Shown here: positions 1 through 64,000 of the stretch, in pieces
How the letters are laid out: the number at the start of each line of letters is the position of its first letter
Numbering within the stretch: the first letter of the stretch is position 1
Source: Acidobacteriota bacterium
GTDB lineage: Bacteria > Acidobacteriota > Terriglobia > Bryobacterales > Bryobacteraceae
Assembly (NCBI GenBank): GCA_025352795.1
Contig: JANXSF010000102.1
Coordinates: 124,001-188,000 of the forward strand
Direction: 5' to 3'
Length of the DNA stretch: 64,000 bases
Notes under the pieces: model-generated
What the model was told of the DNA's origin: nothing
Database searches by the model: none
What the model saw: only the letters and a program-made list of their open reading frames with translations
Program-made: the position numbers and the translations under genes

Positions 1-339
1 TTGCAGCAAGTGCCTGCACTTCGTCAGGAATTTTGGAGCAACGTGAAAGTGGCCGGTGGACCAGAAGAATTCAATCAGTCTTTAGAAAAGGCCGGACGCG
101 TGGCCGATTTCCTGGAGCTGGGCGAACTAATGTGTCGTGATGCACTGGAGCGTAACGAATCCTGCGGAGGCCACTTTCGTGAGGAGTATCAGACTCCCGA
201 TGGGGAAGCGCTACGCAATGACGAAGAGTATAGTTACGTGGCCGCTTGGGAATGGAAGGGTCCGAATCAGGCACAAGAGTTGGTTAAAGAGCCATTGAAC
301 TTCGAGTATGTGCATCCATCACAAAGGAGCTATAAGTAA
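1..339 (+). CDS. sdhA: Succinate dehydrogenase/fumarate reductase flavoprotein subunit, C-terminal end
   Basis: This is the last 112 residues of the FAD-carrying subunit of complex II, which oxidises succinate to fumarate at the membrane. The gene begins before the window, so the TTG at base 1 is not its start. The tail carries the family's terminal features: an [16 protein letters not shown] stretch, a tryptophan-rich strand, and a closing segment with paired aromatic and basic residues, as in the non-classical (Bacillus/Wolinella/Bacteroides-type) enzymes. Its stop codon abuts the sdhB start, so the two are co-transcribed. Family assignment is firm; only the C-terminal part can be judged. 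Confidence 0.93.
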
Positions 340-1110
340 ATGAAACTGACGCTCCATATTTGGCGACAAAGGTCGACAAGCGAAAAGGGTCGCATGGTCA
401 GTTATGAAATGGCCGACGCGAATGAGCACATGTCGTTCCTGGAAATGCTGGACGTGTTGAACGAACAGTTAATTGGGCGTGGTGACGATCCGGTGGCGTT
501 CGATCATGATTGTCGCGAAGGCATTTGCGGAAGCTGTGGATTCATGATTAACGGCATCGCCCACGGGCCGCGATCCGGAACCACAATTTGTCAGTTGCAC
601 ATGCGCCATTTCAAGAATGGCGACGAGCTATGGTTGGAACCTTGGCGCGCAACGGCGTTTCCAATCGTGAAAGATTTGGCAGTGAATCGCAGCGCGTTTG
701 ACCGTATTATTCAAGCAGGCGGGTACATTACAACTCCAACGGGCAATGCGATTGATGGCAATGCGATTGCGATTCCGAAAGAAGATTCCGAAAGGGCGAT
801 GGACGCAGCAGCTTGCATCGGATGCGGAGCCTGCGTGGCAGCATGTCCCAACGCATCGGCATCGTTATTCACCGGAGCAAAGATTTCGCACTTAGGATTG
901 TTGCCGCAAGGTCAACCGGAACGGAACGGGCGGGCGTTGCGCATGGTGCAGATTGCGCAGGAAGAGACATTCGGCAACTGCACAAACATCGGCGAATGCG
1001 AGGCGGTGTGTCCGAAGAATATTTCCCTGGAAGTGATAGCGCGGATGAATCGCGATTTCTTGAGAGGGAGCTTTTTGTGGAGGTCGGGTAGTGGTGGGGA
1101 TGGTGGTTAG
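340..1110 (+). CDS. sdhB: Succinate dehydrogenase/fumarate reductase iron-sulfur subunit
   Basis: This 256-residue subunit passes electrons from the flavoprotein to the membrane anchor through three Fe-S clusters. The [2Fe-2S] ligands are Cys58, Cys63, Cys66 and Cys84. A second cysteine set is Cys159, Cys162, Cys165 and Cys169, and a third is Cys214, Cys220 and Cys224, each followed by the usual proline context. The start is supported by an AGGAG at 325-329 and by direct abutment to the sdhA stop. The layout resembles the non-classical SdhB of the Bacillus/Wolinella group. No membrane-anchor gene follows; if present it should lie upstream of sdhA, as in sdhCAB operons. Confidence 0.96.
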
Positions 1111-1144
1111 GTAGACAGCTTCTAAACCCGATCTCAACGCAAAG

Positions 1145-1574
1145 TCATGCGGCTTCCCAGGGATTGAAAAAAGGGACACCTGCGCGCTCGAAATGAATTC
1201 GGTCTCGGCTCACAACAGTTAGACCATGATGCGCGGCTATCGCGGCAATGAGAAGATCGGGTTGCGAAAAAGTATGACCGGATTTTCGTCCATCTTCCAA
1301 TAAAAACGCGCCACTTAAGAAGGATGTCTTCGGTCACCGGCAAGGTGCGCTGAAGATCAAACATTGGGCGGACTTTTACAGTGAGCCAGTCTTGCAAAGC
1401 CGAGCGCTTGTGAGGATCGGAACTGAGCTCGATACTGTACCAAATTTCCGCCAAGCTCACAATACTGACATAGAGATCCGATAGCGGAGTCGCGGAAACG
1501 AAATTCAGAACCTTCCGTTCTGGATTGGGTTTGCGCAACTCCGAAATCACGTTGCTATCAAGCAACCACGCCAC
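1145..1574 (-). pseudogene. Frameshifted VapC-type PIN-domain toxin
   Basis: The reading frame opens with a GTG at 1574 and encodes a PIN-domain N-terminus with the first acidic residue at Asp6 in the usual LLDSNVISE context. After about 88 codons the frame is lost at a run of five A on the plus strand (1302-1306). Removing one base restores a typical VapC C-terminal half, with an SQPDLLIAAIA helix, a VVSRD strand and an FNPWEA ending, and a stop at 1145-1147; the repaired protein would have 142 residues. Read literally, the toxin is replaced by an unrelated tail and should be inactive. An assembly error in the homopolymer would give the same picture. It overlaps the antitoxin stop by one base. 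Confidence 0.85.
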
Positions 1575-1804
1575 TAAAAAGCAACATCCCGCACCAATGG
1601 CGAAGGAACGCGAGATGGTTCGATATCGACTTCAGGATAAGGGCAAGTCTGCATAGCGGCGATCAATTCATCCCCGGTTCGGGGATCGGGCACGTCTGAA
1701 CTCAAAGCTGCGCGAATGAGATCTTCGGGACTCTTAAAGGAACCTGCCCGCATCCGCTGTTGGATCAACGCCTCAACGTCGGGGTTAGTGATTTCAATGG
1801 TCAT
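1574..1804 (-). CDS. VapB/ParD-like antitoxin, first pair
   Basis: This 76-residue protein precedes the broken vapC and is the likely antitoxin of the pair. It opens with an ITNPDVEALIQQRM segment and an SPEDLIRAAL helix typical of short ribbon-helix-helix-like antitoxins, followed by an acidic, proline-rich tail that would wrap the toxin. I chose the ATG at 1804 because a GGAGGG stands just upstream on the coding strand; a longer frame to 1864 has no such site. Its TAG stop shares its G with the toxin's GTG start, a normal arrangement for translational coupling. If the toxin is dead, this gene is a free-standing antitoxin. Confidence 0.75.
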   Translation of the reverse strand: MTIEITNPDVEALIQQRMRAGSFKSPEDLIRAALSSDVPDPRTGDELIAAMQTCPYPEVDIEPSRVPSPLVRDVAF

Positions 1805-1887
1805 GACTGGCCCTCCTCTTTCCACAATAACGTTTATTGCGTTTTCTGTCACGTTTTCAAGCACAGGCTGGATTGTTTAGTAGGTAT

Positions 1888-2091
1888 TCAACATTTTTTG
1901 GAGGGATGATAAAGCTTCACTTTGATTTCATGTTCATGCAAACGTGCTTGAGCCAGATCGTAGGCTGCTTGCATTCGTATCCAGATGTCAGGTGTTGCTC
2001 CGAAAGCTTTGGCAAGCCGGATAGCCATGTCAGGCGAAACGTCATTCTTTTTCCATTTCTCATCGATACGGCATTTTGCCGTAAGTGTCAA
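1888..2091 (-). pseudogene. C-terminal fragment of a HigA-type (XRE) antitoxin
   Basis: About 55 residues match the C-terminal half of HigA-family antitoxins: the VSPDMAIRLAKAFG recognition-helix region, a W-IRMQAAYDLAQAR segment and an EIKV---YHP tail. The N-terminal half, including the start and the first HTH helices, is missing. The frame begins only with an unconvincing TTG at 2091, and just upstream lies the stop codon of the next toxin gene (2100-2102). No higB toxin is adjacent. I read it as a remnant left when the neighbouring vapBC pair was inserted or recombined here. It might still be expressed as a short peptide, but it should not bind DNA. Confidence 0.72.
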
Positions 2092-2099
2092 AACCCATT

Positions 2100-2555
2100 T
2101 TAAATGTACTGTTCGCCGCGAGCAAGACCTATAGAACTGAGCGAATTCACATAAGGCGTGCCGACGGCGAGTTCTTTCAGTCCGGTGTCAAACGTGGCGA
2201 GTTGTCCACGGTGACGGTGAGCCAGTAAGAGAAGTTGCATATCCGCTATCTGATTGGGTCCGATTAAGCGGGATCGTTGAGAATCACTCAAGTCGCGGAG
2301 GTCTATATTTACCGGCCAATACTCGTGGCTCGAGCTACGACAATCACATTCAAGCCCTGCCAAAGCTTTTCGAAAAGCATCATGCGATCCGCCCAATGCC
2401 CGACTGGCTGTTCGTAGAAATCCGGCTTGAGTCAAGGCGCAAGTTGCCCACTGTCGATTGGGTTCTCGCCTGAACCAAGTGTGGGCTAATTGATGGGAAG
2501 AATGATTGGGAAACGCCAACGCGACCAAGACATTAACGTCGAGCAGAAAACGCAA
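2100..2555 (-). CDS. VapC-type PIN-domain ribonuclease toxin, second pair
   Basis: This 151-residue PIN-domain protein probably cleaves RNA when released from its antitoxin. Asp6 (LLDVNVLVAL), Asp105 (IADMQLLLLA) and Asp123 (ATFDTG) occupy the metal-binding positions. The WATCALTQAGFLR segment places Gln43 where many relatives carry a glutamate, which could lower activity or simply reflect subfamily variation. The length is normal and the frame is intact. Its start lies inside the antitoxin gene (23-base overlap), so the two are translationally coupled. Of the toxin genes in the 1.1-3.8 kb islet, this is the only one that looks functional. Confidence 0.85.
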   Translation of the reverse strand: MRFLLDVNVLVALAFPNHSSHQLAHTWFRREPNRQWATCALTQAGFLRTASRALGGSHDAFRKALAGLECDCRSSSHEYWPVNIDLRDLSDSQRSRLIGPNQIADMQLLLLAHRHRGQLATFDTGLKELAVGTPYVNSLSSIGLARGEQYI

Positions 2556-2796
2556 GCCGATGCTCCTCTACCTGCTCCGCATTCTCCCACTCATCGAGTT
2601 TTTTGTTGGTGAGTGGTGGCGTTCCAACAGGAAGGTCAAAGACAACCCAGCCGTTCTTCGTCTTGAACTGAGGAAGGCTTTCCGCTCCTAAATGGACCAG
2701 ATCGGAAGTGGCCTGACCAAGCGAAATCTCGCGTTCATCAGCGTATTTCTTGATGACCGAGAGCGCCTCTTCTTCGATGTTGAGAGTGGTTCGCAT
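2533..2796 (-). CDS. VapB-type ribbon-helix-helix antitoxin, second pair
   Basis: This 87-residue protein begins with MRTTLNIEEEALSVIKKYA, the DNA-contacting strand and first helix of a CopG/RHH fold, followed by a second helix (SLGQATSDLVHLG). The C-terminal half is charged and probably disordered, and would mask the toxin's active site. It lies immediately before the PIN toxin gene and overlaps it by 23 bases. Such antitoxins usually autorepress their operon, so an operator is expected in the 156 bases between this gene and the broken gene at 2953; I see no clear palindrome there. Confidence 0.83.
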   Translation of the reverse strand: MRTTLNIEEEALSVIKKYADEREISLGQATSDLVHLGAESLPQFKTKNGWVVFDLPVGTPPLTNKKLDEWENAEQVEEHRLAFSARR

Positions 2797-2952
2797 TTGA
2801 TGCTATTGTAGCAAGCTTTGAGCATCACTCTTTAGCAGACACAATTAGGGACTATTCTTGAGTCGATAAACCCACTAGGTGGAGAGCCTTTTGATCAACG
2901 ATAAAGTGTGTTGAAATCTATCAAAACCGGTAACCTCAATTAGGCTGATGTG

Positions 2953-3840
2953 TCACTCGCGTCTTCGGCTCTCAAGGTGCCAATGACGTTCGCCCTCACG
3001 CCACCAGTACTCAACACCTGGGAACCAGCCGTCAGGCAACGGCGTTGTCGCCATCGAATTGTGAACCAACTGGAACTCCGCACCCGGTGGGTTCGCTGGA
3101 CATACCCAGTTAGCTTTTCCTTAGAGGATCGCTCTTATATGGGAATATCGTGGGTTCATAAAAATATCGGTTTCCACCTCCGCTCCCCCGAGTTTTTTGA
3201 CCCGGTCCCGATGCTCGAAGTATGAATCGACGATGACCTTTGTTTCATGGTTGATCTTAATCACTTGGTTGTTTACGGGGTAGACCGCACGTACAATTTC
3301 CGGAGGCTCGAGTCCAACATACGGGTAGGGAAGCTTGATGCCAGAAATTGCTATGACTGTCGCTTGGTGGGGTTGAATGATCCCGTCTGCAATATAACTC
3401 TGGAACTTCGCGCTCTTATCTTGAATCACGGAACGAAAGCGCAACACAACACTATCAGGGTTAAGCTTATTAAGCTTCCCATGCTATGGACGCTGAAGTG
3501 CGTCCGGGCCGGTTCCGCAACCAACAACGACCGCGTCAATCCATACTCCTGGATCATCTTTCGCAAACAAATCTGGCCCCTTATTATTTTTGTAAGCCAG
3601 AGAATACCGCAGCACTAAACACTTCCCATCTGAATTGACCGTGTACGCGAGTTGAAGTTCCCAAAACACTGAAGCAAGGTCACGCGTGGCCTTGTCTGCG
3701 GCGTCGGAATCCAAGCATGGAGCAACCTCTTGCCAAAGACGTTCGATGTACTCCCGTCCCCTGACAAGATTTTCATCCATGCTATCCCTTGTTTTGACGT
3801 ATGTCGGGTCGGTGGCGGCACCTGGTTTGAAAAAGCTCAT
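2953..3840 (-). pseudogene. Conserved unknown gene interrupted by two in-frame stop codons
   Basis: Three consecutive open segments lie in one reading frame: 118 codons from the ATG at 3840, a TAG at 3484-3486, 120 codons, a TAA at 3121-3123, and 55 codons to the final TGA at 2953-2955. Joined, they give a continuous 295-codon protein. The first part has a GPDLF--DDPGVWIDAVVVGCGTGPDA motif, the second an IVRAVYPVN region, and the last ends with a DGWFPGVEYWWRE motif. No indel is needed, so these are nonsense changes and not frameshifts. From memory the layout resembles hypothetical proteins scattered among accessory regions; I assign no function. Recoding at the stops is possible but unlikely. 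Confidence 0.8.
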
Positions 3841-3931
3841 TTCAATCCCAATACCTCAAAAGCACAATAAAATACATCACCATGTTTAAGACGGAGCCCG
3901 ACCTCGTAGCGAAACCTGCCACTCAAAACAC

Positions 3932-4759
3932 CTAATCCTCCAGCGTCATCCGTGGCGACTTCGGTCCGACTATCTGATCAAGCTTCGCCTTCACTGCGCT
4001 TGCCAAATCATGAAAGCCCTTCGCCTGCGCATCTGCTGCACCACGAAGCGCAACCGGCTTCCCGCTGTCCCCGGCCTTCCGAACTTCCGGGTCCAACGCC
4101 AGTTCACCCAGGAATGGAACACCCATCGTCCCAGCCATCTTCTGGCCACCGCCCGTCCCGAACACGTCGATGCGTTCGCCCGATGGTGTCGTAAGGTAGC
4201 TCATGTTTTCCACCACGCCCAAAATGGGAACACGCACCTGGTTGAACATGTGGATCGCTTTGCGGGCGTCTTCCAGCGACACTTCCGATGGCGTAGTAAC
4301 AATCACTGCACCACTGATTGGCGCTGTCTGGATCATGGAAATTTGCACGTCGCCTGTGCCCGGTGGCAGGTCGATCACCAGGTAATCCAGTTCTCCCCAA
4401 TCCACACTGCGCAGAAACTGTTGAATCACCGAATGCAGCATGGGACCGCGCCATACCAACGGCTTATCGCCAGGACTCAGAAATCCCATGGACATCAACT
4501 TCACGCCATGGTTCGCCAATGGCTGAATGCGTTCGCCGATGGAGTGCGGATTTTCGCGCGTACCCATCATCAGCGGCACGTTGGGGCCATAAACGTCGGC
4601 ATCCAACAGCCCGACCTTTGCCCCTTGCGATGCCAGAGCAATCGCCAGATTCACGGCGACAGTTGTCTTGCCAACGCCGCCTTTGCCACTACCCACTGCG
4701 ATCAGAAACTTCACGCCGGGAATCGGCAGCTTTGGCACTTCAGTTTGTTGGGGACCCAT
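3932..4759 (-). CDS. mrp: Mrp/ApbC-type P-loop ATPase
   Basis: This 275-residue ParA-like ATPase belongs to the Mrp/NBP35 family of iron-sulfur cluster carriers. Visible motifs are the deviant Walker A (GSGKGGVGKTT, about residues 23-33), DADVYGPNVP, DLPPGTGD and ENMSYL (184-189). The N-terminal MIP18/DUF59 domain of many homologues is absent. The CPxC pair that usually follows ENMSY, and binds the cluster in characterised proteins, is replaced by TTPSGER. I chose the ATG at 4759, one base after the hydrolase stop; an upstream TTG at 4810 would overlap that gene. It is probably co-transcribed with the hydrolase gene. Confidence 0.9.
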   Translation of the reverse strand: MGPQQTEVPKLPIPGVKFLIAVGSGKGGVGKTTVAVNLAIALASQGAKVGLLDADVYGPNVPLMMGTRENPHSIGERIQPLANHGVKLMSMGFLSPGDKPLVWRGPMLHSVIQQFLRSVDWGELDYLVIDLPPGTGDVQISMIQTAPISGAVIVTTPSEVSLEDARKAIHMFNQVRVPILGVVENMSYLTTPSGERIDVFGTGGGQKMAGTMGVPFLGELALDPEVRKAGDSGKPVALRGAADAQAKGFHDLASAVKAKLDQIVGPKSPRMTLED

Positions 4760-4760
4760 C

Positions 4761-6704
4761 TCATTCCATTCTAGCAACCCAGTTCCACTGAGCCTCGGAC
4801 CTTGAAACAATTCTTTGAATATCTGTTTGAAGCAAATAACCTTGCTTCACAAGATTTTCAGCAGCGGCGCTGATTTTTTCCAGGAATTCTTCTTTGGATT
4901 TATAGCGCTCTTCGACGGATAGCCGAGGGTCGCCTGATTTCATACGGGCCACTTTGGTTTTTGGAAACGGTATCCAGGAACCCACCATATCGTACTGTTC
5001 CGTAGGCGCACCAATCGCAATAGCGCGCAAATTCCAGCCCATGTACGTACCCAGTGGCACTTGTAATTCTGGCGAACGCAGACCGCTGGTTTCATTGCCA
5101 TCACGATCCACTTGGGGCAACAGCGTCGGAAACGCTTTGCCTACTTGCGGAGGGTCCACCGTGATAATTCCCTTCCCTGCATACGCAGGTCCAAAATTCA
5201 TGCGATGCGTCTGGAGTGGCGTTTCAGGCATTTTAATGCCAGGAATCTTGGGGAACTGCATTGCGCCTTTGGCTACCAATTGATCCTTGTCGATCCGTGG
5301 GTAACTGGACACCGGCGGCGTGGTTCCTTCATTCACCCAGCCAGTCATCGCCACAAGAAGCGCACGCATATGGAAGCGATAATCGTTCACATTGGGCATG
5401 TTCTGAGTCACAGTGATTTTTCCAGGTGGAAAACCGCCAGCGCCGTGTTGCGTCCCTGCCAAATAATAAATCCGCGAATCAGCACCTGGGTCCACGTCCT
5501 TCTTCCCATCCACACTGGTGTGAATCAGCGACGCCACACGACCCCAGTATTCATACGATCCATTGGTGTAGAAAATCTTCGGACGTAGTTCCGGCTTGCC
5601 GATGTGCGATAGCATTCCGTCGGTGATTCCGGTTTCGGGATCTGTCTGCTCAGTCTCAGTAAAGGGGAACATATCGGTAGGGTAGAAAGTATTCAACATC
5701 CGATGGCCATCGCGCGAAGCCTGCGCAAAGCGGTGATTGAAACTACCGCGCCCTCCGCCACCTACGTGAGCCCAAACTCCATCAAACACTCTGCGACCCT
5801 TTTCATCACCATTAAAACCTTGATACAAAAACGTCCGCAGAAATCGTCCACTTTGCGAGGTGCCAAAACCGATGGCTTGCTTGATGTTTTGTGATTCGTC
5901 GTATTTGAGAAATGAAATCAAGTCCCGCGTGGCAGCCATTGATAAGCCCACCAATTGCGGGTCTTTGGCAGTGTAGACAACATCGTAAAGCTTGCCCGGT
6001 TCAAAGGCAGTATTCATTTGCACGTGCGAAGCATCAGAAAACTTCCATGCCGCACGCGGGATTACACGACGCTTACTTTCGGGATGATCGCGAACCGTTA
6101 GCTGTGCTTTGGCATCGGACAGGTCGGCGACTTCATAAGCAATGTGCTCTCGATCAGCCAATGAAAACGAGTTCACTTTTGTCTGCGGTACAAATTCACT
6201 ACGCACAGTTCCAGTGATGCCCTTCGCCGATGGAGTGGTTAATCGTAATAGCCCAGGGCGCATGGGCACATCGAATTGCCAGCCCATCCAAACCAGCGTA
6301 TAGCCGCGTTCCAACAGAAACGCATCGCCGAATTCGTTGGCTGCGTTGGCCCCGGCATCGAACATATTCACCGACCCACGTCCGCCGCGATTTGACACTT
6401 CATACAACGCGATTCCATTGCCTTTGGCAGGATCGGTAGGTTTCAAAATGTAGACGTCTGCCGCGAATTCAACCAGTCCGGCTTCGTTGCGCGGAGCAAG
6501 TGCGATATCCACAACACCTAGATTTTCAGGTAGCTTGGGGTCAACGGTGAACAACGCCTTGGCCGTAATCCGTTGGTAGGAGCCTACAGCACCAAACTGG
6601 CGACCACTTTCCACGTCTTGACGATCCACCACATCCAACCGAACAACGCCCGCCCATAGATGGAGGCAGAGCAGAGGAGACAGAATTAAAAGTCGGAGTT
6701 TCAT
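4761..6704 (-). CDS. Secreted alpha/beta-hydrolase-domain protein
   Basis: This 647-residue protein has a signal peptide (about 18 residues, ending near LWAG) and looks like the large alpha/beta hydrolase domain family seen in Acidobacteria and some Proteobacteria (I think Pfam Abhydrolase_10). A GFGTSQSGRFLR segment around residues 278-290 is the likely nucleophile elbow, with a serine in G-S-Q-S-G. A later GTQHGAGGFP segment may supply the histidine. Its substrate is unknown; export suggests hydrolysis of environmental esters. The downstream mrp gene starts one base after its stop. The function is only known at the fold level. Confidence 0.85.
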   Translation of the reverse strand: MKLRLLILSPLLCLHLWAGVVRLDVVDRQDVESGRQFGAVGSYQRITAKALFTVDPKLPENLGVVDIALAPRNEAGLVEFAADVYILKPTDPAKGNGIALYEVSNRGGRGSVNMFDAGANAANEFGDAFLLERGYTLVWMGWQFDVPMRPGLLRLTTPSAKGITGTVRSEFVPQTKVNSFSLADREHIAYEVADLSDAKAQLTVRDHPESKRRVIPRAAWKFSDASHVQMNTAFEPGKLYDVVYTAKDPQLVGLSMAATRDLISFLKYDESQNIKQAIGFGTSQSGRFLRTFLYQGFNGDEKGRRVFDGVWAHVGGGGRGSFNHRFAQASRDGHRMLNTFYPTDMFPFTETEQTDPETGITDGMLSHIGKPELRPKIFYTNGSYEYWGRVASLIHTSVDGKKDVDPGADSRIYYLAGTQHGAGGFPPGKITVTQNMPNVNDYRFHMRALLVAMTGWVNEGTTPPVSSYPRIDKDQLVAKGAMQFPKIPGIKMPETPLQTHRMNFGPAYAGKGIITVDPPQVGKAFPTLLPQVDRDGNETSGLRSPELQVPLGTYMGWNLRAIAIGAPTEQYDMVGSWIPFPKTKVARMKSGDPRLSVEERYKSKEEFLEKISAAAENLVKQGYLLQTDIQRIVSRSEAQWNWVARME

Positions 6705-6899
6705 TTCAGTCCATTGTAGTCAGGTTCACTTTCGCGTTGCTCTACTTCCCAGCGGTCAAAATCCTGGATGACAAATTTGACCCAAACTTTACAGTAACTC
6801 TTGAACAAAATTAGGGTTTAGCCCTATGTGAGCAAGTGGAACATATCACCCTCACTTATCGAGAAAGTACAATACCCCCATTGAAAAGGAATTTCTAAA

Positions 6900-7328
6900 A
6901 TGAAAAGTTTAACTCTGTTCGCTTCATTGCTCTTCGGTGCAACCTTTGGATTCGCCGACCCCACCACGTTGGCTAGCCTGAAAGGTGTCTATGTATTTAC
7001 AGAGCGCGGAGATGTGGGCAATGGCCAGGCAGTGGCCGGGCTCGGAATGATGACGTTAGATGGCAATGGCAATGTCACCTGCAGTGAAACCATTCAAACA
7101 GAAGGCAGCAACAAGACCACAACGTGCAGTGGCACTTATGTCATTAATATTGACGGATCAGCCACGGTCAAGCTGATGCACACCATTACTCCAGATCCCG
7201 ACGCAGCCACCACCGATGATCAAACATTTTCCGCAAGCTACAAGATTCTGGCCACTGCCAACGGCAGCCAGTTGAAAGGAATCCGTACCGATAATGGCAT
7301 TAGTGTCATTGCCGACTTCACGAAATAA
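6900..7328 (+). CDS. Small secreted protein, tandem paralog 1
   Basis: This 142-residue protein has a clean signal peptide (cleavage probably after GFA, residue 19). The mature part is rich in glycine, threonine and beta-strand patterns: SLKGVYVFTERG, GLGMMTLDGNGN and a C-terminal KGIRTDNG motif. Cys61 and Cys76 are the only cysteines and probably form a disulfide. An AAAGGAAT precedes the ATG at a good distance. The gene at 7515 is a clear paralog with the same cysteine positions. I do not recognise the family by name; the repeat of G-x-Y-x-F and G-N-x-T-C suggests a small beta-barrel, which is a guess. Confidence 0.78.
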   Translation: MKSLTLFASLLFGATFGFADPTTLASLKGVYVFTERGDVGNGQAVAGLGMMTLDGNGNVTCSETIQTEGSNKTTTCSGTYVINIDGSATVKLMHTITPDPDAATTDDQTFSASYKILATANGSQLKGIRTDNGISVIADFTK

Positions 7329-7514
7329 CTTCCGTTGAAGAAGCATACACAAGTCCCCCGTGCAGACTAGAGCGGAAACTTTGATTACATGATCTTTTTC
7401 CTTAGGTAACCGATTTCCGCTCAAGCCCCAGCCAGTGTTGTCGAAGAGACAATGTACCTAAAACAAGAGTCGGTAAAAGACTTGAATAACTGGAAAACTG
7501 GAAGGACTCTACCT

Positions 7515-7949
7515 ATGAAACTTTTCTCAATGATCGGACTATGCTTACTGGCAACAACAGCAGCATTCTCCCAATCCCCAACACTTAGCTCCTTGAAGGG
7601 CACCTATGTCTTCACGCAGCAAGGCAACGTACAAAGCAATCAATCCATCACTGGACTTGGAGTGATGACCCTGGACGGTAGTGGCAACATCACCTGTAAC
7701 GAAACATTGCAGGTTCCCGGAGCAAATGTAATCAGCAACTGCTCAGGCAAGTATTATTTGAATTTCGACGGATCGGGCGTGATTGAAATTACCTACGATT
7801 CCATGTTCTCGTCAAACTCGTTGGGCGATACGGATCAGCAACTTTCCACTGCCAAGTTTAAGTTCTACGTCGCCAATGGCGGCAAGCAATTAAGAGGCAT
7901 TCGCACAGAAAACGGCGTGTTTGTCATCGCAAGCTTCGAAAAGAATTAA
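7515..7949 (+). CDS. Small secreted protein, tandem paralog 2
   Basis: This 144-residue protein is the partner of the gene at 6900. It begins at the ATG at 7515, preceded by AAGGA, and not at an upstream ATG at 7452. The signal peptide ends near AFSQ. Shared features are SLKG-YVFT, GLGVMTLDGSGN, Cys61 and Cys76 in identical positions, and a GIRTENGVFVIA-F ending. The two copies differ most between residues 95 and 115. Order and similarity indicate tandem duplication followed by divergence. A strong hairpin follows at 7964. The role is unknown. Confidence 0.78.
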   Translation: MKLFSMIGLCLLATTAAFSQSPTLSSLKGTYVFTQQGNVQSNQSITGLGVMTLDGSGNITCNETLQVPGANVISNCSGKYYLNFDGSGVIEITYDSMFSSNSLGDTDQQLSTAKFKFYVANGGKQLRGIRTENGVFVIASFEKN

Positions 7950-7963
7950 CCGCAAGTAGGATG

Positions 7964-8000
7964 CACAAAGGCCTTCCCGAAACATGGGATGGCCTTTGTG
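7964..8000. terminator. Hairpin between convergent genes
   Basis: CACAAAGGCC (7964-7973) pairs perfectly with GGCCTTTGTG (7991-8000), and an inner TCCC/GGGA pair tightens the loop. It lies between the stop of the secreted paralog (7949) and the stop of the opposite-strand gene (8004). No T-run follows on either strand, so it may be a terminator of weak type or an mRNA 3'-end stabiliser. Confidence 0.55.
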
Positions 8001-8003
8001 ACT

Positions 8004-8687
8004 CTATACCAAATAAAACAAACTCAACCGTGGAAGTCGCGCTTGATCAAACAGCCTTCTATCGGTGAAATTCTTTTCCAGAATCAACAACTGCGCTGCC
8101 GTCATTTTCCCGCGATGCGGACGTAACGCATTTTCTAATTCCTTCCTCACAGACAACAGCTCTTCTTCACTTTGTTTCGTCCGAACTTCTGCCGCTAATT
8201 TTTCTTCCATCACCGTCAGGCGTTGTTCTAAAGCTTCTAAATCCTGATAGTGGTTGTCCAACTCCCACAGAATTTCCTTTAAGCTCGCCGCAGCTTGCCC
8301 ATAACCTAACTGATCCAACTTATCTAAATTCTGCTGTAAGTATCCGGCAAGTTCTTCCATTGAAAATGGCGCATTTACCTCTTGTTTGGCGTTTTGCGGA
8401 GTGTTATTGGCCATCCGCTCTGTTTCTGTAAGGATTGCCTGGGAGCAGTACGTGAGTGAATTCACCATCTGACTTTTCCGTTTCTTGGTTCGCCATTTAT
8501 CAAATGCTTCGTCAATCCCGCGCAGCACAGCTTCCAGCGGGACTCCAGAATTCTTCCAACTCTCAACCAGAGCCCAATCCAGTGGTGACATTAAAAATAA
8601 CCCCGTGCCACGAGCCTTTTGAAAGTGTTCTTCCACTTCAGTGAAATAGTTGAAGTAATTTCCTGTCCAGTCTTCCTGTTCAGCCAT
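8004..8687 (-). CDS. Unknown protein with C-terminal coiled coil
   Basis: This 227-residue soluble protein has no signal peptide. Residues 1-95 are helical and aromatic-rich (GNYFNYFTEVEEHF, SPLDWALVESW, a basic KWRTKKRKSQ patch). Residues about 110-185 have long heptad-like helices rich in Leu, Glu and Gln, suggestive of a coiled coil. It ends with a basic and then hydrophobic tail. It is the last gene of a six-gene operon and starts four bases after the birA stop. I do not recognise the family. The N-terminal part recalls helical replication or phage accessory domains, but I would not name one. Confidence 0.7.
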   Translation of the reverse strand: MAEQEDWTGNYFNYFTEVEEHFQKARGTGLFLMSPLDWALVESWKNSGVPLEAVLRGIDEAFDKWRTKKRKSQMVNSLTYCSQAILTETERMANNTPQNAKQEVNAPFSMEELAGYLQQNLDKLDQLGYGQAAASLKEILWELDNHYQDLEALEQRLTVMEEKLAAEVRTKQSEEELLSVRKELENALRPHRGKMTAAQLLILEKNFTDRRLFDQARLPRLSLFYLV

Positions 8688-8691
8688 ATTG

Positions 8692-9447
8692 TTAAAGAGC
8701 CCGAAGGCCCCCTGCCAAAATTAAAACGCGCTCTCCAGCATCATCGCGAACATAGAGAAACCCTGCATCGGATAGGCCATCGGTGATGCCCCGAATCAGT
8801 CGGCCTGCTTGTTCCACTTCCACTCGCTTGCCTGAAACAAAACTTGAAGACTGCCCAAATAAATCCAGCAATGGGGCACGACCTTGCCGTTCCAGTAACT
8901 CAACATGATTATCAATCTCTTCAATCATGCGAATCAGTAATTGTTCCCGTGAAAATTCGCGACCCCCGGCTATCCGCAAACTAGTGGCCGCTGATTTCAA
9001 TTCCGATGGGAAAGCAGTCTGATTCACATTCACACCAATCCCCGTCATCACAGCCCCTTCCTGGAACTCCGAAAGAATGCCACAACATTTTTTCCCGTCG
9101 ATCAGTAAATCATTGGGCCACTTCAAATCGCACTCCAATCCGGCAATGTCACGAATTGCTTGCGCAATTGCTAATCCCATGGCAATCGTCAGAACTGGCA
9201 GATCTGTAAGATGCAGATTCAACCGAAATATCAACGTAAAATAAAGACCTTCCGCCGCAGTCGATACCCAACTGCGCCCCAGCCTTCCCTGCCCTGCTGA
9301 CTGATGTTCAGCCCCGACGATGCTCCCCGCCAAAGCCCCGGCTTGCACCATGACTTGTGCATTCTTCATCGTAGATGGAGTTGTCTCAAGCCACTCTATG
9401 GTCCTGCCAGGAAATGCTTCACGAACGCGAGTTACGTCGAATGTCAT
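8692..9447 (-). CDS. birA: Biotin--[acetyl-CoA-carboxylase] ligase, catalytic form without HTH
   Basis: This enzyme activates biotin as biotinyl-AMP and attaches it to the carboxyl carrier lysine of acetyl-CoA carboxylase. The biotin-binding loop reads GQGRLGRSW (E. coli GRGRRGR), followed by the KWPNDLL motif and a GIGVNVNQ segment. At 251 residues it starts directly with the catalytic domain, so it lacks the DNA-binding domain of E. coli BirA and cannot act as the biotin-operon repressor. Its start overlaps the nadC stop by four bases. The assignment is firm. Confidence 0.94.
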   Translation of the reverse strand: MTFDVTRVREAFPGRTIEWLETTPSTMKNAQVMVQAGALAGSIVGAEHQSAGQGRLGRSWVSTAAEGLYFTLIFRLNLHLTDLPVLTIAMGLAIAQAIRDIAGLECDLKWPNDLLIDGKKCCGILSEFQEGAVMTGIGVNVNQTAFPSELKSAATSLRIAGGREFSREQLLIRMIEEIDNHVELLERQGRAPLLDLFGQSSSFVSGKRVEVEQAGRLIRGITDGLSDAGFLYVRDDAGERVLILAGGLRAL

Positions 9448-10298
9448 GGAGTTAAATTCAATCGAAAATGGATATCAACGGCAACTGCAGAATGAGTAAT
9501 GGCACCTACCGAAATAAAATCGGCACCAGCTTCGGCAAAGGCTTTCACGGTTTCCAAACGCATCCCGCCGGAAATCTCTACGCTGGCCCTTCCCGCAATG
9601 TGGTCCACCCATCGCTTGGCTTCATTGGGGGTAAGATTATCCAATAAGAGTCGCGTCGCACCTGCCGCTAAAGCTTCCTCCATTTCCTCCCATGTGCGGA
9701 CTTCAATTTCTATCGGTAACCCAGCAGGCCGGGCATTTGCCAAAGCTGCAGTTACACTTCCGGCCGCCGTAATATGATTATTTTTGATAAGAATGGCATC
9801 GAACAATCCCATGCGATGGTTGGTGACTCCGCCAGCCGCCGCAGCCATTTTTTCGAAGCGACGCAAACCAGGTGTGGTCTTTCGCGTATCCAAAATCTTC
9901 GTCTTGGTACCAGTTACACAATCCACAAATCGACGACCCATCGTAGCCACGCCGCTCATGCGCTGCATTAGATTTAACGTAGTCCGTTCGCATGTCAGTA
10001 GTGTCCTGGCCGGACCTTCCACAGTAGCCATGATGGTTCCATTCTGCACCGCAGTCCCACTGGGCACCAGCACTTTCAGGTCTGTCAAAGCAGCGCACCC
10101 AAACTCCTGGCACAACTCAAAAACAAGTGGCAGCAACTCCGCTCCTGCCGCGATGAATTCCTGCTTAGCCCGAAACTGCCCGGTAGCCGTTCGATCTGCC
10201 GACACGCAACAATTCGTGGTGATGTCGCCCGTGCCAATATCTTCAGCAAGTGCCCGACGAATCAAATCGCGTAGTTCGGGATGCGAAACGTCCATCAT
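9444..10298 (-). CDS. nadC: Nicotinate-nucleotide pyrophosphorylase (carboxylating)
   Basis: NadC converts quinolinate and PRPP to nicotinate mononucleotide in de novo NAD synthesis. The 284 residues match the usual length. Recognisable parts are the N-terminal DIGTGDITT segment, TRKTTPGLR, the HRMGLFDAILIKNNHI block that binds quinolinate and PRPP, and the C-terminal SGG-RLE barrel strand followed by FISVGAITHS. It overlaps valS (upstream) and birA (downstream) by four bases each, so all three are translationally coupled. nadA and nadB are not in the window. Confidence 0.96.
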   Translation of the reverse strand: MMDVSHPELRDLIRRALAEDIGTGDITTNCCVSADRTATGQFRAKQEFIAAGAELLPLVFELCQEFGCAALTDLKVLVPSGTAVQNGTIMATVEGPARTLLTCERTTLNLMQRMSGVATMGRRFVDCVTGTKTKILDTRKTTPGLRRFEKMAAAAGGVTNHRMGLFDAILIKNNHITAAGSVTAALANARPAGLPIEIEVRTWEEMEEALAAGATRLLLDNLTPNEAKRWVDHIAGRASVEISGGMRLETVKAFAEAGADFISVGAITHSAVAVDIHFRLNLTP

Positions 10299-12961
10299 GT
10301 TTTGGTAATCCCGGCCAATGCCTGTTGGCTTTTCTCACGCTGCGCGTGGTATTCAGCCAGCTTCACTCGCATCCCTTCAAGAATTTTCTCCGGTGCTTTC
10401 TTCAGAAAATCTTCGCTGGAAAGTTGGCGCTCTGAATTTGTAATGACCTTGACAAGTTCGGCAATTTCTTTTTCCAGCCGACCACGTAGCGCATCCAACT
10501 GTCCTGCCGAAACAGCCAGCACTAAATCAAATCCAGGAGTGGATCGCATGGGGCCTGATTCCCTTGGGCTATCTGTAGCTAGCACGGATAGCTTCACATT
10601 GGCCAACCGTTCAATCGCTTCCCGTTGCTGGTCAGCCAATGCAGCCACAGCTCCGCCAGCATACAGCGAAGCGTCAAACGGTTCCTTTGGATCCAGCTTC
10701 GCATCGGCTCGCAGATTCCGTGCTGATGAAATGATTTCCTGCAACAACGCCATCTGTTGTTCTGCTTCCAAATCTTCCGCCGCAGTATTTGCCTTGGGGT
10801 AGGCACTGATGGAAATCGAAGATTTTCGCCCGTGCCCTGCTGCTAACCTCTGCCACAACTCTTCAGTCAAAAACGGCATGGCTGGATGCAGCATCCGAAG
10901 TGCGGACTCAAACACAGTCAGAATGTTGCGCCAGTGCGCGTTCAACCCAGACCCTTCCTCGAAGCGCAGCTTCTTCAGTTCCACATACCAATCGCAAAAC
11001 TCATACCAGATGAAACTCCAAATAGTCTTCGCTGCTTCATCGAAACGATAACTCGCCAGTGACTTGTTCATTTGGTCAGCACAGGCGTTCAGACGGCTGA
11101 AGATCCAGCGGTCTTCCAACGAAACAGTTCCGTTAACCGCTTCTGGAAGGTACGATTCTTTCTCAACAGGAACCCATGGTTCCACGTTGGCACGTTCCAT
11201 ATTCAAGAATAAGAACCGGGCAGCGTTCCATATTTTATTGGCGAATGCCCGTGACGAATCCATGCGATCTTCAGTCCAGATAATATCGGCACCGGGTGCA
11301 GATGCAGCCAGCAAGGACATGCGTACCGCGTCCGTACCATGCTTTGCCGTCATCACAAGGGGGTCGATTCCATTCCCCGCAGTCTTCGACATTTTCTTGC
11401 GATTCTTATCCCGCACAAGCCCGTGAATATAAACTTTGTGGAATGGCACTTGGCCCGTACATTCCAGGCCCATAAAAATCATCCTGGCTACCCAGAAGAA
11501 AATAATGTCGTAGCTGGTGATCAGCACGGACGTTGGATAGTAGCGCTTCAGAAACTCAGTTTCATCAGGCCAGCCCAACGTTGAAAACGGCCAGAGTCCA
11601 GAACTAAACCAGGTATCCAGCACATCGCTATCCTGCTCGATTGACGCCGAACCACAATGTTTGCAGGCTCCCGGCGTTTCCCGGGCAACTGTGATCTGGC
11701 TGCAATTCGCGCAGTGCCATGCAGGCACACGATGCCCCCACCACAACTGCCGCGAAATGCACCAATCGCGAATGTTGTACATCCACTCGTAATAAGTATT
11801 GGCGAAGTTCGCCGGTATGAATTGAATTCGCCCATCTTCCACCGCTTTGATTGCAGGCGCAGCCAGCGGCTTCATCTTCACAAACCACTGCATGGAAACC
11901 AGCGGTTCAACAATCGTCAGGCAACGTTGACACTTGCTGATGGGCAAGTTGTGTGGCTCAGTTTTTTCAAGGAGTCCCAGTGCGGTTAGATCGGCCAAAA
12001 CTTTTGTGCGCGCAACGAATCGATCCAACCCGGCATAGGCACCAGCCTCGGCTGTCATAGCGCCCGTTTCGTCAATCACTTTGACATGCGGAAGATTGTG
12101 ACGCTTGCCCGCTTCAAAATCATTTGGATCATGAGCCGGTGTAATTTTCACCACACCAGTCCCAAATTCAGGGTCAGCCATGTCATCCAAAATAATTGGA
12201 ATTTCACGACCCACCAACGGCAGCATTACCATCTTGCCGTGAAGATGCAGGTACCGCTCATCTTTGGCATTCATCGCCACCGCAGTATCGCCCAGCATAG
12301 TTTCAGGACGAGTGGTCGCCACCACCAGAAATTCATCCGACCCAATTACCGGATAGCGTACATGCCACAAACTGCCCTGGGTATCTTCGTGGATCACTTC
12401 CAGGTCACTCAACGCCGTCTTGCAACCAGGGCACCAGTTCACCATGTACTGCCCGCGATAGATCAGATTCTTTTCATACAACCGAACAAAGATTTCGCGA
12501 ACCGCACGAGAAAGGCCCGCGTCCATGGTGAAGCGGCTGCGCGTCCAATCCACAGAATCGCCAATCTGCCGCATCTGCGTCTCAATGCTGCCCCCCGATT
12601 CTTCTTTCCACTCCCAAACTTTTTTCTCAAACTCAATGCGGCCCAGTTGATGACGGGTAGTGCCTTGTTTAACCAGTTCCCGTTCCACCACCATTTGCGT
12701 GGCAATGCCTGCGTGGTCCATGCCTGGAGTCCACAGCGTGTTGTTTCCGTTCATGCGATTCCAACGGACAACCATGTCCATCAGCGTGTGGTCCAGCATG
12801 TGGCCGATGTGCAATGCCCCGGTCACATTGGGCGGAGGAATAGCTATGGAAAACGCTTCACCGGGTTTGGAAGGGTCAGCTACAAAAAGGGAAGATTCTT
12901 CCCACCATTTGGCCCAATGCGGTTCAAACCGCTGGGGCTCGTAAACTTTCTCTAATTGCAT
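10295..12961 (-). CDS. valS: Valyl-tRNA synthetase
   Basis: This 888-residue class I aminoacyl-tRNA synthetase charges tRNA-Val. The HIGH motif is at residues 51-54 (GALHIGHML) and the second signature reads KKMSKTAGN near residue 530. The editing (CP1) domain lies between, with a TTRPETMLGDTA loop. Two cysteine knuckles (WCPGCK, and CANC with CKHC further on) suggest structural zinc. The last about 70 residues form the coiled-coil arm that contacts tRNA. It sits in the middle of an operon with a secreted protein upstream and nadC downstream. Confidence 0.97.
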   Translation of the reverse strand: MQLEKVYEPQRFEPHWAKWWEESSLFVADPSKPGEAFSIAIPPPNVTGALHIGHMLDHTLMDMVVRWNRMNGNNTLWTPGMDHAGIATQMVVERELVKQGTTRHQLGRIEFEKKVWEWKEESGGSIETQMRQIGDSVDWTRSRFTMDAGLSRAVREIFVRLYEKNLIYRGQYMVNWCPGCKTALSDLEVIHEDTQGSLWHVRYPVIGSDEFLVVATTRPETMLGDTAVAMNAKDERYLHLHGKMVMLPLVGREIPIILDDMADPEFGTGVVKITPAHDPNDFEAGKRHNLPHVKVIDETGAMTAEAGAYAGLDRFVARTKVLADLTALGLLEKTEPHNLPISKCQRCLTIVEPLVSMQWFVKMKPLAAPAIKAVEDGRIQFIPANFANTYYEWMYNIRDWCISRQLWWGHRVPAWHCANCSQITVARETPGACKHCGSASIEQDSDVLDTWFSSGLWPFSTLGWPDETEFLKRYYPTSVLITSYDIIFFWVARMIFMGLECTGQVPFHKVYIHGLVRDKNRKKMSKTAGNGIDPLVMTAKHGTDAVRMSLLAASAPGADIIWTEDRMDSSRAFANKIWNAARFLFLNMERANVEPWVPVEKESYLPEAVNGTVSLEDRWIFSRLNACADQMNKSLASYRFDEAAKTIWSFIWYEFCDWYVELKKLRFEEGSGLNAHWRNILTVFESALRMLHPAMPFLTEELWQRLAAGHGRKSSISISAYPKANTAAEDLEAEQQMALLQEIISSARNLRADAKLDPKEPFDASLYAGGAVAALADQQREAIERLANVKLSVLATDSPRESGPMRSTPGFDLVLAVSAGQLDALRGRLEKEIAELVKVITNSERQLSSEDFLKKAPEKILEGMRVKLAEYHAQREKSQQALAGITKT

Positions 12962-12970
12962 TGGAAACTA

Positions 12971-14272
12971 CTATTGTACCAAAGCAGGGCGCGCCACAAG
13001 AATTCTTTCCCGCATGGCATACAAACTCATAACCGGGTGACCAGTGGCTTCCACTGCTCGCAGAAATCCGTCGTGATCGGCTGGACGCAGGGATCGAGTC
13101 AAGTCCGCCAGCTTCGCTAGCTGATCGAACCACAGAAGAAAATTTGCTTGCTGCATATTTTCGTTCGCTAAGTAAGCAAGGAACTGCACCACTACTTTAT
13201 CCCGCTCTGCACCAGTTGGAACCATGGTCACAGCCGCCGTCAACATGCCACCTTTACGCAGAAAGAAAGCTTCCTCGGTTTCTGCACTCTGTGGCTTTGC
13301 ATCTAGAATAGTTCGAAAATATGCCTGAAATTCATCACGCCAAGCTTCTGTATTTTTGTCGGCATCGGAAAGTCCTCTGGAAGCGCCACCAAACATCAAG
13401 TGCATGAACTGGGCTCTACTGGCATCGGCAAACACAGGCACATTTTTATTTTCACCACAGCGAGGTTCTTTCAAATGACGATCCAAATAATTGCGATGCG
13501 CCACAATCAGCGGCTCTGGGTTCGCCCAAGACCGCATCATTTGTTCAGTCAATGCCAGCTTCTCCTGCACCTCAGGCAATGAAGAAGTAAAGGCGCGGTC
13601 ATCGCCACTTATGCTGTCTAAAACAGCAGCCAGCGAGGCCCCCAGCAAATTCCATTGTTCGGACACGACGATTGATCTACCAATTGCATTCATTATCAGC
13701 GGCAGTTCCACAGGCGATTGCACACGGACAACGAAATTGTTCATCCAGGAGGTTTCAGCATTCATCGAACGCGCTGGAAGTTTTATCACCAGCGGAATCA
13801 GATCGTAATAAGCCGAAGGATTGTCCAACAACAAATCCTCACAAGAGCCTTTAGCAACAGTCGGAGGTTGCATTTCATTGAACATATCCCAGGCCTTGGC
13901 CCTATCAATGGGAATCATTTGCTTCACAGCCATTGCCTGCAAAGAGATGCGATCCAGTTTTTGAGCATAGGCCAAACTGGTTAGAGATGCCTGACTGGAT
14001 TCCGCACCGTGACCGCGGATAATGCTTCTCTGCATCGGGTAGCGCGACATTCCACCGAATCTAAAAGCATCTATCAACAGCTCTTTCTTCCATGTCTTAT
14101 CTGTAAGTGCTGGTGCCGCGGCCACTCGAAGCAATGTGGACGCGGCGAACTCTGGCGGCACAGATTGCGCTCGTTCCACCAACGGATAGATGTCTGGAAA
14201 TTGTTTTTGTCTTTCCTTGGAATCTGCAAATAGGCATGCAGGCAACAACATCAATAGGACAAGTGGCTTCAT
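12971..14272 (-). CDS. Secreted protein of unknown function
   Basis: This 433-residue protein has a signal peptide (LLMLLPACLFADS; cleavage near residue 16, and the cysteine at 13 could also be a lipoprotein site, although the lipobox is poor). The mature part is strongly helical, with repeated L-A-A and W-x-x-x-F patterns resembling TPR-like or HEAT-like solenoids. No catalytic motif is visible. It overlaps the ABC exporter gene by four bases and precedes valS by nine. Being coupled to an exporter may mean it is a periplasmic partner, but this is only context. Confidence 0.72.
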   Translation of the reverse strand: MKPLVLLMLLPACLFADSKERQKQFPDIYPLVERAQSVPPEFAASTLLRVAAAPALTDKTWKKELLIDAFRFGGMSRYPMQRSIIRGHGAESSQASLTSLAYAQKLDRISLQAMAVKQMIPIDRAKAWDMFNEMQPPTVAKGSCEDLLLDNPSAYYDLIPLVIKLPARSMNAETSWMNNFVVRVQSPVELPLIMNAIGRSIVVSEQWNLLGASLAAVLDSISGDDRAFTSSLPEVQEKLALTEQMMRSWANPEPLIVAHRNYLDRHLKEPRCGENKNVPVFADASRAQFMHLMFGGASRGLSDADKNTEAWRDEFQAYFRTILDAKPQSAETEEAFFLRKGGMLTAAVTMVPTGAERDKVVVQFLAYLANENMQQANFLLWFDQLAKLADLTRSLRPADHDGFLRAVEATGHPVMSLYAMRERILVARPALVQ

Positions 14273-16080
14273 TGTGCGGCAACCTCCTGGTCCTTATATT
14301 GCAACCGGAATAGCTTCCAATAAATGCCACGCTCTGCCAACAACTGTTGATGCGAACCAGACTCCCGCAGCTTACCCTTGTGCATCACAAAAATACGATC
14401 AGCACGTTCCACCGTAGATAAGCGATGGGCAATCAGAATGGACGTGCGCCCTTCAACCAAAGTGGCCAACGCCCCACGTATCTTCAATTCGGTCTCAGTA
14501 TCCACGCTGGAAGTTGCTTCATCCAGAATCAGAAATCGTGGATTGTGGGCCAGCGCTCTAGCGAAACCTATCAACTGTTTTTGACCAGTGGAAAGCGTCG
14601 CCCCACGCTCAATCACGGGCTCCTCAAACTGCTGACGAAGGCTGTCCACAAACTCTCGCAGGTTCACCCTATCCGCTGCCTGACGCATCACTTCGTCAGT
14701 GATGTGCGGTGATCCAAGCTTGATGTTTTCAGCAATAGTGCCAGTGAAAAGATAAGGGTCCTGCAGCACCACTCCAAAGTAGCGTCGAAGACTTGCTGGT
14801 TCAAACTGCCGAATGTCCACACCGCCAATTTTGATGGCACCTTTCTGTACATCGTAAAAACGCAGCAGAAGCTGAATAATGGTGGTCTTCCCCGCCCCGG
14901 TGTGTCCTACAATGGCGATTGATTCGCCCTGCCGAATCGTAAAACTCAGGTCTTCCAGAATCCAATTATCCTTCTCATAAGCAAACCAGACGTGATCGAA
15001 TTCCACATCTCCGGTAGGGACAGGTTTCGGAGAATCTGGAGCAGTGATGTTCACTTTTGTATCCAGTAATTGGAACACTCGTTCACTGGCAGCCATGGCC
15101 CCTTGCAGGATGTTGTACTTTTCACTCAGATCTTGAATAGGCCTGAAGAAGCGCATGCCATATTGGAAAAACGCAACCAGAACTCCCAGGCTCAGCGCAC
15201 CTGCAGACACCTGATAACCGCCCCAGGCAAGCAGTGCAGCCAGCCCCAACATACCCAGAAATTCCACCATCGGATAGAACCAGCCGTAGGCGTGAATAGA
15301 TTCCTTGAACGCTTCCATATGCTGATGATTGATCTGTTGAAATTCGTCCTTGCTCCGTTGCTCACGCTGAAACAACTGCACCACGCCGATGCCCTGAATA
15401 TGCTCCGAAAGGTAGGCATTCATCCGTGCCACAGCTGTGCGGATGCGCCGATAACTGCCAGTCACCGCAGCACGAAAGCGCGCTGTAGCGTAAATCATCA
15501 TAGGTGCCACTGCCAGCAACAAAATCGTCATCACACCGTTCAACTGAAACATGGCCAAGGCAACCAACACCAGCATCAACAGATCGCCTAACAATGTAAC
15601 CAGCCCCGATGAGAAAAGTTCATTGAGCACATCAATATCTGAGGTGACGCGAGTCAACATACGACCAATGGGATGCGTATCGTAGTAGCGTAAATCCAGC
15701 TTCTGCAAATGTCCCATCACTTCTTTGCGCAAATCGAACATCGCATTCTGACCAGTGGATTGCATGATCAATGCTTGCCCAAATTCGCACAGAAATGTGA
15801 TCACCAACGCACAAAGATAGAGCATAGTAATTTGCAGCAGCCCTTCATTTGGGGATGCAGAAAGCCATTTTTCAAGCGGTGCCCAGGTGGTGTTCGGGGC
15901 CTTCACCAGATAACGATCAATAGCAAGTTTTGTAAGCCACGGACCAGCCACAGCGGACAAGGAATGCCCTGTCAGAAGTAGCAATGAAATTGTTACGGAA
16001 AGTTTGTATGGTGATAAATAACCCAGCAATCGCCGCATTAAACGGCTGTCATAGGCTTTACTAAGAGACTCGTCTTCCAC
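14269..16080 (-). CDS. ABC exporter, fused permease and ATPase (MsbA/MdlB-like)
   Basis: This 603-residue half-transporter has an N-terminal six-helix ABC membrane domain (about residues 20-320) and a C-terminal nucleotide-binding domain (about 350-590). The ATPase carries Walker A (GHTGAGKTT), Q-loop (VVLQDPYLF), signature (LSTGQKQ), Walker B (LILDEATSSVD) and the switch histidine (IAHRLSTV). It should work as a dimer exporting lipid, peptide or drug; the substrate cannot be read from sequence. It heads the operon running down to 8004. Confidence 0.92.
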   Translation of the reverse strand: MEDESLSKAYDSRLMRRLLGYLSPYKLSVTISLLLLTGHSLSAVAGPWLTKLAIDRYLVKAPNTTWAPLEKWLSASPNEGLLQITMLYLCALVITFLCEFGQALIMQSTGQNAMFDLRKEVMGHLQKLDLRYYDTHPIGRMLTRVTSDIDVLNELFSSGLVTLLGDLLMLVLVALAMFQLNGVMTILLLAVAPMMIYATARFRAAVTGSYRRIRTAVARMNAYLSEHIQGIGVVQLFQREQRSKDEFQQINHQHMEAFKESIHAYGWFYPMVEFLGMLGLAALLAWGGYQVSAGALSLGVLVAFFQYGMRFFRPIQDLSEKYNILQGAMAASERVFQLLDTKVNITAPDSPKPVPTGDVEFDHVWFAYEKDNWILEDLSFTIRQGESIAIVGHTGAGKTTIIQLLLRFYDVQKGAIKIGGVDIRQFEPASLRRYFGVVLQDPYLFTGTIAENIKLGSPHITDEVMRQAADRVNLREFVDSLRQQFEEPVIERGATLSTGQKQLIGFARALAHNPRFLILDEATSSVDTETELKIRGALATLVEGRTSILIAHRLSTVERADRIFVMHKGKLRESGSHQQLLAERGIYWKLFRLQYKDQEVAAQ

Positions 16081-16126
16081 TATCTCAGTTTAGCGTTTCG
16101 CGATACCCGACACCTAACAACACGTT

Positions 16127-16903
16127 TCAAACAATCTTGGCGATGTATCCAGCAGATGGGCTATTACTGGCCACGCCTCCCGGTGCAATGCCCGCGTCGC
16201 AGTAGTACAAATGGCCGCGATGCATACACATGCCGTGGGGATCGGGGTCCGATTTACTGAGAATGATTTTTTCCAGAAGCTCACCAGTTTCAGCGTCCAG
16301 CTTGTGGATCTGCATTTCTGTAGAATGCATGCACCAGATTCTAGCCTTTCCCTTTTCACGAACAAATGCCAGTCCATGGGCACGATCTAGCATCACTGGA
16401 ATCTGGCGAATGATTTTGAAATCGGTTGTATCCACTAACGTTAATTTCTTAAGCGATAAGGATGTGATCCACAACTTGCCTTCAGCAAACTCAAGCCCAT
16501 GCACACCCCCGCCTCCTGGAACCACGTGGCGTTTGATCGTTGAACCAGTTTTGAGATCAGCTTGAATTACTTGACCAGTGGGGGAATCGGTTGCCCTCGC
16601 TGGACGACCAATTGCCTTTCCATTCGATGCCATCCATAAGTAACCTCCGCCAACAGCAATGCCACTGGTATTGGCACATTCCGTATCAACCGAGCGAATC
16701 AACTTGCCGGACCAAGTGACAAGGTGCGCACGATCCGTTGTCTGCTCACCAATCCACAATCCTTCTTTGGTTGATTCAAGCCCGTTGGGGTGTCCGTCGG
16801 GTGATTTGAAAAGCTTGATTACTTTTGCTTTTCTCTCAGGAATGGAAGAGAAGGCGCATTGTGCCGCCAACGAAAATCCAGCAAGGAAAGTACGGCGTCT
16901 CAT
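16127..16903 (-). CDS. Exported beta-propeller protein (SMP-30/glutaminyl-cyclotransferase-like)
   Basis: This 258-residue protein starts with MRRRTFLAGFSLAA, a twin-arginine-type signal. The rest shows repeated blade-like units: HPNGLESTKEGLWIGEQ, TSGIAVGGGYLWMASN, GVHGLEFAEGKLWITS, AHGLAFVREKGKARIW and DPHGMCMHRGHLYYCD. Each has an NG or HG turn and an aromatic strand, as in six-bladed gluconolactonase-like propellers. It may bind or hydrolyse a sugar lactone, but catalytic residues cannot be confirmed. Its ATG overlaps the stop of the hydroxy-acid oxidase gene, so the two are probably made together. Confidence 0.75.
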   Translation of the reverse strand: MRRRTFLAGFSLAAQCAFSSIPERKAKVIKLFKSPDGHPNGLESTKEGLWIGEQTTDRAHLVTWSGKLIRSVDTECANTSGIAVGGGYLWMASNGKAIGRPARATDSPTGQVIQADLKTGSTIKRHVVPGGGGVHGLEFAEGKLWITSLSLKKLTLVDTTDFKIIRQIPVMLDRAHGLAFVREKGKARIWCMHSTEMQIHKLDAETGELLEKIILSKSDPDPHGMCMHRGHLYYCDAGIAPGGVASNSPSAGYIAKIV

Positions 16904-18096
16904 GTGTTATTTTGCTCTCCGCGAATTCTTACCAAATCTCTAGTGATCGATTTCAGATCCGGTGTGCCAGCCAAGCCCATATCCAGGGCGAACTCAGTGC
17001 GCAATAATTCGATGACTCGTTCCACACCAGGCTGACCGAAAGCGGCTAAGCCATACAGATAGGGCCTGGCAATGCAAACAGCTTTTGCACCAAGAGCCAG
17101 GGCCTTCAGAATATCCGTACCGCGACGGATGCCTCCGTCTATCAGCACTGGAATTTTCCCTTGTGCTCCACGCACTACCTCTGGCAGAGCTTCAATCGTG
17201 CCGCCAACGTGATCCAATTGTCGAGCCCCGTGATTCGACACGATCACCGCTGATGCACCATATTCAACCGCGCGGGCAGCGTCTTCCTCAATAAGAATAC
17301 CTTTCAAAATAATAGGCAGCGAAGTAATTTGACGAAGTTCACGCAAGCTGTTCCAGGTAGGAGTGGCGAATGGCCGCGAAGGGGATTCACCAGCACTTTC
17401 CGGATTCTTTGGTGGCGGCAACTTGCCATTGCGATCACGCGGAGGAACCCCGGATTCGCACCAGTTGCGTTCAAACTTGTTATGAATATTTCGTTCCCGA
17501 TGACTGACGTACATAATGTCTGTGGTGAAGCAAATGCCAGCGCAGCCCATGGATTCCATACGTTTCGCGAAGCTACGCATGCTTTGCGTATTGCGCAAAT
17601 CGCCGCCTGTAGTAAGGTGCCACCAGACCTTGGCCGCCTCCCCTTTTTCCAAAGACTTTTCAATACCTCCGTTAGTGATGTGCAGTGCTGAAACCTTGCC
17701 AGCAGCGCGGCTGACAATGTTTTCCCCATCGGCATGGAAACAATTCTTGCCACCAGCAGGGTCTAGCAGAATGGGGAAATCCAACTTTTTACCGAATAGT
17801 TCCAGTGATGTATCAATTTTATGAACGTCAACCAAAGCCTTGGGCCGAATGATAATACGATTGAAACCAGTGCGATTGTCTTTCAGTGAAACTTCGTCTT
17901 CGCTGCCACCTTCCAAATAATCCCAAGCAATAGGATCAAGCTTCGCTTTGGCAAATGGGGCAAAGTCGAAGACATTGGCACAATCTAAAAGATGCGGGTC
18001 GGGTGCGGCAACTTTCGCTTGCTGAGAACGCAGCAACGCGGGAGTACTCCACAGCGCTGCCAATTTTAGAAGTGCGGTCCTTCGGTCCAAATGCAT
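16900..18096 (-). CDS. FMN-dependent alpha-hydroxy-acid oxidase/dehydrogenase with Tat-like signal
   Basis: This is a (S)-2-hydroxy-acid oxidising enzyme of the lactate oxidase/glycolate oxidase/LldD family, which oxidises a hydroxy acid to a keto acid using FMN. The active-site segment SNHGARQLD, with its catalytic His and Arg, is clear, followed by GGIRRGTDILKALALGA and a phosphate-binding region. An N-terminal DRRTALLKLAALW stretch looks like a twin-arginine signal, unusual for a family that is mostly cytosolic or membrane-bound. I start at the ATG at 18096 to keep this signal; ATG 18108 and TTG 18129 are also possible, and none has a good ribosome site. It is divergent from the PLP enzyme at 18121. 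Confidence 0.87.
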   Translation of the reverse strand: MHLDRRTALLKLAALWSTPALLRSQQAKVAAPDPHLLDCANVFDFAPFAKAKLDPIAWDYLEGGSEDEVSLKDNRTGFNRIIIRPKALVDVHKIDTSLELFGKKLDFPILLDPAGGKNCFHADGENIVSRAAGKVSALHITNGGIEKSLEKGEAAKVWWHLTTGGDLRNTQSMRSFAKRMESMGCAGICFTTDIMYVSHRERNIHNKFERNWCESGVPPRDRNGKLPPPKNPESAGESPSRPFATPTWNSLRELRQITSLPIILKGILIEEDAARAVEYGASAVIVSNHGARQLDHVGGTIEALPEVVRGAQGKIPVLIDGGIRRGTDILKALALGAKAVCIARPYLYGLAAFGQPGVERVIELLRTEFALDMGLAGTPDLKSITRDLVRIRGEQNNT

Positions 18097-18120
18097 TGGC
18101 GTGAGCATATCATAGTGGTC

Positions 18121-19296
18121 ATGTCTCAAACACGAAGAACTCTATTGAAAGTGGCGGCAGCTTCGCCCATGGCCGTTGCGGCGGCGAAGCCCCTACCGAA
18201 GGAGATGCAAGTGTATTCCAAACTCGGTGTCAAACCGGTAATCAATGGCATGGGTACAGTAACGGTACTGGGTGGTTCATTAATGCCTGCGGAAGTTTTG
18301 CAGGCAATGGATGAAGCAGCTCGCACATTTATCTTTATCCCTGACTTGCAGCGCAAAGCAGGCGCACACATTGCTGAGCTATTAGGAATTCCAGGAGCCA
18401 TGGTTACTGGTGGTGCAGCATCGGCCATTACGGTGGCGACCGTGGCTTGTCTATGCCGTGGCGATCAGAAAAAGTTGCAACAGTTGCCCGATATTTCCGG
18501 CATGGCCCATGAAGTGATTCAACAGAAGGCGCACCATAGCGGGTATGAACATCAGATCACGCTGACCGGTGCCAAAGTGATTGAAGTGGAAACCGCAGCG
18601 GAACTGGAATCGGCAATTGGGCCGAAGACGGCGATGATGTTTTTTCTGAATAAGCATGAGCCCGATGGAAGGATCAAGCGTGCAGAGTGGTTGCGCATTG
18701 CTAAGAAAAATAACATTCCCACGTTCAACGATGCTGCTGCCGATGTCCCGCCCAAAGAACGGCTGTGGGAAATAGTGAAAGAAGGGTTTGACCTGGTAGC
18801 ATTTTCTGGCGGTAAGGCAATGCTGGGTCCGCAATCGGCAGGGCTTTTGTTGGGTCGTAAAGATTTGATTGATGCCAGCTTTCCGGCAATGAGTCCCAAT
18901 GGCGGAATTGGGCGTGGGATGAAAGTTGCCAAAGAAGAAATTGTTGGGATGGTAGCAGCGTTGGAACGTTTTCTGAAAGCAGATCATGCGGCAGAGGCTC
19001 GCTTGCTTGATAAACGCGTAGCTGAAATGATCCAGGGCGTGGGTGCGGTGAAGGGTGTCAAAACGTCCAAATATGTTCCAGTGATTGCCAATGAATTACC
19101 GCACTTCTTAATGGAGTGGGATGAAAGTTTGGTCGGGTTGACGACACAGCAAATTGTCGAGAAGCTGCAAAAGAACGACCCACCGATTCATGTTTTACCG
19201 GAAGGTCCAGGAAGGATGGTGGTTTCCGTTTGGATGATGACGGGCGAGCAGCATCGAGTGGTTGCCAAGCGCCTGGCGCAGATTTTACGAGGCTAG
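18121..19296 (+). CDS. Tat-exported PLP-dependent enzyme of the SelA/DgaE-like family
   Basis: This 391-residue fold-type I PLP enzyme resembles D-glucosaminate-6-phosphate ammonia-lyase and SelA-like proteins. The Schiff-base lysine is probably Lys232 in an FSGGKAMLGPQSAGLL segment, preceded by an FNDAAADVPP motif. The N-terminus, MSQTRRTLLKVAAASPMAVAA, is a plausible twin-arginine signal, so the folded holoenzyme would be exported. I use the ATG at 18121; an upstream TTG at 18091 would run through the divergent promoter. The substrate is probably an amino sugar acid or similar, inferred from family only. Confidence 0.84.
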   Translation: MSQTRRTLLKVAAASPMAVAAAKPLPKEMQVYSKLGVKPVINGMGTVTVLGGSLMPAEVLQAMDEAARTFIFIPDLQRKAGAHIAELLGIPGAMVTGGAASAITVATVACLCRGDQKKLQQLPDISGMAHEVIQQKAHHSGYEHQITLTGAKVIEVETAAELESAIGPKTAMMFFLNKHEPDGRIKRAEWLRIAKKNNIPTFNDAAADVPPKERLWEIVKEGFDLVAFSGGKAMLGPQSAGLLLGRKDLIDASFPAMSPNGGIGRGMKVAKEEIVGMVAALERFLKADHAAEARLLDKRVAEMIQGVGAVKGVKTSKYVPVIANELPHFLMEWDESLVGLTTQQIVEKLQKNDPPIHVLPEGPGRMVVSVWMMTGEQHRVVAKRLAQILRG

Positions 19297-19306
19297 CGAA
19301 TTACTT

Positions 19307-19669
19307 CTACGGTTCCTGGTAAAGGCCCAATACGTTGCCTGCGGGGTCGCAAAATCGTGCAGTGATTTCACCTGAGTCTCCACCTACAGGCTGGACGATT
19401 TTACCCCCGTACGCTGCGACTCGTTCCAATGTAGTGGTTACAGAATCCACCATGATGTATATCAACAGGCCGGGCACAGGGGATAGTGGTCGGCCCAGCA
19501 CCCAAGCACCGCTGACTTCGCCAACTGAGTCGTTAAACGCAGTGGCCCCATCACCACGTTTCCGAATCTCCCAATGGAAGACTTTGTGATAGAAATCGGC
19601 AGATTGCTGAATGTTAGTGGCAGGGATTTCGATGTAGCAGATCTTGCCATGGGCAGTAGTTGGTGGCAT
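19307..19669 (-). CDS. VOC (glyoxalase/bleomycin resistance) family protein
   Basis: This 120-residue protein has the paired beta-alpha-beta-beta-beta modules of the VOC superfamily. It starts KICYIEIPATNIQQSADFYHKVF, contains a VDSVTTTLERVAAYGG helix, and ends with FCDPAGNVLGLYQE, all typical. It probably binds a metal, but the reaction is unknown. The start at 19669 is supported by an AGGAG upstream; the longer frame to 19765 runs into the opposite antitoxin gene. It is convergent with the PLP enzyme gene. Confidence 0.86.
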   Translation of the reverse strand: MPPTTAHGKICYIEIPATNIQQSADFYHKVFHWEIRKRGDGATAFNDSVGEVSGAWVLGRPLSPVPGLLIYIMVDSVTTTLERVAAYGGKIVQPVGGDSGEITARFCDPAGNVLGLYQEP

Positions 19670-19730
19670 TAGAGTTTCTCCTATAAAAGCATATTTCAGG
19701 ATCGAATGAATTTGCGTAACAATAGAACAA

Positions 19731-19937
19731 ATGACTGAAGCAATTATCCGCGATCCAGAGATCATGCACGGAGTACCTGTTTTTCGAGGTACTCGTGTTC
19801 CGGTTCAAACTCTTTTTGACTACATTGAAGGGGGCGACACTCTTGAGGTATTTTTAAGCGGCTTCCCGACTGTTAGCCGCAGCCTCGCCATTCAGGCTCT
19901 TGAAGAAGCCAAACTTCTTTTGCTCGCGCAAGTCTAA
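19731..19937 (+). CDS. DUF433 antitoxin
   Basis: This 68-residue protein matches the DUF433 family of short HTH-containing antitoxins. Markers are IIRDPEIMHGVPVFRGTRVPVQTLFDYIEGG, then a second helix and SRSLAIQALEEA. It probably binds the promoter and neutralises the toxin encoded next. Its TAA stop shares a base with the toxin's ATG. Such pairs are common as mobile cargo, and this one is inserted between the VOC gene and terC. Confidence 0.87.
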   Translation: MTEAIIRDPEIMHGVPVFRGTRVPVQTLFDYIEGGDTLEVFLSGFPTVSRSLAIQALEEAKLLLLAQV

Positions 19938-20257
19938 TGCGTAGCCTGCTCGATGAGTGTATTGATGAACACCTTCGCCATCAGTTCATCGGCCATGACT
20001 GTCAGACTGCCCGGTATGCGGGGTTTAAGGGAGTTCAGAATGGGAAGCTCCTGTTAGCGGCAGAGTCCGCTGGTTTCGAAGTTCTTGTGACAGTGGACCA
20101 AAATATCGCGGATCAGCAAAATTTTTCCATGCGTCGAATTGCTCTACTGATCTTGGGTGCTAGAACCAGTCGCCTAGCAGACCTCTCGCAACTTGTGCCC
20201 TTTGCACTGGAAGCGCTCGGTTCAATAAAGCCAGGACAAGTAATCAGGGTAAGCTGA
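19937..20257 (+). CDS. DUF5615 PIN-like toxin
   Basis: This 106-residue protein belongs to the DUF5615 family of PIN-like nucleases paired with DUF433. An acidic residue in SLLDECID near residue 7, the TARYAGFKGVQNGKLL helix and the VTVDQNIADQQN segment provide the expected acidic positions. A C-terminal ARTSRLADLSQLVP motif is standard. Overlap with the antitoxin gene by one base implies coupled translation. The frame is intact. Confidence 0.87.
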   Translation: MRSLLDECIDEHLRHQFIGHDCQTARYAGFKGVQNGKLLLAAESAGFEVLVTVDQNIADQQNFSMRRIALLILGARTSRLADLSQLVPFALEALGSIKPGQVIRVS

Positions 20258-20303
20258 GCCCCCCGAAGAAAAGCTGAAAAATAGGGGTGGGAGTTTCAAA
20301 CAC

Positions 20304-21104
20304 TCAACCCGGTAGTAATTCAGCATTGCTTGGCTTGCGCTTCTTCCTCTTATTTGCTTTCGGTCGAAACAAATATCCAAACAGCAGCACCGCAGCAATC
20401 CCGATGGCTTCCGCTACATAAAGTGTCCATTCTGGAGCATTCGTTCTGCTCGTTATGACATGGTCAGTGGCGATCATTTCTCCACCGACTTTGCCCAATA
20501 ACGCAGCGCCGGCCCAGATGATCCATTTGTGACGATCCATCCATCCTGACAATACATTGCTGGCAAAGACGACGAACGGAATGCTCAGGGTAAGTCCGAA
20601 AACCAACAGGCCGGTTCTGCCTTTAGCCGCCGCAGCCACTGCAAGAATATTGTCCATGGACATGGTCACGTCGGCCACCACAATCATCCACATTGCCTGC
20701 CAAACGCCGCCTGCCTTCTTTTGACCACTGTTATTATCGGCAGCATCGGTCAGTAATTTCATGGCAATCCAAATGATCAGAACACCACCCACCAATTTGA
20801 TGTAGGATGCGCCCAACAATTTGGATGCAAAAAACGTCAGAATAATACGCAGAACAACAGCGAATGCTGCGCCTAGCATGATGCCGATTCGCCGTTGTTT
20901 GGCATTGAGCGATTGCACTGCCAAAGCAATAACAACGGCGTTGTCTCCAGCCAACAACAGGTCAATCAGCACAATGGAAAATATGCTGAGCAGGTTTCCA
21001 GCGACGAAAAGACTGCTAACCCAGCCGTACAAAAAATCCAGCGAGAAAATATCCCCACCGTGTTGCAGGATTTTGTGAGCCAGTTTGGAAAGGAGTTCGA
21101 CCAT
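20304..21104 (-). CDS. TerC-family integral membrane protein (YjbE-like)
   Basis: This 266-residue protein has about seven hydrophobic helices. It carries the TerC signature DLLLAGDNAVVIALA in an early helix and a matching DVTMSMDNILAVAA later; the two inverted acidic motifs are thought to form a metal-binding site. Relatives are linked to manganese export and tellurite resistance, and the precise function here is unknown. It starts three bases after the Gfo/Idh gene and has a GGAG upstream. A basic C-terminal tail (NKRKKRKPS) faces the cytosol. Confidence 0.88.
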   Translation of the reverse strand: MVELLSKLAHKILQHGGDIFSLDFLYGWVSSLFVAGNLLSIFSIVLIDLLLAGDNAVVIALAVQSLNAKQRRIGIMLGAAFAVVLRIILTFFASKLLGASYIKLVGGVLIIWIAMKLLTDAADNNSGQKKAGGVWQAMWMIVVADVTMSMDNILAVAAAAKGRTGLLVFGLTLSIPFVVFASNVLSGWMDRHKWIIWAGAALLGKVGGEMIATDHVITSRTNAPEWTLYVAEAIGIAAVLLFGYLFRPKANKRKKRKPSNAELLPG

Positions 21105-21107
21105 GAA

Positions 21108-22118
21108 TTAAATAGTTGGACTTTCCCAATGACCGCTTTTTGCTGATCGGAAAAGTGCGTCGATTACAGCCATGTTATTCAAGGCATCTTCTAAGGAGAC
21201 GGCCACTTCCGTTCCGTCTAAAATTGCGCGACTGAAATGATCGCCTTGCAATGTGTATTGATCGCACGGCGCAGCTTCTGTTGTGATGGCAGCAGCACCA
21301 GTGAGTTCCTGACCACTATCCACGAACAGCTTGCAAGCGTGGCCTGGCGGGGCGTTGAATGGAATTTGAATTTCCAGCCTGGAAGTAGTGCCAAACACAA
21401 TCATCCGTTGATAGGGGACTACTTGCGTGCCACAGGTGAACGTGGCTTGCGCTGAAGGAAACTGCATCATGGCGGAACTGCAACGGTCGGTTCCGAAATC
21501 AGGATCGCGATCCAGCATGGCGATTACTTGCATGGGCTCTTCCCCCAATAAATAGCGAGTTTGCGTGATGGGATAGCAGCCGATGTCCATCAATGCGCCG
21601 CCGCCTTGCGCCGTGCTGTTACGGATGTTATTCGGATCGCGATTGAAGTAGCTGAAAAAGGAGGCGATGGACGTGATGCGACCTAACTGACCGCTTTGCA
21701 CTATTTCGCGCGCCAACATCCATTGCGGATGGGTGCGAACCATGAAGGCTTCGCACATCTTCACACCAGTTCGGTCTCGTGCTGCAATCAGTTGTTTTGC
21801 TTCGTCGGCAGAAAGAGCAATCGGCTTTTCGCAGAGCACATGCTTGCCCGCATTCGCAGCCTTGATTGACCAAGAAACATGCAAATCATTGGGTAATGGA
21901 TTGTAAATGGCATCAATATCCGCGTCGGCCAGCAGTTCCTCATAGCTTCCATAAGCCTTGCGAATGCCCAGTTGCTTGGCTGCTGCTTGCGCCCGACCAA
22001 GGTCTCTTGATGCGATGGCGGCGATGTCGCAGAGCTCGCTGAGCTGCATCCCTGGGATGACTTTTTTCAGTCCGATAGCGGCTGGGCTGAGTATGCCCCA
22101 GCGGATTTTTCTTGACAT
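21108..22118 (-). CDS. Gfo/Idh/MocA-family oxidoreductase (cytosolic)
   Basis: This 336-residue NAD(P)-dependent sugar oxidoreductase has a Rossmann N-terminus (RKIRWGILSPAAIG, DIAAIASRDLGRA) and the CEKPIALSADEAKQL motif with its catalytic lysine. I start at the ATG at 22118, which has AAGGA upstream; an ATG at 22139 lies inside the palindrome at 22134-22209. It precedes terC by three bases and follows gnd. Its substrate is probably a sugar or its lactone. Confidence 0.9.
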   Translation of the reverse strand: MSRKIRWGILSPAAIGLKKVIPGMQLSELCDIAAIASRDLGRAQAAAKQLGIRKAYGSYEELLADADIDAIYNPLPNDLHVSWSIKAANAGKHVLCEKPIALSADEAKQLIAARDRTGVKMCEAFMVRTHPQWMLAREIVQSGQLGRITSIASFFSYFNRDPNNIRNSTAQGGGALMDIGCYPITQTRYLLGEEPMQVIAMLDRDPDFGTDRCSSAMMQFPSAQATFTCGTQVVPYQRMIVFGTTSRLEIQIPFNAPPGHACKLFVDSGQELTGAAAITTEAAPCDQYTLQGDHFSRAILDGTEVAVSLEDALNNMAVIDALFRSAKSGHWESPTI

Positions 22119-22133
22119 AAATATCCTTAAAAC

Positions 22134-22209
22134 GCGCATTTATGTCGCAAAAAAGTGGTCAAAATGTGCATTTTGGACCACTTTTGAGCGCAAAAAACGA
22201 CATTTAGCG
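22134..22209. repeat. Large imperfect palindrome upstream of the Gfo/Idh gene
   Basis: A core hairpin pairs AAAAGTGGTC (22151-22160) plus AAAATG with CATTTTG plus GACCACTTTT (to 22185), with a single bulged base and a two-base loop. Outside it, a CGCATTTATGTCG-like arm (from 22136) and a CGACATTTAGCG arm (22198-22209) also pair. It fills nearly all of the 93-base gap between gnd and the Gfo/Idh gene. It could end or attenuate the gnd transcript, or be a small repeat element; no second copy is seen in the window. Confidence 0.7.
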
Positions 22210-22211
22210 AC

Positions 22212-23711
22212 CTAAATTGCGATCTGAGGGCGGTCTTTCTTGGGCCAATCCAGGTGGAAAAACTTGCCGCGGGGCTGGTCCACACGTTCGTAAGTATGGG
22301 CACCAAAGTAATCCCGTTGAGCTTGCAACAAGTTGGCTGGCAGACTTTCCGAGCGATATCCATCGTAGTAGGACAGAGCAGAATAGAACGTCGGCACGGG
22401 CACTCCATTTTCCGCAGCACGTGCAATGACCTTCCGCCAGTTGGTCTGGCAGCGTTCAATCTCACTTTGGAAAAACGGATCAAGCAGCAAATTAGCTAAG
22501 CCTCGATCGCGCTCATAGGCTTCGGTAATTTTTTGCAGGAAACGAGCGCGGATGATACAACCACCTCGCCAGATTTTTGCGATTTCACCAAAGTTAAGAG
22601 TCCATCCATATTCCTTCTGAGCCTCGCGCATCAGTTGAAAGCCTTGTGCATAGCTGCAAATCTTCGAGCAATACAGCGCGTCATGGATAGCCCGAACCAA
22701 GCTGGACCGGCTGGCTTTGACGTTCTTCACTGGTCCTTTCAATTGCTTGGATGCGGCCACACGTTCCTCTTTCACAGCGCTAAGGCAGCGGGCGAACACT
22801 GCTTCGGCTACGGTAGGGGCGGGGATGCCCATGTCCAGCGCATTGACGCTGGTCCATTTTCCTGTACCTTTTTGGCCAGCGGTGTCCAGAACAATTTCCA
22901 CAAACGGCTTACCGGTCATGGGATCTTTCTGATGCAGAATGTCGGCAGTGATTTCAATTAGAAACGAATCCAGAACGCCTTTGTTCCACTTCTTAAACAC
23001 ATCGCCGCACTCTTCAGCAGTCATGCCAAGCAAACCGGTCATCAGGGAATAGGCTTCGCAAATCATCTGCATGTCGCCATACTCAATGCCGTTGTGAACC
23101 ATTTTCACGTAGTGGCCAGCGCCGTTGGCACCAATGTATTCAGCGCAGGGAGTGCCGCCTTTTACAGGCTTTCCTGGCTTTCCACCCATCATTGGCCGAC
23201 CCTTGGCGTCTACTTTTGCAGCGATTGCGTTCCAAATGGGTTCCAGTTCCTTGTAGGCATCGCGGTCACCACCAGGCATAAGCGAAGGGCCGAAGCGGGC
23301 ACCTTCTTCACCACCGGAAACACCAGAGCCGATGAAGCGCAGCCCTTTCGCCCCCAGATCTTTTTCACGACGAATGGTATCCGTCCACAACGAATTGCCA
23401 CCGTCGATGATGATATCGCCTTGCTCTAAAAGCGGTACCAGACCGTCGATGACGGCATCTGTTGGCACACCAGCCTTAACGAGAAGAACGATCTTGCGGG
23501 GCTTGCTCAATGATTGAACAAACGCGTCAATCGTATCTGCTCCAACCAAGCCCCCGGGCGTCCCGGCATTGTCTGCGACAAACTTGTCGGTAGTTGCCGT
23601 GGTGCGATTGAAAACGGAAATCTGGAAGCCGTGATCAGCAATGTTTAAGGCCAGATTTTGGCCCATAACGGCCAGACCAACCAGGCCGATATCGGATTGT
23701 TTTTTTGCCAT
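22212..23711 (-). CDS. gnd: 6-phosphogluconate dehydrogenase, decarboxylating
   Basis: This 499-residue enzyme oxidises 6-phosphogluconate to ribulose 5-phosphate with NADP in the pentose phosphate pathway. An N-terminal nucleotide-binding fold ([20 protein letters not shown]), the [21 protein letters not shown] signature and the [19 protein letters not shown] active-site block with its catalytic lysine are all present. AAGGAAAT precedes the ATG. It is slightly longer than the usual 470-490 residues. No zwf or pgl lies nearby, but a xylulokinase gene is 10 kb away. Confidence 0.97.
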
Positions 23712-23743
23712 ATTTTATTTCCTTCTTAAGAGGGAGTGTTGGA

Positions 23744-24307
23744 TTATTGACGAGCTGGAACTGCTTTTTGAGCTTGAACCAAATGCCGTCGTTGATGCGC
23801 TGCAAGAATGCAGAATGCGGAATAAAGGTTGTACTTGATCACATTGGTTGCCGGTGAGCATACCTTTACACTGACCATAGAAATGGGCGCTGCTGCATCT
23901 AACGCGTGCAGAAGTGATTGCTGGGATTGTAGAAATTCGGCAAGTGCTTCTTTCGCACTTGTGGGCTTTGCAGGCAGCAACGGTGCGGGAGCGGGAGCTT
24001 TGAGTCGGATTGGCGGTTCTATCATGCGTGCAAATACTCTGCCGACAATATCCATTTTATAAGGTGCATCAGAGTGAATGCTTTCCCTAACAGCTTTCTC
24101 TCTTGCTGTTTCAAAATTTGGCAAAAACTTATTCGATGTCAAAGTCAAATGGGCCAGACATTCGGCAGCAGACCACTTCCCTGTTGTTGGGCGGCGCATC
24201 AGTGTTTCTTCAGTCTGTTCAGAAAAAAGCTTTCCAGCAATTTCTGAAGAGGACAAGAACTCATCTTTCAAAGTCTGAATTTGCCCGGATCGTTCGGAGG
24301 TGTTCAT
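23744..24307 (-). CDS. DinB-family protein
   Basis: This 187-residue helical-bundle protein of the DinB/YfiT superfamily has a possible metal-binding histidine triad: one His in WSAAECLAHL and two in AAHQRRHLVQ near the end. Family members include thiol-S-transferases and damage-inducible proteins, but most are uncharacterised. A proline- and alanine-rich linker (KAPAPAPLLPAKP) lies in the middle. It is downstream of the MFS gene with a 28-base gap, so it may share that transcript. Confidence 0.8.
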   Translation of the reverse strand: MNTSERSGQIQTLKDEFLSSSEIAGKLFSEQTEETLMRRPTTGKWSAAECLAHLTLTSNKFLPNFETAREKAVRESIHSDAPYKMDIVGRVFARMIEPPIRLKAPAPAPLLPAKPTSAKEALAEFLQSQQSLLHALDAAAPISMVSVKVCSPATNVIKYNLYSAFCILAAHQRRHLVQAQKAVPARQ

Positions 24308-24335
24308 TTCTATCTATTATAGGTTCTTCTGGAAA

Positions 24336-25607
24336 TTAATCCGGGTGTCTTTCGAAAATAGGACGTTCGGCGTTGATACCGAACCACATGAGAGCGCCAA
24401 AAACATAGAGTATCGCTGTGAAATAGAGCGGCGCGTTCCAACTGTCGAAATTCTTCAGCATGTAAGCCAAAATCACCGGACTCAGTGCTCCACCAATTTG
24501 CCCGGCAGTGTTCATATACGCGCTGACCACCCCCGCGCGGTTCCCGCCAATATCGATGCAGGCACTCCAGGCTGCGCCCAACGGGAAATTGGCGGAGGCC
24601 GCTGCAATTGAAATCAGGATAGCCGCTGTTATAGGATCACTAGCGGCAGTACCCAGGGCCAAGGCCACGGCTGCGGAAAGAAAGGAGCCGACACCGATCA
24701 GCGCCCGTCCCCAACGTCGACCAAATTTCCGCACAGCGGCATCCGTAGAAAGGCCGCCCAGCAAGTCTGCCACAACGCTGAGCAACAACGGCATGCCCGC
24801 CAGAAAGCCACCTTTCATTCCTGAAAATCCACGGACCTTCTCCAGATACGTTGGCAGCCAGGTGATGTAGAAATAGAATCCATAGGTTTGGGTAAAATAC
24901 ATTAGGCACAACAAAATAATGTTTTTATGTTTTAGGACATCAGCGAATTCAGAGAGGACCATGGCGTGCGGCGCTTCCACACGGCGACCGCCTTGAATCA
25001 AGTGCAACTCTTCGGCGTTCACGGATGCGTGTTCACTGGGATCATCTCGAAACCAGTAATACCAGGAGCCAGCCCAGACAAAACCGACCAGCCCGAAGAT
25101 CACAAATATCCAATGCCAGGTCATCACACCCAACATCGCGGTGACCAGCATGGGCGTGAGTCCGCCGGCAAGGTGTGCACCCATGAAAAAGATACCTTGG
25201 GCAGTGCCTCGTTCACCAGCGGGAAACCAGCGGCTGAACGTTCTGGCAGCGTTAGGCCATGCCCCAGCTTCTCCAATTCCGAACAGAAATCGCAGCGTCA
25301 ATAGGGACGGCAAATTGAATGCAAGGGATGTGGCCATGGTGAACGCGGACCACCAGGCGACGATTCTTGTGAGCACTTGTCGCGAACCAATGCGGTCTCC
25401 CCAATAGCCTGTGGGGATTTCAAAAATGCCGTAAGCGATTGTGAAAGCGCTGAAGACCCAGCCCATTTCCACGGTAGTTAAACCCAAGTCGCGCGTGATG
25501 TCTTTGGATGTAATGGCGATGGCGACTCGATCCAGGTAGGTGACACCAGCAAGGAGAACAGTGAGCAACAGTACTTGGAAGCGGACGCGGGACGGTTTAT
25601 TTGGCAT
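24336..25607 (-). CDS. MFS transporter, ACS-type (sugar acid or organic anion)
   Basis: This 423-residue twelve-helix permease shows the ACS-family layout (hexuronate, glucarate and tartrate transporters). Helix 1 contains TYLDRVAIA, followed by GYWGDRIGSRQVLTR in the first cytoplasmic loop, FGIGEAGAWPNAARTFSRWFP near helix 4-5, and a second-half GRRWGRALIG loop. It is probably a proton symporter for a sugar acid, which fits the divergent Gfo/Idh gene. A 7-bp inverted repeat sits just before its start. Confidence 0.9.
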   Translation of the reverse strand: MPNKPSRVRFQVLLLTVLLAGVTYLDRVAIAITSKDITRDLGLTTVEMGWVFSAFTIAYGIFEIPTGYWGDRIGSRQVLTRIVAWWSAFTMATSLAFNLPSLLTLRFLFGIGEAGAWPNAARTFSRWFPAGERGTAQGIFFMGAHLAGGLTPMLVTAMLGVMTWHWIFVIFGLVGFVWAGSWYYWFRDDPSEHASVNAEELHLIQGGRRVEAPHAMVLSEFADVLKHKNIILLCLMYFTQTYGFYFYITWLPTYLEKVRGFSGMKGGFLAGMPLLLSVVADLLGGLSTDAAVRKFGRRWGRALIGVGSFLSAAVALALGTAASDPITAAILISIAAASANFPLGAAWSACIDIGGNRAGVVSAYMNTAGQIGGALSPVILAYMLKNFDSWNAPLYFTAILYVFGALMWFGINAERPIFERHPD

Positions 25608-25610
25608 TGG

Positions 25611-25636
25611 TAACGATCTGAAGGATCATATCGTTA
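25611..25636. promoter_or_regulatory. Inverted repeat upstream of the MFS gene, possible operator
   Basis: TAACGAT (25611-25617) and ATCGTTA (25630-25636) are perfect inverted arms around a GATC-containing spacer that is itself partly symmetrical (GATC-TGAAG-GATC). It starts four bases upstream of the MFS ATG and stands in the 85-base gap shared with the divergent Gfo/Idh gene. A regulator site or an mRNA hairpin controlling translation would both fit. No regulator gene is adjacent. Confidence 0.45.
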
Positions 25637-25692
25637 TTGACTAGCGACGCGCCACAGGGATTTCGCTGCTTCGGTTAGTTACAATCAAGCTC

Positions 25693-26790
25693 ATGGCAAA
25701 CTGGACACGACGCGACGTTTCACGTGACATTTCTTTGGGACTATTGGCAAGCAGCCTGTGGGCCGCCACGCCTCCACAATTTGTCAAACTCCCCAAGAAG
25801 GTGCGCCTTGTTTTATTGGGTACTTTGGGACATGTAGGTGAAGTATTAAAACCTTTGCCGCAGCTTCCTGAAATTGAAGTGGTGGCATATTGTGAATCTG
25901 ATTCTGTGGAATTGAAGAAGATCCTGAAGAATACAGCATTGACGAAAGCCCACGCTTATACGGACTATCGCAAAATGCTCGACGCGGAGAAGCCCGATAT
26001 TGTGGCCGTCTGCACGTCCAACGGAGATCGCGCGGAAGCTATCCTGGCTTGCTGCGAACGTAAATTACCCTTCATTGCAGAAAAGCCATTTGCTACTTCG
26101 TTGATTGAATATTTAAAAGTGGAAAAGAAAATTGTGGATGCCGGAATTCAGCCTGGAATCCTTCTGCCACTGCGGTTCGATCCACCATACCTGGCCATCC
26201 ATAAAATTGTGCAGAGCGGAGCTATTGGCGAAGTAGCGCAGATCAGCTCACAGAAATCGTACAAGGCCGGGGAGCGCCCTGCGTGGATGCAGAATTACAA
26301 AACTTATGGCGGTACCATCCCCTGGATTGGGATTCACATGATCGACCTGATGCGTTTCACAAGTGGTCGTGAGTTTACGGAAGTTGCATCGTACCAAGCT
26401 CAAGTGGGCGCGCCCGCTTCCATCGGACAAATGGAAAACACTACGGGTTCCATTTTCCGCATGGACAACGGCGGCATTGCATCGCTCCACATGGATTACT
26501 ATCGGCCCGATTCCGCACCGACGCATGGGGATGACCGCATAAGATTGGCAGGGCCTAAGGGAATCGTGGAATATTTGGAAGCTACTGGCGTGACGCTTTT
26601 GGTGGAGGGGCGGAATCAGGAACGGGTGACCGATTTGCCTCGTCAGCAACAGGTGTTTTTGGATTATTTGGATGCTCTCTACAATGGCAAAAAGCCCTTG
26701 ATATCGCGGGATGACATGTTCCGGTCGAATCGTGCGACGTTAGCCGCGCATCAGGCGGCGGTAGAGAAACGGTTTGTGGCCATTCCCTAA
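25693..26790 (+). CDS. Gfo/Idh/MocA oxidoreductase with Tat-like signal
   Basis: This 365-residue oxidoreductase opens with WTRRDVSRDISLGLLASSLWA, a twin-arginine-like signal, so it may act in the periplasm. Next come a Rossmann-like domain (VRLVLLGTLGHVGEVLKPL, variant GxxGxxG) and the FIAEKPFATSLIEYLK motif with the catalytic lysine. The C-terminal domain contains the IPWIGIHMIDLMRF histidine segment. Exported Gfo/Idh enzymes are frequent in Acidobacteria and Planctomycetes. It is divergent from the MFS gene and ends 51 bases before tRNA-Thr. Confidence 0.87.
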   Translation: MANWTRRDVSRDISLGLLASSLWAATPPQFVKLPKKVRLVLLGTLGHVGEVLKPLPQLPEIEVVAYCESDSVELKKILKNTALTKAHAYTDYRKMLDAEKPDIVAVCTSNGDRAEAILACCERKLPFIAEKPFATSLIEYLKVEKKIVDAGIQPGILLPLRFDPPYLAIHKIVQSGAIGEVAQISSQKSYKAGERPAWMQNYKTYGGTIPWIGIHMIDLMRFTSGREFTEVASYQAQVGAPASIGQMENTTGSIFRMDNGGIASLHMDYYRPDSAPTHGDDRIRLAGPKGIVEYLEATGVTLLVEGRNQERVTDLPRQQQVFLDYLDALYNGKKPLISRDDMFRSNRATLAAHQAAVEKRFVAIP

Positions 26791-26841
26791 GGTGATTTTT
26801 CACTAGGCAAAACTGATCCAAATTCGATAAACTATAAGTAA

Positions 26842-26917
<76 letters not shown>

Positions 26918-26928
26918 GATTTTTACGA

Positions 26929-26957
26929 ACCCTCAGCTCACAAAGCTGAGGGTTTTT
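26929..26957 (+). terminator. Rho-independent terminator overlapping the fabD 3' end
   Basis: AACCCTCAGCT (26929-26939) pairs with AGCTGAGGGTT (26944-26954) across a five-base loop, and T residues follow to 26957. It ends the tRNA-Thr transcript. The same bases include the last codons and the stop of the convergent fabD gene, whose final residues are written through the stem. In the reverse direction the trailing T-run is poor. Confidence 0.85.
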
Positions 26958-27862
26958 ACGTCATCGGCTTCCCCGAACTTCAGAGCCTTCTGGTTCCCAT
27001 CAATATTTCTAAGTAGCCCGCCCAAAACGCCGCCTGGGCCCACTTCAATCCAATGCACCGCACCTTCAGCGATTAACAGGCGAATGGATTCTGTCCAGCG
27101 GACCGGATTCGGAACCTGTTCGTATAACCCTTGGCGGGCTTCTGATCCAGTATGAATCAAGCGCGCTTGCCAATTGTTGACCAACGGTATTGTGAGATCG
27201 GCAAAAGTGGTTGCGTTGAGATCGGCCTCCAATAATTTTTGAGCAGGCATCATCAACGGGCAATGAAAGGGGGCGCTGACGGGAAGTGAAATTGCCCGCT
27301 TGGCACCGGCTGTCTTGGCCAATTCCATTGCTCGACCTACGGCTGCGGCATGACCGGCGATGACGATTTGATCTGGAGAATTAAGGTTCGCCGCAGTGAC
27401 TACTTCCCCTTGCGCTGCTGCTTGCAGCACTTCATCTAACTTTCCTTCAGGCAGTTTCAAGAGCGCCGCCATTGCCCCCACACCAACAGGGACGGCTTGT
27501 TGCATGTAGCGGCCACGCTTACGCACCAGCAGCAGAGCGTCTGCAAATGTCAACGACCCGGCGGCGACTAGCGCGGAATATTCTCCCAGGCTGTGACCTG
27601 CTACAAAATCTGCGGTGTGTCCCATTTCCTTCAACACGGCAAGAGCGGCAACCGATGCGGCCACTAAAGCGGGCTGTGTATTTTCGGTAAGTCGCAACTG
27701 GTCTTCAGGTCCGTCAAAACAAAGCTGCGAAAGCGCGAACCCCAAAACTTCATCGGCTTGCTCAAATACAGCTTTGGCGGAGGGGAACTGTTCAGCAAGC
27801 GATTTGCCCATGCCGACATATTGGGACCCTTGACCTGGAAATAGAAAAACGCATTTCAACAT
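26933..27862 (-). CDS. fabD: Malonyl-CoA:ACP transacylase
   Basis: FabD moves malonate from CoA to acyl carrier protein for fatty-acid synthesis. The 309 residues show the FPGQGSQYVGMG start, the nucleophile elbow GHSLGEYSALVAAG with its catalytic serine, and a PFHCPLM segment carrying the second catalytic histidine. A GPGGVLGGLLRN loop lies near the end. The gene stands alone: no fabH, fabG or acpP is adjacent. It is convergent with tRNA-Thr and divergent from the gene at 27911. Confidence 0.95.
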   Translation of the reverse strand: MLKCVFLFPGQGSQYVGMGKSLAEQFPSAKAVFEQADEVLGFALSQLCFDGPEDQLRLTENTQPALVAASVAALAVLKEMGHTADFVAGHSLGEYSALVAAGSLTFADALLLVRKRGRYMQQAVPVGVGAMAALLKLPEGKLDEVLQAAAQGEVVTAANLNSPDQIVIAGHAAAVGRAMELAKTAGAKRAISLPVSAPFHCPLMMPAQKLLEADLNATTFADLTIPLVNNWQARLIHTGSEARQGLYEQVPNPVRWTESIRLLIAEGAVHWIEVGPGGVLGGLLRNIDGNQKALKFGEADDVKTLSFVS

Positions 27863-27910
27863 GAACCTATTAGTGTAACCACCTTCCGGTGATTGCTAGA
27901 ATAGAAATCA

Positions 27911-28414
27911 ATGCAAATGCTCGACGCGGGCAAACACAAAATGGTTTTGCTTGAGCTGGATCTGGAAGAAATCCAGGCGATGCTTGAACAACTGGGTTTC
28001 CATTACAAAATTGAAGAACGAAAACGTCATGTCCAACTGGAACTGATGGCCATAGAGCGGGATTCTCCGTTGTTGCTGTTTGACGCCTCTGATCCGGGGA
28101 ACCTTGGCTGGTTCTCCCGTTGTCAGTTTTACGTGGACGGAATTTCCGGCAGTGTGCTGCAAACTCCTATTGCGGTGGCCAATATTCGGGACATCAGTGG
28201 CTACCTGATTCCCAATGCCGTGAAAGTGCAGATCACCAAAGAATTGCCATCGGAATTTAAGTTGCCCGGCAAGCAGCCATTGTCAGAAGACTTAGTCTAC
28301 AAACTTCTTGCCAACTTTCTTACTGCGCTATTGAGTGTTGGGGTAGCGGTTTGCGGTCCGGGTCCAGTTAAGCCGTTGGCGGGTCGTACAGACGCGGTGG
28401 GTAGTCGCAGTTGA
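27911..28414 (+). CDS. Unknown soluble protein
   Basis: This 167-residue protein has no signal peptide. It begins with an amphipathic LELDLEEIQAMLEQLGF helix, then a basic segment (KIEERKRHVQLELMA), a strand-rich middle with DASDPGNLGWF, and a hydrophobic LLANFLTALLSVGVAVCG near the C-terminus. I do not recognise the family. An ATG at 27941 is an alternative start. It ends two bases before the glycosyltransferase start, so both are on one transcript. Confidence 0.58.
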   Translation: MQMLDAGKHKMVLLELDLEEIQAMLEQLGFHYKIEERKRHVQLELMAIERDSPLLLFDASDPGNLGWFSRCQFYVDGISGSVLQTPIAVANIRDISGYLIPNAVKVQITKELPSEFKLPGKQPLSEDLVYKLLANFLTALLSVGVAVCGPGPVKPLAGRTDAVGSRS

Positions 28415-28415
28415 G

Positions 28416-29093
28416 GTGCGCAAGACCGTCACAGTCATCGTCCCTGTCCTGAACGAAGAGTCCACTATTGAGAAGCTGCTAACCCAGGCATGGGTGAAGG
28501 AGGCTGACCAAGTGATCGTTGTGGATGGCGGATCTTCTGACAACACTCTACACTTGGCCCAGCAATTTGCTTCAACAATTACCAGCCCAGCGGGGCGTGG
28601 TCCTCAAATGAATGCTGGCGCCGCTATGGCCACCAGCGACATTCTGCTTTTCCTTCATGCCGATGTGCAACTGGGCCCGCAAGCAATGGATGCGATTCGC
28701 GATTCAACCAGCAAGCCCGATGTTGTGGGCGGATGCTTGGACGTTGTTTTCGATGGGGACGATTGGGTGTCTGAACTGTTTACTTTTGGTTACCACTATC
28801 GGCGGCATCTACGGATTATCTATGGCGATTCCGGGATATTCTGTCGGCGCGAAGTGTTTCAACAGATGGGCGGCTATCGGGACATTGCCATTATGGAAGA
28901 TTACGAATTTGCCCGTCGATTGTGGAAGTTGGGGAAAATGGCTTTGCTGAATGAGCCGGTGATTGTTTCAGATCGGCGATGGCGAAAGGCAGGGTTGGTG
29001 CGCACTTGGATGGTTTGGACTTTGATTCAAACGCTCTTTTCATTAGGGTATCCAGCGGAAAAACTGGGACGCTTTTATAGCGTGATTCGGTGA
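28416..29093 (+). CDS. Family 2 glycosyltransferase (TIGR04283-like)
   Basis: This 225-residue GT-A enzyme starts with VTVIVPVLNEESTIEKLL and VVDGGSSDNT, then has the metal-binding FLHADVQL (DxD-like HAD) and an acceptor-side SGIFCRREVFQQMGGY with an IMEDYEFARRL base motif. The SPAGRGPQMNAGA segment is typical of the TIGR04283 group, linked in some genomes to arsenosugar synthesis. No arsenic genes are nearby, so the sugar donor and acceptor are unknown. The start is a GTG at 28416. Confidence 0.88.
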   Translation: MRKTVTVIVPVLNEESTIEKLLTQAWVKEADQVIVVDGGSSDNTLHLAQQFASTITSPAGRGPQMNAGAAMATSDILLFLHADVQLGPQAMDAIRDSTSKPDVVGGCLDVVFDGDDWVSELFTFGYHYRRHLRIIYGDSGIFCRREVFQQMGGYRDIAIMEDYEFARRLWKLGKMALLNEPVIVSDRRWRKAGLVRTWMVWTLIQTLFSLGYPAEKLGRFYSVIR

Positions 29094-29141
29094 GGGAAGG
29101 CGAATTCAGCCTAGAATCTCAAACTTTTGTTGGGATAATTG

Positions 29142-29209
29142 TTGTTATCAGCGTGCATCCGCGTCCATCAGGTGCGCCAGACAAAGCCTGATGGACGCTG
29201 ATAACACAA
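29142..29209. repeat. Bipartite intergenic inverted repeat
   Basis: GCGTCCATCAGG (29161-29172) pairs perfectly with CCTGATGGACGC (29188-29199) around a 14-base loop. Outside, GTTATCA (29144-29150) pairs with TGATAAC (29200-29206), with ten unpaired bases on the left arm. It occupies the intergenic space between the convergent glycosyltransferase and metY. It resembles the GTCCATC/GATGGAC repeats that recur in intergenic DNA of several environmental phyla (from memory). It may serve as a transcription end. Confidence 0.75.
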
Positions 29210-29297
29210 TTGCTAAGTGGCTTAATTGAAACCGCCTGCCCCACCCAATGTGAACCTAATCTCCAATGTGCGGCAGACTTTTTCCTGCAATGGGACA

Positions 29298-29372
29298 CTT
29301 CAAGTGTTGGAGAGAAGCGTGTCAGGTCTTCGAAAAACCGCTCCCTCGCGGTCACGGCTCGGTAGGATCAGT
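29298..29372. repeat. Dispersed intergenic repeat, copy 1
   Basis: About 75 bases are nearly identical to those at 35698-35770. The shared core starts CTTCAAGTGT, runs through GTCAGG or ATCAGG and AAAAACCGCTCCCT, and ends GCGGTCACGGCTCGGTAG-ATCAGT. Here the second arm, which would make a hairpin, is absent or decayed; the region goes on as GTGCGGCACAGAGCTGCGA. With the hairpin at 29142 it fills most of the 299-base gap between 29094 and 29392, where I see no gene. Confidence 0.8.
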
Positions 29373-29392
29373 GCGGCACAGAGCTGCGATTG

Positions 29393-30685
<1,293 letters not shown>

Positions 30686-31708
30686 CTATTTTAACCAATC
30701 TTCAAGATGCGCGCTGACAAAGGTGTCATCGTTCAGGTGCGGGTAGGCTTTGTAGACACGATCAATTTCCGCGGCTTGACCCACAGAAAGCCCTTCATGA
30801 GGATCAAGGCACCAGATTCCTTCCAGCAATCCTTGACGCCGCAGCACTTCATGAATGCCCGCAATACAACCGCGAAACTGATTGGCCGCGTCGAAAAAGG
30901 CAGCATTGGAATCTGTGATTTCAGCAGCTAAAGTCAGCACATTGGGATGCAAAGTGGTCAGTTTTTGCAGTGTTCCCAGCAGATCAACAGCGGATTTGGT
31001 CCACACCGCCCAATGGCCCAGCAACCCTCCACGAATGCGATATATTTTGTCCTCAAATTGAAACGGAGTCAACAGGTCCACCACAATGGAATCGTCATTG
31101 CCTGTGTACAAGGCAATGTCATCCCCACGGCCGGAATCAGCAAGTCCGCGAATGACATCCAACGTTTGGTAGCGATTGAATGGAGCAATTTTAATTGCCA
31201 CAACATTTTCTATCTGGCAAAATCGGCGCCAAAATTCGTAGCCCAGGATTCGACCACCCACTGCTGGCTGCAGATAAAATCCGATCACTGGAAGGATGCG
31301 GGCGATTTCTTCGGTGTGTTCCACCAACTTGCGTACGTTGGCATTGGGCAGCGCCGCTAAGCTGAGGAGCACCGCGTTGTAACCAAGGTCGCGGGCAATC
31401 TGCGCTTCACGAATGGCCTGCATGGTCATGCCACTAACACCTGCAATGCCCATCACATTTTTGCCGGTCATTTCCTCCATTGCCAGTTGCAACACTGGTC
31501 GATACAATCCTGCTTCGCGAATGGAAAACTGAGTGGTATGCACCCCGACGGCAATTCCACCAACGCCTGCGGCAAGGTAGTAACGCGTTAAAGCTCGTTG
31601 ATGACGCTCATCCAATTTCCGCTCAGCGTTGAGTGCCAGAGGATGTGCCGGGATCACGCAACCGGTCATCAGCTTTTGATTCAGATCCACTGGCTTAAAA
31701 CTCTCCAT
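30686..31708 (-). CDS. Dihydrodipicolinate-synthase-family aldolase/lyase
   Basis: This 340-residue TIM-barrel protein belongs to the class I DHDPS/NAL superfamily. The Schiff-base lysine is in NVVAIKIAPFNRYQ, and an early GCVIPAHPLALNAERKLD and GIAVGVHTTQF replace the usual GTPF and GTTGE motifs. It is longer than true DapA (about 290 residues), so lysine synthesis is unlikely; a keto-sugar-acid aldolase or dehydratase is more plausible. I start at the ATG at 31708, which overlaps the epimerase gene by 14 bases; the longer frame to 31780 would run far into it. Confidence 0.84.
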   Translation of the reverse strand: MESFKPVDLNQKLMTGCVIPAHPLALNAERKLDERHQRALTRYYLAAGVGGIAVGVHTTQFSIREAGLYRPVLQLAMEEMTGKNVMGIAGVSGMTMQAIREAQIARDLGYNAVLLSLAALPNANVRKLVEHTEEIARILPVIGFYLQPAVGGRILGYEFWRRFCQIENVVAIKIAPFNRYQTLDVIRGLADSGRGDDIALYTGNDDSIVVDLLTPFQFEDKIYRIRGGLLGHWAVWTKSAVDLLGTLQKLTTLHPNVLTLAAEITDSNAAFFDAANQFRGCIAGIHEVLRRQGLLEGIWCLDPHEGLSVGQAAEIDRVYKAYPHLNDDTFVSAHLEDWLK

Positions 31709-32696
31709 TGGTGGTTTGAAAACCAGTTGGTTTGTTGTGCGTCTGGCCGCCCATGCCAATCCATCGGGCGATCCATTCAATCATTTCATCAGGGGTCACC
31801 GAAGGGTAACCAAACAGCCGATGACAGCGGCTGGCATCGTTCAACAAAGCGGTTGGCCCTTCAATCCCGGTGAACTGCGGTTTCACACCATAGTGTTCCC
31901 CAAATCGATTGGCAATGGCCCGCACGGAAAGTGTTTCAGGTCCGGCAAGGTTCAACACAGTGGACGGCGAACTGGCAAAAGGAAACGCACGCAAGGCTAC
32001 GGAATTGGCGTCCCCCTGCCAAATGACGTTTACTACGCCCATGGAAACATCAACCAGCTTTCGTTCAAACACCTTCAATCCGATATCCAGCAGAACGCCA
32101 TAACGTAGATCAATGGCATAGTTCAGCCGCAACATAGCAACGCGCACGCCGTGAGTTCGTGAAAAATATTCGAACATGCGCTCCCGTCCGCGGCTTGTTT
32201 GGGCATACTCACCCAACGGATCCATACGCGTTTCTTCACGAGCCCCACCTTCACCTAACGGCATAAACGGGTAAACATTGCCGCTTGAAAATGCCACAAT
32301 GCGCGACGTGCTGAACCGTTCTGCAATCAACGCAGGCAAGTAAACATTCATTGCCCAGGTGAGCGCTGGATCTGTGGAGGAACCAAATTTTCGCCCACTC
32401 ATGAATAATACATTCGCTACGTCGGGAAGGCCTGCCAACTGTTTACGATCCAATAAATCTGCTGACAGAACTTCAACTCCGGCTGCTTCCAGGCGATGCT
32501 TTGCATCCGTATCTGTCCAGCGCGAAACGGCAATGGTGCGCTTGCCTGCACGGGCTGCTCGCATGGCCAAGGTGGGGCCCATCTTGCCGCCTGCGCCTAG
32601 TATAAGAAGATCGCCGTCCAGTGCCTGCATGGCTGAAAGGTCCTGTTCACTGGGCTTGGAAAGCATTTCCTCCAACTGCTGCACGGAGCCAATCAT
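31695..32696 (-). CDS. NAD(P)-dependent epimerase/dehydratase (extended SDR)
   Basis: This 333-residue protein has a GAGGKMGPTLAMRAARAG nucleotide-binding turn around residue 35, then a FSSGNVYPF motif and a later LNLAGPETLS segment, as in sugar-nucleotide or sugar-acid epimerases. The catalytic YxxxK is less clear (EYAQTSRGRE occupies the position), so activity may differ. An N-terminal extension of about 28 residues precedes the fold. It overlaps the PF04008 gene by four bases and the DHDPS-like gene by 14, so the three are coupled. Confidence 0.82.
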   Translation of the reverse strand: MIGSVQQLEEMLSKPSEQDLSAMQALDGDLLILGAGGKMGPTLAMRAARAGKRTIAVSRWTDTDAKHRLEAAGVEVLSADLLDRKQLAGLPDVANVLFMSGRKFGSSTDPALTWAMNVYLPALIAERFSTSRIVAFSSGNVYPFMPLGEGGAREETRMDPLGEYAQTSRGRERMFEYFSRTHGVRVAMLRLNYAIDLRYGVLLDIGLKVFERKLVDVSMGVVNVIWQGDANSVALRAFPFASSPSTVLNLAGPETLSVRAIANRFGEHYGVKPQFTGIEGPTALLNDASRCHRLFGYPSVTPDEMIEWIARWIGMGGQTHNKPTGFQTTNGEF

Positions 32697-33193
32697 CGCT
32701 TGTACCCAATTTTCCGCAGAAACTCATGGCGGGCATCCTGGTCATCTGGCGTCTCAACACCTTTCGAGGAATATCCGTCAATCACGCCGATGACGCCTCT
32801 ACCTTGTTCCGATTCCACTACGATCACTTGCACGGGGTTGGCCGTGGCACAGAAGATATTGGCCACCTCAGGCACATCTTTAATGCGTCCCAGAACGTTG
32901 ATGGGGAAACCGTCTTTCAGCAGGACCACGAAAGTGTGGCCCGCCCCAATGGCAGTTGCATTGCGCACGGTGGCAGCCATCAACTTTGCATCGTTGCCGT
33001 CAAAGCGCGTTAGGCAAGGGCCCGACGCTTCGTTAAAAGCCACCCCGAATTTCATTTGCGGCCCGGCGTTGACAATCGCTTCGTAAATGTCTTCCACGGT
33101 CTTAATGAAATGACTTTGACCAACAATGATGTTGGCCCCCTCAGGGATTTCCAGGCTGACAAGTTTCAAGTCCATGGATCGATTATGGCTCAT
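32693..33193 (-). CDS. PF04008 protein (adenosine-specific kinase-like)
   Basis: This 166-residue protein closely follows the Adenosine_kin family, first described from archaeal structures. Markers are LVSLEIPEGANIIVGQSHFIKTVEDIYEA, KFGVAFNEASGPCLTRFDGND, a GAGHTFVVLLKDGFPINVL segment and RGVIGVIDGYSSKG. The true reaction is poorly established. The ATG at 33193 has an AGGA upstream; an ATG at 33175 is also possible. It leads a minus-strand operon and is divergent from the ROK gene by 17 bases. Confidence 0.88.
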   Translation of the reverse strand: MSHNRSMDLKLVSLEIPEGANIIVGQSHFIKTVEDIYEAIVNAGPQMKFGVAFNEASGPCLTRFDGNDAKLMAATVRNATAIGAGHTFVVLLKDGFPINVLGRIKDVPEVANIFCATANPVQVIVVESEQGRGVIGVIDGYSSKGVETPDDQDARHEFLRKIGYKR

Positions 33194-33210
33194 GCTATGA
33201 TCCTAAGCGA

Positions 33211-34134
33211 ATGCTCGAATATTCGATTGGTGTGGACCTTGGCGGTACAAATTTACGCGCCGCAGCAGTGGACCGGGATGGAAAGATACTGGAAAAGCAC
33301 GCCCAGTCTACCGATATGACGCGGGGTCGTGATGAAGTGATTGCTGACATTGTCAGCGGCATCAATACGGTTCGGCAAAAGATTGGGTCGTCCAGCAAAT
33401 TGGCCGGTGTAGGAATTGGTGTTCCTGGTTTCATTTTGATTGAAAAAGGATTTGTCACAAATTCTAACAATCTTCCGGTGCTTGAAAACTTTCCTTTGCG
33501 CGACGAAATTGAACGTCTGTTGGGCGCGCCAATCATTTTGGAAAATGACGCCAACGCCGCCGCACTTGGAGAAAAGTGGATGGGTGCCGGTAAACAGGTG
33601 GACGACCTGGTTCTGCTGACATTGGGAACAGGAATTGGCGGCGGTATTATTTGCGGGGGCAGGGTCCTGCACGGCGCTGTGGGTATGGCAGCGGAATTAG
33701 GACACATCACGATTGACCCCAATGGCAACCCTTGCGGGTGTGGCAATTTCGGGTGCCTGGAAAAAATAGCTTCGGCCACAGCGGTGGAAGCGATGGCCGA
33801 TATGATGAGCCTTGGTGATCACCTGAACAGCGTGCAGGTTTACGAATTGGCTCTGGATGGCAACGAAAAAGCCAGAATGATTTTTCATCAAATGGGTTGG
33901 GCACTGGGAGTTGGGCTGGCCAATTTGATCAATATTTTTAACTACCCGCTGTATCTGTTGAGTGGTGGAATGCTGCCTGCCTGGGAAATGTTTGCGCCGA
34001 CCATGATGGAAGAAATCCGCAAACGTAGCTTTACCTTTCGCAGCACGCCGACCCGTGTGGAACAGGCAACACTAGGCAATCAGGCAGGCTTGATTGGCGC
34101 CGCCTACCTGCCCTATCTCGCGCAAAAACTGTAA
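33211..34134 (+). CDS. ROK-family sugar kinase (glucokinase-like)
   Basis: This 307-residue kinase starts YSIGVDLGGTNLRAAAVDRDG (phosphate loop), has LENDANAAALGE with the catalytic aspartate, and carries the ROK zinc motif CGCGNFGCLE after an ELGHITI segment. It lacks an N-terminal HTH, so it is an enzyme and not a repressor. Glucose or another hexose is the likely substrate. It is 21 bases upstream of the xylulokinase gene and shares its divergent promoter with the PF04008 operon. Confidence 0.92.
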   Translation: MLEYSIGVDLGGTNLRAAAVDRDGKILEKHAQSTDMTRGRDEVIADIVSGINTVRQKIGSSSKLAGVGIGVPGFILIEKGFVTNSNNLPVLENFPLRDEIERLLGAPIILENDANAAALGEKWMGAGKQVDDLVLLTLGTGIGGGIICGGRVLHGAVGMAAELGHITIDPNGNPCGCGNFGCLEKIASATAVEAMADMMSLGDHLNSVQVYELALDGNEKARMIFHQMGWALGVGLANLINIFNYPLYLLSGGMLPAWEMFAPTMMEEIRKRSFTFRSTPTRVEQATLGNQAGLIGAAYLPYLAQKL

Positions 34135-34155
34135 CTTTACGGGGAATCTGGACAC

Positions 34156-35643
34156 ATGGCATATTGGCTTGGAATTGACATTGGCACCGGCGGGAGCCGC
34201 GCGCTATTGATTGATGGAAAGGGGCACATTGTCGGGGCTGTTACTGCACCTCATGACGAAATGAAAATGGAACGTCCGCTGTGGGCGGAACAGGATCCTG
34301 ACAACTGGTGGGTGGCAGCGCAACAGGCTATCAAGGGCGTTCTACAACTGACTGGAGTGAGTGGTGCCGAAATAAAAGGCATTGGACTTTCCGGACAGAT
34401 GCATGGACTGGTTCTTTTGGATAAGGACGGCAAAGTGATTCGCCCTTCGTTGATCTGGTGCGATCAACGCAGCCAGGCGCAGGTGGATTGGATCAACATG
34501 AAAGCCACGGCGGAAGCTGTTTTGCGATGCACTGCAAATCCTGTACTCACTGGTTTTACGTTACCCAAACTTTTATGGGTGCGCGACAACGAACCAGCGA
34601 ATTATGAACGCGGCTGTATGATGCTGTTGCCCAAGGATTATATTCGTTACAAACTTACTGGTGAGTATGCAACGGAAGTTTCCGACGCATCAGGGACTGC
34701 ATTATTCGACGTTGTGAAACGCCGCTGGTCAACCGATTTAGCCAGTATGGTGGGCGTGGATAAAGCGATGCTGCCGGAATGTTTTGAATCCAGCCAGATT
34801 ACTGGAATCATCAACGGTGAAGCAGCAGCGGCAACTGGTTTGAAGGTCGGCACACCTATTGTTGGCGGCGGTGGCGATCAGGCGGCCAGCGCGGTAGGAA
34901 ATGGAATTGTTAAATCTGGAATCGTATCCTGTACGATTGGGACATCGGGCGTAGTCTTCGGACACATGGATCAACCCGCCTACGATCCGGCTGGGCGAGT
35001 GCACACGTTTTGTCATGCAGTTCCAGGTAAGTGGCATGTGATGGGAGTTACGCAGGGTGCGGGTTTAAGCCTGCAGTGGTTGAGAAATCAACTGATGCCT
35101 GGTGTCGAATACGATGCGCTGACAGCCGAAGCATCCACTGCCCCGGCGGGTTCAATGGGGTTGTACTGGCTGCCTTATCTGATGGGGGAACGCACCCCTC
35201 ATTTGGATTCCACGGCTCGTGCGGCTTGGGTTGGGTTAACTGCTAAGCATACCCGCGCCGAAATGATTCGATCAGTTCTTGAAGGTGTAGCGTTCTCTCA
35301 AATGGATTGTTTAGAGATCATTGAAGGGTTAGCGACAGTTGTGGAAAATGTGCGCCTGTCAGGTGGCGGGGCGAAGAGTGCATTCTGGCGTCAGATGTTT
35401 GCTGATGTTTTCAAGAAACAGGTAGTGACGTTGGAAACCCAGGAAGGGTCGGCCTACGGGGCAGCTTTGCTTGCGGCCGTGGGGACTGGGGAATTCGGAA
35501 GTGTGCCGGAAGCGTGCGAGGCGACGATCAGCGAGGTCAGCACCACATTGCCGGTTCCTGAAACAGCGCAGCGTTACAAGCAGGCGCATCGTATTTACCA
35601 GGCGATCTATCCGGCGCTGAAGCCCATTTACAAATTATTGTGA
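34156..35643 (+). CDS. xylB: Xylulokinase (FGGY family)
   Basis: This 495-residue FGGY kinase probably phosphorylates D-xylulose to xylulose 5-phosphate. Motifs are GIDIGTGGSRALLID at the N-terminus, SGQMHGLVLLD, GGGGDQAASAVGNG in the middle and a LSGGGAKSAFWRQMFADV adenosine motif. The length and MHGLV segment fit XylB more than glycerol kinase or gluconokinase. It follows the ROK kinase gene, and no xylose isomerase is nearby. A hairpin repeat at 35735-35802 may end the transcript. Confidence 0.9.
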   Translation: MAYWLGIDIGTGGSRALLIDGKGHIVGAVTAPHDEMKMERPLWAEQDPDNWWVAAQQAIKGVLQLTGVSGAEIKGIGLSGQMHGLVLLDKDGKVIRPSLIWCDQRSQAQVDWINMKATAEAVLRCTANPVLTGFTLPKLLWVRDNEPANYERGCMMLLPKDYIRYKLTGEYATEVSDASGTALFDVVKRRWSTDLASMVGVDKAMLPECFESSQITGIINGEAAAATGLKVGTPIVGGGGDQAASAVGNGIVKSGIVSCTIGTSGVVFGHMDQPAYDPAGRVHTFCHAVPGKWHVMGVTQGAGLSLQWLRNQLMPGVEYDALTAEASTAPAGSMGLYWLPYLMGERTPHLDSTARAAWVGLTAKHTRAEMIRSVLEGVAFSQMDCLEIIEGLATVVENVRLSGGGAKSAFWRQMFADVFKKQVVTLETQEGSAYGAALLAAVGTGEFGSVPEACEATISEVSTTLPVPETAQRYKQAHRIYQAIYPALKPIYKLL

Positions 35644-35697
35644 TGCGTTGGGGGACGTTTATGCGTAATGCCTTATAGTTTTCCTGGAATCGGATAG

Positions 35698-35810
35698 CTT
35701 CAAGTGTGAAGCGAAGCTATCAGGCTTTTGAAAAACCGCTCCCTTGCGGTCACGGCTCGGTAGAATCAGTCCGTTACGGTGCCGTGACCGCGAGGGAGCG
35801 GTCTTTTAAC
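35698..35810. repeat. Dispersed intergenic repeat, copy 2, with long hairpin
   Basis: Bases 35698-35770 repeat those at 29298-29372. Here an inverted second arm is also present: ACCGCTCCCTTGCGGTCACG and two further bases (35735-35756) pair with the 22 bases at 35781-35802, broken only by one T-G wobble, around a 24-base loop. TTTT follows at 35804-35807, so it can act as a terminator for the kinase operon. The remaining gap to 35896 has no gene I can support. Confidence 0.85.
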
Positions 35811-35896
35811 CACAGGTTATCCCAACAACGGTTGGAGCTTGTATATGGATGCAGGAAAACTATGCGGCAATTTGTTTATGAGCCCCAAGGAACACA

Positions 35897-36286
35897 CTAT
35901 CCAGCCCGCTTAGCCGTGAATTCTCTACCGTGCTTGGAACCTTCTTTGCCTGATTGAGTGCCCTTCAACTCATCCCCATCTACTATGCCTTTCCAATACA
36001 CCGTGCGGTCCCCTTTCTTGGTTATGATCTTGGTTACGAAGGAAAACGTGTTGCCTTCAATCACCCCCTTGTCCACAGCAGCATTGACATGTTTTCCGGC
36101 TGTCAGATTCCCCTGAATCTGATTGCCCGTACTCTTCAGATCTAAAGTGGACATTCGTGCCTTACCTTTGGCCGCCTTCTTCGCTTGTGCTTCGATATTC
36201 CATCGTCCATCGATCGTGCCCGCCGTCAGCAGCGCTCCGCACAATGCCACGAAGGCAACTGATTTACCAAACATTTTCAGTATCAT
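35897..36286 (-). CDS. Small secreted protein of unknown function
   Basis: This 129-residue protein has a signal peptide (KSVAFVALCGALLTAG, cleavage near residue 23). The mature protein is basic and beta-rich: IDGRWNIEAQ, TLDLKSTGNQIQGNLTAG, VIEGNTFSFVTKI and YWKGIVDGDELKGTQSG. The order of strands resembles small lipocalin-like or DUF-type beta-barrels that follow a G-x-W start, but I cannot name a family. A GGAG nine bases upstream supports the ATG at 36286. It stands alone between the repeat and the histidine kinase gene. Confidence 0.72.
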   Translation of the reverse strand: MILKMFGKSVAFVALCGALLTAGTIDGRWNIEAQAKKAAKGKARMSTLDLKSTGNQIQGNLTAGKHVNAAVDKGVIEGNTFSFVTKIITKKGDRTVYWKGIVDGDELKGTQSGKEGSKHGREFTAKRAG

Positions 36287-36337
36287 TGAATTGTTTCTCC
36301 TGCCTGATGAACCCCGCTTATACGCAGGAGTTGCGAT

Positions 36338-38701
<2,364 letters not shown>

Positions 38702-38773
38702 TTATAATCGACTTCAAGACCTGTAGTCGTATCGACCGTGGCGGAGCAAGTTTTAAACTGAGTATGCTTGGGA

Positions 38774-40516
38774 ATGGACTTCGTTGAGCAACTTAAGTCT
38801 TCCGTGGACATTGTAAAAGTTGTCGGCGATTATGTCCGCCTTCGCAAACTGGGAAACAGCTACAAAGGCCTGTGCCCGTTCCACAATGAACGTACCCCAT
38901 CCTTCAACGTTCACAGCGTTCAGCAATATTACAAATGCTTTGGTTGCGGCAAAGGTGGCGATCTGATCAAGTTCGTCATGGAAATTGAAAACGTGCCTTT
39001 TTATGAGGCGCTTACCATGCTTGCCGAACGCAATGGCATCCCCATGCCCAAGCGGTCTGATTATTCCGATCCCGAATCGAAGCTCAGAGAATCCCTGTTT
39101 TCAGCCCAGGAAATAGCCCTGAAACATTTTCGTCAGAATCTGCATTCCAACAACGGCACCCATGCCCGTTCGTACTTAAAGAATCGTGGGCTGGACGGTG
39201 CTTTAGCTGCCGAATTCTCATTGGGACTTTCTACTCGCAGTGGCAACGCCCTTTGTTGCCTGTTGCAACAACAAGGATTTTCGGCAGATCAAATTGTGGA
39301 ATCGGGCTTAGCTTTACGACGCGACGACGGGGGACTTTACGACCGCTTCCGGGGCCGGTTGATGTTCCCCATCCACAACGAATCGGGAAAAGTGATCGGC
39401 TTCGGCGGACGAGCCCTTGAACCGGGCGATGAACCAAAATACTTAAATTCACCGGCCACCAAGCTTTACGACAAAAGCCGTACACTCTATAACCTGCACA
39501 GAGCCCGTCAGGCAGCTCGCAATACGGACCGCATTGTGCTGGTGGAAGGGTATATGGACGTCATTGGGGTGTGGGCAGCAGGGGTCAAAGAAGTGGTTGC
39601 CACCTGTGGCACGGCCCTCACCAATTCCCAGGTGAGGATCATGCGTAAGTATTCTGGACGCATCGTATTAAATTTCGACCCCGATACTGCAGGAGTCAAC
39701 GCCACCGAAAAATCCATCCAAATGTTGCTCGAAGAAAATATGCACATTCGGATTGTGGAGCTGCCAGAAGGTCTGGACCCCGACGAGTATGTGCAAAAGC
39801 ACGGTGCTGCCTCCTATCAGGAGCAATTGGACCGCGCCGGAAACTATTTTTTCTGGCTTGCTGACCGGGCTCGCTCCCGTTTTGATCTGAATGTAGCCGA
39901 GGGCCGTATTGCGGCGCTGCAGTTCCTTCTTCCGTCCATCCAGAAGATTCCCGACAAAATGGAGCGAGCTGCGGTGGTCAGCGACGTGGCCGCGTATCTT
40001 AAGTTGGACGCAGGCTTACTGCTGGAACAATTTCGAAAAGCGGCTACCAATCGGGAACAAATACGTTTGGATAAGCCCCGTTACGACCTGCCTTCGGCGG
40101 AGAAAATGCTGGTGCATGCGCTGGTGCAAAGTGCCCAGGCGCGTCGCCAGATTCTGGAGGAATTGGCTGCCCTGCCCCATTTCCAACAGCTTTCCGGCAA
40201 ACATATATTTGAGAGTATCTTGGCAATTGAGCGTTCTGGGGTGCCCTTCCGTTACGGGGAACTGGAAGCACGGCTAACAGAAGAAGAAAATACACTAATG
40301 GCCAAGCTTGCTTTTGCCGATGATACTGAAGAAGAAAACATAATAGTTAAACAAGCTATGGCCTGTCTTGAAGAGTTGAAGCAGCGTGCATCCCGTGAAC
40401 GAATCGAAGCATTAAAAACGGAAATTGCGGCAGTGGAACGTTCAGGAGATATGGCCAGGGCTCTTGCTTTAATGCAGGAATTGAAGCGGCTACAAGCCCG
40501 CAGATCAGATTACTAG
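38774..40516 (+). CDS. dnaG: DNA primase
   Basis: This 580-residue primase makes RNA primers at the replication fork. The N-terminal CHC2 zinc ribbon uses Cys34, His37, Cys55 and Cys58. The TOPRIM catalytic core carries VEGYMDVIG and NFDPDTAG with the acidic residues that bind metal. The C-terminal region (about 430-580) would bind DnaB. I prefer the ATG at 38774; a TTG two codons upstream is possible. It forms a dnaG-rpoD operon without rpsU and is divergent from the histidine kinase gene. Confidence 0.96.
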
Positions 40517-40525
40517 GAAATGCGG

Positions 40526-40542
40526 CCAGAATTTTATTCTGG
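40526..40542 (+). promoter_or_regulatory. Short hairpin between dnaG and rpoD
   Basis: CCAGAAT and ATTCTGG form a seven-base-pair stem over a TTT loop, with TTT after it. It lies in the 40-base gap between dnaG and rpoD. In other bacteria a weak terminator or RNA-processing site here separates expression of the two genes; this hairpin would fit that role, which is inferred from position only. Confidence 0.4.
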
Positions 40543-40556
40543 TTTGCTGGTATAAA

Positions 40557-42260
40557 ATGGTGGATACCTTAGTCGGGGATCTTTTGGCTACAGAAGAAAA
40601 AGACAGTGGTTTCGGCGATCTGATGGAATCGGGCAAGGACAAAGGTTTTGGTGTGTTCGAAGACGCGGCTGACCTTGTGCCAGATGAAATTGCCGGAGGA
40701 CCCGAGCTCGAAGAACTTTTTTCGAGTCCGGATTTCGCTGTGGAATATCTGGATGATGGCAAGCTGGATTTCGGAAAGAAGCGTGAGGAGTCTGAAGAGT
40801 TAACGGACGCCGAACTTGCGCAGGACTCTTCCGACAAAACCAACGATCCCGTGCGCATGTATTTGCGCGAAATGGGTACTGTTCCATTGCTCACCCGTGA
40901 GGGCGAAATTGAACTGGCCCGGCGCATTGAACGCGGTCAAAAGGGCGTGCGTAAATCACTGAGTCGTTCCCCAGTAGTGGTTCAGGAACTGCTTTTATTA
41001 CCAGCGTTGCTTGAAGATGGAACTCTTTACCTTCGTGATATTTTGAATCTGCCCGATTTGATGGTGACCGATGAAGCGCTGGATGAGCAGAAGATAACTA
41101 TTTGCGCATCGATTGATGAGATTGACAAGCACTTTCAAAAAGCCCAGCAATATCGCCAAAAACTGTTGGCCGTTCCCAGAGCAACCAAGCCCAAACAACA
41201 TCGCAATTTGAAATGGAGCATGGCCAGATCCATGGTGCGGGTGTCCAAAGGCATTCGAAACATGCCCTTTTCCAGCGTCTATATGCACCGTTTAGCGGCC
41301 CGTTTGCGCTCAAAAGTGGACGAATTCCGCCCTATTGAAGTGGAGATTGCCCGAGCCCACCGCCATTTGGAGGACCAACCGGCCTCCCCTGGTCGGGATA
41401 ATCGTAAGGATCTGCGGGCTCTTAACCTGCGTTTGCAAGAAGTAGAAGAAGATTTTGGGGCGTCGGCGACCGAAATCCGCCGCACTCTGCACATTGTCGA
41501 TCGGGGCATTGAAGAGGCGGATCAAGCCAAGAAAAAACTGATTGAAGCCAATTTACGCTTAGTTGTCTCCATTGCCAAACGCTATACCAACCGTGGCCTG
41601 CAATTCCTTGATCTGATTCAGGAAGGCAACATTGGATTGATGAAGGCCGTGGACAAGTTTGATTACCTGCGTGGCTATAAATTTTCAACCTACGCCACTT
41701 GGTGGGTTCGTCAGGCCATCACCAGGGCCATTGCCGATCAGGCCAGAACGATTCGTATTCCAGTGCACATGATTGAAACCATCAATAAACTGGTGCGGAC
41801 ACAGCGGCTGATGCAACAGGAGCTAAATCGCGAACCAACCAGCGAGGAGCTGGCCAGGCGCATGGAAATGCCTGTTGGTAAAGTTCGTAAGGTGATGAGA
41901 ATCGCTCAGGAACCAATCTCGCTGGAAACCCCTGTGGGCGAAGAGGATGAATCGCATTTAGGCGATTTCATCATTGATCGCCGGGTAACTTCGCCATCGG
42001 AAGCGGTGATCAATCTGAACCTGCGCGAACAGACGGCAGAGGTGCTGAAGAGCCTGAGTCCGCGCGAGGAAAAGATCATTAAAATGCGTTTTGGGCTGCA
42101 GGACGGAAGCGAACATACTCTAGAAGAAGTGGGCCAGCATTTCGCAGTTACCAGGGAACGCATTCGGCAAATTGAAGCCAAGGCGTTGCGTAAATTACGG
42201 CATCCCAGCCGCAGCCATCGGCTAAAAGCTTTTCTGGAAAGCGGCCCTAACGGCGAATAG
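40557..42260 (+). CDS. rpoD: Primary sigma factor (sigma-70)
   Basis: This 567-residue housekeeping sigma factor directs RNA polymerase to promoters. An acidic N-terminal region of about 95 residues precedes region 1.2 ([21 protein letters not shown]). After a moderate non-conserved region come region 2 ([41 protein letters not shown]), region 3 and region 4 ([19 protein letters not shown]). All core regions are intact. No good ribosome site is seen before the ATG at 40557, so expression may be coupled to dnaG or use a weak site. Confidence 0.96.
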
Positions 42261-42273
42261 TGTACGCATACCT

Positions 42274-43173
42274 CTAATAAAGTGGAGGTTGCCCAGGTGG
42301 ACGAGTTTTCCAACGTCTGTGCATCCAAAGCCATTGTCCAGGATATTGACGAATGGCAGCCTCTACCGCTGACTGGATTCTTTGTGTATCCTCCGCCGGT
42401 TCTCCAACAATGGGAACCGGTGGATAAAACCTAAGAATATATTTCATCTCAGCATGGTTCCATACGGCAAACCCAGGAATTACAGCAGCACCGGTGCGGG
42501 CAGCTAATTTCGCAAAGGCCGGACTGACACATGCCTTTTCCCCGAAGAACTCCACAAAAATACCTTCGTTGGCACTTACGTTTTGATCTACTAGAATGCC
42601 CACGGCTTGATTGGCTTTGAGAGCCCGCAGAATCCCGCGCATGAAATCGCGCTTACCAAGAATTGTGTTCCCGGAAAGAGAGCGGCGCTGCTCCACAAAG
42701 GCATCCAGCAGCGGATTATCCAGCGGTCGCACCACGACGGACATTGGTTTGGCAAGCAGGGCGTGGGCGAAGGCGCTCAACTCCCAATTGCCTAAATGAG
42801 CTGTGGCGAACAGGACTCCTTTCCCTTGATTCAACGCCTTCTGGAAATGTTCGAAGCCTTCATAGCGGATGTACTGGCTCACATTCCCACGGGTGATGCT
42901 GGGGAATCGGGAGAAGGTGAACAGCATTCGCGACAACGCTTCGTGCATCTCCGCTACATTCGTTTCAGCAAGGCCGGTGAGTTGCAGATTGCGCAGGGCG
43001 ACTTTGCCCAGCTTGGGTACCAGAAGATTCAGAATTCGGAAGCAACCACCTGCTACGACCATAGCCAAGGATTCGGGCAATATGGCGATGCAACCGACCA
43101 CACCGCGCACTGCCCCATACTCAATCCAGTTGCGAAGTGCAGAGCGGGTAGTCACTGCGGTTAAGCGATCCAA
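42274..43173 (-). CDS. Lysophospholipid/lipid A acyltransferase (LpxL/HtrB family)
   Basis: This 299-residue membrane-bound acyltransferase has the HLGNWE motif (His and Glu, HX4E) near residue 127, with an N-terminal hydrophobic segment ([19 protein letters not shown]). Later motifs are GILVDQNV and [10 protein letters not shown], both typical of LpxL/LpxM. It probably adds a secondary acyl chain to lipid A or a related lipid. The TTG at 43173 overlaps the mnmA stop by 13 bases; a GTG at 43155 is the alternative start. Confidence 0.9.
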
Positions 43174-44264
43174 CCACCGGCCAGCACCAATTCGCCATCA
43201 TAGATAACCGCACCTTGACCGGGAGTTACGGCACGCTGCGGTTCGTCAAACTGAACCTCAATGCGGCTTGGCTCGGACGTCGGCAGCAGCGTGGCGGCGG
43301 CAGGTACATGCCGATTCCGAATTCGCACCTGAGCGCGCCTGGGTTCGGTAATCGCGGGGATGGAAATCCAATTCACGTCGCGGGCAATCAGTTGCGACGT
43401 CAACAGATCCTGATTGGACCCCACCACGACGCGCTTAGACTGCGGCTCTGTGGCAATCACATACAGCGGTTCACGAGCGGCAATGCCCAAACCGCGACGC
43501 TGGCCAACCGTGTAATGATGCACGCCAGAATGCTCACCAATCACCTTGCCATCGGTAGTGACCACCTCGCCTTCCAAACCGGAAAGCGGTGCCCCGGTTT
43601 CTTTGAGATAAGCCTCAATAAATCCGGCGTAATCCCCATTGGGAACGAAACAAATTTCCTGGCTGTCGCCCTTATCCGCAACCGGCAGGCCCAAGTCCCG
43701 AGCCATTTGCCGAACTTCGGTTTTATTAAAACCACCCAGGGGAAACATGGTTCGGGCCAGCATGTCTTGCGTCAAACCAAATAGGAAATAAGTCTGATCT
43801 TTGGTTGCATCCACACTGCGCAGCATCTGGTAACGGCCATTTTCATCCTGTTGAATTCGTGCGTAATGACCAGTGGCAATCTTGTCTGCACCAACCCCCG
43901 CAGCCATTTCCAGGAACTGATCGAACTTGATGAAGTTGTTGCACATGGTACAGGGCACCGGCGTTCGACCCGCCAAGTAATCGGCAACAAATGGCTTTAC
44001 CACGCTCTGTTCAAACTGTTCTTCCAAATTGACCACGTAGTAAGGGATGCCCAGCAGTTGCGCCACGTAACGGGCATCATACACATCGTCAATTGAGCAG
44101 CAGCGGCCATTGGTGGCATCGGTAGCTAAATCTGGTAGACGACGCTGATTCCACAACTGCATGGTCAAGCCGACAATGTTATCGCCGCGATGCTTCATCA
44201 TGGCCGCTGCGGCTGAGGAATCTACGCCGCCGCTCATGGCAACTGCAATCAATGGTTCAGGCAT
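43161..44264 (-). CDS. mnmA: tRNA-specific 2-thiouridylase
   Basis: MnmA thiolates the wobble uridine of tRNA-Lys, tRNA-Glu and tRNA-Gln. The N-terminal PP-loop reads [15 protein letters not shown]. The catalytic cysteine pair lies in PCTMCNN and SQEICFV, and a [16 protein letters not shown] segment follows. At 367 residues it has normal length. I prefer the ATG at 44264 over the GTG at 44294. It overlaps the cysteine desulfurase gene, which could supply the sulfur. Confidence 0.95.
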
Positions 44265-45417
44265 AGGTAGGAGACAGCCTCCTAAGCTGTGCACAGGAAG
44301 CGGCTACGGCTTCAACCAAATTGTCGACTTGCTGCATGTCGTTAGCGGGTCCAAGAGAAAATCGGATGGACGCTTTTGCCTGGGCACGGGTCAGGCCAAT
44401 GGCCAGCAATACGTGCGATGGTTCCACGGCACCGGAAGAACAGGCAGCACCGCTTGAAACAGAGAAGCCTTTCAGATCAAGCGAGATCACCATGGATTCC
44501 CCTTCAATGCCTTCGAAACAAACATTCAAAGTATTGGGGATTCGCGGAGCATCCACTGCATTGAATCGAATATCAGGAATAGAAACCGCTAGTTGGCGCT
44601 GCAAGTGATCCCGAAGCTGGCTGGACATATTCGCTTTCTTAGCAATTTCAGCGGCATGGCCCATGGCTGCAAGTGCTGGAACATTTTCCGTTCCTGCGCG
44701 ACGGCCCTGCTCATGACGACCGCCAAATAATAACGGTTGCAGGGTGACGCCCTTACGAACGTAAAGAGCACCAACACCTTTGGGAGCATGAAATTTATGA
44801 CCGCTGATGGCGTACAGATCAACACCTAAACCAGCACCTGAACTAACAGCCGATGCAGTCACGTCAATGGGAATTTTACCGGCTGCCTGAACACCGTCAG
44901 AATGGAACAGAGCACCTGCCTGATGGGCAACATCGGCCATGGCTGCAATGTCCTGCACCGTGCCCAATTCGTTATTGGCGTGCATGACGCTGACTAAGCC
45001 AGTATCGGGACGCAGGGCCTGAGCAATGGAATGCACAGGAACAGTGCCCTGGGAATCGCAAGGCACGTAGGTGACAGCAAAGCCCTCTTGCTCCAATTGG
45101 GCGAAGGCGTTCAACACGGCAGGATGCTCAATGGTTGTGGTCACTGCATGACGACGGGTATTTCCCCGCATGGTTCCAAATATGGCCAGGTTATCGGCTT
45201 CCGTCCCGCCGCTGGTGAATACAATTTCCTTTGGACTTGCCGTAAGCAGGCCGGCCACCTGACGCCGAGCTTGTTCCAGAAGCATTTTGGCTTGTTGTCC
45301 ATGATAATGGATACTAGATGCGTTGCCGGAGCAATCTTTTAAGTACTTCGAAAATAGTTCAAGCACACTATCCGCAATGGGAGTGGTCGCGTTGTGATCG
45401 AAGTAATAGCGTTGCAC
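44257..45417 (-). CDS. iscS: Cysteine desulfurase (IscS/NifS)
   Basis: This 386-residue PLP enzyme takes sulfur from cysteine for thiolation and Fe-S synthesis. The start [17 protein letters not shown], the [15 protein letters not shown] loop, the PLP lysine in [11 protein letters not shown] and the catalytic cysteine in [16 protein letters not shown] are all present; the last resembles the short-loop NifS/IscS class. It overlaps mnmA by eight bases, as in the iscS-mnmA pairs of several phyla. No iscU or iscR is adjacent. Confidence 0.94.
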
Positions 45418-45445
45418 GGTGAGCCTTACTTAATTCTATCAATCA

Positions 45446-46237
45446 ATGCCTAGAACCCTAATCACTTTAACCACTGACTTCGGATTGACGGACCACTTTG
45501 TGGGTGCAATGAAGGGTGTGATTTCCGCCACCTCTCCGCTGGCCCACACGGTGGACATCAGCCACTGCCTGCAGAAATTCGACATTTTGGAAGCCGCCTT
45601 TTTTGTTGGCGAATTTTGGAAGTGCTGGCCTAAGAAAACGATCCACGTAGTGGTGGTGGACCCTGGCGTGGGAAGTTCCCGACGTCCGATTTTGCTTGAA
45701 GCAGATGGCCAATTCTTTTTGGGTCCGGATAATGGTGTGTTCACTTTTGTGATGAAGGACGCCAAGAAATTCATTACGCGGGAATTGACCAATGACAAAT
45801 ATTTTCATAAGCCGGTGAGCCGCACGTTTCATGCGCGCGATATTTTCGCCCCGGTGGCCGCTCATTTAGCCAAGGGAGTGAAGCCAATGTTGTTGGGTGC
45901 AAAAATTGGCGATGCATTGCGATTGGCCATCCCTCAACCAGAACGTACATCGCGCCGCACGTTCACCGGCACAATTCTTAAGATCGACCATTTCGGAAAT
46001 TTGATCACCAACTTTAAGGCTACAGATTTTGGAGCCATTCAAACATCACCGTTTGAAATGTCTGTTGGTTTGAAAACCGTTCGTCACCTGGCACTGCACT
46101 ACGCCGAATGCGACCTGGACGAACTATTTGTGATTGAAGGCAGCTCTGGATATTTGGAAGTTTGCCTGAATCAGGATTCTGCTGCTGGCAAATTGGGTTG
46201 CTCCAGTGGGGCACCGGTGGAACTAACTCTTTTCTAA
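45446..46237 (+). CDS. SAM hydroxide adenosyltransferase (DUF62 family)
   Basis: This 263-residue protein belongs to the DUF62/SAM-hydrolase family, related to the actinomycete fluorinase and chlorinase. The start, TLITLTTDFGLTDHFVGAMKGVI, has the typical DFG aspartate. VVDPGVGSSRRPI and GPDNGVFTF form the SAM site, and ARDIFAPVAAHLAKG is the family motif. In most bacteria it hydrolyses SAM to adenosine and methionine; the true purpose is unclear. It starts the plus-strand run to ribE and is 28 bases from the divergent iscS. Confidence 0.88.
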   Translation: MPRTLITLTTDFGLTDHFVGAMKGVISATSPLAHTVDISHCLQKFDILEAAFFVGEFWKCWPKKTIHVVVVDPGVGSSRRPILLEADGQFFLGPDNGVFTFVMKDAKKFITRELTNDKYFHKPVSRTFHARDIFAPVAAHLAKGVKPMLLGAKIGDALRLAIPQPERTSRRTFTGTILKIDHFGNLITNFKATDFGAIQTSPFEMSVGLKTVRHLALHYAECDLDELFVIEGSSGYLEVCLNQDSAAGKLGCSSGAPVELTLF

Positions 46238-46242
46238 ATCTC

Positions 46243-47061
46243 ATGTACCGCGGAAGATTCGCACCATCGCCAACGGGGCCTCTACATTTCGGTTCCCTGG
46301 TGTCCGCCGTGGGCAGTTATCTAGATGCCCGCACCAATGGTGGAGAGTGGCTGGTGCGGATAGAAGATGTGGACACGCCACGTAACGTCACCGGTGCGGC
46401 ATCTCATATTCTGCATACCTTGGACCTTTATGGATTTGAATGGAACGGACCAGTGCTGTATCAAAGTTCCCGATTTGAGGCTTATGAATCGGCATTGGAA
46501 ACGTTACGGCAACAGGGTTTGCTGTTTGCCTGTGGGTGTTCCAGAAAAGATGTTGTTGCTGTGCATGCTGGCACTTGCCGTCACGGGTTGGCTCAAGAGA
46601 TGGAGGCTCGGTCATGGCGATTGCTGGTGGACGATGTGCCCGTTGAATTCGTAGATCAATCCGAGGGTCACCTTCATCAGGAAGTGTTGACAGAAACTGT
46701 TGGCGATTTTGTGCTGAAGCGAGTGGACGGTCTTTACGCCTATCAACTGGCGGTTGTGGTGGACGATGCATTCCAAGGGGTAACCAATGTTGTGCGAGGA
46801 TCGGACTTGCTGGCGTCTACCTGCCGTCAGATCTACTTGCAGCGTGCCTTGGGATTGCCCACGCCGAAATACAAACACTTGCCGGTTGTGTTTGATGAGC
46901 ATGGTGAGAAACTAAGTAAACAGACAAGAGCCCAACCAATCCCAATGGAAAAACAAGATGCGGCTAATACGTTGATGAAAGCTTTTGCGTTTCTTGGATA
47001 CAGGCATGTTGAAAATATGCCCACGGTTGATGATGCCTGGAGGTGGATACTGAATGCCTGA
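46243..47061 (+). CDS. gluQ: Glutamyl-Q tRNA(Asp) synthetase
   Basis: This 272-residue shortened GluRS paralog attaches glutamate to queuosine at the wobble position of tRNA-Asp. It has FAPSPTGPLHFGSL (HIGH-like), a zinc site from CGCSRKDV and an H-GTCRHG segment, and the KLSKQTRA loop (KMSKS-like). It lacks the anticodon-binding domain of GluRS. The ATG at 46243 is five bases after the DUF62 stop. Its presence implies that the organism makes or salvages queuosine. Confidence 0.93.
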   Translation: MYRGRFAPSPTGPLHFGSLVSAVGSYLDARTNGGEWLVRIEDVDTPRNVTGAASHILHTLDLYGFEWNGPVLYQSSRFEAYESALETLRQQGLLFACGCSRKDVVAVHAGTCRHGLAQEMEARSWRLLVDDVPVEFVDQSEGHLHQEVLTETVGDFVLKRVDGLYAYQLAVVVDDAFQGVTNVVRGSDLLASTCRQIYLQRALGLPTPKYKHLPVVFDEHGEKLSKQTRAQPIPMEKQDAANTLMKAFAFLGYRHVENMPTVDDAWRWILNA

Positions 47062-47863
47062 AATGCCCGAGGTAGATGCTGTAGCGCGAAGGCTGCGGGA
47101 AAGCGTTAGCGGTGAAAAAGTGATTTCCCTGCAAATTTTCCGACCTTCGTTGTGCCGTCCGCAGAGGCCGCAGGATGTGGAGGAAGTGGCCAAAAACAGG
47201 GTTCTGGAAACAGTGCGTCGACGCGGCAAGCATCTGTTTTTCCACCTTTCCGGTGATGTCGTATTGCATGCCCATCTGCGCATGACGGGAAACATTTTCG
47301 CGATTTCCGACGCCAGGTTTTATTCTTCCAATGCCCGGGCCGTCTTCACATTTGCATCAGGACGGGGAGTAGTGTTTGAAGATTCACGAGCGCTGGGCAA
47401 GATGCAATGCGTGACAAGGGCGGAAATCGCTGCCATAGAAAAGGGTCTGGGTTGGGAACCGCTGGACGAACGATTCACCTTCGATAAATTTCGTGAGATG
47501 GCAGTGAAATCGGCAAAAGCTTCGAAGATATTTTTGATGGATCAGCAGTATGTGTCCGGGTTGGGGAACATTTATGTGGCGGAAGCGTTGTTCCGGGCTG
47601 GAATTGATCCTCGTAAGTCTCTAAAGAATGTTAGTGCTACACGTTTAAGCCGACTGTTTGATGCGATTCGCAGTGTGATGCGGGAAGCGGTAGAATCAGT
47701 GTATAGTGCTTACCAGCAGCCAGGAACCTTTAGCGAAGGGGAGATATTTCCCGTAAAAGTATATGATCGCGAAGGAGACCCATGTATTACCTGCACCCGG
47801 CCTATCCGCCGGATTGCACAGGGTGGCAGGTCTACTTATTTCTGCCCCAAATGTCAACGATAA
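47054..47863 (+). CDS. mutM: Formamidopyrimidine-DNA glycosylase
   Basis: This 269-residue base-excision glycosylase removes oxidised purines such as 8-oxoguanine. The N-terminal PEMPEVD (with catalytic Pro2 and Glu3), the RRRGKHLFF lysine, the YVSGLGNIYVAEALF H2TH segment and a C-terminal zinc finger (CITC and CPKC) are complete. It overlaps gluQ by eight bases and precedes the HMT-MTHFR gene by three, so they share a transcript. Confidence 0.95.
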   Translation: MPEMPEVDAVARRLRESVSGEKVISLQIFRPSLCRPQRPQDVEEVAKNRVLETVRRRGKHLFFHLSGDVVLHAHLRMTGNIFAISDARFYSSNARAVFTFASGRGVVFEDSRALGKMQCVTRAEIAAIEKGLGWEPLDERFTFDKFREMAVKSAKASKIFLMDQQYVSGLGNIYVAEALFRAGIDPRKSLKNVSATRLSRLFDAIRSVMREAVESVYSAYQQPGTFSEGEIFPVKVYDREGDPCITCTRPIRRIAQGGRSTYFCPKCQR

Positions 47864-47866
47864 CCA

Positions 47867-49735
47867 ATGAACACAACAACTACTTCCCGTGCCGTTGAAT
47901 TTCGCAAGGCCCTTGAATCTGGTGCTTTAGTGGCCGATGGCGCCATGGGCACCATGCTCTATGACAAGGGTGTCTTCATCAACCGCTGTTTTGACGAACT
48001 GAATATTGCGCAGCCAAGCCTGGTGAAGGAAGTGCACGATGCGTACATCAAGGCCGGCGCACAGATTCTTGAAACCAATACTTTTGGTGGAAATCGCATT
48101 CGTTTAGGTGCTTTTGGGTTAGCGGAAAAGCTGGTTGCCATTAATCAGGCTGGCGTACGCATTGCCCGTGAATCGGCCAAGGATAAAGGATTCGTGGCTG
48201 GTGCCATTGGTCCGCTTGGCGTCCGCATTGAACCGCTGGGGGCTATTACATTTGCTGAAGCTCGCGATATATTCCGTGAGCAACTAAAAGTACTTGTGGA
48301 TGAAGGCGTAGACCTTTTGGTGATGGAAACTTTCGGTCGACTGGACGAACTTCGTGAGGCGATTTTTGCCGCCCGGGAAGCCGCTGGGCCGGAAATTGTG
48401 ATTGTGGCGCAAGTGACGATTGATGACCATGGGAACTTGCTGGATGGAACCGATACGGAAACTTTCACTCGGGCTCTGGATGAATGGCCAGCCGATGTGT
48501 TGGGACTGAATTGTTCCGTTGGCCCCAAGGTGGCCCTGGAAACCATTGAGAAGATGATGCGCTTTTCCCACAAGCCGTTCAGTGCCATGCCCAATGCGGG
48601 ATATCCGGTGACGGTGGAAGGTCGGCAAATGTATTTGTGTTCCCCCGAATACATGTCACAATATGCTCGACGATTTCTGTGGGCAGGCGTCAAGATCATT
48701 GGCGGTTGCTGCGGGACCACGCCGGAGCACATTAAACTTTTAACCAGTGAAGTGCGCAGTCTGCATCCGCTGCAACGGGACTTGTCGGTAACGGTGCAGG
48801 AACCTGCGATCAAGCAGAAAGCCATGCCCAAGGTGGCTATTGAAGAAAAGTCTTCCTTGGGTGCCAAGCTGGCAGCCAAGAAATTTGTCACATTCGTGGA
48901 GATTTTGCCGCCTCGCGGAGTGGATCCATCGAAAGAAGTAGCAGGCGCAAAACTATGCAAGGCGCATGGGATTGATGCCATTAATGTTCCCGATGGTCCC
49001 AGGGCCAGTGCCCGGTTGAGTGCGCAGGTGACATGCAGTATTTTTCAGGAGCAGGCAGGCATTGAAGCGGTGCTGCACTTTTGCTGCCGCGACCGCAATA
49101 TCTTAGGCATTCAATCAGAGCTGTTGGGGGCGCACTTTACCGGAGTCAAGAATCTGATTTGCATCACCGGTGATCCACCGCGCATGGGTTCGTATCCCGA
49201 TGCCACCGCTGTATTCGACGTGGACGCAATTGGACTTTGCAATATTGTGAACAACCTGAACCATGGGTTGGATATTGGCGGCAATCCGATGGGGTCGCAA
49301 ACATCTCTGGTTTTGGGTGTGGGGGCAAATCCCGGCGCTCCTAATATGGATGAAGAGATCCATCGCTTTGAGCGTAAGGTTGCTGGTGGTGCTGAATACG
49401 TGGTGACGCAGCCGGTGTTCGATTTGAAGCTGCTGGAAGTATTTCTGAAACGCATAGAACACGTGCGCATTCCAGTGATATGCGGCATCTGGCCATTGAC
49501 CAGTTACCGCAACGCCGAGTTCATGGTGAATGAACTGCGCGTACCAGTTCCAGAACACTACATGAACCGCATGTTGAAGGCCGATGATGCGGAAAAGGCC
49601 AGGGCCGAGGGAGTGGAAATCGCTCGGGACATGGTGCGCCAAGTTCGTTCCATGGTGGACGGAGTGCAGTTGAGCGCGCCGTTCGGTCGATATCAGATGG
49701 CGATTGATGTTGCCGAAGCAATCGGGGATCGGTAA
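47867..49735 (+). CDS. Bifunctional homocysteine S-methyltransferase/5,10-methylenetetrahydrofolate reductase
   Basis: This 622-residue fusion resembles B. subtilis YitJ. The N-terminal domain (about 10-300) is a zinc-dependent homocysteine methyltransferase: the zinc cysteines are in LNCSVGP and IGGCCGTTPEH, and ETNTFGGNRIRL marks the barrel. The C-terminal half (about 325-620) is MetF-like, with FVEILPPRGVDP and a NLICITGDPPRMG FAD segment. It can join folate reduction to methionine formation and complements metY at 29393. Its last bases overlap possible early starts of the Sua5 gene. Confidence 0.93.
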   Translation: MNTTTTSRAVEFRKALESGALVADGAMGTMLYDKGVFINRCFDELNIAQPSLVKEVHDAYIKAGAQILETNTFGGNRIRLGAFGLAEKLVAINQAGVRIARESAKDKGFVAGAIGPLGVRIEPLGAITFAEARDIFREQLKVLVDEGVDLLVMETFGRLDELREAIFAAREAAGPEIVIVAQVTIDDHGNLLDGTDTETFTRALDEWPADVLGLNCSVGPKVALETIEKMMRFSHKPFSAMPNAGYPVTVEGRQMYLCSPEYMSQYARRFLWAGVKIIGGCCGTTPEHIKLLTSEVRSLHPLQRDLSVTVQEPAIKQKAMPKVAIEEKSSLGAKLAAKKFVTFVEILPPRGVDPSKEVAGAKLCKAHGIDAINVPDGPRASARLSAQVTCSIFQEQAGIEAVLHFCCRDRNILGIQSELLGAHFTGVKNLICITGDPPRMGSYPDATAVFDVDAIGLCNIVNNLNHGLDIGGNPMGSQTSLVLGVGANPGAPNMDEEIHRFERKVAGGAEYVVTQPVFDLKLLEVFLKRIEHVRIPVICGIWPLTSYRNAEFMVNELRVPVPEHYMNRMLKADDAEKARAEGVEIARDMVRQVRSMVDGVQLSAPFGRYQMAIDVAEAIGDR

Positions 49736-49742
49736 ACCACTT

Positions 49743-50381
49743 TTGGCTACAGATCTGATTGAGATAAACGCAGAGACGCCAGATGCGGGGGCACTAGATA
49801 GGGCGGCTGCTGCTATTCTGCGTGGGAAAATTGTGGCGGTGCCCAGTGATGGATCCTACACACTAGTTGCCGACCCATTCAACTTACAAACCGTAGTCCG
49901 CGTGTTTCATGCCAAGGGTCGAGAATCGGTGCGATCGCTGCCCCTGTTGGTTGAAGGCGTGATTATGGGTGAAGAATATGCCAAGGATCCGCCAGGGCGC
50001 TTCAAGCTGTTGGCACGTCACTTCTGGCCAGGTCCCCTGACGATTATTGTTCCAGCGTCGGAAAAAGTTCCGCTGAAGGTGACGGGGAACACGGGGCGAT
50101 TGGCACTGCGGCAATCGAAGTCGGTGGTGGTGGCTGGATTAATTGAAAGGGTGGGCAGGCCACTGATCGGGACCAGCGCAAACATTAGCGGGTCGCTAAC
50201 ATGTCGCAGTGGGATTGATGTTTTTGGAACCATGGATGGTCGCGTGGATCTGGTGTTGGACGGTGGAACGGTGGCCGGTATGGGTCCGACTACGATTGAT
50301 GTGACGGAGCCATATTGGCGGGTGATTCGCGAGGGTGCAATTACGGAGAGCGAGTTGGCGGATGTCTTGAAGGGCAGTTGA
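49743..50381 (+). CDS. Sua5/YrdC-type threonylcarbamoyl-AMP synthase
   Basis: This protein of about 212 residues makes threonylcarbamoyl-AMP for the t6A modification of ANN-decoding tRNAs. KIVAVPSDGSYTLVADPF is the ATP and phosphate segment, with RPLIGTSANISGSLTCRSG later. The YrdC domain is complete, without the C-terminal Sua5 extension. The usual P-T-E-T-Y-G-L motif reads PSDGSYTL, an altered version. The start is unsure: TTG 49743 lies after the metF stop, while TTG 49704 and ATG 49707 lie inside it. Confidence 0.85.
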   Translation: MATDLIEINAETPDAGALDRAAAAILRGKIVAVPSDGSYTLVADPFNLQTVVRVFHAKGRESVRSLPLLVEGVIMGEEYAKDPPGRFKLLARHFWPGPLTIIVPASEKVPLKVTGNTGRLALRQSKSVVVAGLIERVGRPLIGTSANISGSLTCRSGIDVFGTMDGRVDLVLDGGTVAGMGPTTIDVTEPYWRVIREGAITESELADVLKGS

Positions 50382-50498
50382 ACGTTGAAAGAAACAGACA
50401 GGCTGGGAAGCCTGGCTCACCTCGGAATTTTGTTCCCAATGGTAGAATTGGAACTTAGTCTCACCAAAAATCCAATAAAAAGGCACCCCAAAGACTGA

Positions 50499-51443
50499 AT
50501 GTTCTCTGGTTTGTTCGGCTCAGGCGAGGGCGGTAGCCTATTAGACCGTCTAAAACAAGGTATTGAAAAGACACGCTCGGGTCTTAAAGAGAAGCTCGAT
50601 GATGTGATTCAAGGCAAGAAAGAAATTGATTCCGATGTTTTGGATGAACTGGAGTATGCCCTGATCACGGCCGATATTGGCGTGCGGACCACTACCGAGG
50701 TTCTGGAGACAATTCGTCAACGCGTGGACCGAAAGCTAGTTGCCGATTCCAGCGAACTGAAAGGCCTGATTCGCGATCATCTTTGCGAAGTGATGGCGGC
50801 TACAGATCGTCCCTGGCACCGACCCGTGGAGGGGCCAGAAGTGATTTTTGTTGTTGGCGTAAATGGTGCGGGCAAAACCACCACCATTGGCAAACTGGCC
50901 ACTAAATGGGCTGGCGAAGGTCAATCGGTGATGTTGTGCGCAGCCGATACGTTTCGTGCAGCAGCCGTGGAACAGTTGGACATTTGGGCAGTGCGCAGTG
51001 GCGTTCCCATCATTAAGCAGAACACCGGGGCCGACCCTAGCGCGGTGGTGTTTGATGCCATGCAGGCGGCCAAGGCCCGCAACGTGGATCGTCTGATTGT
51101 GGATACCGCTGGTCGCTTACACACCAAAGAAAATCTGATGGCGGAACTGGAAAAGATGCGTCGCACGGCTAAGCGAGTGATTGAAGATGCTCCGCATGAA
51201 GTGCTGCTGGTGCTGGACGCAACCACCGGCCAGAACGGATTGGAACAGGCTCGGAAATTTACGGAAGTGGCTGGGGTGACGGGCATCATCCTGACTAAGT
51301 TGGATGGCACGGCCAAGGGCGGAATCGCCATCGCAATTTCGCGGGAATTGAACGTCCCCATTCGTTACGTTGGGGTCGGGGAAAAGGCGGAAGATTTGCT
51401 GCCTTTTGATGCCCAACAATTCACCACTTCACTTTTCGATTAG
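50499..51443 (+). CDS. ftsY: Signal recognition particle receptor
   Basis: This 314-residue SRP GTPase docks ribosome-SRP complexes at the membrane. The N domain (about 15-100) is followed by the G domain: GVNGAGKTTTIGKLA (G1), DTFRAAAVEQL (G2), DTAGRLHTK (G3), TKLDGTAKGG (G4) and VGVGEKAEDLLPF at the end. The acidic A domain is almost absent, as in many non-enteric bacteria. The 117-base gap before it holds no recognised RNA element. It is followed by ribD after 22 bases. Confidence 0.96.
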   Translation: MFSGLFGSGEGGSLLDRLKQGIEKTRSGLKEKLDDVIQGKKEIDSDVLDELEYALITADIGVRTTTEVLETIRQRVDRKLVADSSELKGLIRDHLCEVMAATDRPWHRPVEGPEVIFVVGVNGAGKTTTIGKLATKWAGEGQSVMLCAADTFRAAAVEQLDIWAVRSGVPIIKQNTGADPSAVVFDAMQAAKARNVDRLIVDTAGRLHTKENLMAELEKMRRTAKRVIEDAPHEVLLVLDATTGQNGLEQARKFTEVAGVTGIILTKLDGTAKGGIAIAISRELNVPIRYVGVGEKAEDLLPFDAQQFTTSLFD

Positions 51444-51465
51444 GCCCCACTTGGATAGGAATCAC

Positions 51466-52563
51466 ATGCACGACCGCTACATGCAGGAAGCTCTAACGCT
51501 GGCCCGGAAAGGGTTGGGAAGAACCAGTCCGAACCCCGCAGTTGGTGCAGTTCTGATGAAAGATGGGGAAATTGTTGGACGGGGATTTCATGTTTGGTCC
51601 AGTAAAGATCACGCGGAAATTGTTGCACTACGAGAAGCTGGCGAACTGGCCCGCGGCGCTACGCTCTATGTGACGCTGGAACCTTGTAACCATACTGGAC
51701 GCACCGGCCCCTGCGTAGATGCCCTGATTGCCGCCGGTGTAATTCGAGTTGTAGGGGCCATGATAGATCCCAATCCACTGGTGGCTGGCAAAGGACTGGC
51801 TCGTTTGCAGCAAGCGGGAATTGAAACGGTGGTGGATCAACATCACACCGGGGAAGCGGAGCAGATCAACGAACCATTCCTGCATAGTATGCGCACAGGC
51901 AAGCCGCTGGTGACGCTGAAAAGTGCTTTGACGCTGGACGGGAAAATTGCCGCTCCAGAAGATAATTCCGGCTGGATCACATCGGAAAAAGCTCGGGAAC
52001 ACGTACAACAACTGCGTCATTTGACGGACTGTATTCTGACGGGGATCGGGACGGTGGTGGCCGATGATTGCCTGTTAACGGATCGTTCCGGGCTGGAACG
52101 CAGCCGTCCGCTTATGCGCATTGTTGCAGATTCGCAATTGCGTATCCCACTGAGTTCCAAAATGGTGGCATCGGCGAATGGGGATTTGATTGTAGCCTGT
52201 ACTTCAGCCGCAGCATCTGATCGACGTAAGGCTCTGGAAAAAGTTGGAGTAGAGGTACTTGTTCTGGATGGGGATGATGGTCGCACCAATTTGCAGGAGC
52301 TGGTTGTGCTGTTGGGTCAGCGGCAGTATCGTTCGCTGATGGTGGAAGCGGGAAGTAAAGTGAACTGGGCGTTTCTAGAACAAAGCATTGCCGACAAAAT
52401 TTACTTTTATTACGCTCCTAAAATTTTAGGTGGAATGCAGTCGCTGCCAGTGGCTGGTGGCGTAGGACGGCGTCGGCGGGCAGATGCCATCCGCATGGAT
52501 CGATTGCAGCTCCATGCCATCACGGCGCAGGAATTCGCGGTGGAAGCGTGGGTAAGGAAATAA
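51466..52563 (+). CDS. ribD: Bifunctional riboflavin deaminase/reductase
   Basis: RibD carries out two steps of riboflavin synthesis. The N-terminal deaminase has the zinc motif HAEIVAL and TLEPCNHTGRTGPC, after GRTSPNPAVGAVLM. The C-terminal reductase begins near residue 150 with KPLVTLKSALTLDGKIA and contains GIGTVVADD. At 365 residues it is full length. The ATG at 51466 has a TAGGA upstream; a longer frame from 51370 would run inside ftsY. No FMN riboswitch can fit in the 22-base gap. ribE follows directly. Confidence 0.95.
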   Translation: MHDRYMQEALTLARKGLGRTSPNPAVGAVLMKDGEIVGRGFHVWSSKDHAEIVALREAGELARGATLYVTLEPCNHTGRTGPCVDALIAAGVIRVVGAMIDPNPLVAGKGLARLQQAGIETVVDQHHTGEAEQINEPFLHSMRTGKPLVTLKSALTLDGKIAAPEDNSGWITSEKAREHVQQLRHLTDCILTGIGTVVADDCLLTDRSGLERSRPLMRIVADSQLRIPLSSKMVASANGDLIVACTSAAASDRRKALEKVGVEVLVLDGDDGRTNLQELVVLLGQRQYRSLMVEAGSKVNWAFLEQSIADKIYFYYAPKILGGMQSLPVAGGVGRRRRADAIRMDRLQLHAITAQEFAVEAWVRK

Positions 52564-53208
52564 ATGTTTACAGGAATCATTGAGGAATTGGGTGAAATTC
52601 TAGCGCTGGAATCACAAGCGGGGGCCGGGGCTCGAATGCGCGTTGCGGCAGGGGCAGTTCTTGTTGATGCCAAATTGGGCGATAGCATTGCAGTGAATGG
52701 ATGCTGCCTGACAGCGGTGGAGATTGGCAATGGCGAGTTTGCCGCAGACTTGGCACCGGAGACGTTGCGACGCACGAATCTTGGTGACTTGAAGCCTGGT
52801 TCGAAGGTGAATCTGGAGCGTCCATTACGAGCAGGGGGCAGGTTGGACGGACACATTGTGCAAGGGCACATTGATGGCACGGCTGCGTTATCGGCACTGT
52901 CTGCATTGGGGAATGGCAATTGGTGGCTGGAAGTCCAGGTGCCGCAGGAACTGCAACAGTATTTGGTTTATAAAGGTTCGGTCGCGGTGGATGGCATCAG
53001 CTTGACGATCGCTTCCATTGAAGGCAGCACGCTGGCCATGACGATTATTCCGTACACCTACACTGCTACAAACTTGGCGGGAAAGCGCATTGGAAACAGG
53101 TTGAATTTGGAATGCGACATTCTGGCGAAGTATGTGGAAAAGATGTTGGGACGCATGGAAAAACCGAGCGGATTGACGGTTGAGAAAATGAAACAACTGG
53201 GTTATTGA
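52564..53208 (+). CDS. ribE: Riboflavin synthase alpha chain
   Basis: This 214-residue enzyme dismutates two lumazine molecules to riboflavin. Two lumazine-binding repeats are visible: MFTGIIEELGEI with SIAVNGCCLTAVEI, and DGHIVQGHIDGTA with SVAVDGISLTIASI. The ATG follows the ribD stop with no gap. The other genes of the pathway, ribBA and ribH, are not in the window. It is the last gene of the plus-strand run from 45446. Confidence 0.96.
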   Translation: MFTGIIEELGEILALESQAGAGARMRVAAGAVLVDAKLGDSIAVNGCCLTAVEIGNGEFAADLAPETLRRTNLGDLKPGSKVNLERPLRAGGRLDGHIVQGHIDGTAALSALSALGNGNWWLEVQVPQELQQYLVYKGSVAVDGISLTIASIEGSTLAMTIIPYTYTATNLAGKRIGNRLNLECDILAKYVEKMLGRMEKPSGLTVEKMKQLGY

Positions 53209-53213
53209 GCACG

Positions 53214-53825
53214 TTATTCAACAGCCAATTCCACCAATACCTTAGGAGAGCGAACGGCACCCCAGGCACCGATGGTCAGCGTGGCTGAATATTTTCCTGG
53301 AGCCAATCCGGACAGGTTAGGGGACAGCGTTACTAGGTCAGCTTCGAAAGGAGAGTTCTGCGCGGGAAGAGTACCGGAACGCACGGCAACGTGCAGCCAC
53401 GCGGGCACTCCGTCAATGCGATAGAGGAGCCCAGGACTGCTACCAGCCACCAGGAATTCCTTGGATAGTAGAGGAGCAGATCCTGGTTTCCATACCCAGC
53501 TAATATTGCTTTCGCTGGCATCCAAAATTGGCGCACCGTGAATTTCTAACGTCAGATTTACAGAAGATGAGGAACATCCATTGGCGACTTCCAAACGAAC
53601 CGGAAACACACCAGCTTCCCGCGGGATCCCGCTGAGTATCCCTGCGTTTGACAGCGTTAGACCTGACGGCAGATGTCCACTGATGAGGCGCAGCGTAGAT
53701 TCATTGCGGGCACAGCGCGACCCACCAGAGAGCTGCAACTGCGGAGCATCGTACGGCTTATGAATAATACCAGGGGGCAACTCTGTTGGTGTTAGCAATA
53801 GTTGGAAGGCAAGAAGAATCATCAT
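53214..53825 (-). CDS. Secreted protein with putative Ig-like (He_PIG-type) domain
   Basis: This 203-residue protein has a signal peptide (MMILLAFQLLLTPTE). Residues about 45-85 form a putative Ig domain with the hallmark SGHLPSGLTLSNAGILSGIP, a pattern common in cell-surface proteins of Acidobacteria. The remainder has beta strands (GAPILDASESNISWVW, PGKYSATLTIGAWG). It may be a surface or adhesion module. Convergent with ribE (five-base gap) and divergent from the gene at 53860. Confidence 0.74.
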   Translation of the reverse strand: MMILLAFQLLLTPTELPPGIIHKPYDAPQLQLSGGSRCARNESTLRLISGHLPSGLTLSNAGILSGIPREAGVFPVRLEVANGCSSSSVNLTLEIHGAPILDASESNISWVWKPGSAPLLSKEFLVAGSSPGLLYRIDGVPAWLHVAVRSGTLPAQNSPFEADLVTLSPNLSGLAPGKYSATLTIGAWGAVRSPKVLVELAVE

Positions 53826-53859
53826 AACTTCCCCTCATATCGGCTTGGCAGACTCCGAT

Positions 53860-54303
53860 ATGAATCCCATGCGGACATTCATTCTTGGCATCCTCTTGGG
53901 TGCGTCTATGTGCTTTGGCCAACATAGCGCGCTGGAACGGCAAACGTTGACAAACGAAGGCGTGGTTGATTTGGCGAAAGCCGGATTCAGCGAAGCGTTT
54001 ATTTTAGATCTTGTGCAGTACAAACGGACGCGCTTTGACACAAGCGTGGATGGATTGACTTTTTTGGCGAAGAAAGGTTTAAGCGAGCGGGTGATTCGTG
54101 CCATTGTGGCGAATTCCGATAAGCCGGAAGCGGGCGGTGCGCAACCACCGCAAACTCCCGCTGGTATGCCGATCATGCCCTATTTTTCTTACAATTCGGG
54201 TTACTTACCGGCACCCTCAACATCGCAACCAGAGCGCTGGTATTCCACTGTTGGGCGGATGAATCCGAGTAAGGTTCCCGATGAGCCAAAAAAGAAGCGA
54301 TAG
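53860..54303 (+). CDS. Small secreted protein of unknown function
   Basis: This 147-residue protein has a signal peptide (RTFILGILLGASMCFG). The first half of the mature protein has two helical units with the pattern NEGVVDLAKAGFSEAFILDLVQ and GLTFLAKKGLSERVIRAIV, which look like repeated short helix-turn-helix modules of the kind linked to lipid or cell-wall binding. The C-terminal half is rich in proline and tyrosine and ends in basic residues (PKKKR). ATG 53869 is an alternative start. Confidence 0.68.
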   Translation: MNPMRTFILGILLGASMCFGQHSALERQTLTNEGVVDLAKAGFSEAFILDLVQYKRTRFDTSVDGLTFLAKKGLSERVIRAIVANSDKPEAGGAQPPQTPAGMPIMPYFSYNSGYLPAPSTSQPERWYSTVGRMNPSKVPDEPKKKR

Positions 54304-54330
54304 AAGTGATAGCGGCGAATTGAAAAAGAA

Positions 54331-54365
54331 AGGCGCTGTGGGAGAAGTCCCCAGCAGCGCCTTTT
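54331..54365. terminator. Bidirectional rho-independent terminator
   Basis: AGGCGCTG (54331-54338) pairs with CAGCGCCT (54355-54362), with inner GGG and CCC pairs. TTTT follows on the plus strand (54362-54365), and on the minus strand the stem is followed by a T-rich tract (complement of 54321-54330). It serves the convergent ends of the secreted-protein gene and gyrA. Confidence 0.85.
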
Positions 54366-54389
54366 ACTTTTCGGAATTAGAAAAAAAGT

Positions 54390-56909
54390 CTAAGCGGTTG
54401 GCTCCACCGGACCTTCCTCTTCATCCTTAACTTCACCCTCAGGAACGACACTGGCGGCTGCGACGCGATCGCCCTCATCCAGGTTTACCAATCGCACACC
54501 CTGCGTGGAACGACCTGCCTGTCGGATATGGCTCGATTCTGTACGCAGAATCTTTCCGTCGGCGGAAATGATCACCACATCGGTATCTTCCTTAACCGAC
54601 AAGATACCCACCACGGAACCAATTTTCTTGGTGACCTTCATGTTGATGACACCCTTGCCGCCGCGATGCGTCAACCGGTAATCTTCAAGTGGCGTGCGCT
54701 TGCCATAACCAGTCTCACTGATGGACAGAATCAATCCATCTTTCTCCACAACTTCGGCACCAATCAGATAATCCCCAAGAGCCAAATCCATGGCCGCAAC
54801 CCCGCGAGCCGGGCGACCCATGGCACGAACTTCTTTTTCAAGGAACTTGATCGCCATACCGGCGTGGGTGGCCAGGAACATGTAATTGTCGCCATTCGAT
54901 AACCGCGCGGCAATCAGTTCATCCTGGTCATCCAGTGAGATCGCAATAATGCCGCGAGCCAAAGGATTATCGAACTCGGTCAATTCGCACTTTTTAATTA
55001 CGCCATTGCGCGTCACCATCACAATAAACCGGCCTTCAGCAAATTCCTTCACGGGCAGGAATGCTTTCACCTGTTCATCGGTCTGCAACGCGATGAGGTT
55101 GGAAATATGTTTCCCCTTGCCCGTGGTACCGGCATCGGGGATGGCATAAATCTTCAACCAGTAAACCCTACCCTTGGTTGTGTAAATCAGCAGATAGGCA
55201 TGAGTAGACGCTACAACCAGATGCTCCACCACATCTTCACTGCGCGTCCCCATTCCAATGCGACCCTTGCCGCCACGAGTTTGACGACGATAGGTATCCA
55301 TTGAGGTGCGCTTCAGGTATCCGCCACGGCTTACGGTCACCGCGACGTCTTCCACCTGCACCAGATCTTCTAAATTGATTTCGCCGGAATCTTCAATGAT
55401 TTCCGTGCGACGGGCATCGCCAAAATCTTTCTGAACTTCTTTCAGTTCTTTGATGATCAGCGCTTTCAGAACAGTTTCTGAACCCAAAATTTCCAGGTAG
55501 CTGGCAATCATCTTTTGAATTTCCGCCAACTCGTCCAAAATCTTTTGCTGTTCCATGCCAGTAAGCCGTTGCAGTTGCAATTCGATAATTGCCTGCGCCT
55601 GCCGCTCACTGAATTGGAAGGCGCCAATCAGGTTTTCCTTCGCTTCTTTAGGATTCTTGGCAATGCGAATCAAGCGGATGACTTCATCCAGATGATCCAG
55701 CGCTTTTTGGAATCCTAATAAAATGTGTTCCCGGTCACGCGCCTTGCGCAACATGTAATCGGTTCGACGACGGACCACTTCAACGCGGTGATCAATGAAC
55801 CGCTTGATCATGTCAATCAGGCCAAGCTCGCGTGGCTGACCGTTGACAATGCTCAGCATGATCACGCCGAAGTTGGTCTGCATCTGCGTGAACTTGTACA
55901 GATTGTTCAGCACGATTTCAGACTGCTCTCCGCGCTTCAATTCGTACACAATGCGCATTCCCTGACGATCGCTTTCATCGCGAATTTCAGAAATGCCTTC
56001 CAGCTTCTTTTCGTTGACTAAACCGGCCGTCGCTTCAATCATGCGGGCCTTGTTCACCATGTAGGGAATTTCGGTGACAATGATGGCTTCGCGATCGCGA
56101 CTGATTTTTTCCACCGACGCTTTGGCGCGCATCTTGAGCGATCCACGGCCCCTGGTATAGGCGTCTAAAATTCCGGCACGACCTAAAATGTATCCGCCGG
56201 TTGGGAAATCGGGACCAGGAACCATGGCCATGATTTCCGGTAGCGACATGTTGGGATTGTTGACTAAGGCGATGGTGGCGTTGATGATTTCCGTCAAATT
56301 ATGAGGCGGAATATTCGTGGCCATACCCACGGCGATTCCCTGCGATCCGTTTACCAACAGATTGGGATAGCGCGTGGGCATTACTTCCGGTTCGCTTTCC
56401 GAATCGTCGTAGTTGGACTTGAAATCGACCGTTTCTTTGTCGATGTCTTCAATTAGGGAAGCAGCAATTTTCGAAAGACGAGCTTCGGTGTAACGCATGG
56501 CTGCGGGGGGATCACCATCCACCGAACCAAAATTCCCCTGGCCATCAATCAACGGATAGCGTAAGGAAAAAGGCTGGGCCATACGGACCAACGCATCGTA
56601 GATGGCAGAATCGCCGTGCGGATGGAACTTACCCATCACTTCACCAACGATTTTTGCCGATTTACGAGTGGGTCGATTGTAGTTCAACCCCAATTCGCTC
56701 ATGCCGTAAAGAATGCGTCGATGAACAGGCTTCAGCCCATCCCGGACATCCGGTAAAGCTCGACCGATGATAACGCTCATCGCATAGTCAAGGTACGACT
56801 TGCGCATCTCATCTTCGATATTCACCGGAATAATCTTGTTATCCCCGCCCAGCGGCAACTGACCGCCCGGTGGCGGCTGAGGTGGTTGCTGGTTGTCGTT
56901 GTCGGCCAA
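54390..56909 (-). CDS. gyrA: DNA gyrase subunit A
   Basis: This 839-residue subunit breaks and rejoins DNA during supercoiling. The catalytic tyrosine is Tyr140 ([10 protein letters not shown]). The quinolone-determining region has Ser101 and Asp105 (HGDSAIYD), matching E. coli Ser83 and Asp87, so it is wild-type at these positions. The C-terminal beta-pinwheel begins about residue 530 and contains the GyrA box QTRGGKG. gyrB is not in the window. A proline- and glutamine-rich N-terminal tail (about 20 residues) is unusual but short. Confidence 0.97.
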
Positions 56910-57042
56910 GTTGGAACTCCTTGAAAACGAAGACGGCTTTCGCTGTTTCTTTGCCGTCTGGTTTAGAACTGATATGTAACCCGTAATTATAACAAATCAG
57001 GCGGGAAAAAGCTTCGTAAGCTATTGAGGAAATGAAGGAAGA

Positions 57043-58032
57043 CTACAGTGGCACAGGGATTGTTGACAGGATTTCTTCAATCAGCTTTTCAGCCGTATCG
57101 GAACTGGACTTGGTTTGCGTTCCAAATCGCGTGGCTATCACCAGCCGATGTGCAAAAACAGGAACAGCAAGCCGTTTGCAATCATCGGGAATGGCGAATT
57201 CGCGGCCTTCCAGCAGGGCCAGGGCTTGCACCGCGCGGAACAAAGCCTGCGCTCCCCGAGGACTAACCCCCAATGCCACCCCTTCGTGCTTTCTGGTGCC
57301 TTCCACAATGGCCAGAATATAGTCCACCAGCGCGTCATCCACACGAACGGTAGACACCGCTTTTTGAATGGCCATCACATCGTGCGCAGAAAGAACGGGA
57401 GGAAAAGATAATCCCTCTTCCTGCGGCGCCTGCCTTAGAATTTCACGCTCACTTTGACGATCTGGATAGCCAATGCGCAAACGCATTAAAAACCGGTCCA
57501 ATTGCGATTCCGGCAAAGGGTACGTGCCATGATGTTCCACTGGATTTTGGGTGGCAATCACCAGAAATGGCTGTTCCAGCGGGTAGCACTGCCCTTCAAT
57601 GGTCACCTGCCCTTCGTTCATCGCTTCAAGCAATGCACCCTGAGTCTTGGGAGTGGCGCGATTGATTTCATCAGCCAGCAGAAAATTGGTGAAGATAGCG
57701 CCTGGCTTGAATTCAAATTCCTGCGAACGGGTGTTGAAAATGGTTACGCCCAAAATGTCGGACGGAAGCATGTCGGAAGTGAATTGCAGCCGCAGAAAAC
57801 GACCGTCTACGGCCTTGGCCAACGCGTGAGCCAATGTGGTCTTACCCACTCCAGGGACATCTTCAATCAGCAGATGGCCGCGCGCCAGCAGTCCCACTAA
57901 AGCAAACCGGACCACATCCTTCTTCCCTCGAAGTGCGGAGGAAAGGCGGCGTTCCAACTCTGGTAGAAGAGAAACAGCACGAACATCCTCGAATGCGCCT
58001 GGGCGCAAAGCCACGAATTCGCGCTGAGCCAT
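57043..58032 (-). CDS. MoxR-family AAA+ ATPase
   Basis: This 329-residue ATPase of the MoxR/RavA class has Walker A (EDVPGVGKTTLAHALAK), Walker B (LLADEINRATPKTQGALLEAM) and a sensor motif (ATQNPVEHHGTYPLPESQLDRF). Members act as chaperones that insert metal or assemble complexes, usually beside DUF58 and VWA genes. None of those partners is visible here: gyrA lies downstream and an unrelated gene upstream on the other strand. Confidence 0.93.
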   Translation of the reverse strand: MAQREFVALRPGAFEDVRAVSLLPELERRLSSALRGKKDVVRFALVGLLARGHLLIEDVPGVGKTTLAHALAKAVDGRFLRLQFTSDMLPSDILGVTIFNTRSQEFEFKPGAIFTNFLLADEINRATPKTQGALLEAMNEGQVTIEGQCYPLEQPFLVIATQNPVEHHGTYPLPESQLDRFLMRLRIGYPDRQSEREILRQAPQEEGLSFPPVLSAHDVMAIQKAVSTVRVDDALVDYILAIVEGTRKHEGVALGVSPRGAQALFRAVQALALLEGREFAIPDDCKRLAVPVFAHRLVIATRFGTQTKSSSDTAEKLIEEILSTIPVPL

Positions 58033-58079
58033 TACGGTTATGATAATCGAAACCAGCGGGTAAGCGGTAAAGTGGAATT

Positions 58080-59411
58080 ATGTTACCTCTGCTACTGGCG
58101 CTACTCAGCATTGCCGATTGGGTGCCCATGCGCTGGCCCTCCGTCGACCCCAGCAGTCTGGAGTTGGTCAGCGGGACTCCCGTAAATTGCCTGTTAGTCA
58201 CAGTGCCTTCAGCCAAATTTGCCGACGCGGCACGTGCGAAAGGCATTGTCACACTGTTAATTTCACAGGACGGGGCAAACGCTGCGGATGCCAAAAAAGT
58301 CGGGATGGACGGGATTGTGGTCCAAGGGCAAACTTCTAAACTTTTACGCGGCATGGAGTCTGAAAGTTTCGTGGTCCTCAGCTTGTCTTCGCGCTATGAC
58401 ATGAATGTTGTGGCGGGTCAAAAGTTCGCTGGAACATGGCAAGGAGTGTGGCCCGGGGTGAATCAAACTGCAGATGACACTGCTAAAGCCGCCCCCAGCG
58501 GAGCTCCCTGGATAGACACAAACTCCGGCTTTTTACGATTTGTAAGAGCGTGGACCAGTGCCCCGGTTTGGATTGCGAACCTACCACCGGAAAAGGTTGT
58601 CATCAACCCCGTGCGCTATATGCAAGCCATCGCCGATGCCTCCATGTGCGGGGCTCACTGGGTTATCAGCCTGGATGCAGATTTCCAGAAACGCCTGCTG
58701 GCTGGCGAAGAAAAAGCGTTGCAGTGGTGGCAGCGGATTTGTGGTCTGTTGCGTTATGTTGAGGAGAGCAGGCGTTGGCAGGAATTTCTACCCGCAGGTC
58801 AAATGGCTGTGTTGCAAGATCCAACCAGTGGAGCACTGCTGTCCGGTGGAATTCTGGACATGATCGCAGTGAAGCATACCCCTGTGCAGCCGGTACCTTC
58901 CTCCAACTTATCGAAGGATTCCATGCGTAGGGCAAAGATGGCTGTGAACGTGAATCCAACTGTTCTTAACGAAGAGCAACGGGCCATGATCTCAGCCTTC
59001 ACAAAATCAGGCGGCACTGTGTTGACCAGTCCTCCTGGTTGGAAGTTTCCAGCTCCCAAACCGGGTCAGCTAACGGTGGATCAGGATGCAGTCAAACAGT
59101 TGGACGAAATTTGGAAGGAGCTGAACACTATGACTGGACGGAAAAATCTGGGTGCCAGATTATTTAATGTGGGCAGCATGCTTTCAAATTTGTTGATCTC
59201 AGCGGATGGCAAAACTTTGGTGTTGCACTTGGTGAATTATGCAGATTTTCCTGCGGAATCATTAACAGCACATGTATTGGGGACGTGGAAGAAAGCTACA
59301 CTGATGAGCCCTGGGAATCCTGCCAGGAAGTTGGATACCTACGAAGTGGAGGAAGGAACTGGGGTGGATGTTCCGTTGGTGAATACGTTTGCTACTGTGG
59401 TGCTGGAGTAG
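58080..59411 (+). CDS. Secreted protein of unknown function
   Basis: This 443-residue protein has a short hydrophobic signal (LLPLLLALLSIADW). The body has alternating helices and strands suggestive of a TIM-barrel or sugar-hydrolase-like fold: NCLLVTVPSAKFADAARAKG, KVGMDGIVVQG, FLRFVRAWTSAPVWIANLPP and HWVISLDADFQKRL. A C-terminal module (LVLHLVNYADFPAESLTAHVLG) resembles the beta-sandwich found after such barrels. I cannot name a family. Its last 20 bases overlap the end of the convergent phosphatase gene. Confidence 0.68.
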   Translation: MLPLLLALLSIADWVPMRWPSVDPSSLELVSGTPVNCLLVTVPSAKFADAARAKGIVTLLISQDGANAADAKKVGMDGIVVQGQTSKLLRGMESESFVVLSLSSRYDMNVVAGQKFAGTWQGVWPGVNQTADDTAKAAPSGAPWIDTNSGFLRFVRAWTSAPVWIANLPPEKVVINPVRYMQAIADASMCGAHWVISLDADFQKRLLAGEEKALQWWQRICGLLRYVEESRRWQEFLPAGQMAVLQDPTSGALLSGGILDMIAVKHTPVQPVPSSNLSKDSMRRAKMAVNVNPTVLNEEQRAMISAFTKSGGTVLTSPPGWKFPAPKPGQLTVDQDAVKQLDEIWKELNTMTGRKNLGARLFNVGSMLSNLLISADGKTLVLHLVNYADFPAESLTAHVLGTWKKATLMSPGNPARKLDTYEVEEGTGVDVPLVNTFATVVLE

Positions 59412-60984
59412 TTCCCGCGTATTCAATCACCAGCACAGTGACGTCGTCCTGCTGATGCAACCCATCCATGAAGCGCATGGCTTCAGCACGCAGCAACATC
59501 GACAATTGATCTGCCGGGTGTTGACTATTGTCTTTTAGAAACTGTTTCAGCCGGACAGTATCGTAAAATTCACCCGCTGGATTTCTGGCTTCCGATAAAC
59601 CATCGCTATAAATTACGATCTTCTCACCGGGCTGCAAGTGAATACTTTCCAGGCCATGTTCGGCTTCTTCCAACATGCCCACCGGCATTCCGCTTGGACC
59701 CAGCAACTCCACATGTCCGCCCACACGTAACACCATTGGGGCGCAGTGACCAGCGTTCACCCACTCCACAAATCCCGTGCCATGAACTGCGGCATAAAAT
59801 ACAGTGGCGTACTTTTCACCACCTGTCCGATCCAGCAGAAAGCGATTCAAACGGCTGAACCAGGATGCAATATGATCCCCACCAGGACGCGCTTGTAGAA
59901 AGGCACCCTGCAGCAGTGCCGCAAGTAATGCCGCACTAACTCCCTTGCCCGAAACATCGGCCATTACAAGCGTCCATTGATCCTGATGCCCGTGGGCCAC
60001 ATCGTAATAATCGCCGCCAACTGCTAAGGAAGGTAACGTCCAGCCTGAGGCGCGGAACCAACCATTGGCAGGTAACGACTTCGGTAACAGATCGGCTTGA
60101 ATTTTTCGAGCAATGGCCAGCTCTTCGTCCAAACGTTGCTTAGCGCGTTCCTGTTCCAGGAGTCGAGCATTTTCCAGCACTGTGGACGCTTCCAGTGCCA
60201 AGGTTTCCAACAGTTCCCGATTGCCACGGGACATGTCGGCTTCTACACCGCTGTCTTCCAATAGATAGAGCAAGCCTACGGTGTCTTTAGCCGCCGTAAT
60301 GGCTCTTGTTGAATTAATGGAACCGGACCGCACTCGGATCAAGGGCACGGCGGCAACGTGCGGTCCTACTGTGAAGGACAACAGGTCGTGGCGGGTGTCC
60401 AGAGCATGACGCAGGGCCAGCGTCGCTATGCCAAGCGAATCAACACCCAAGGTCTGACCATTGCGGTGGCGACCCACCTCTAACCGTAAATCGTCCTGAT
60501 CGTACAACAACAGAAAGCCGCGTTCGCAACCGGTTATGGACAGTGCCGATTCCACTATGGCCGAGAGCACTTCTGGAGCGGAAAGCGAATGGGCCATGGA
60601 ACGGGCTACTTCGAGGAGGGATCGAAGTTTGGAAAGGCTCGTTGCCCCTTCCGATGGAACAGCGGCAGTGAGTATCGGGCCACGTCCGAACACAACCCTG
60701 TAAGAATTGGGGACACCGAACTCAATCACGTCGCCAGGCGTGAGCAGCGTTCGCGAGGTTTTTCCCCCGTTAACAAAAGTTCCGTGGCTGGATGCCAAAT
60801 CTTCAACTAAGTAGTCTTCGCCGTCCAGAACAATTTGCGAATGGCGACGTGAGACTCGGCTGTCTCTCAGGACCAGCGCGTTATCAGGCTGCCGCCCAAT
60901 GGTGAAAGGAAGCGGCGTAATGGGCATGCGCGAACTATTGCCAGTTGGCTGCTGTACTTCGACGAAAACAGATGGATCGCTCAT
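59392..60984 (-). CDS. FHA-GAF-SpoIIE-type serine phosphatase
   Basis: This 530-residue signalling protein has an N-terminal FHA domain (about 20-100; GRQPDNALVL, RRHSQIVLDG, SSHGTFVNG), a GAF domain (about 125-275), a short coiled linker and a PP2C/SpoIIE phosphatase (about 300-525; VGGDYYDV and MADVSGKGVSAAL with metal-binding aspartates). It probably dephosphorylates a regulatory protein, such as an anti-sigma antagonist, in response to a GAF signal and a phosphothreonine partner. No partner gene is adjacent. It starts 14 bases after fur. Confidence 0.9.
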   Translation of the reverse strand: MSDPSVFVEVQQPTGNSSRMPITPLPFTIGRQPDNALVLRDSRVSRRHSQIVLDGEDYLVEDLASSHGTFVNGGKTSRTLLTPGDVIEFGVPNSYRVVFGRGPILTAAVPSEGATSLSKLRSLLEVARSMAHSLSAPEVLSAIVESALSITGCERGFLLLYDQDDLRLEVGRHRNGQTLGVDSLGIATLALRHALDTRHDLLSFTVGPHVAAVPLIRVRSGSINSTRAITAAKDTVGLLYLLEDSGVEADMSRGNRELLETLALEASTVLENARLLEQERAKQRLDEELAIARKIQADLLPKSLPANGWFRASGWTLPSLAVGGDYYDVAHGHQDQWTLVMADVSGKGVSAALLAALLQGAFLQARPGGDHIASWFSRLNRFLLDRTGGEKYATVFYAAVHGTGFVEWVNAGHCAPMVLRVGGHVELLGPSGMPVGMLEEAEHGLESIHLQPGEKIVIYSDGLSEARNPAGEFYDTVRLKQFLKDNSQHPADQLSMLLRAEAMRFMDGLHQQDDVTVLVIEYAGTTPAPQ

Positions 60985-60998
60985 CTCGTTTATAAAAG

Positions 60999-61496
60999 CT
61001 AACTGGCTTTTCGTACCTTAGCTTTCACTTTCAAGGGAGCTGCGGCAACTTCTTCCACTTCCCTGCTTCTAAGAACCTGGCAATGGGAGCAGTATCCGCC
61101 GATCTCAGTGCGTGCGAGCAAGATTTGGAATCCGAAATCTGCTTCAATTTGGCGGCGTAATTTTTGGAGAGGCTCTCCGAAAAACTCTTCCACTTTCCCG
61201 CAGCGAAGGCAGATGATGTGGGCATGTTCCTGCTTCATTCGGGTTTCGTAATAGTGCTGATCCCCGCCGTAGTGCATTAGGTCCAGTTCGTCCACCAACC
61301 CTTCCTGCTTCAACAGTTTTAGCGTTCGATAAACAGTGACCCGGTTCAGCTTTGCATCTTTTTCCTGGGCCAATTGGAAAAGACTTTCTGCGTCCAGGTG
61401 CTGGCCTGATTTGTCAATCAAATCCAATAAGATTTGACGCTGCCGAGTGAGTCGGATGCCTTGCTTCTGCAATGAGCCTTTAATGGATGAGAGCAT
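60999..61496 (-). CDS. fur: Fur-family metalloregulator
   Basis: This 165-residue repressor has the winged-helix N-terminus (GIRLTRQRQILLDLI, NRVTVYRTLKLLKQEG) and a C-terminal metal-binding domain. Cys96 and Cys99, and Cys136 and Cys139, form the structural zinc site. His81, His91 and His93 contribute to sensing. Fur, Zur and PerR are hard to separate from sequence alone. The C-terminal tail is basic and alanine-rich (APLKVKAKVRKAS). It lies 10 bases from the ThuA gene upstream and 14 from the phosphatase gene downstream. Confidence 0.9.
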   Translation of the reverse strand: MLSSIKGSLQKQGIRLTRQRQILLDLIDKSGQHLDAESLFQLAQEKDAKLNRVTVYRTLKLLKQEGLVDELDLMHYGGDQHYYETRMKQEHAHIICLRCGKVEEFFGEPLQKLRRQIEADFGFQILLARTEIGGYCSHCQVLRSREVEEVAAAPLKVKAKVRKAS

Positions 61497-61506
61497 GAGT
61501 CTATTC

Positions 61507-62271
61507 CTATTTTGCCAAAGCCAGAAAGCGAATTGCGTTTTTTAAAATCTGCTGCACTTCGGCTTGAAAATAAATCGGATAGGTTTCATGGCCAGGACGG
61601 AAATAAAACACCTGCCCTTTTCCGAACTGCCAAAGCAACCCATCACTGCCGTCCTGCATATCGTTGGCGTAGCGCCCTTCAAGAATTTTCACGTCGGGCG
61701 TAGGAACTGTAAATGGGTTCCAGTAAACTTCAGTTTTGGGAATCACAAAATCGGTAACGCCTTTGGCGATTGGATGTCCAGGAGTAGCCACGTGGATTGT
61801 TTCCGATGCCCCACTATTTTGCACCTCCGCCCATTTTCCTGGCGTCGTCAGCAATGGTTGACCACGATCAAATGCAATGGTTTTCATGATGCGCTGAAAC
61901 GGCTTGGCATAGTGGGCCGAATGGATTGGTAAGAAGCCCATGCCCCGTTCCCGAATATGCTTCATCACCCGTTCCACACTTTCATCCGTTACCAATGCAT
62001 GGTTTTTGTGACCAAACCAAATCAGCACATCGGTTTTCAAAAGAACAGCTTCGCTCAGCCCTTGTTCGGCGTCCTGCAAATTCGCGACTGTCACTTGCAT
62101 GTCAGGCTCATTAGAAAGAAATGCAGCAAACTGGCCGTTGATGCCCTGTGGATACACTTCCTTCGGCTCACTGCGTTCGCTCCAAGCCAGTACGCGGACA
62201 GATTTCGGACCTTCTGCGGACAACGCAAGAGTAGCAAAAAGGAGGAACGGCAGGGCAGCTTGGAGACTCAT
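61507..62271 (-). CDS. Secreted ThuA-domain protein
   Basis: This 254-residue protein has a signal peptide (AALPFLLFATLALSAEG) and the ThuA/trehalose-utilisation fold, a class I glutamine-amidotransferase-like domain without the catalytic triad. Markers are RVLAWSERSEPKEVYPQGI, DVLIWFGHKNHALVTDESVERVMKHI, GFLPIHSAHYAKPFQRIM and YFRPGHETYPIYFQAEVQQIL. It may bind or modify sugars, but the activity is unproven. It is divergent from ppk1 and upstream of fur on the same strand. Confidence 0.87.
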   Translation of the reverse strand: MSLQAALPFLLFATLALSAEGPKSVRVLAWSERSEPKEVYPQGINGQFAAFLSNEPDMQVTVANLQDAEQGLSEAVLLKTDVLIWFGHKNHALVTDESVERVMKHIRERGMGFLPIHSAHYAKPFQRIMKTIAFDRGQPLLTTPGKWAEVQNSGASETIHVATPGHPIAKGVTDFVIPKTEVYWNPFTVPTPDVKILEGRYANDMQDGSDGLLWQFGKGQVFYFRPGHETYPIYFQAEVQQILKNAIRFLALAK

Positions 62272-62340
62272 CTTGCTTTGAGACTACCAGAAATCAGCCA
62301 ACTTTTTAGCTGCTCCGCTACACTGAAAGAGAACATTCTC

Positions 62341-64000
62341 ATGCAACAGTCCAGAAAGATGGTTAGGCCGTCTCCCATCGTCCGCAATCCTCTGCTTGAT
62401 CCAAGTCTTTACATCAACCGCGAATTAAGCATGCTGGCCTTTCAGCATCGCGTGTTGGAAGAAGCGGCCAACACCGCAAATCCAATTTTGGAAAGGCTCA
62501 AATTCATTTCCATTTTAGATTCCAATCTGGATGAATTTTTCATGGTCCGTGTGGCTGCGCTGTTGGCCCAAGTGGATTCCGGCAGTCAGGAAATTGGTCC
62601 TGATGGAACGAAGCCAGTGACCCAACTGGCTAGCGTTCGCAAGGAATTCAGCCGTCTGATGAAAGAAGCTCAAACCTGCCTTGAAGAACAAATTATTCCG
62701 CAACTCAGTCAGGCCAAAATACACATCCGCAAACTTTCCGACCTGGATCCGATTCAGAAACAGTACGTCACCAAATATTTTCACAGCACTATTTTCCCCG
62801 TTTTAACGCCGTTGGCATTTGACCCAGGTCGACCCTTTCCGCACATCTCAAACCTCAGCTTAAATCTGGCAGTGCTGATCCGTGACAAGCAAGGCGAAGA
62901 ACATTTTGCTCGTGTGAAAGTACCAGATACCTTGCCGCCGCTGATTCGAATCAAAAATTCCGGCAAGAAAGCCGCTGCAGAAGTGGACCTGGTTTGGATT
63001 GAAGAGGTGATCGCTGAAAATCTTGAAAAGCTTTTTCCAGGAATGGAAATTGTGCAAGCCTATCCGTTTCACGTTACCCGTGATGCGGAACTTGCCATCA
63101 AGGAATTGGATGCGGAAGATCTGCTGGAAACTATTGCCGAAGGGGTCAGACAGCGTCGCTTTGGTAGTGTGGTGCGCTTGATGGTGACCCGCGCCATGCC
63201 CAAATCCATTTTGAAAATCCTGATGAGTAATCTGGAAGTTGACCCTGGAGATGTCTATCGTGTGGCCGATCCAATTTCTATAAAACGGCTGATAGTGCTG
63301 TGCTCGCTGGACCGTCCGGAATTGAAAGAACCTCCACTGCTGCCGTCCACTCCAACGGCGATTGGTGCTTCCTGCGAAGATTTCTTTGGAGCCATTCGCG
63401 ATAACAATATTCTGTTGCACCATCCATTTGAGTCATTCCAACCGGTAGTGGAATTTCTGCAACGGGCCGCCCGCGATCCGAACGTTCTCACCATCAAAAT
63501 GGTGCTCTACCGCATTGGCAGAGATTCGCCAATTGTGGCCGCCCTGCTGGAAGCAATGGCCAACGGCAAGCAGGTGGCGGTGCTGGTGGAACTGAAAGCC
63601 CGCTTTGATGAAGAAAGTAATATTGAATGGGCTCGGCAATTGGAAAGCGAGGGCGTCCATGTTGTTTATGGTCTGTTGGGGTTGAAGATTCACTGCAAAG
63701 TGGCGTTGGTTGTCAGGAGGGAAGGCAAATCCATTCGCCGCTATGTCCACGTTGGGTCTGGTAATTACAATGCCGTCACAGCGCAACAGTATACCGATGT
63801 TGGGCTGTTCACATCCGACGAAGAAATTGGCGAAGATGCCACAGACCTGTTCAACTATTTAACAGGGTATTCAACAAAAAAAGATTACAAGCGTTTGTTG
63901 GTGGCCCCGGTGAATTTGCGGCAGCGCTTTGAAGCCCTGATTCAACGGGAAATTGATCATCAGCGCAAAGGCAAAACTGGAAGAATCATTTTCAAGATGA
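62341..64000 (+). CDS. ppk1: Polyphosphate kinase 1, N-terminal part
   Basis: The frame is open from the ATG at 62341 to the window end: 553 complete codons of a protein that is usually about 690-720 residues. Ppk1 makes long-chain polyphosphate from ATP. Seen are the N-terminal YINRELSMLAFQHRVLEEA, the FMVRVAAL head segment, the LLHHPFESFQPV motif and GLKIHCKVALV, in which His451 corresponds to the autophosphorylated histidine (E. coli His435). The second catalytic domain is cut at the edge. The divergent ThuA gene starts 69 bases upstream. Confidence 0.95.
   Translation, partial: MQQSRKMVRPSPIVRNPLLDPSLYINRELSMLAFQHRVLEEAANTANPILERLKFISILDSNLDEFFMVRVAALLAQVDSGSQEIGPDGTKPVTQLASVRKEFSRLMKEAQTCLEEQIIPQLSQAKIHIRKLSDLDPIQKQYVTKYFHSTIFPVLTPLAFDPGRPFPHISNLSLNLAVLIRDKQGEEHFARVKVPDTLPPLIRIKNSGKKAAAEVDLVWIEEVIAENLEKLFPGMEIVQAYPFHVTRDAELAIKELDAEDLLETIAEGVRQRRFGSVVRLMVTRAMPKSILKILMSNLEVDPGDVYRVADPISIKRLIVLCSLDRPELKEPPLLPSTPTAIGASCEDFFGAIRDNNILLHHPFESFQPVVEFLQRAARDPNVLTIKMVLYRIGRDSPIVAALLEAMANGKQVAVLVELKARFDEESNIEWARQLESEGVHVVYGLLGLKIHCKVALVVRREGKSIRRYVHVGSGNYNAVTAQQYTDVGLFTSDEEIGEDATDLFNYLTGYSTKKDYKRLLVAPVNLRQRFEALIQREIDHQRKGKTGRIIFKM

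Follow-up and report, generated by a model that had tools for sequence, protein, structure and literature searches.

Enzymes of the FMN-dependent alpha-hydroxy acid oxidase family pass their electrons to O2, cytochrome c or quinone; of ten inactive proteins in one screen of the family, eight were missing one or more of seven conserved residues (PMC8491902). Among PLP enzymes, PvdN and PtaA of Pseudomonas are exported by the Tat pathway to the periplasm, where they take part in the tailoring of pyoverdine (PMC6206403). The open-access literature, in which most subscription journals are not covered, yielded no Tat-exported FMN enzyme with a cytochrome module. We analysed a 64,000-nucleotide stretch of DNA from an Acidobacteriota bacterium of the order Bryobacterales (the window), in which a sequence-only reading had proposed that a hydroxy-acid oxidase, a beta-propeller protein and a divergently encoded SelA/DgaE-like PLP protein are three Tat-exported enzymes of a periplasmic pathway for hydroxy acids or amino sugar acids. 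The conserved unit at this locus is a different one, consisting of the oxidase, the propeller and a tetraheme cytochrome c, and its third partner lies outside the window; a cluster seen in one genome can thus mislead.

All three proposed genes are present where that reading placed them, and Table 1 lists them together with a fourth that it had tentatively grouped with them. The N-termini of the propeller, the FMN oxidase and the SelA/DgaE-like enzyme are MRRRTFLAGFSLAAQCAFSS, MHLDRRTALLKLAALWSTPALL and MSQTRRTLLKVAAASPMAVAAA, respectively. The oxidase gene has a second in-frame ATG a few codons upstream of the start given in the table, and the overlap of its stop codon with the propeller start suggests that the two genes are translationally coupled. 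The divergent start codons of the oxidase and SelA-like genes are separated by ~24 nt, so each promoter probably lies inside the opposite gene; a consensus scan for promoters between these two genes gave nothing above chance. No cytochrome gene adjoins the propeller gene in the window, where the next gene encodes an ABC transporter. The codon-usage gene caller that was used on the loci miscalled some starts, including that of the SelA-like gene in the window, and because its starts are unreliable the N-termini were checked by extension from the conserved core.

Table 1. Positions of the features discussed, in window coordinates
Feature	Position	Strand	Remarks
Five-bladed beta-propeller protein (predicted), 258 aa	16127..16903	-	Tat-type N-terminus; gene 2 of the oxidase-propeller-cytochrome unit
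FMN-dependent alpha-hydroxy-acid oxidase/dehydrogenase family protein, 398 aa from ATG at 18096	16900..18096	-	Tat-type N-terminus
Stop/start overlap of oxidase and propeller genes, 4 nt	16900..16903	-	Read from the sequence
SelA/DgaE-like PLP enzyme, 391 aa	18121..19296	+	Tat-type N-terminus; divergent from the oxidase
Gfo/Idh/MocA-family protein	25693..26790	+	Conserved N-terminal RR; tentatively grouped with the trio by the sequence-only reading

All three window proteins have an RR followed by a hydrophobic stretch, but are these N-termini conserved as signals? Among relatives chosen without reference to RR, the pair stands no more than 60 residues ahead of the conserved core in 38 of 39 oxidases and in all of the 34 propellers and 32 SelA-like proteins, and it is kept in signal regions in which most other positions vary, which argues against chance occurrence. 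The proposal that all three proteins have Tat-like N-termini therefore holds, and predicted Tat export of the FMN- and PLP-dependent enzymes is well supported by this conservation. The rule used here to call a Tat signal (RR plus a hydrophobic stretch) is simple and untrained. It is passed by 7.5% of the other proteins from these loci (43 of 571), and by 37 of 37 oxidases, 33 of 33 propellers and 31 of 31 SelA-like proteins, figures that are partly circular because the start sites in this set were picked by RR. The NCBIfam Tat models match none of the three window proteins at E≤0.1, Pfam TAT_signal matches four of 30 propeller relatives, and no clear AxA cleavage site was seen in the window's oxidase. 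The genome that contains the window encodes a full-length TatC, and some SelA-like relatives have an apparent lipobox cysteine downstream of the hydrophobic stretch, in keeping with export. The Gfo/Idh/MocA protein, which had been suggested to belong to the same theme, also has a conserved RR (14 of 14 sequences), but in several relatives the RR and the domain are separated by only about ten residues, which may not suffice for a functional signal.

We surveyed 120 genomes of the order, with genes scored as linked when they lie within 3.5 kb of one another on the same strand. The oxidase subfamily has 42 copies in 38 of these genomes; a propeller gene is near 24 of the copies, a tetraheme cytochrome gene near 26 and both near 19, and in these 19 loci the order is always oxidase-propeller-cytochrome. 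The cytochrome is encoded in 29 genomes, all 29 of which also encode the oxidase (Fisher p about 3e-20, a value without correction for genome relatedness). Its copies all lie near an oxidase or propeller gene, except that of the window's own genome and a second, partial copy in genome G035, whose other copy is cut by a contig end. In nine genomes the oxidase occurs and the cytochrome does not, so the latter is either dispensable in some genomes or substituted by a different acceptor, and five genomes have the propeller without the oxidase. The same three-gene operon, with its genes touching or overlapping, is also found in two Acidobacteriota from outside the order (G143 and G169). No conserved gene was found upstream of the oxidase across the loci. 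In two genomes of one genus (loci L105 and L107) the operon sits inside a longer conserved gene row (L105:7273-8538, + strand, and the equivalent gene in L107), and in L105 the gene directly upstream of the oxidase codes for a CxxCH-motif protein. The cytochrome relatives share four invariant CxxCH motifs and two further invariant His residues in an HxH motif; scores against the doubled-CXXCH Pfam are 24.5, 27.9 and 35.1 bits (all above the cut-off of 20.6), and a DmsE-family (decaheme-type) model matches 12 of 12 members, with a best value of 6.9e-12, the member shown being below the curated decaheme cut-off.

The cytochrome gene of the window's own genome is on another contig (L144:9656-10219, which is G000:C12:175658-176194), where its neighbours read as flgB, flgC, fliE, fliF and fliG. 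At locus L133, from a near relative, a single row consists of the SelA-like gene, the oxidase gene, an unrelated YVTN-type propeller gene and the cytochrome gene, followed by these flagellar genes; its oxidase is 87% identical to that of the window and its SelA-like protein 79%. Since the cytochrome lies beside the same flagellar genes in this row, a rearrangement in the lineage of the window most likely divided the unit. Both contigs run well beyond these genes, so the split is not a contig-end effect, though misassembly might still account for it. The YVTN-type propeller gene of L133 (L133:9200-10255) is on the opposite (-) strand, at the place where the conserved propeller would be expected.

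The SelA-like gene behaves differently. The sequence-only reading had proposed looking for the trio across Bryobacterales, and one of the 33 closest SelA-like genes is near an oxidase gene, namely the window's own, to which L133 can be added; the trio does not occur at the remaining 32 of these loci in the 120 genomes and is ruled out as a conserved unit. Elsewhere the neighbours of SelA-like genes vary, and the family gives up to 15 matches per genome. SelA/DgaE-like genes are strongly multiplied in some genomes (L003-L031), and the N-termini read there carry RR. The window protein matches PF03841 (33.8 bits, above the cut-off of 22.8), and its PLP-lysine motif GGK232 is invariant in 22 sequences. 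Its scores fall below the curated cut-offs for two specific identities: D-glucosaminate-6-phosphate ammonia lyase (DgaE; 192 bits against a cut-off of 385 for TIGR01437 and 174 against 600 for NF047797) and selenocysteine synthase (SelA; 41 bits for TIGR00474, cut-off 268). The proposed amino sugar acid substrate is tentative, its basis being the distant similarity to DgaE, well below these curated cut-offs. The PLP enzyme is probably exported too, but it is a member of a distinct, multi-copy family and a lineage-specific neighbour of the oxidase.

What might the oxidase act upon? It matches PF01070 over the whole domain (residues 49-390; 335 bits, cut-off 24.9), and its model has the glycolate oxidase fold along its whole length, with 35-38% identity to glycolate oxidases; the closest folds are the human and plant glycolate oxidases, which are true oxidases (Z about 40). 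When the active-site residues of 31 sequences were mapped onto 1GOX (glycolate oxidase numbering), Tyr24, Asp157, Arg164, Lys230, His254 and Arg257 were found in all 31. Tyr129, which we take to be a conserved active-site residue of (S)-2-hydroxy-acid oxidase (EC 1.1.3.15), is replaced by Thr in 28 and Asn in three; the protein is therefore filed as a divergent PF01070 subfamily with no substrate named. Other pocket replacements are Gly for Trp108, Gly for Ala79 and mostly Ala for Gly308. Thr or Asn at position 129 and Gly at 108 and 79 make an ordinary small hydroxy acid an improbable substrate, and the lost aromatic residues suggest one that is larger or more polar; the earlier assignment to hydroxy acids thus stays plausible by family, but for the ordinary small ones it has become less likely. 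A Gly at the Ala79 position lowers reactivity with O2. Scores against the curated NCBIfam models are all below their cut-offs (L-lactate oxidase 168 bits against 645, LldD 168 against 550 and MftD 187 against 471), and identity with flavocytochrome b2 was rejected on a Pfam scan that gave no fused cytochrome b5-type heme domain. The same genome encodes three more FMN oxidases with Tat-like N-termini (L145:7735-8919, - strand; L146:7121-8284, + strand; L147:7196-8377, + strand), which are 38-42% identical to that of the window and have Tyr129 in two cases and Thr in one.

The propeller model (pLDDT 91.9) has about 20-21 strands, which we read as five blades. Glutaminyl cyclases lead its structure comparison (Z 22.7-24.3, the best NHL propeller having 18.8), the best match being 3mbr (VIA Z 24.3, rmsd 2.3 Å over 206 residues), and the predicted structure has the five-bladed glutaminyl-cyclase fold. 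The Pfam families for glutaminyl cyclase (PF05096) and virginiamycin B lyase (PF24684) do not match the window protein at E≤1; among 30 of its relatives PF05096 gives 16 weak matches (best E 0.0015) and PF24684 matches 16 (best 7.9e-7). Sequence-profile similarity to virginiamycin B lyase has an E value of 4e-8, with partial repeat matches to 2z2n. The relatives share an invariant NTSG, three HG motifs and DPDPHG, whose His, Asn and Asp residues suggest a putative ligand or metal site. The earlier description of all three proteins as enzymes is too strong, the propeller being only a possible enzyme. A propeller paralogue without an oxidase (L163:6228-7235, - strand, in G379) adjoins a different protein with two CxxCH motifs.

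The reading that we prefer, with a probability of about 0.6, is that the oxidase and the propeller make up two of the three parts of a conserved periplasmic dehydrogenase module, in which electrons go to the tetraheme cytochrome and the propeller handles the substrate. The data support the genetic linkage and the predicted export signals on which it is built, and since relatives encode the oxidase and propeller with a four-heme cytochrome, an acid-like compound is probably oxidised outside the cytoplasm and its electrons delivered to respiration. As to the substrate, the electron flow and the role of the propeller, we infer the following: The FMN protein would fold round its FMN in the cytoplasm and be exported by Tat. 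It would then draw two electrons from the alpha-carbon of a hydroxy acid, or of a related compound that is probably bulkier or more polar, and hand these over singly to the tetraheme cytochrome. The latter, like c-type cytochromes in general, would leave the cytoplasm unfolded through Sec and would feed the respiratory chain, and the propeller would most likely bind or prepare the substrate, for example by opening or forming a ring. In the window's own genome, the rearrangement would have parted the oxidase and propeller from a cytochrome that is retained elsewhere. Counting against the module are the Thr or Asn in place of Tyr129 in all 31 oxidase sequences, given that the loss of conserved residues marked most inactive proteins in the screen of this family (PMC8491902), the nine genomes with the oxidase but no cytochrome, the five with the propeller but no oxidase, and the unlinked cytochrome of the window's own genome. 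Of the periplasmic pathway originally proposed, the oxidation route gains from the linked tetraheme cytochrome c, whereas a pathway of the trio finds no support, since the SelA-like gene adjoins that of the oxidase in the window and one near relative only.

Could the oxidase be an ordinary exported one, which reduces O2 to H2O2 in the periplasm, next to a cytochrome that removes the peroxide or is a loosely associated neighbour? Its fold is closest to that of true oxidases, and the nine cytochrome-free genomes fit such an enzyme, but in the genomes surveyed the cytochrome family was seen only together with the oxidase, mostly in the same operon, and the Gly at the Ala79 position is that of mandelate dehydrogenase; we consider this explanation unlikely. 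We give similarly low odds to a role in maturation or tailoring, in which the oxidase and propeller would modify a periplasmic peptide or secondary metabolite, much as PvdN and PtaA act on pyoverdine, with the PLP enzyme of the window as a possible further tailoring enzyme. Loss of the aromatic pocket residues, membership in a family that includes the peptide-modifying MftD (187 bits, below the cut-off), the glutaminyl-cyclase fold of the propeller with its distant virginiamycin B lyase similarity, and the existence of Tat-exported PLP tailoring enzymes (PMC6206403) would all suit it. On the other hand, no precursor peptide, NRPS or PKS gene was noticed beside the operon among the neighbours identified (some of the total), and the flanking genes differ between genomes.

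Least likely of all is that the window trio is a real three-protein periplasmic pathway, for a hydroxy acid plus an amino acid or amino sugar acid, that came together recently in this lineage. L133 preserves the divergent SelA-like/oxidase arrangement and a comparably short gap, but between genomes this close a common gene order is expected anyway, and both the other 32 SelA-like loci and the varied neighbours of these genes speak against it. The periplasmic dehydrogenase module has a more ambitious form, namely an undescribed Acidobacteriota respiratory module with a Tat-exported FMN dehydrogenase of remodelled active site, a bulky or peptide-like substrate, a dedicated tetraheme cytochrome c as acceptor and the propeller as a substrate-processing enzyme. 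We regard this form as tentative and rather doubtful, although more probable than any of the three rivals above. Were the module confirmed, a flavin family known mostly from the cytosol, peroxisomes, mitochondria and the inner membrane would have a periplasmic branch with its own multiheme acceptor, and bacteria that are often uncultured would obtain electrons from organic compounds with no need to take these up. With its three genes the operon is small enough to be tested, and the pocket residues of the oxidase yield a substrate prediction.

How, then, does the unit compare with known systems? The oxidase has the fold of glycolate oxidase, lactate oxidase and mandelate dehydrogenase and the six residues found in 31 of 31 sequences, but differs from them in its own Tat-type signal, in its replaced Tyr129, Trp108 and Ala79, and in an operon that also encodes a propeller and, as a protein of its own, a tetraheme cytochrome c; mandelate dehydrogenase, too, has Gly at the Ala79 position, and its G81A mutant is in the PDB. 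In the proposed model, electrons would pass from an FMN dehydrogenase domain to heme as in flavocytochrome b2 (L-lactate:cytochrome c oxidoreductase), which has a fused b5-type heme domain, whereas here the hemes sit on a protein of their own, a tetraheme c-type cytochrome. That cytochrome shares paired CxxCH motifs with the doubled-CXXCH and DmsE-MtrA-type multiheme cytochromes c, but differs from them in having only four hemes and an N-terminal region without CxxCH. The propeller shares its predicted fold with glutaminyl cyclases of the papaya/bacterial type and sequence-profile similarity with virginiamycin B lyase propellers, and differs from these in a low identity of 14-18% and in its own pattern of NTSG, three HG motifs and DPDPHG. 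Finally, PvdN and PtaA are a precedent for Tat export of a folded PLP enzyme (PMC6206403), but they are pyoverdine tailoring enzymes, whereas the PLP protein of the window belongs to the SelA/DgaE branch.
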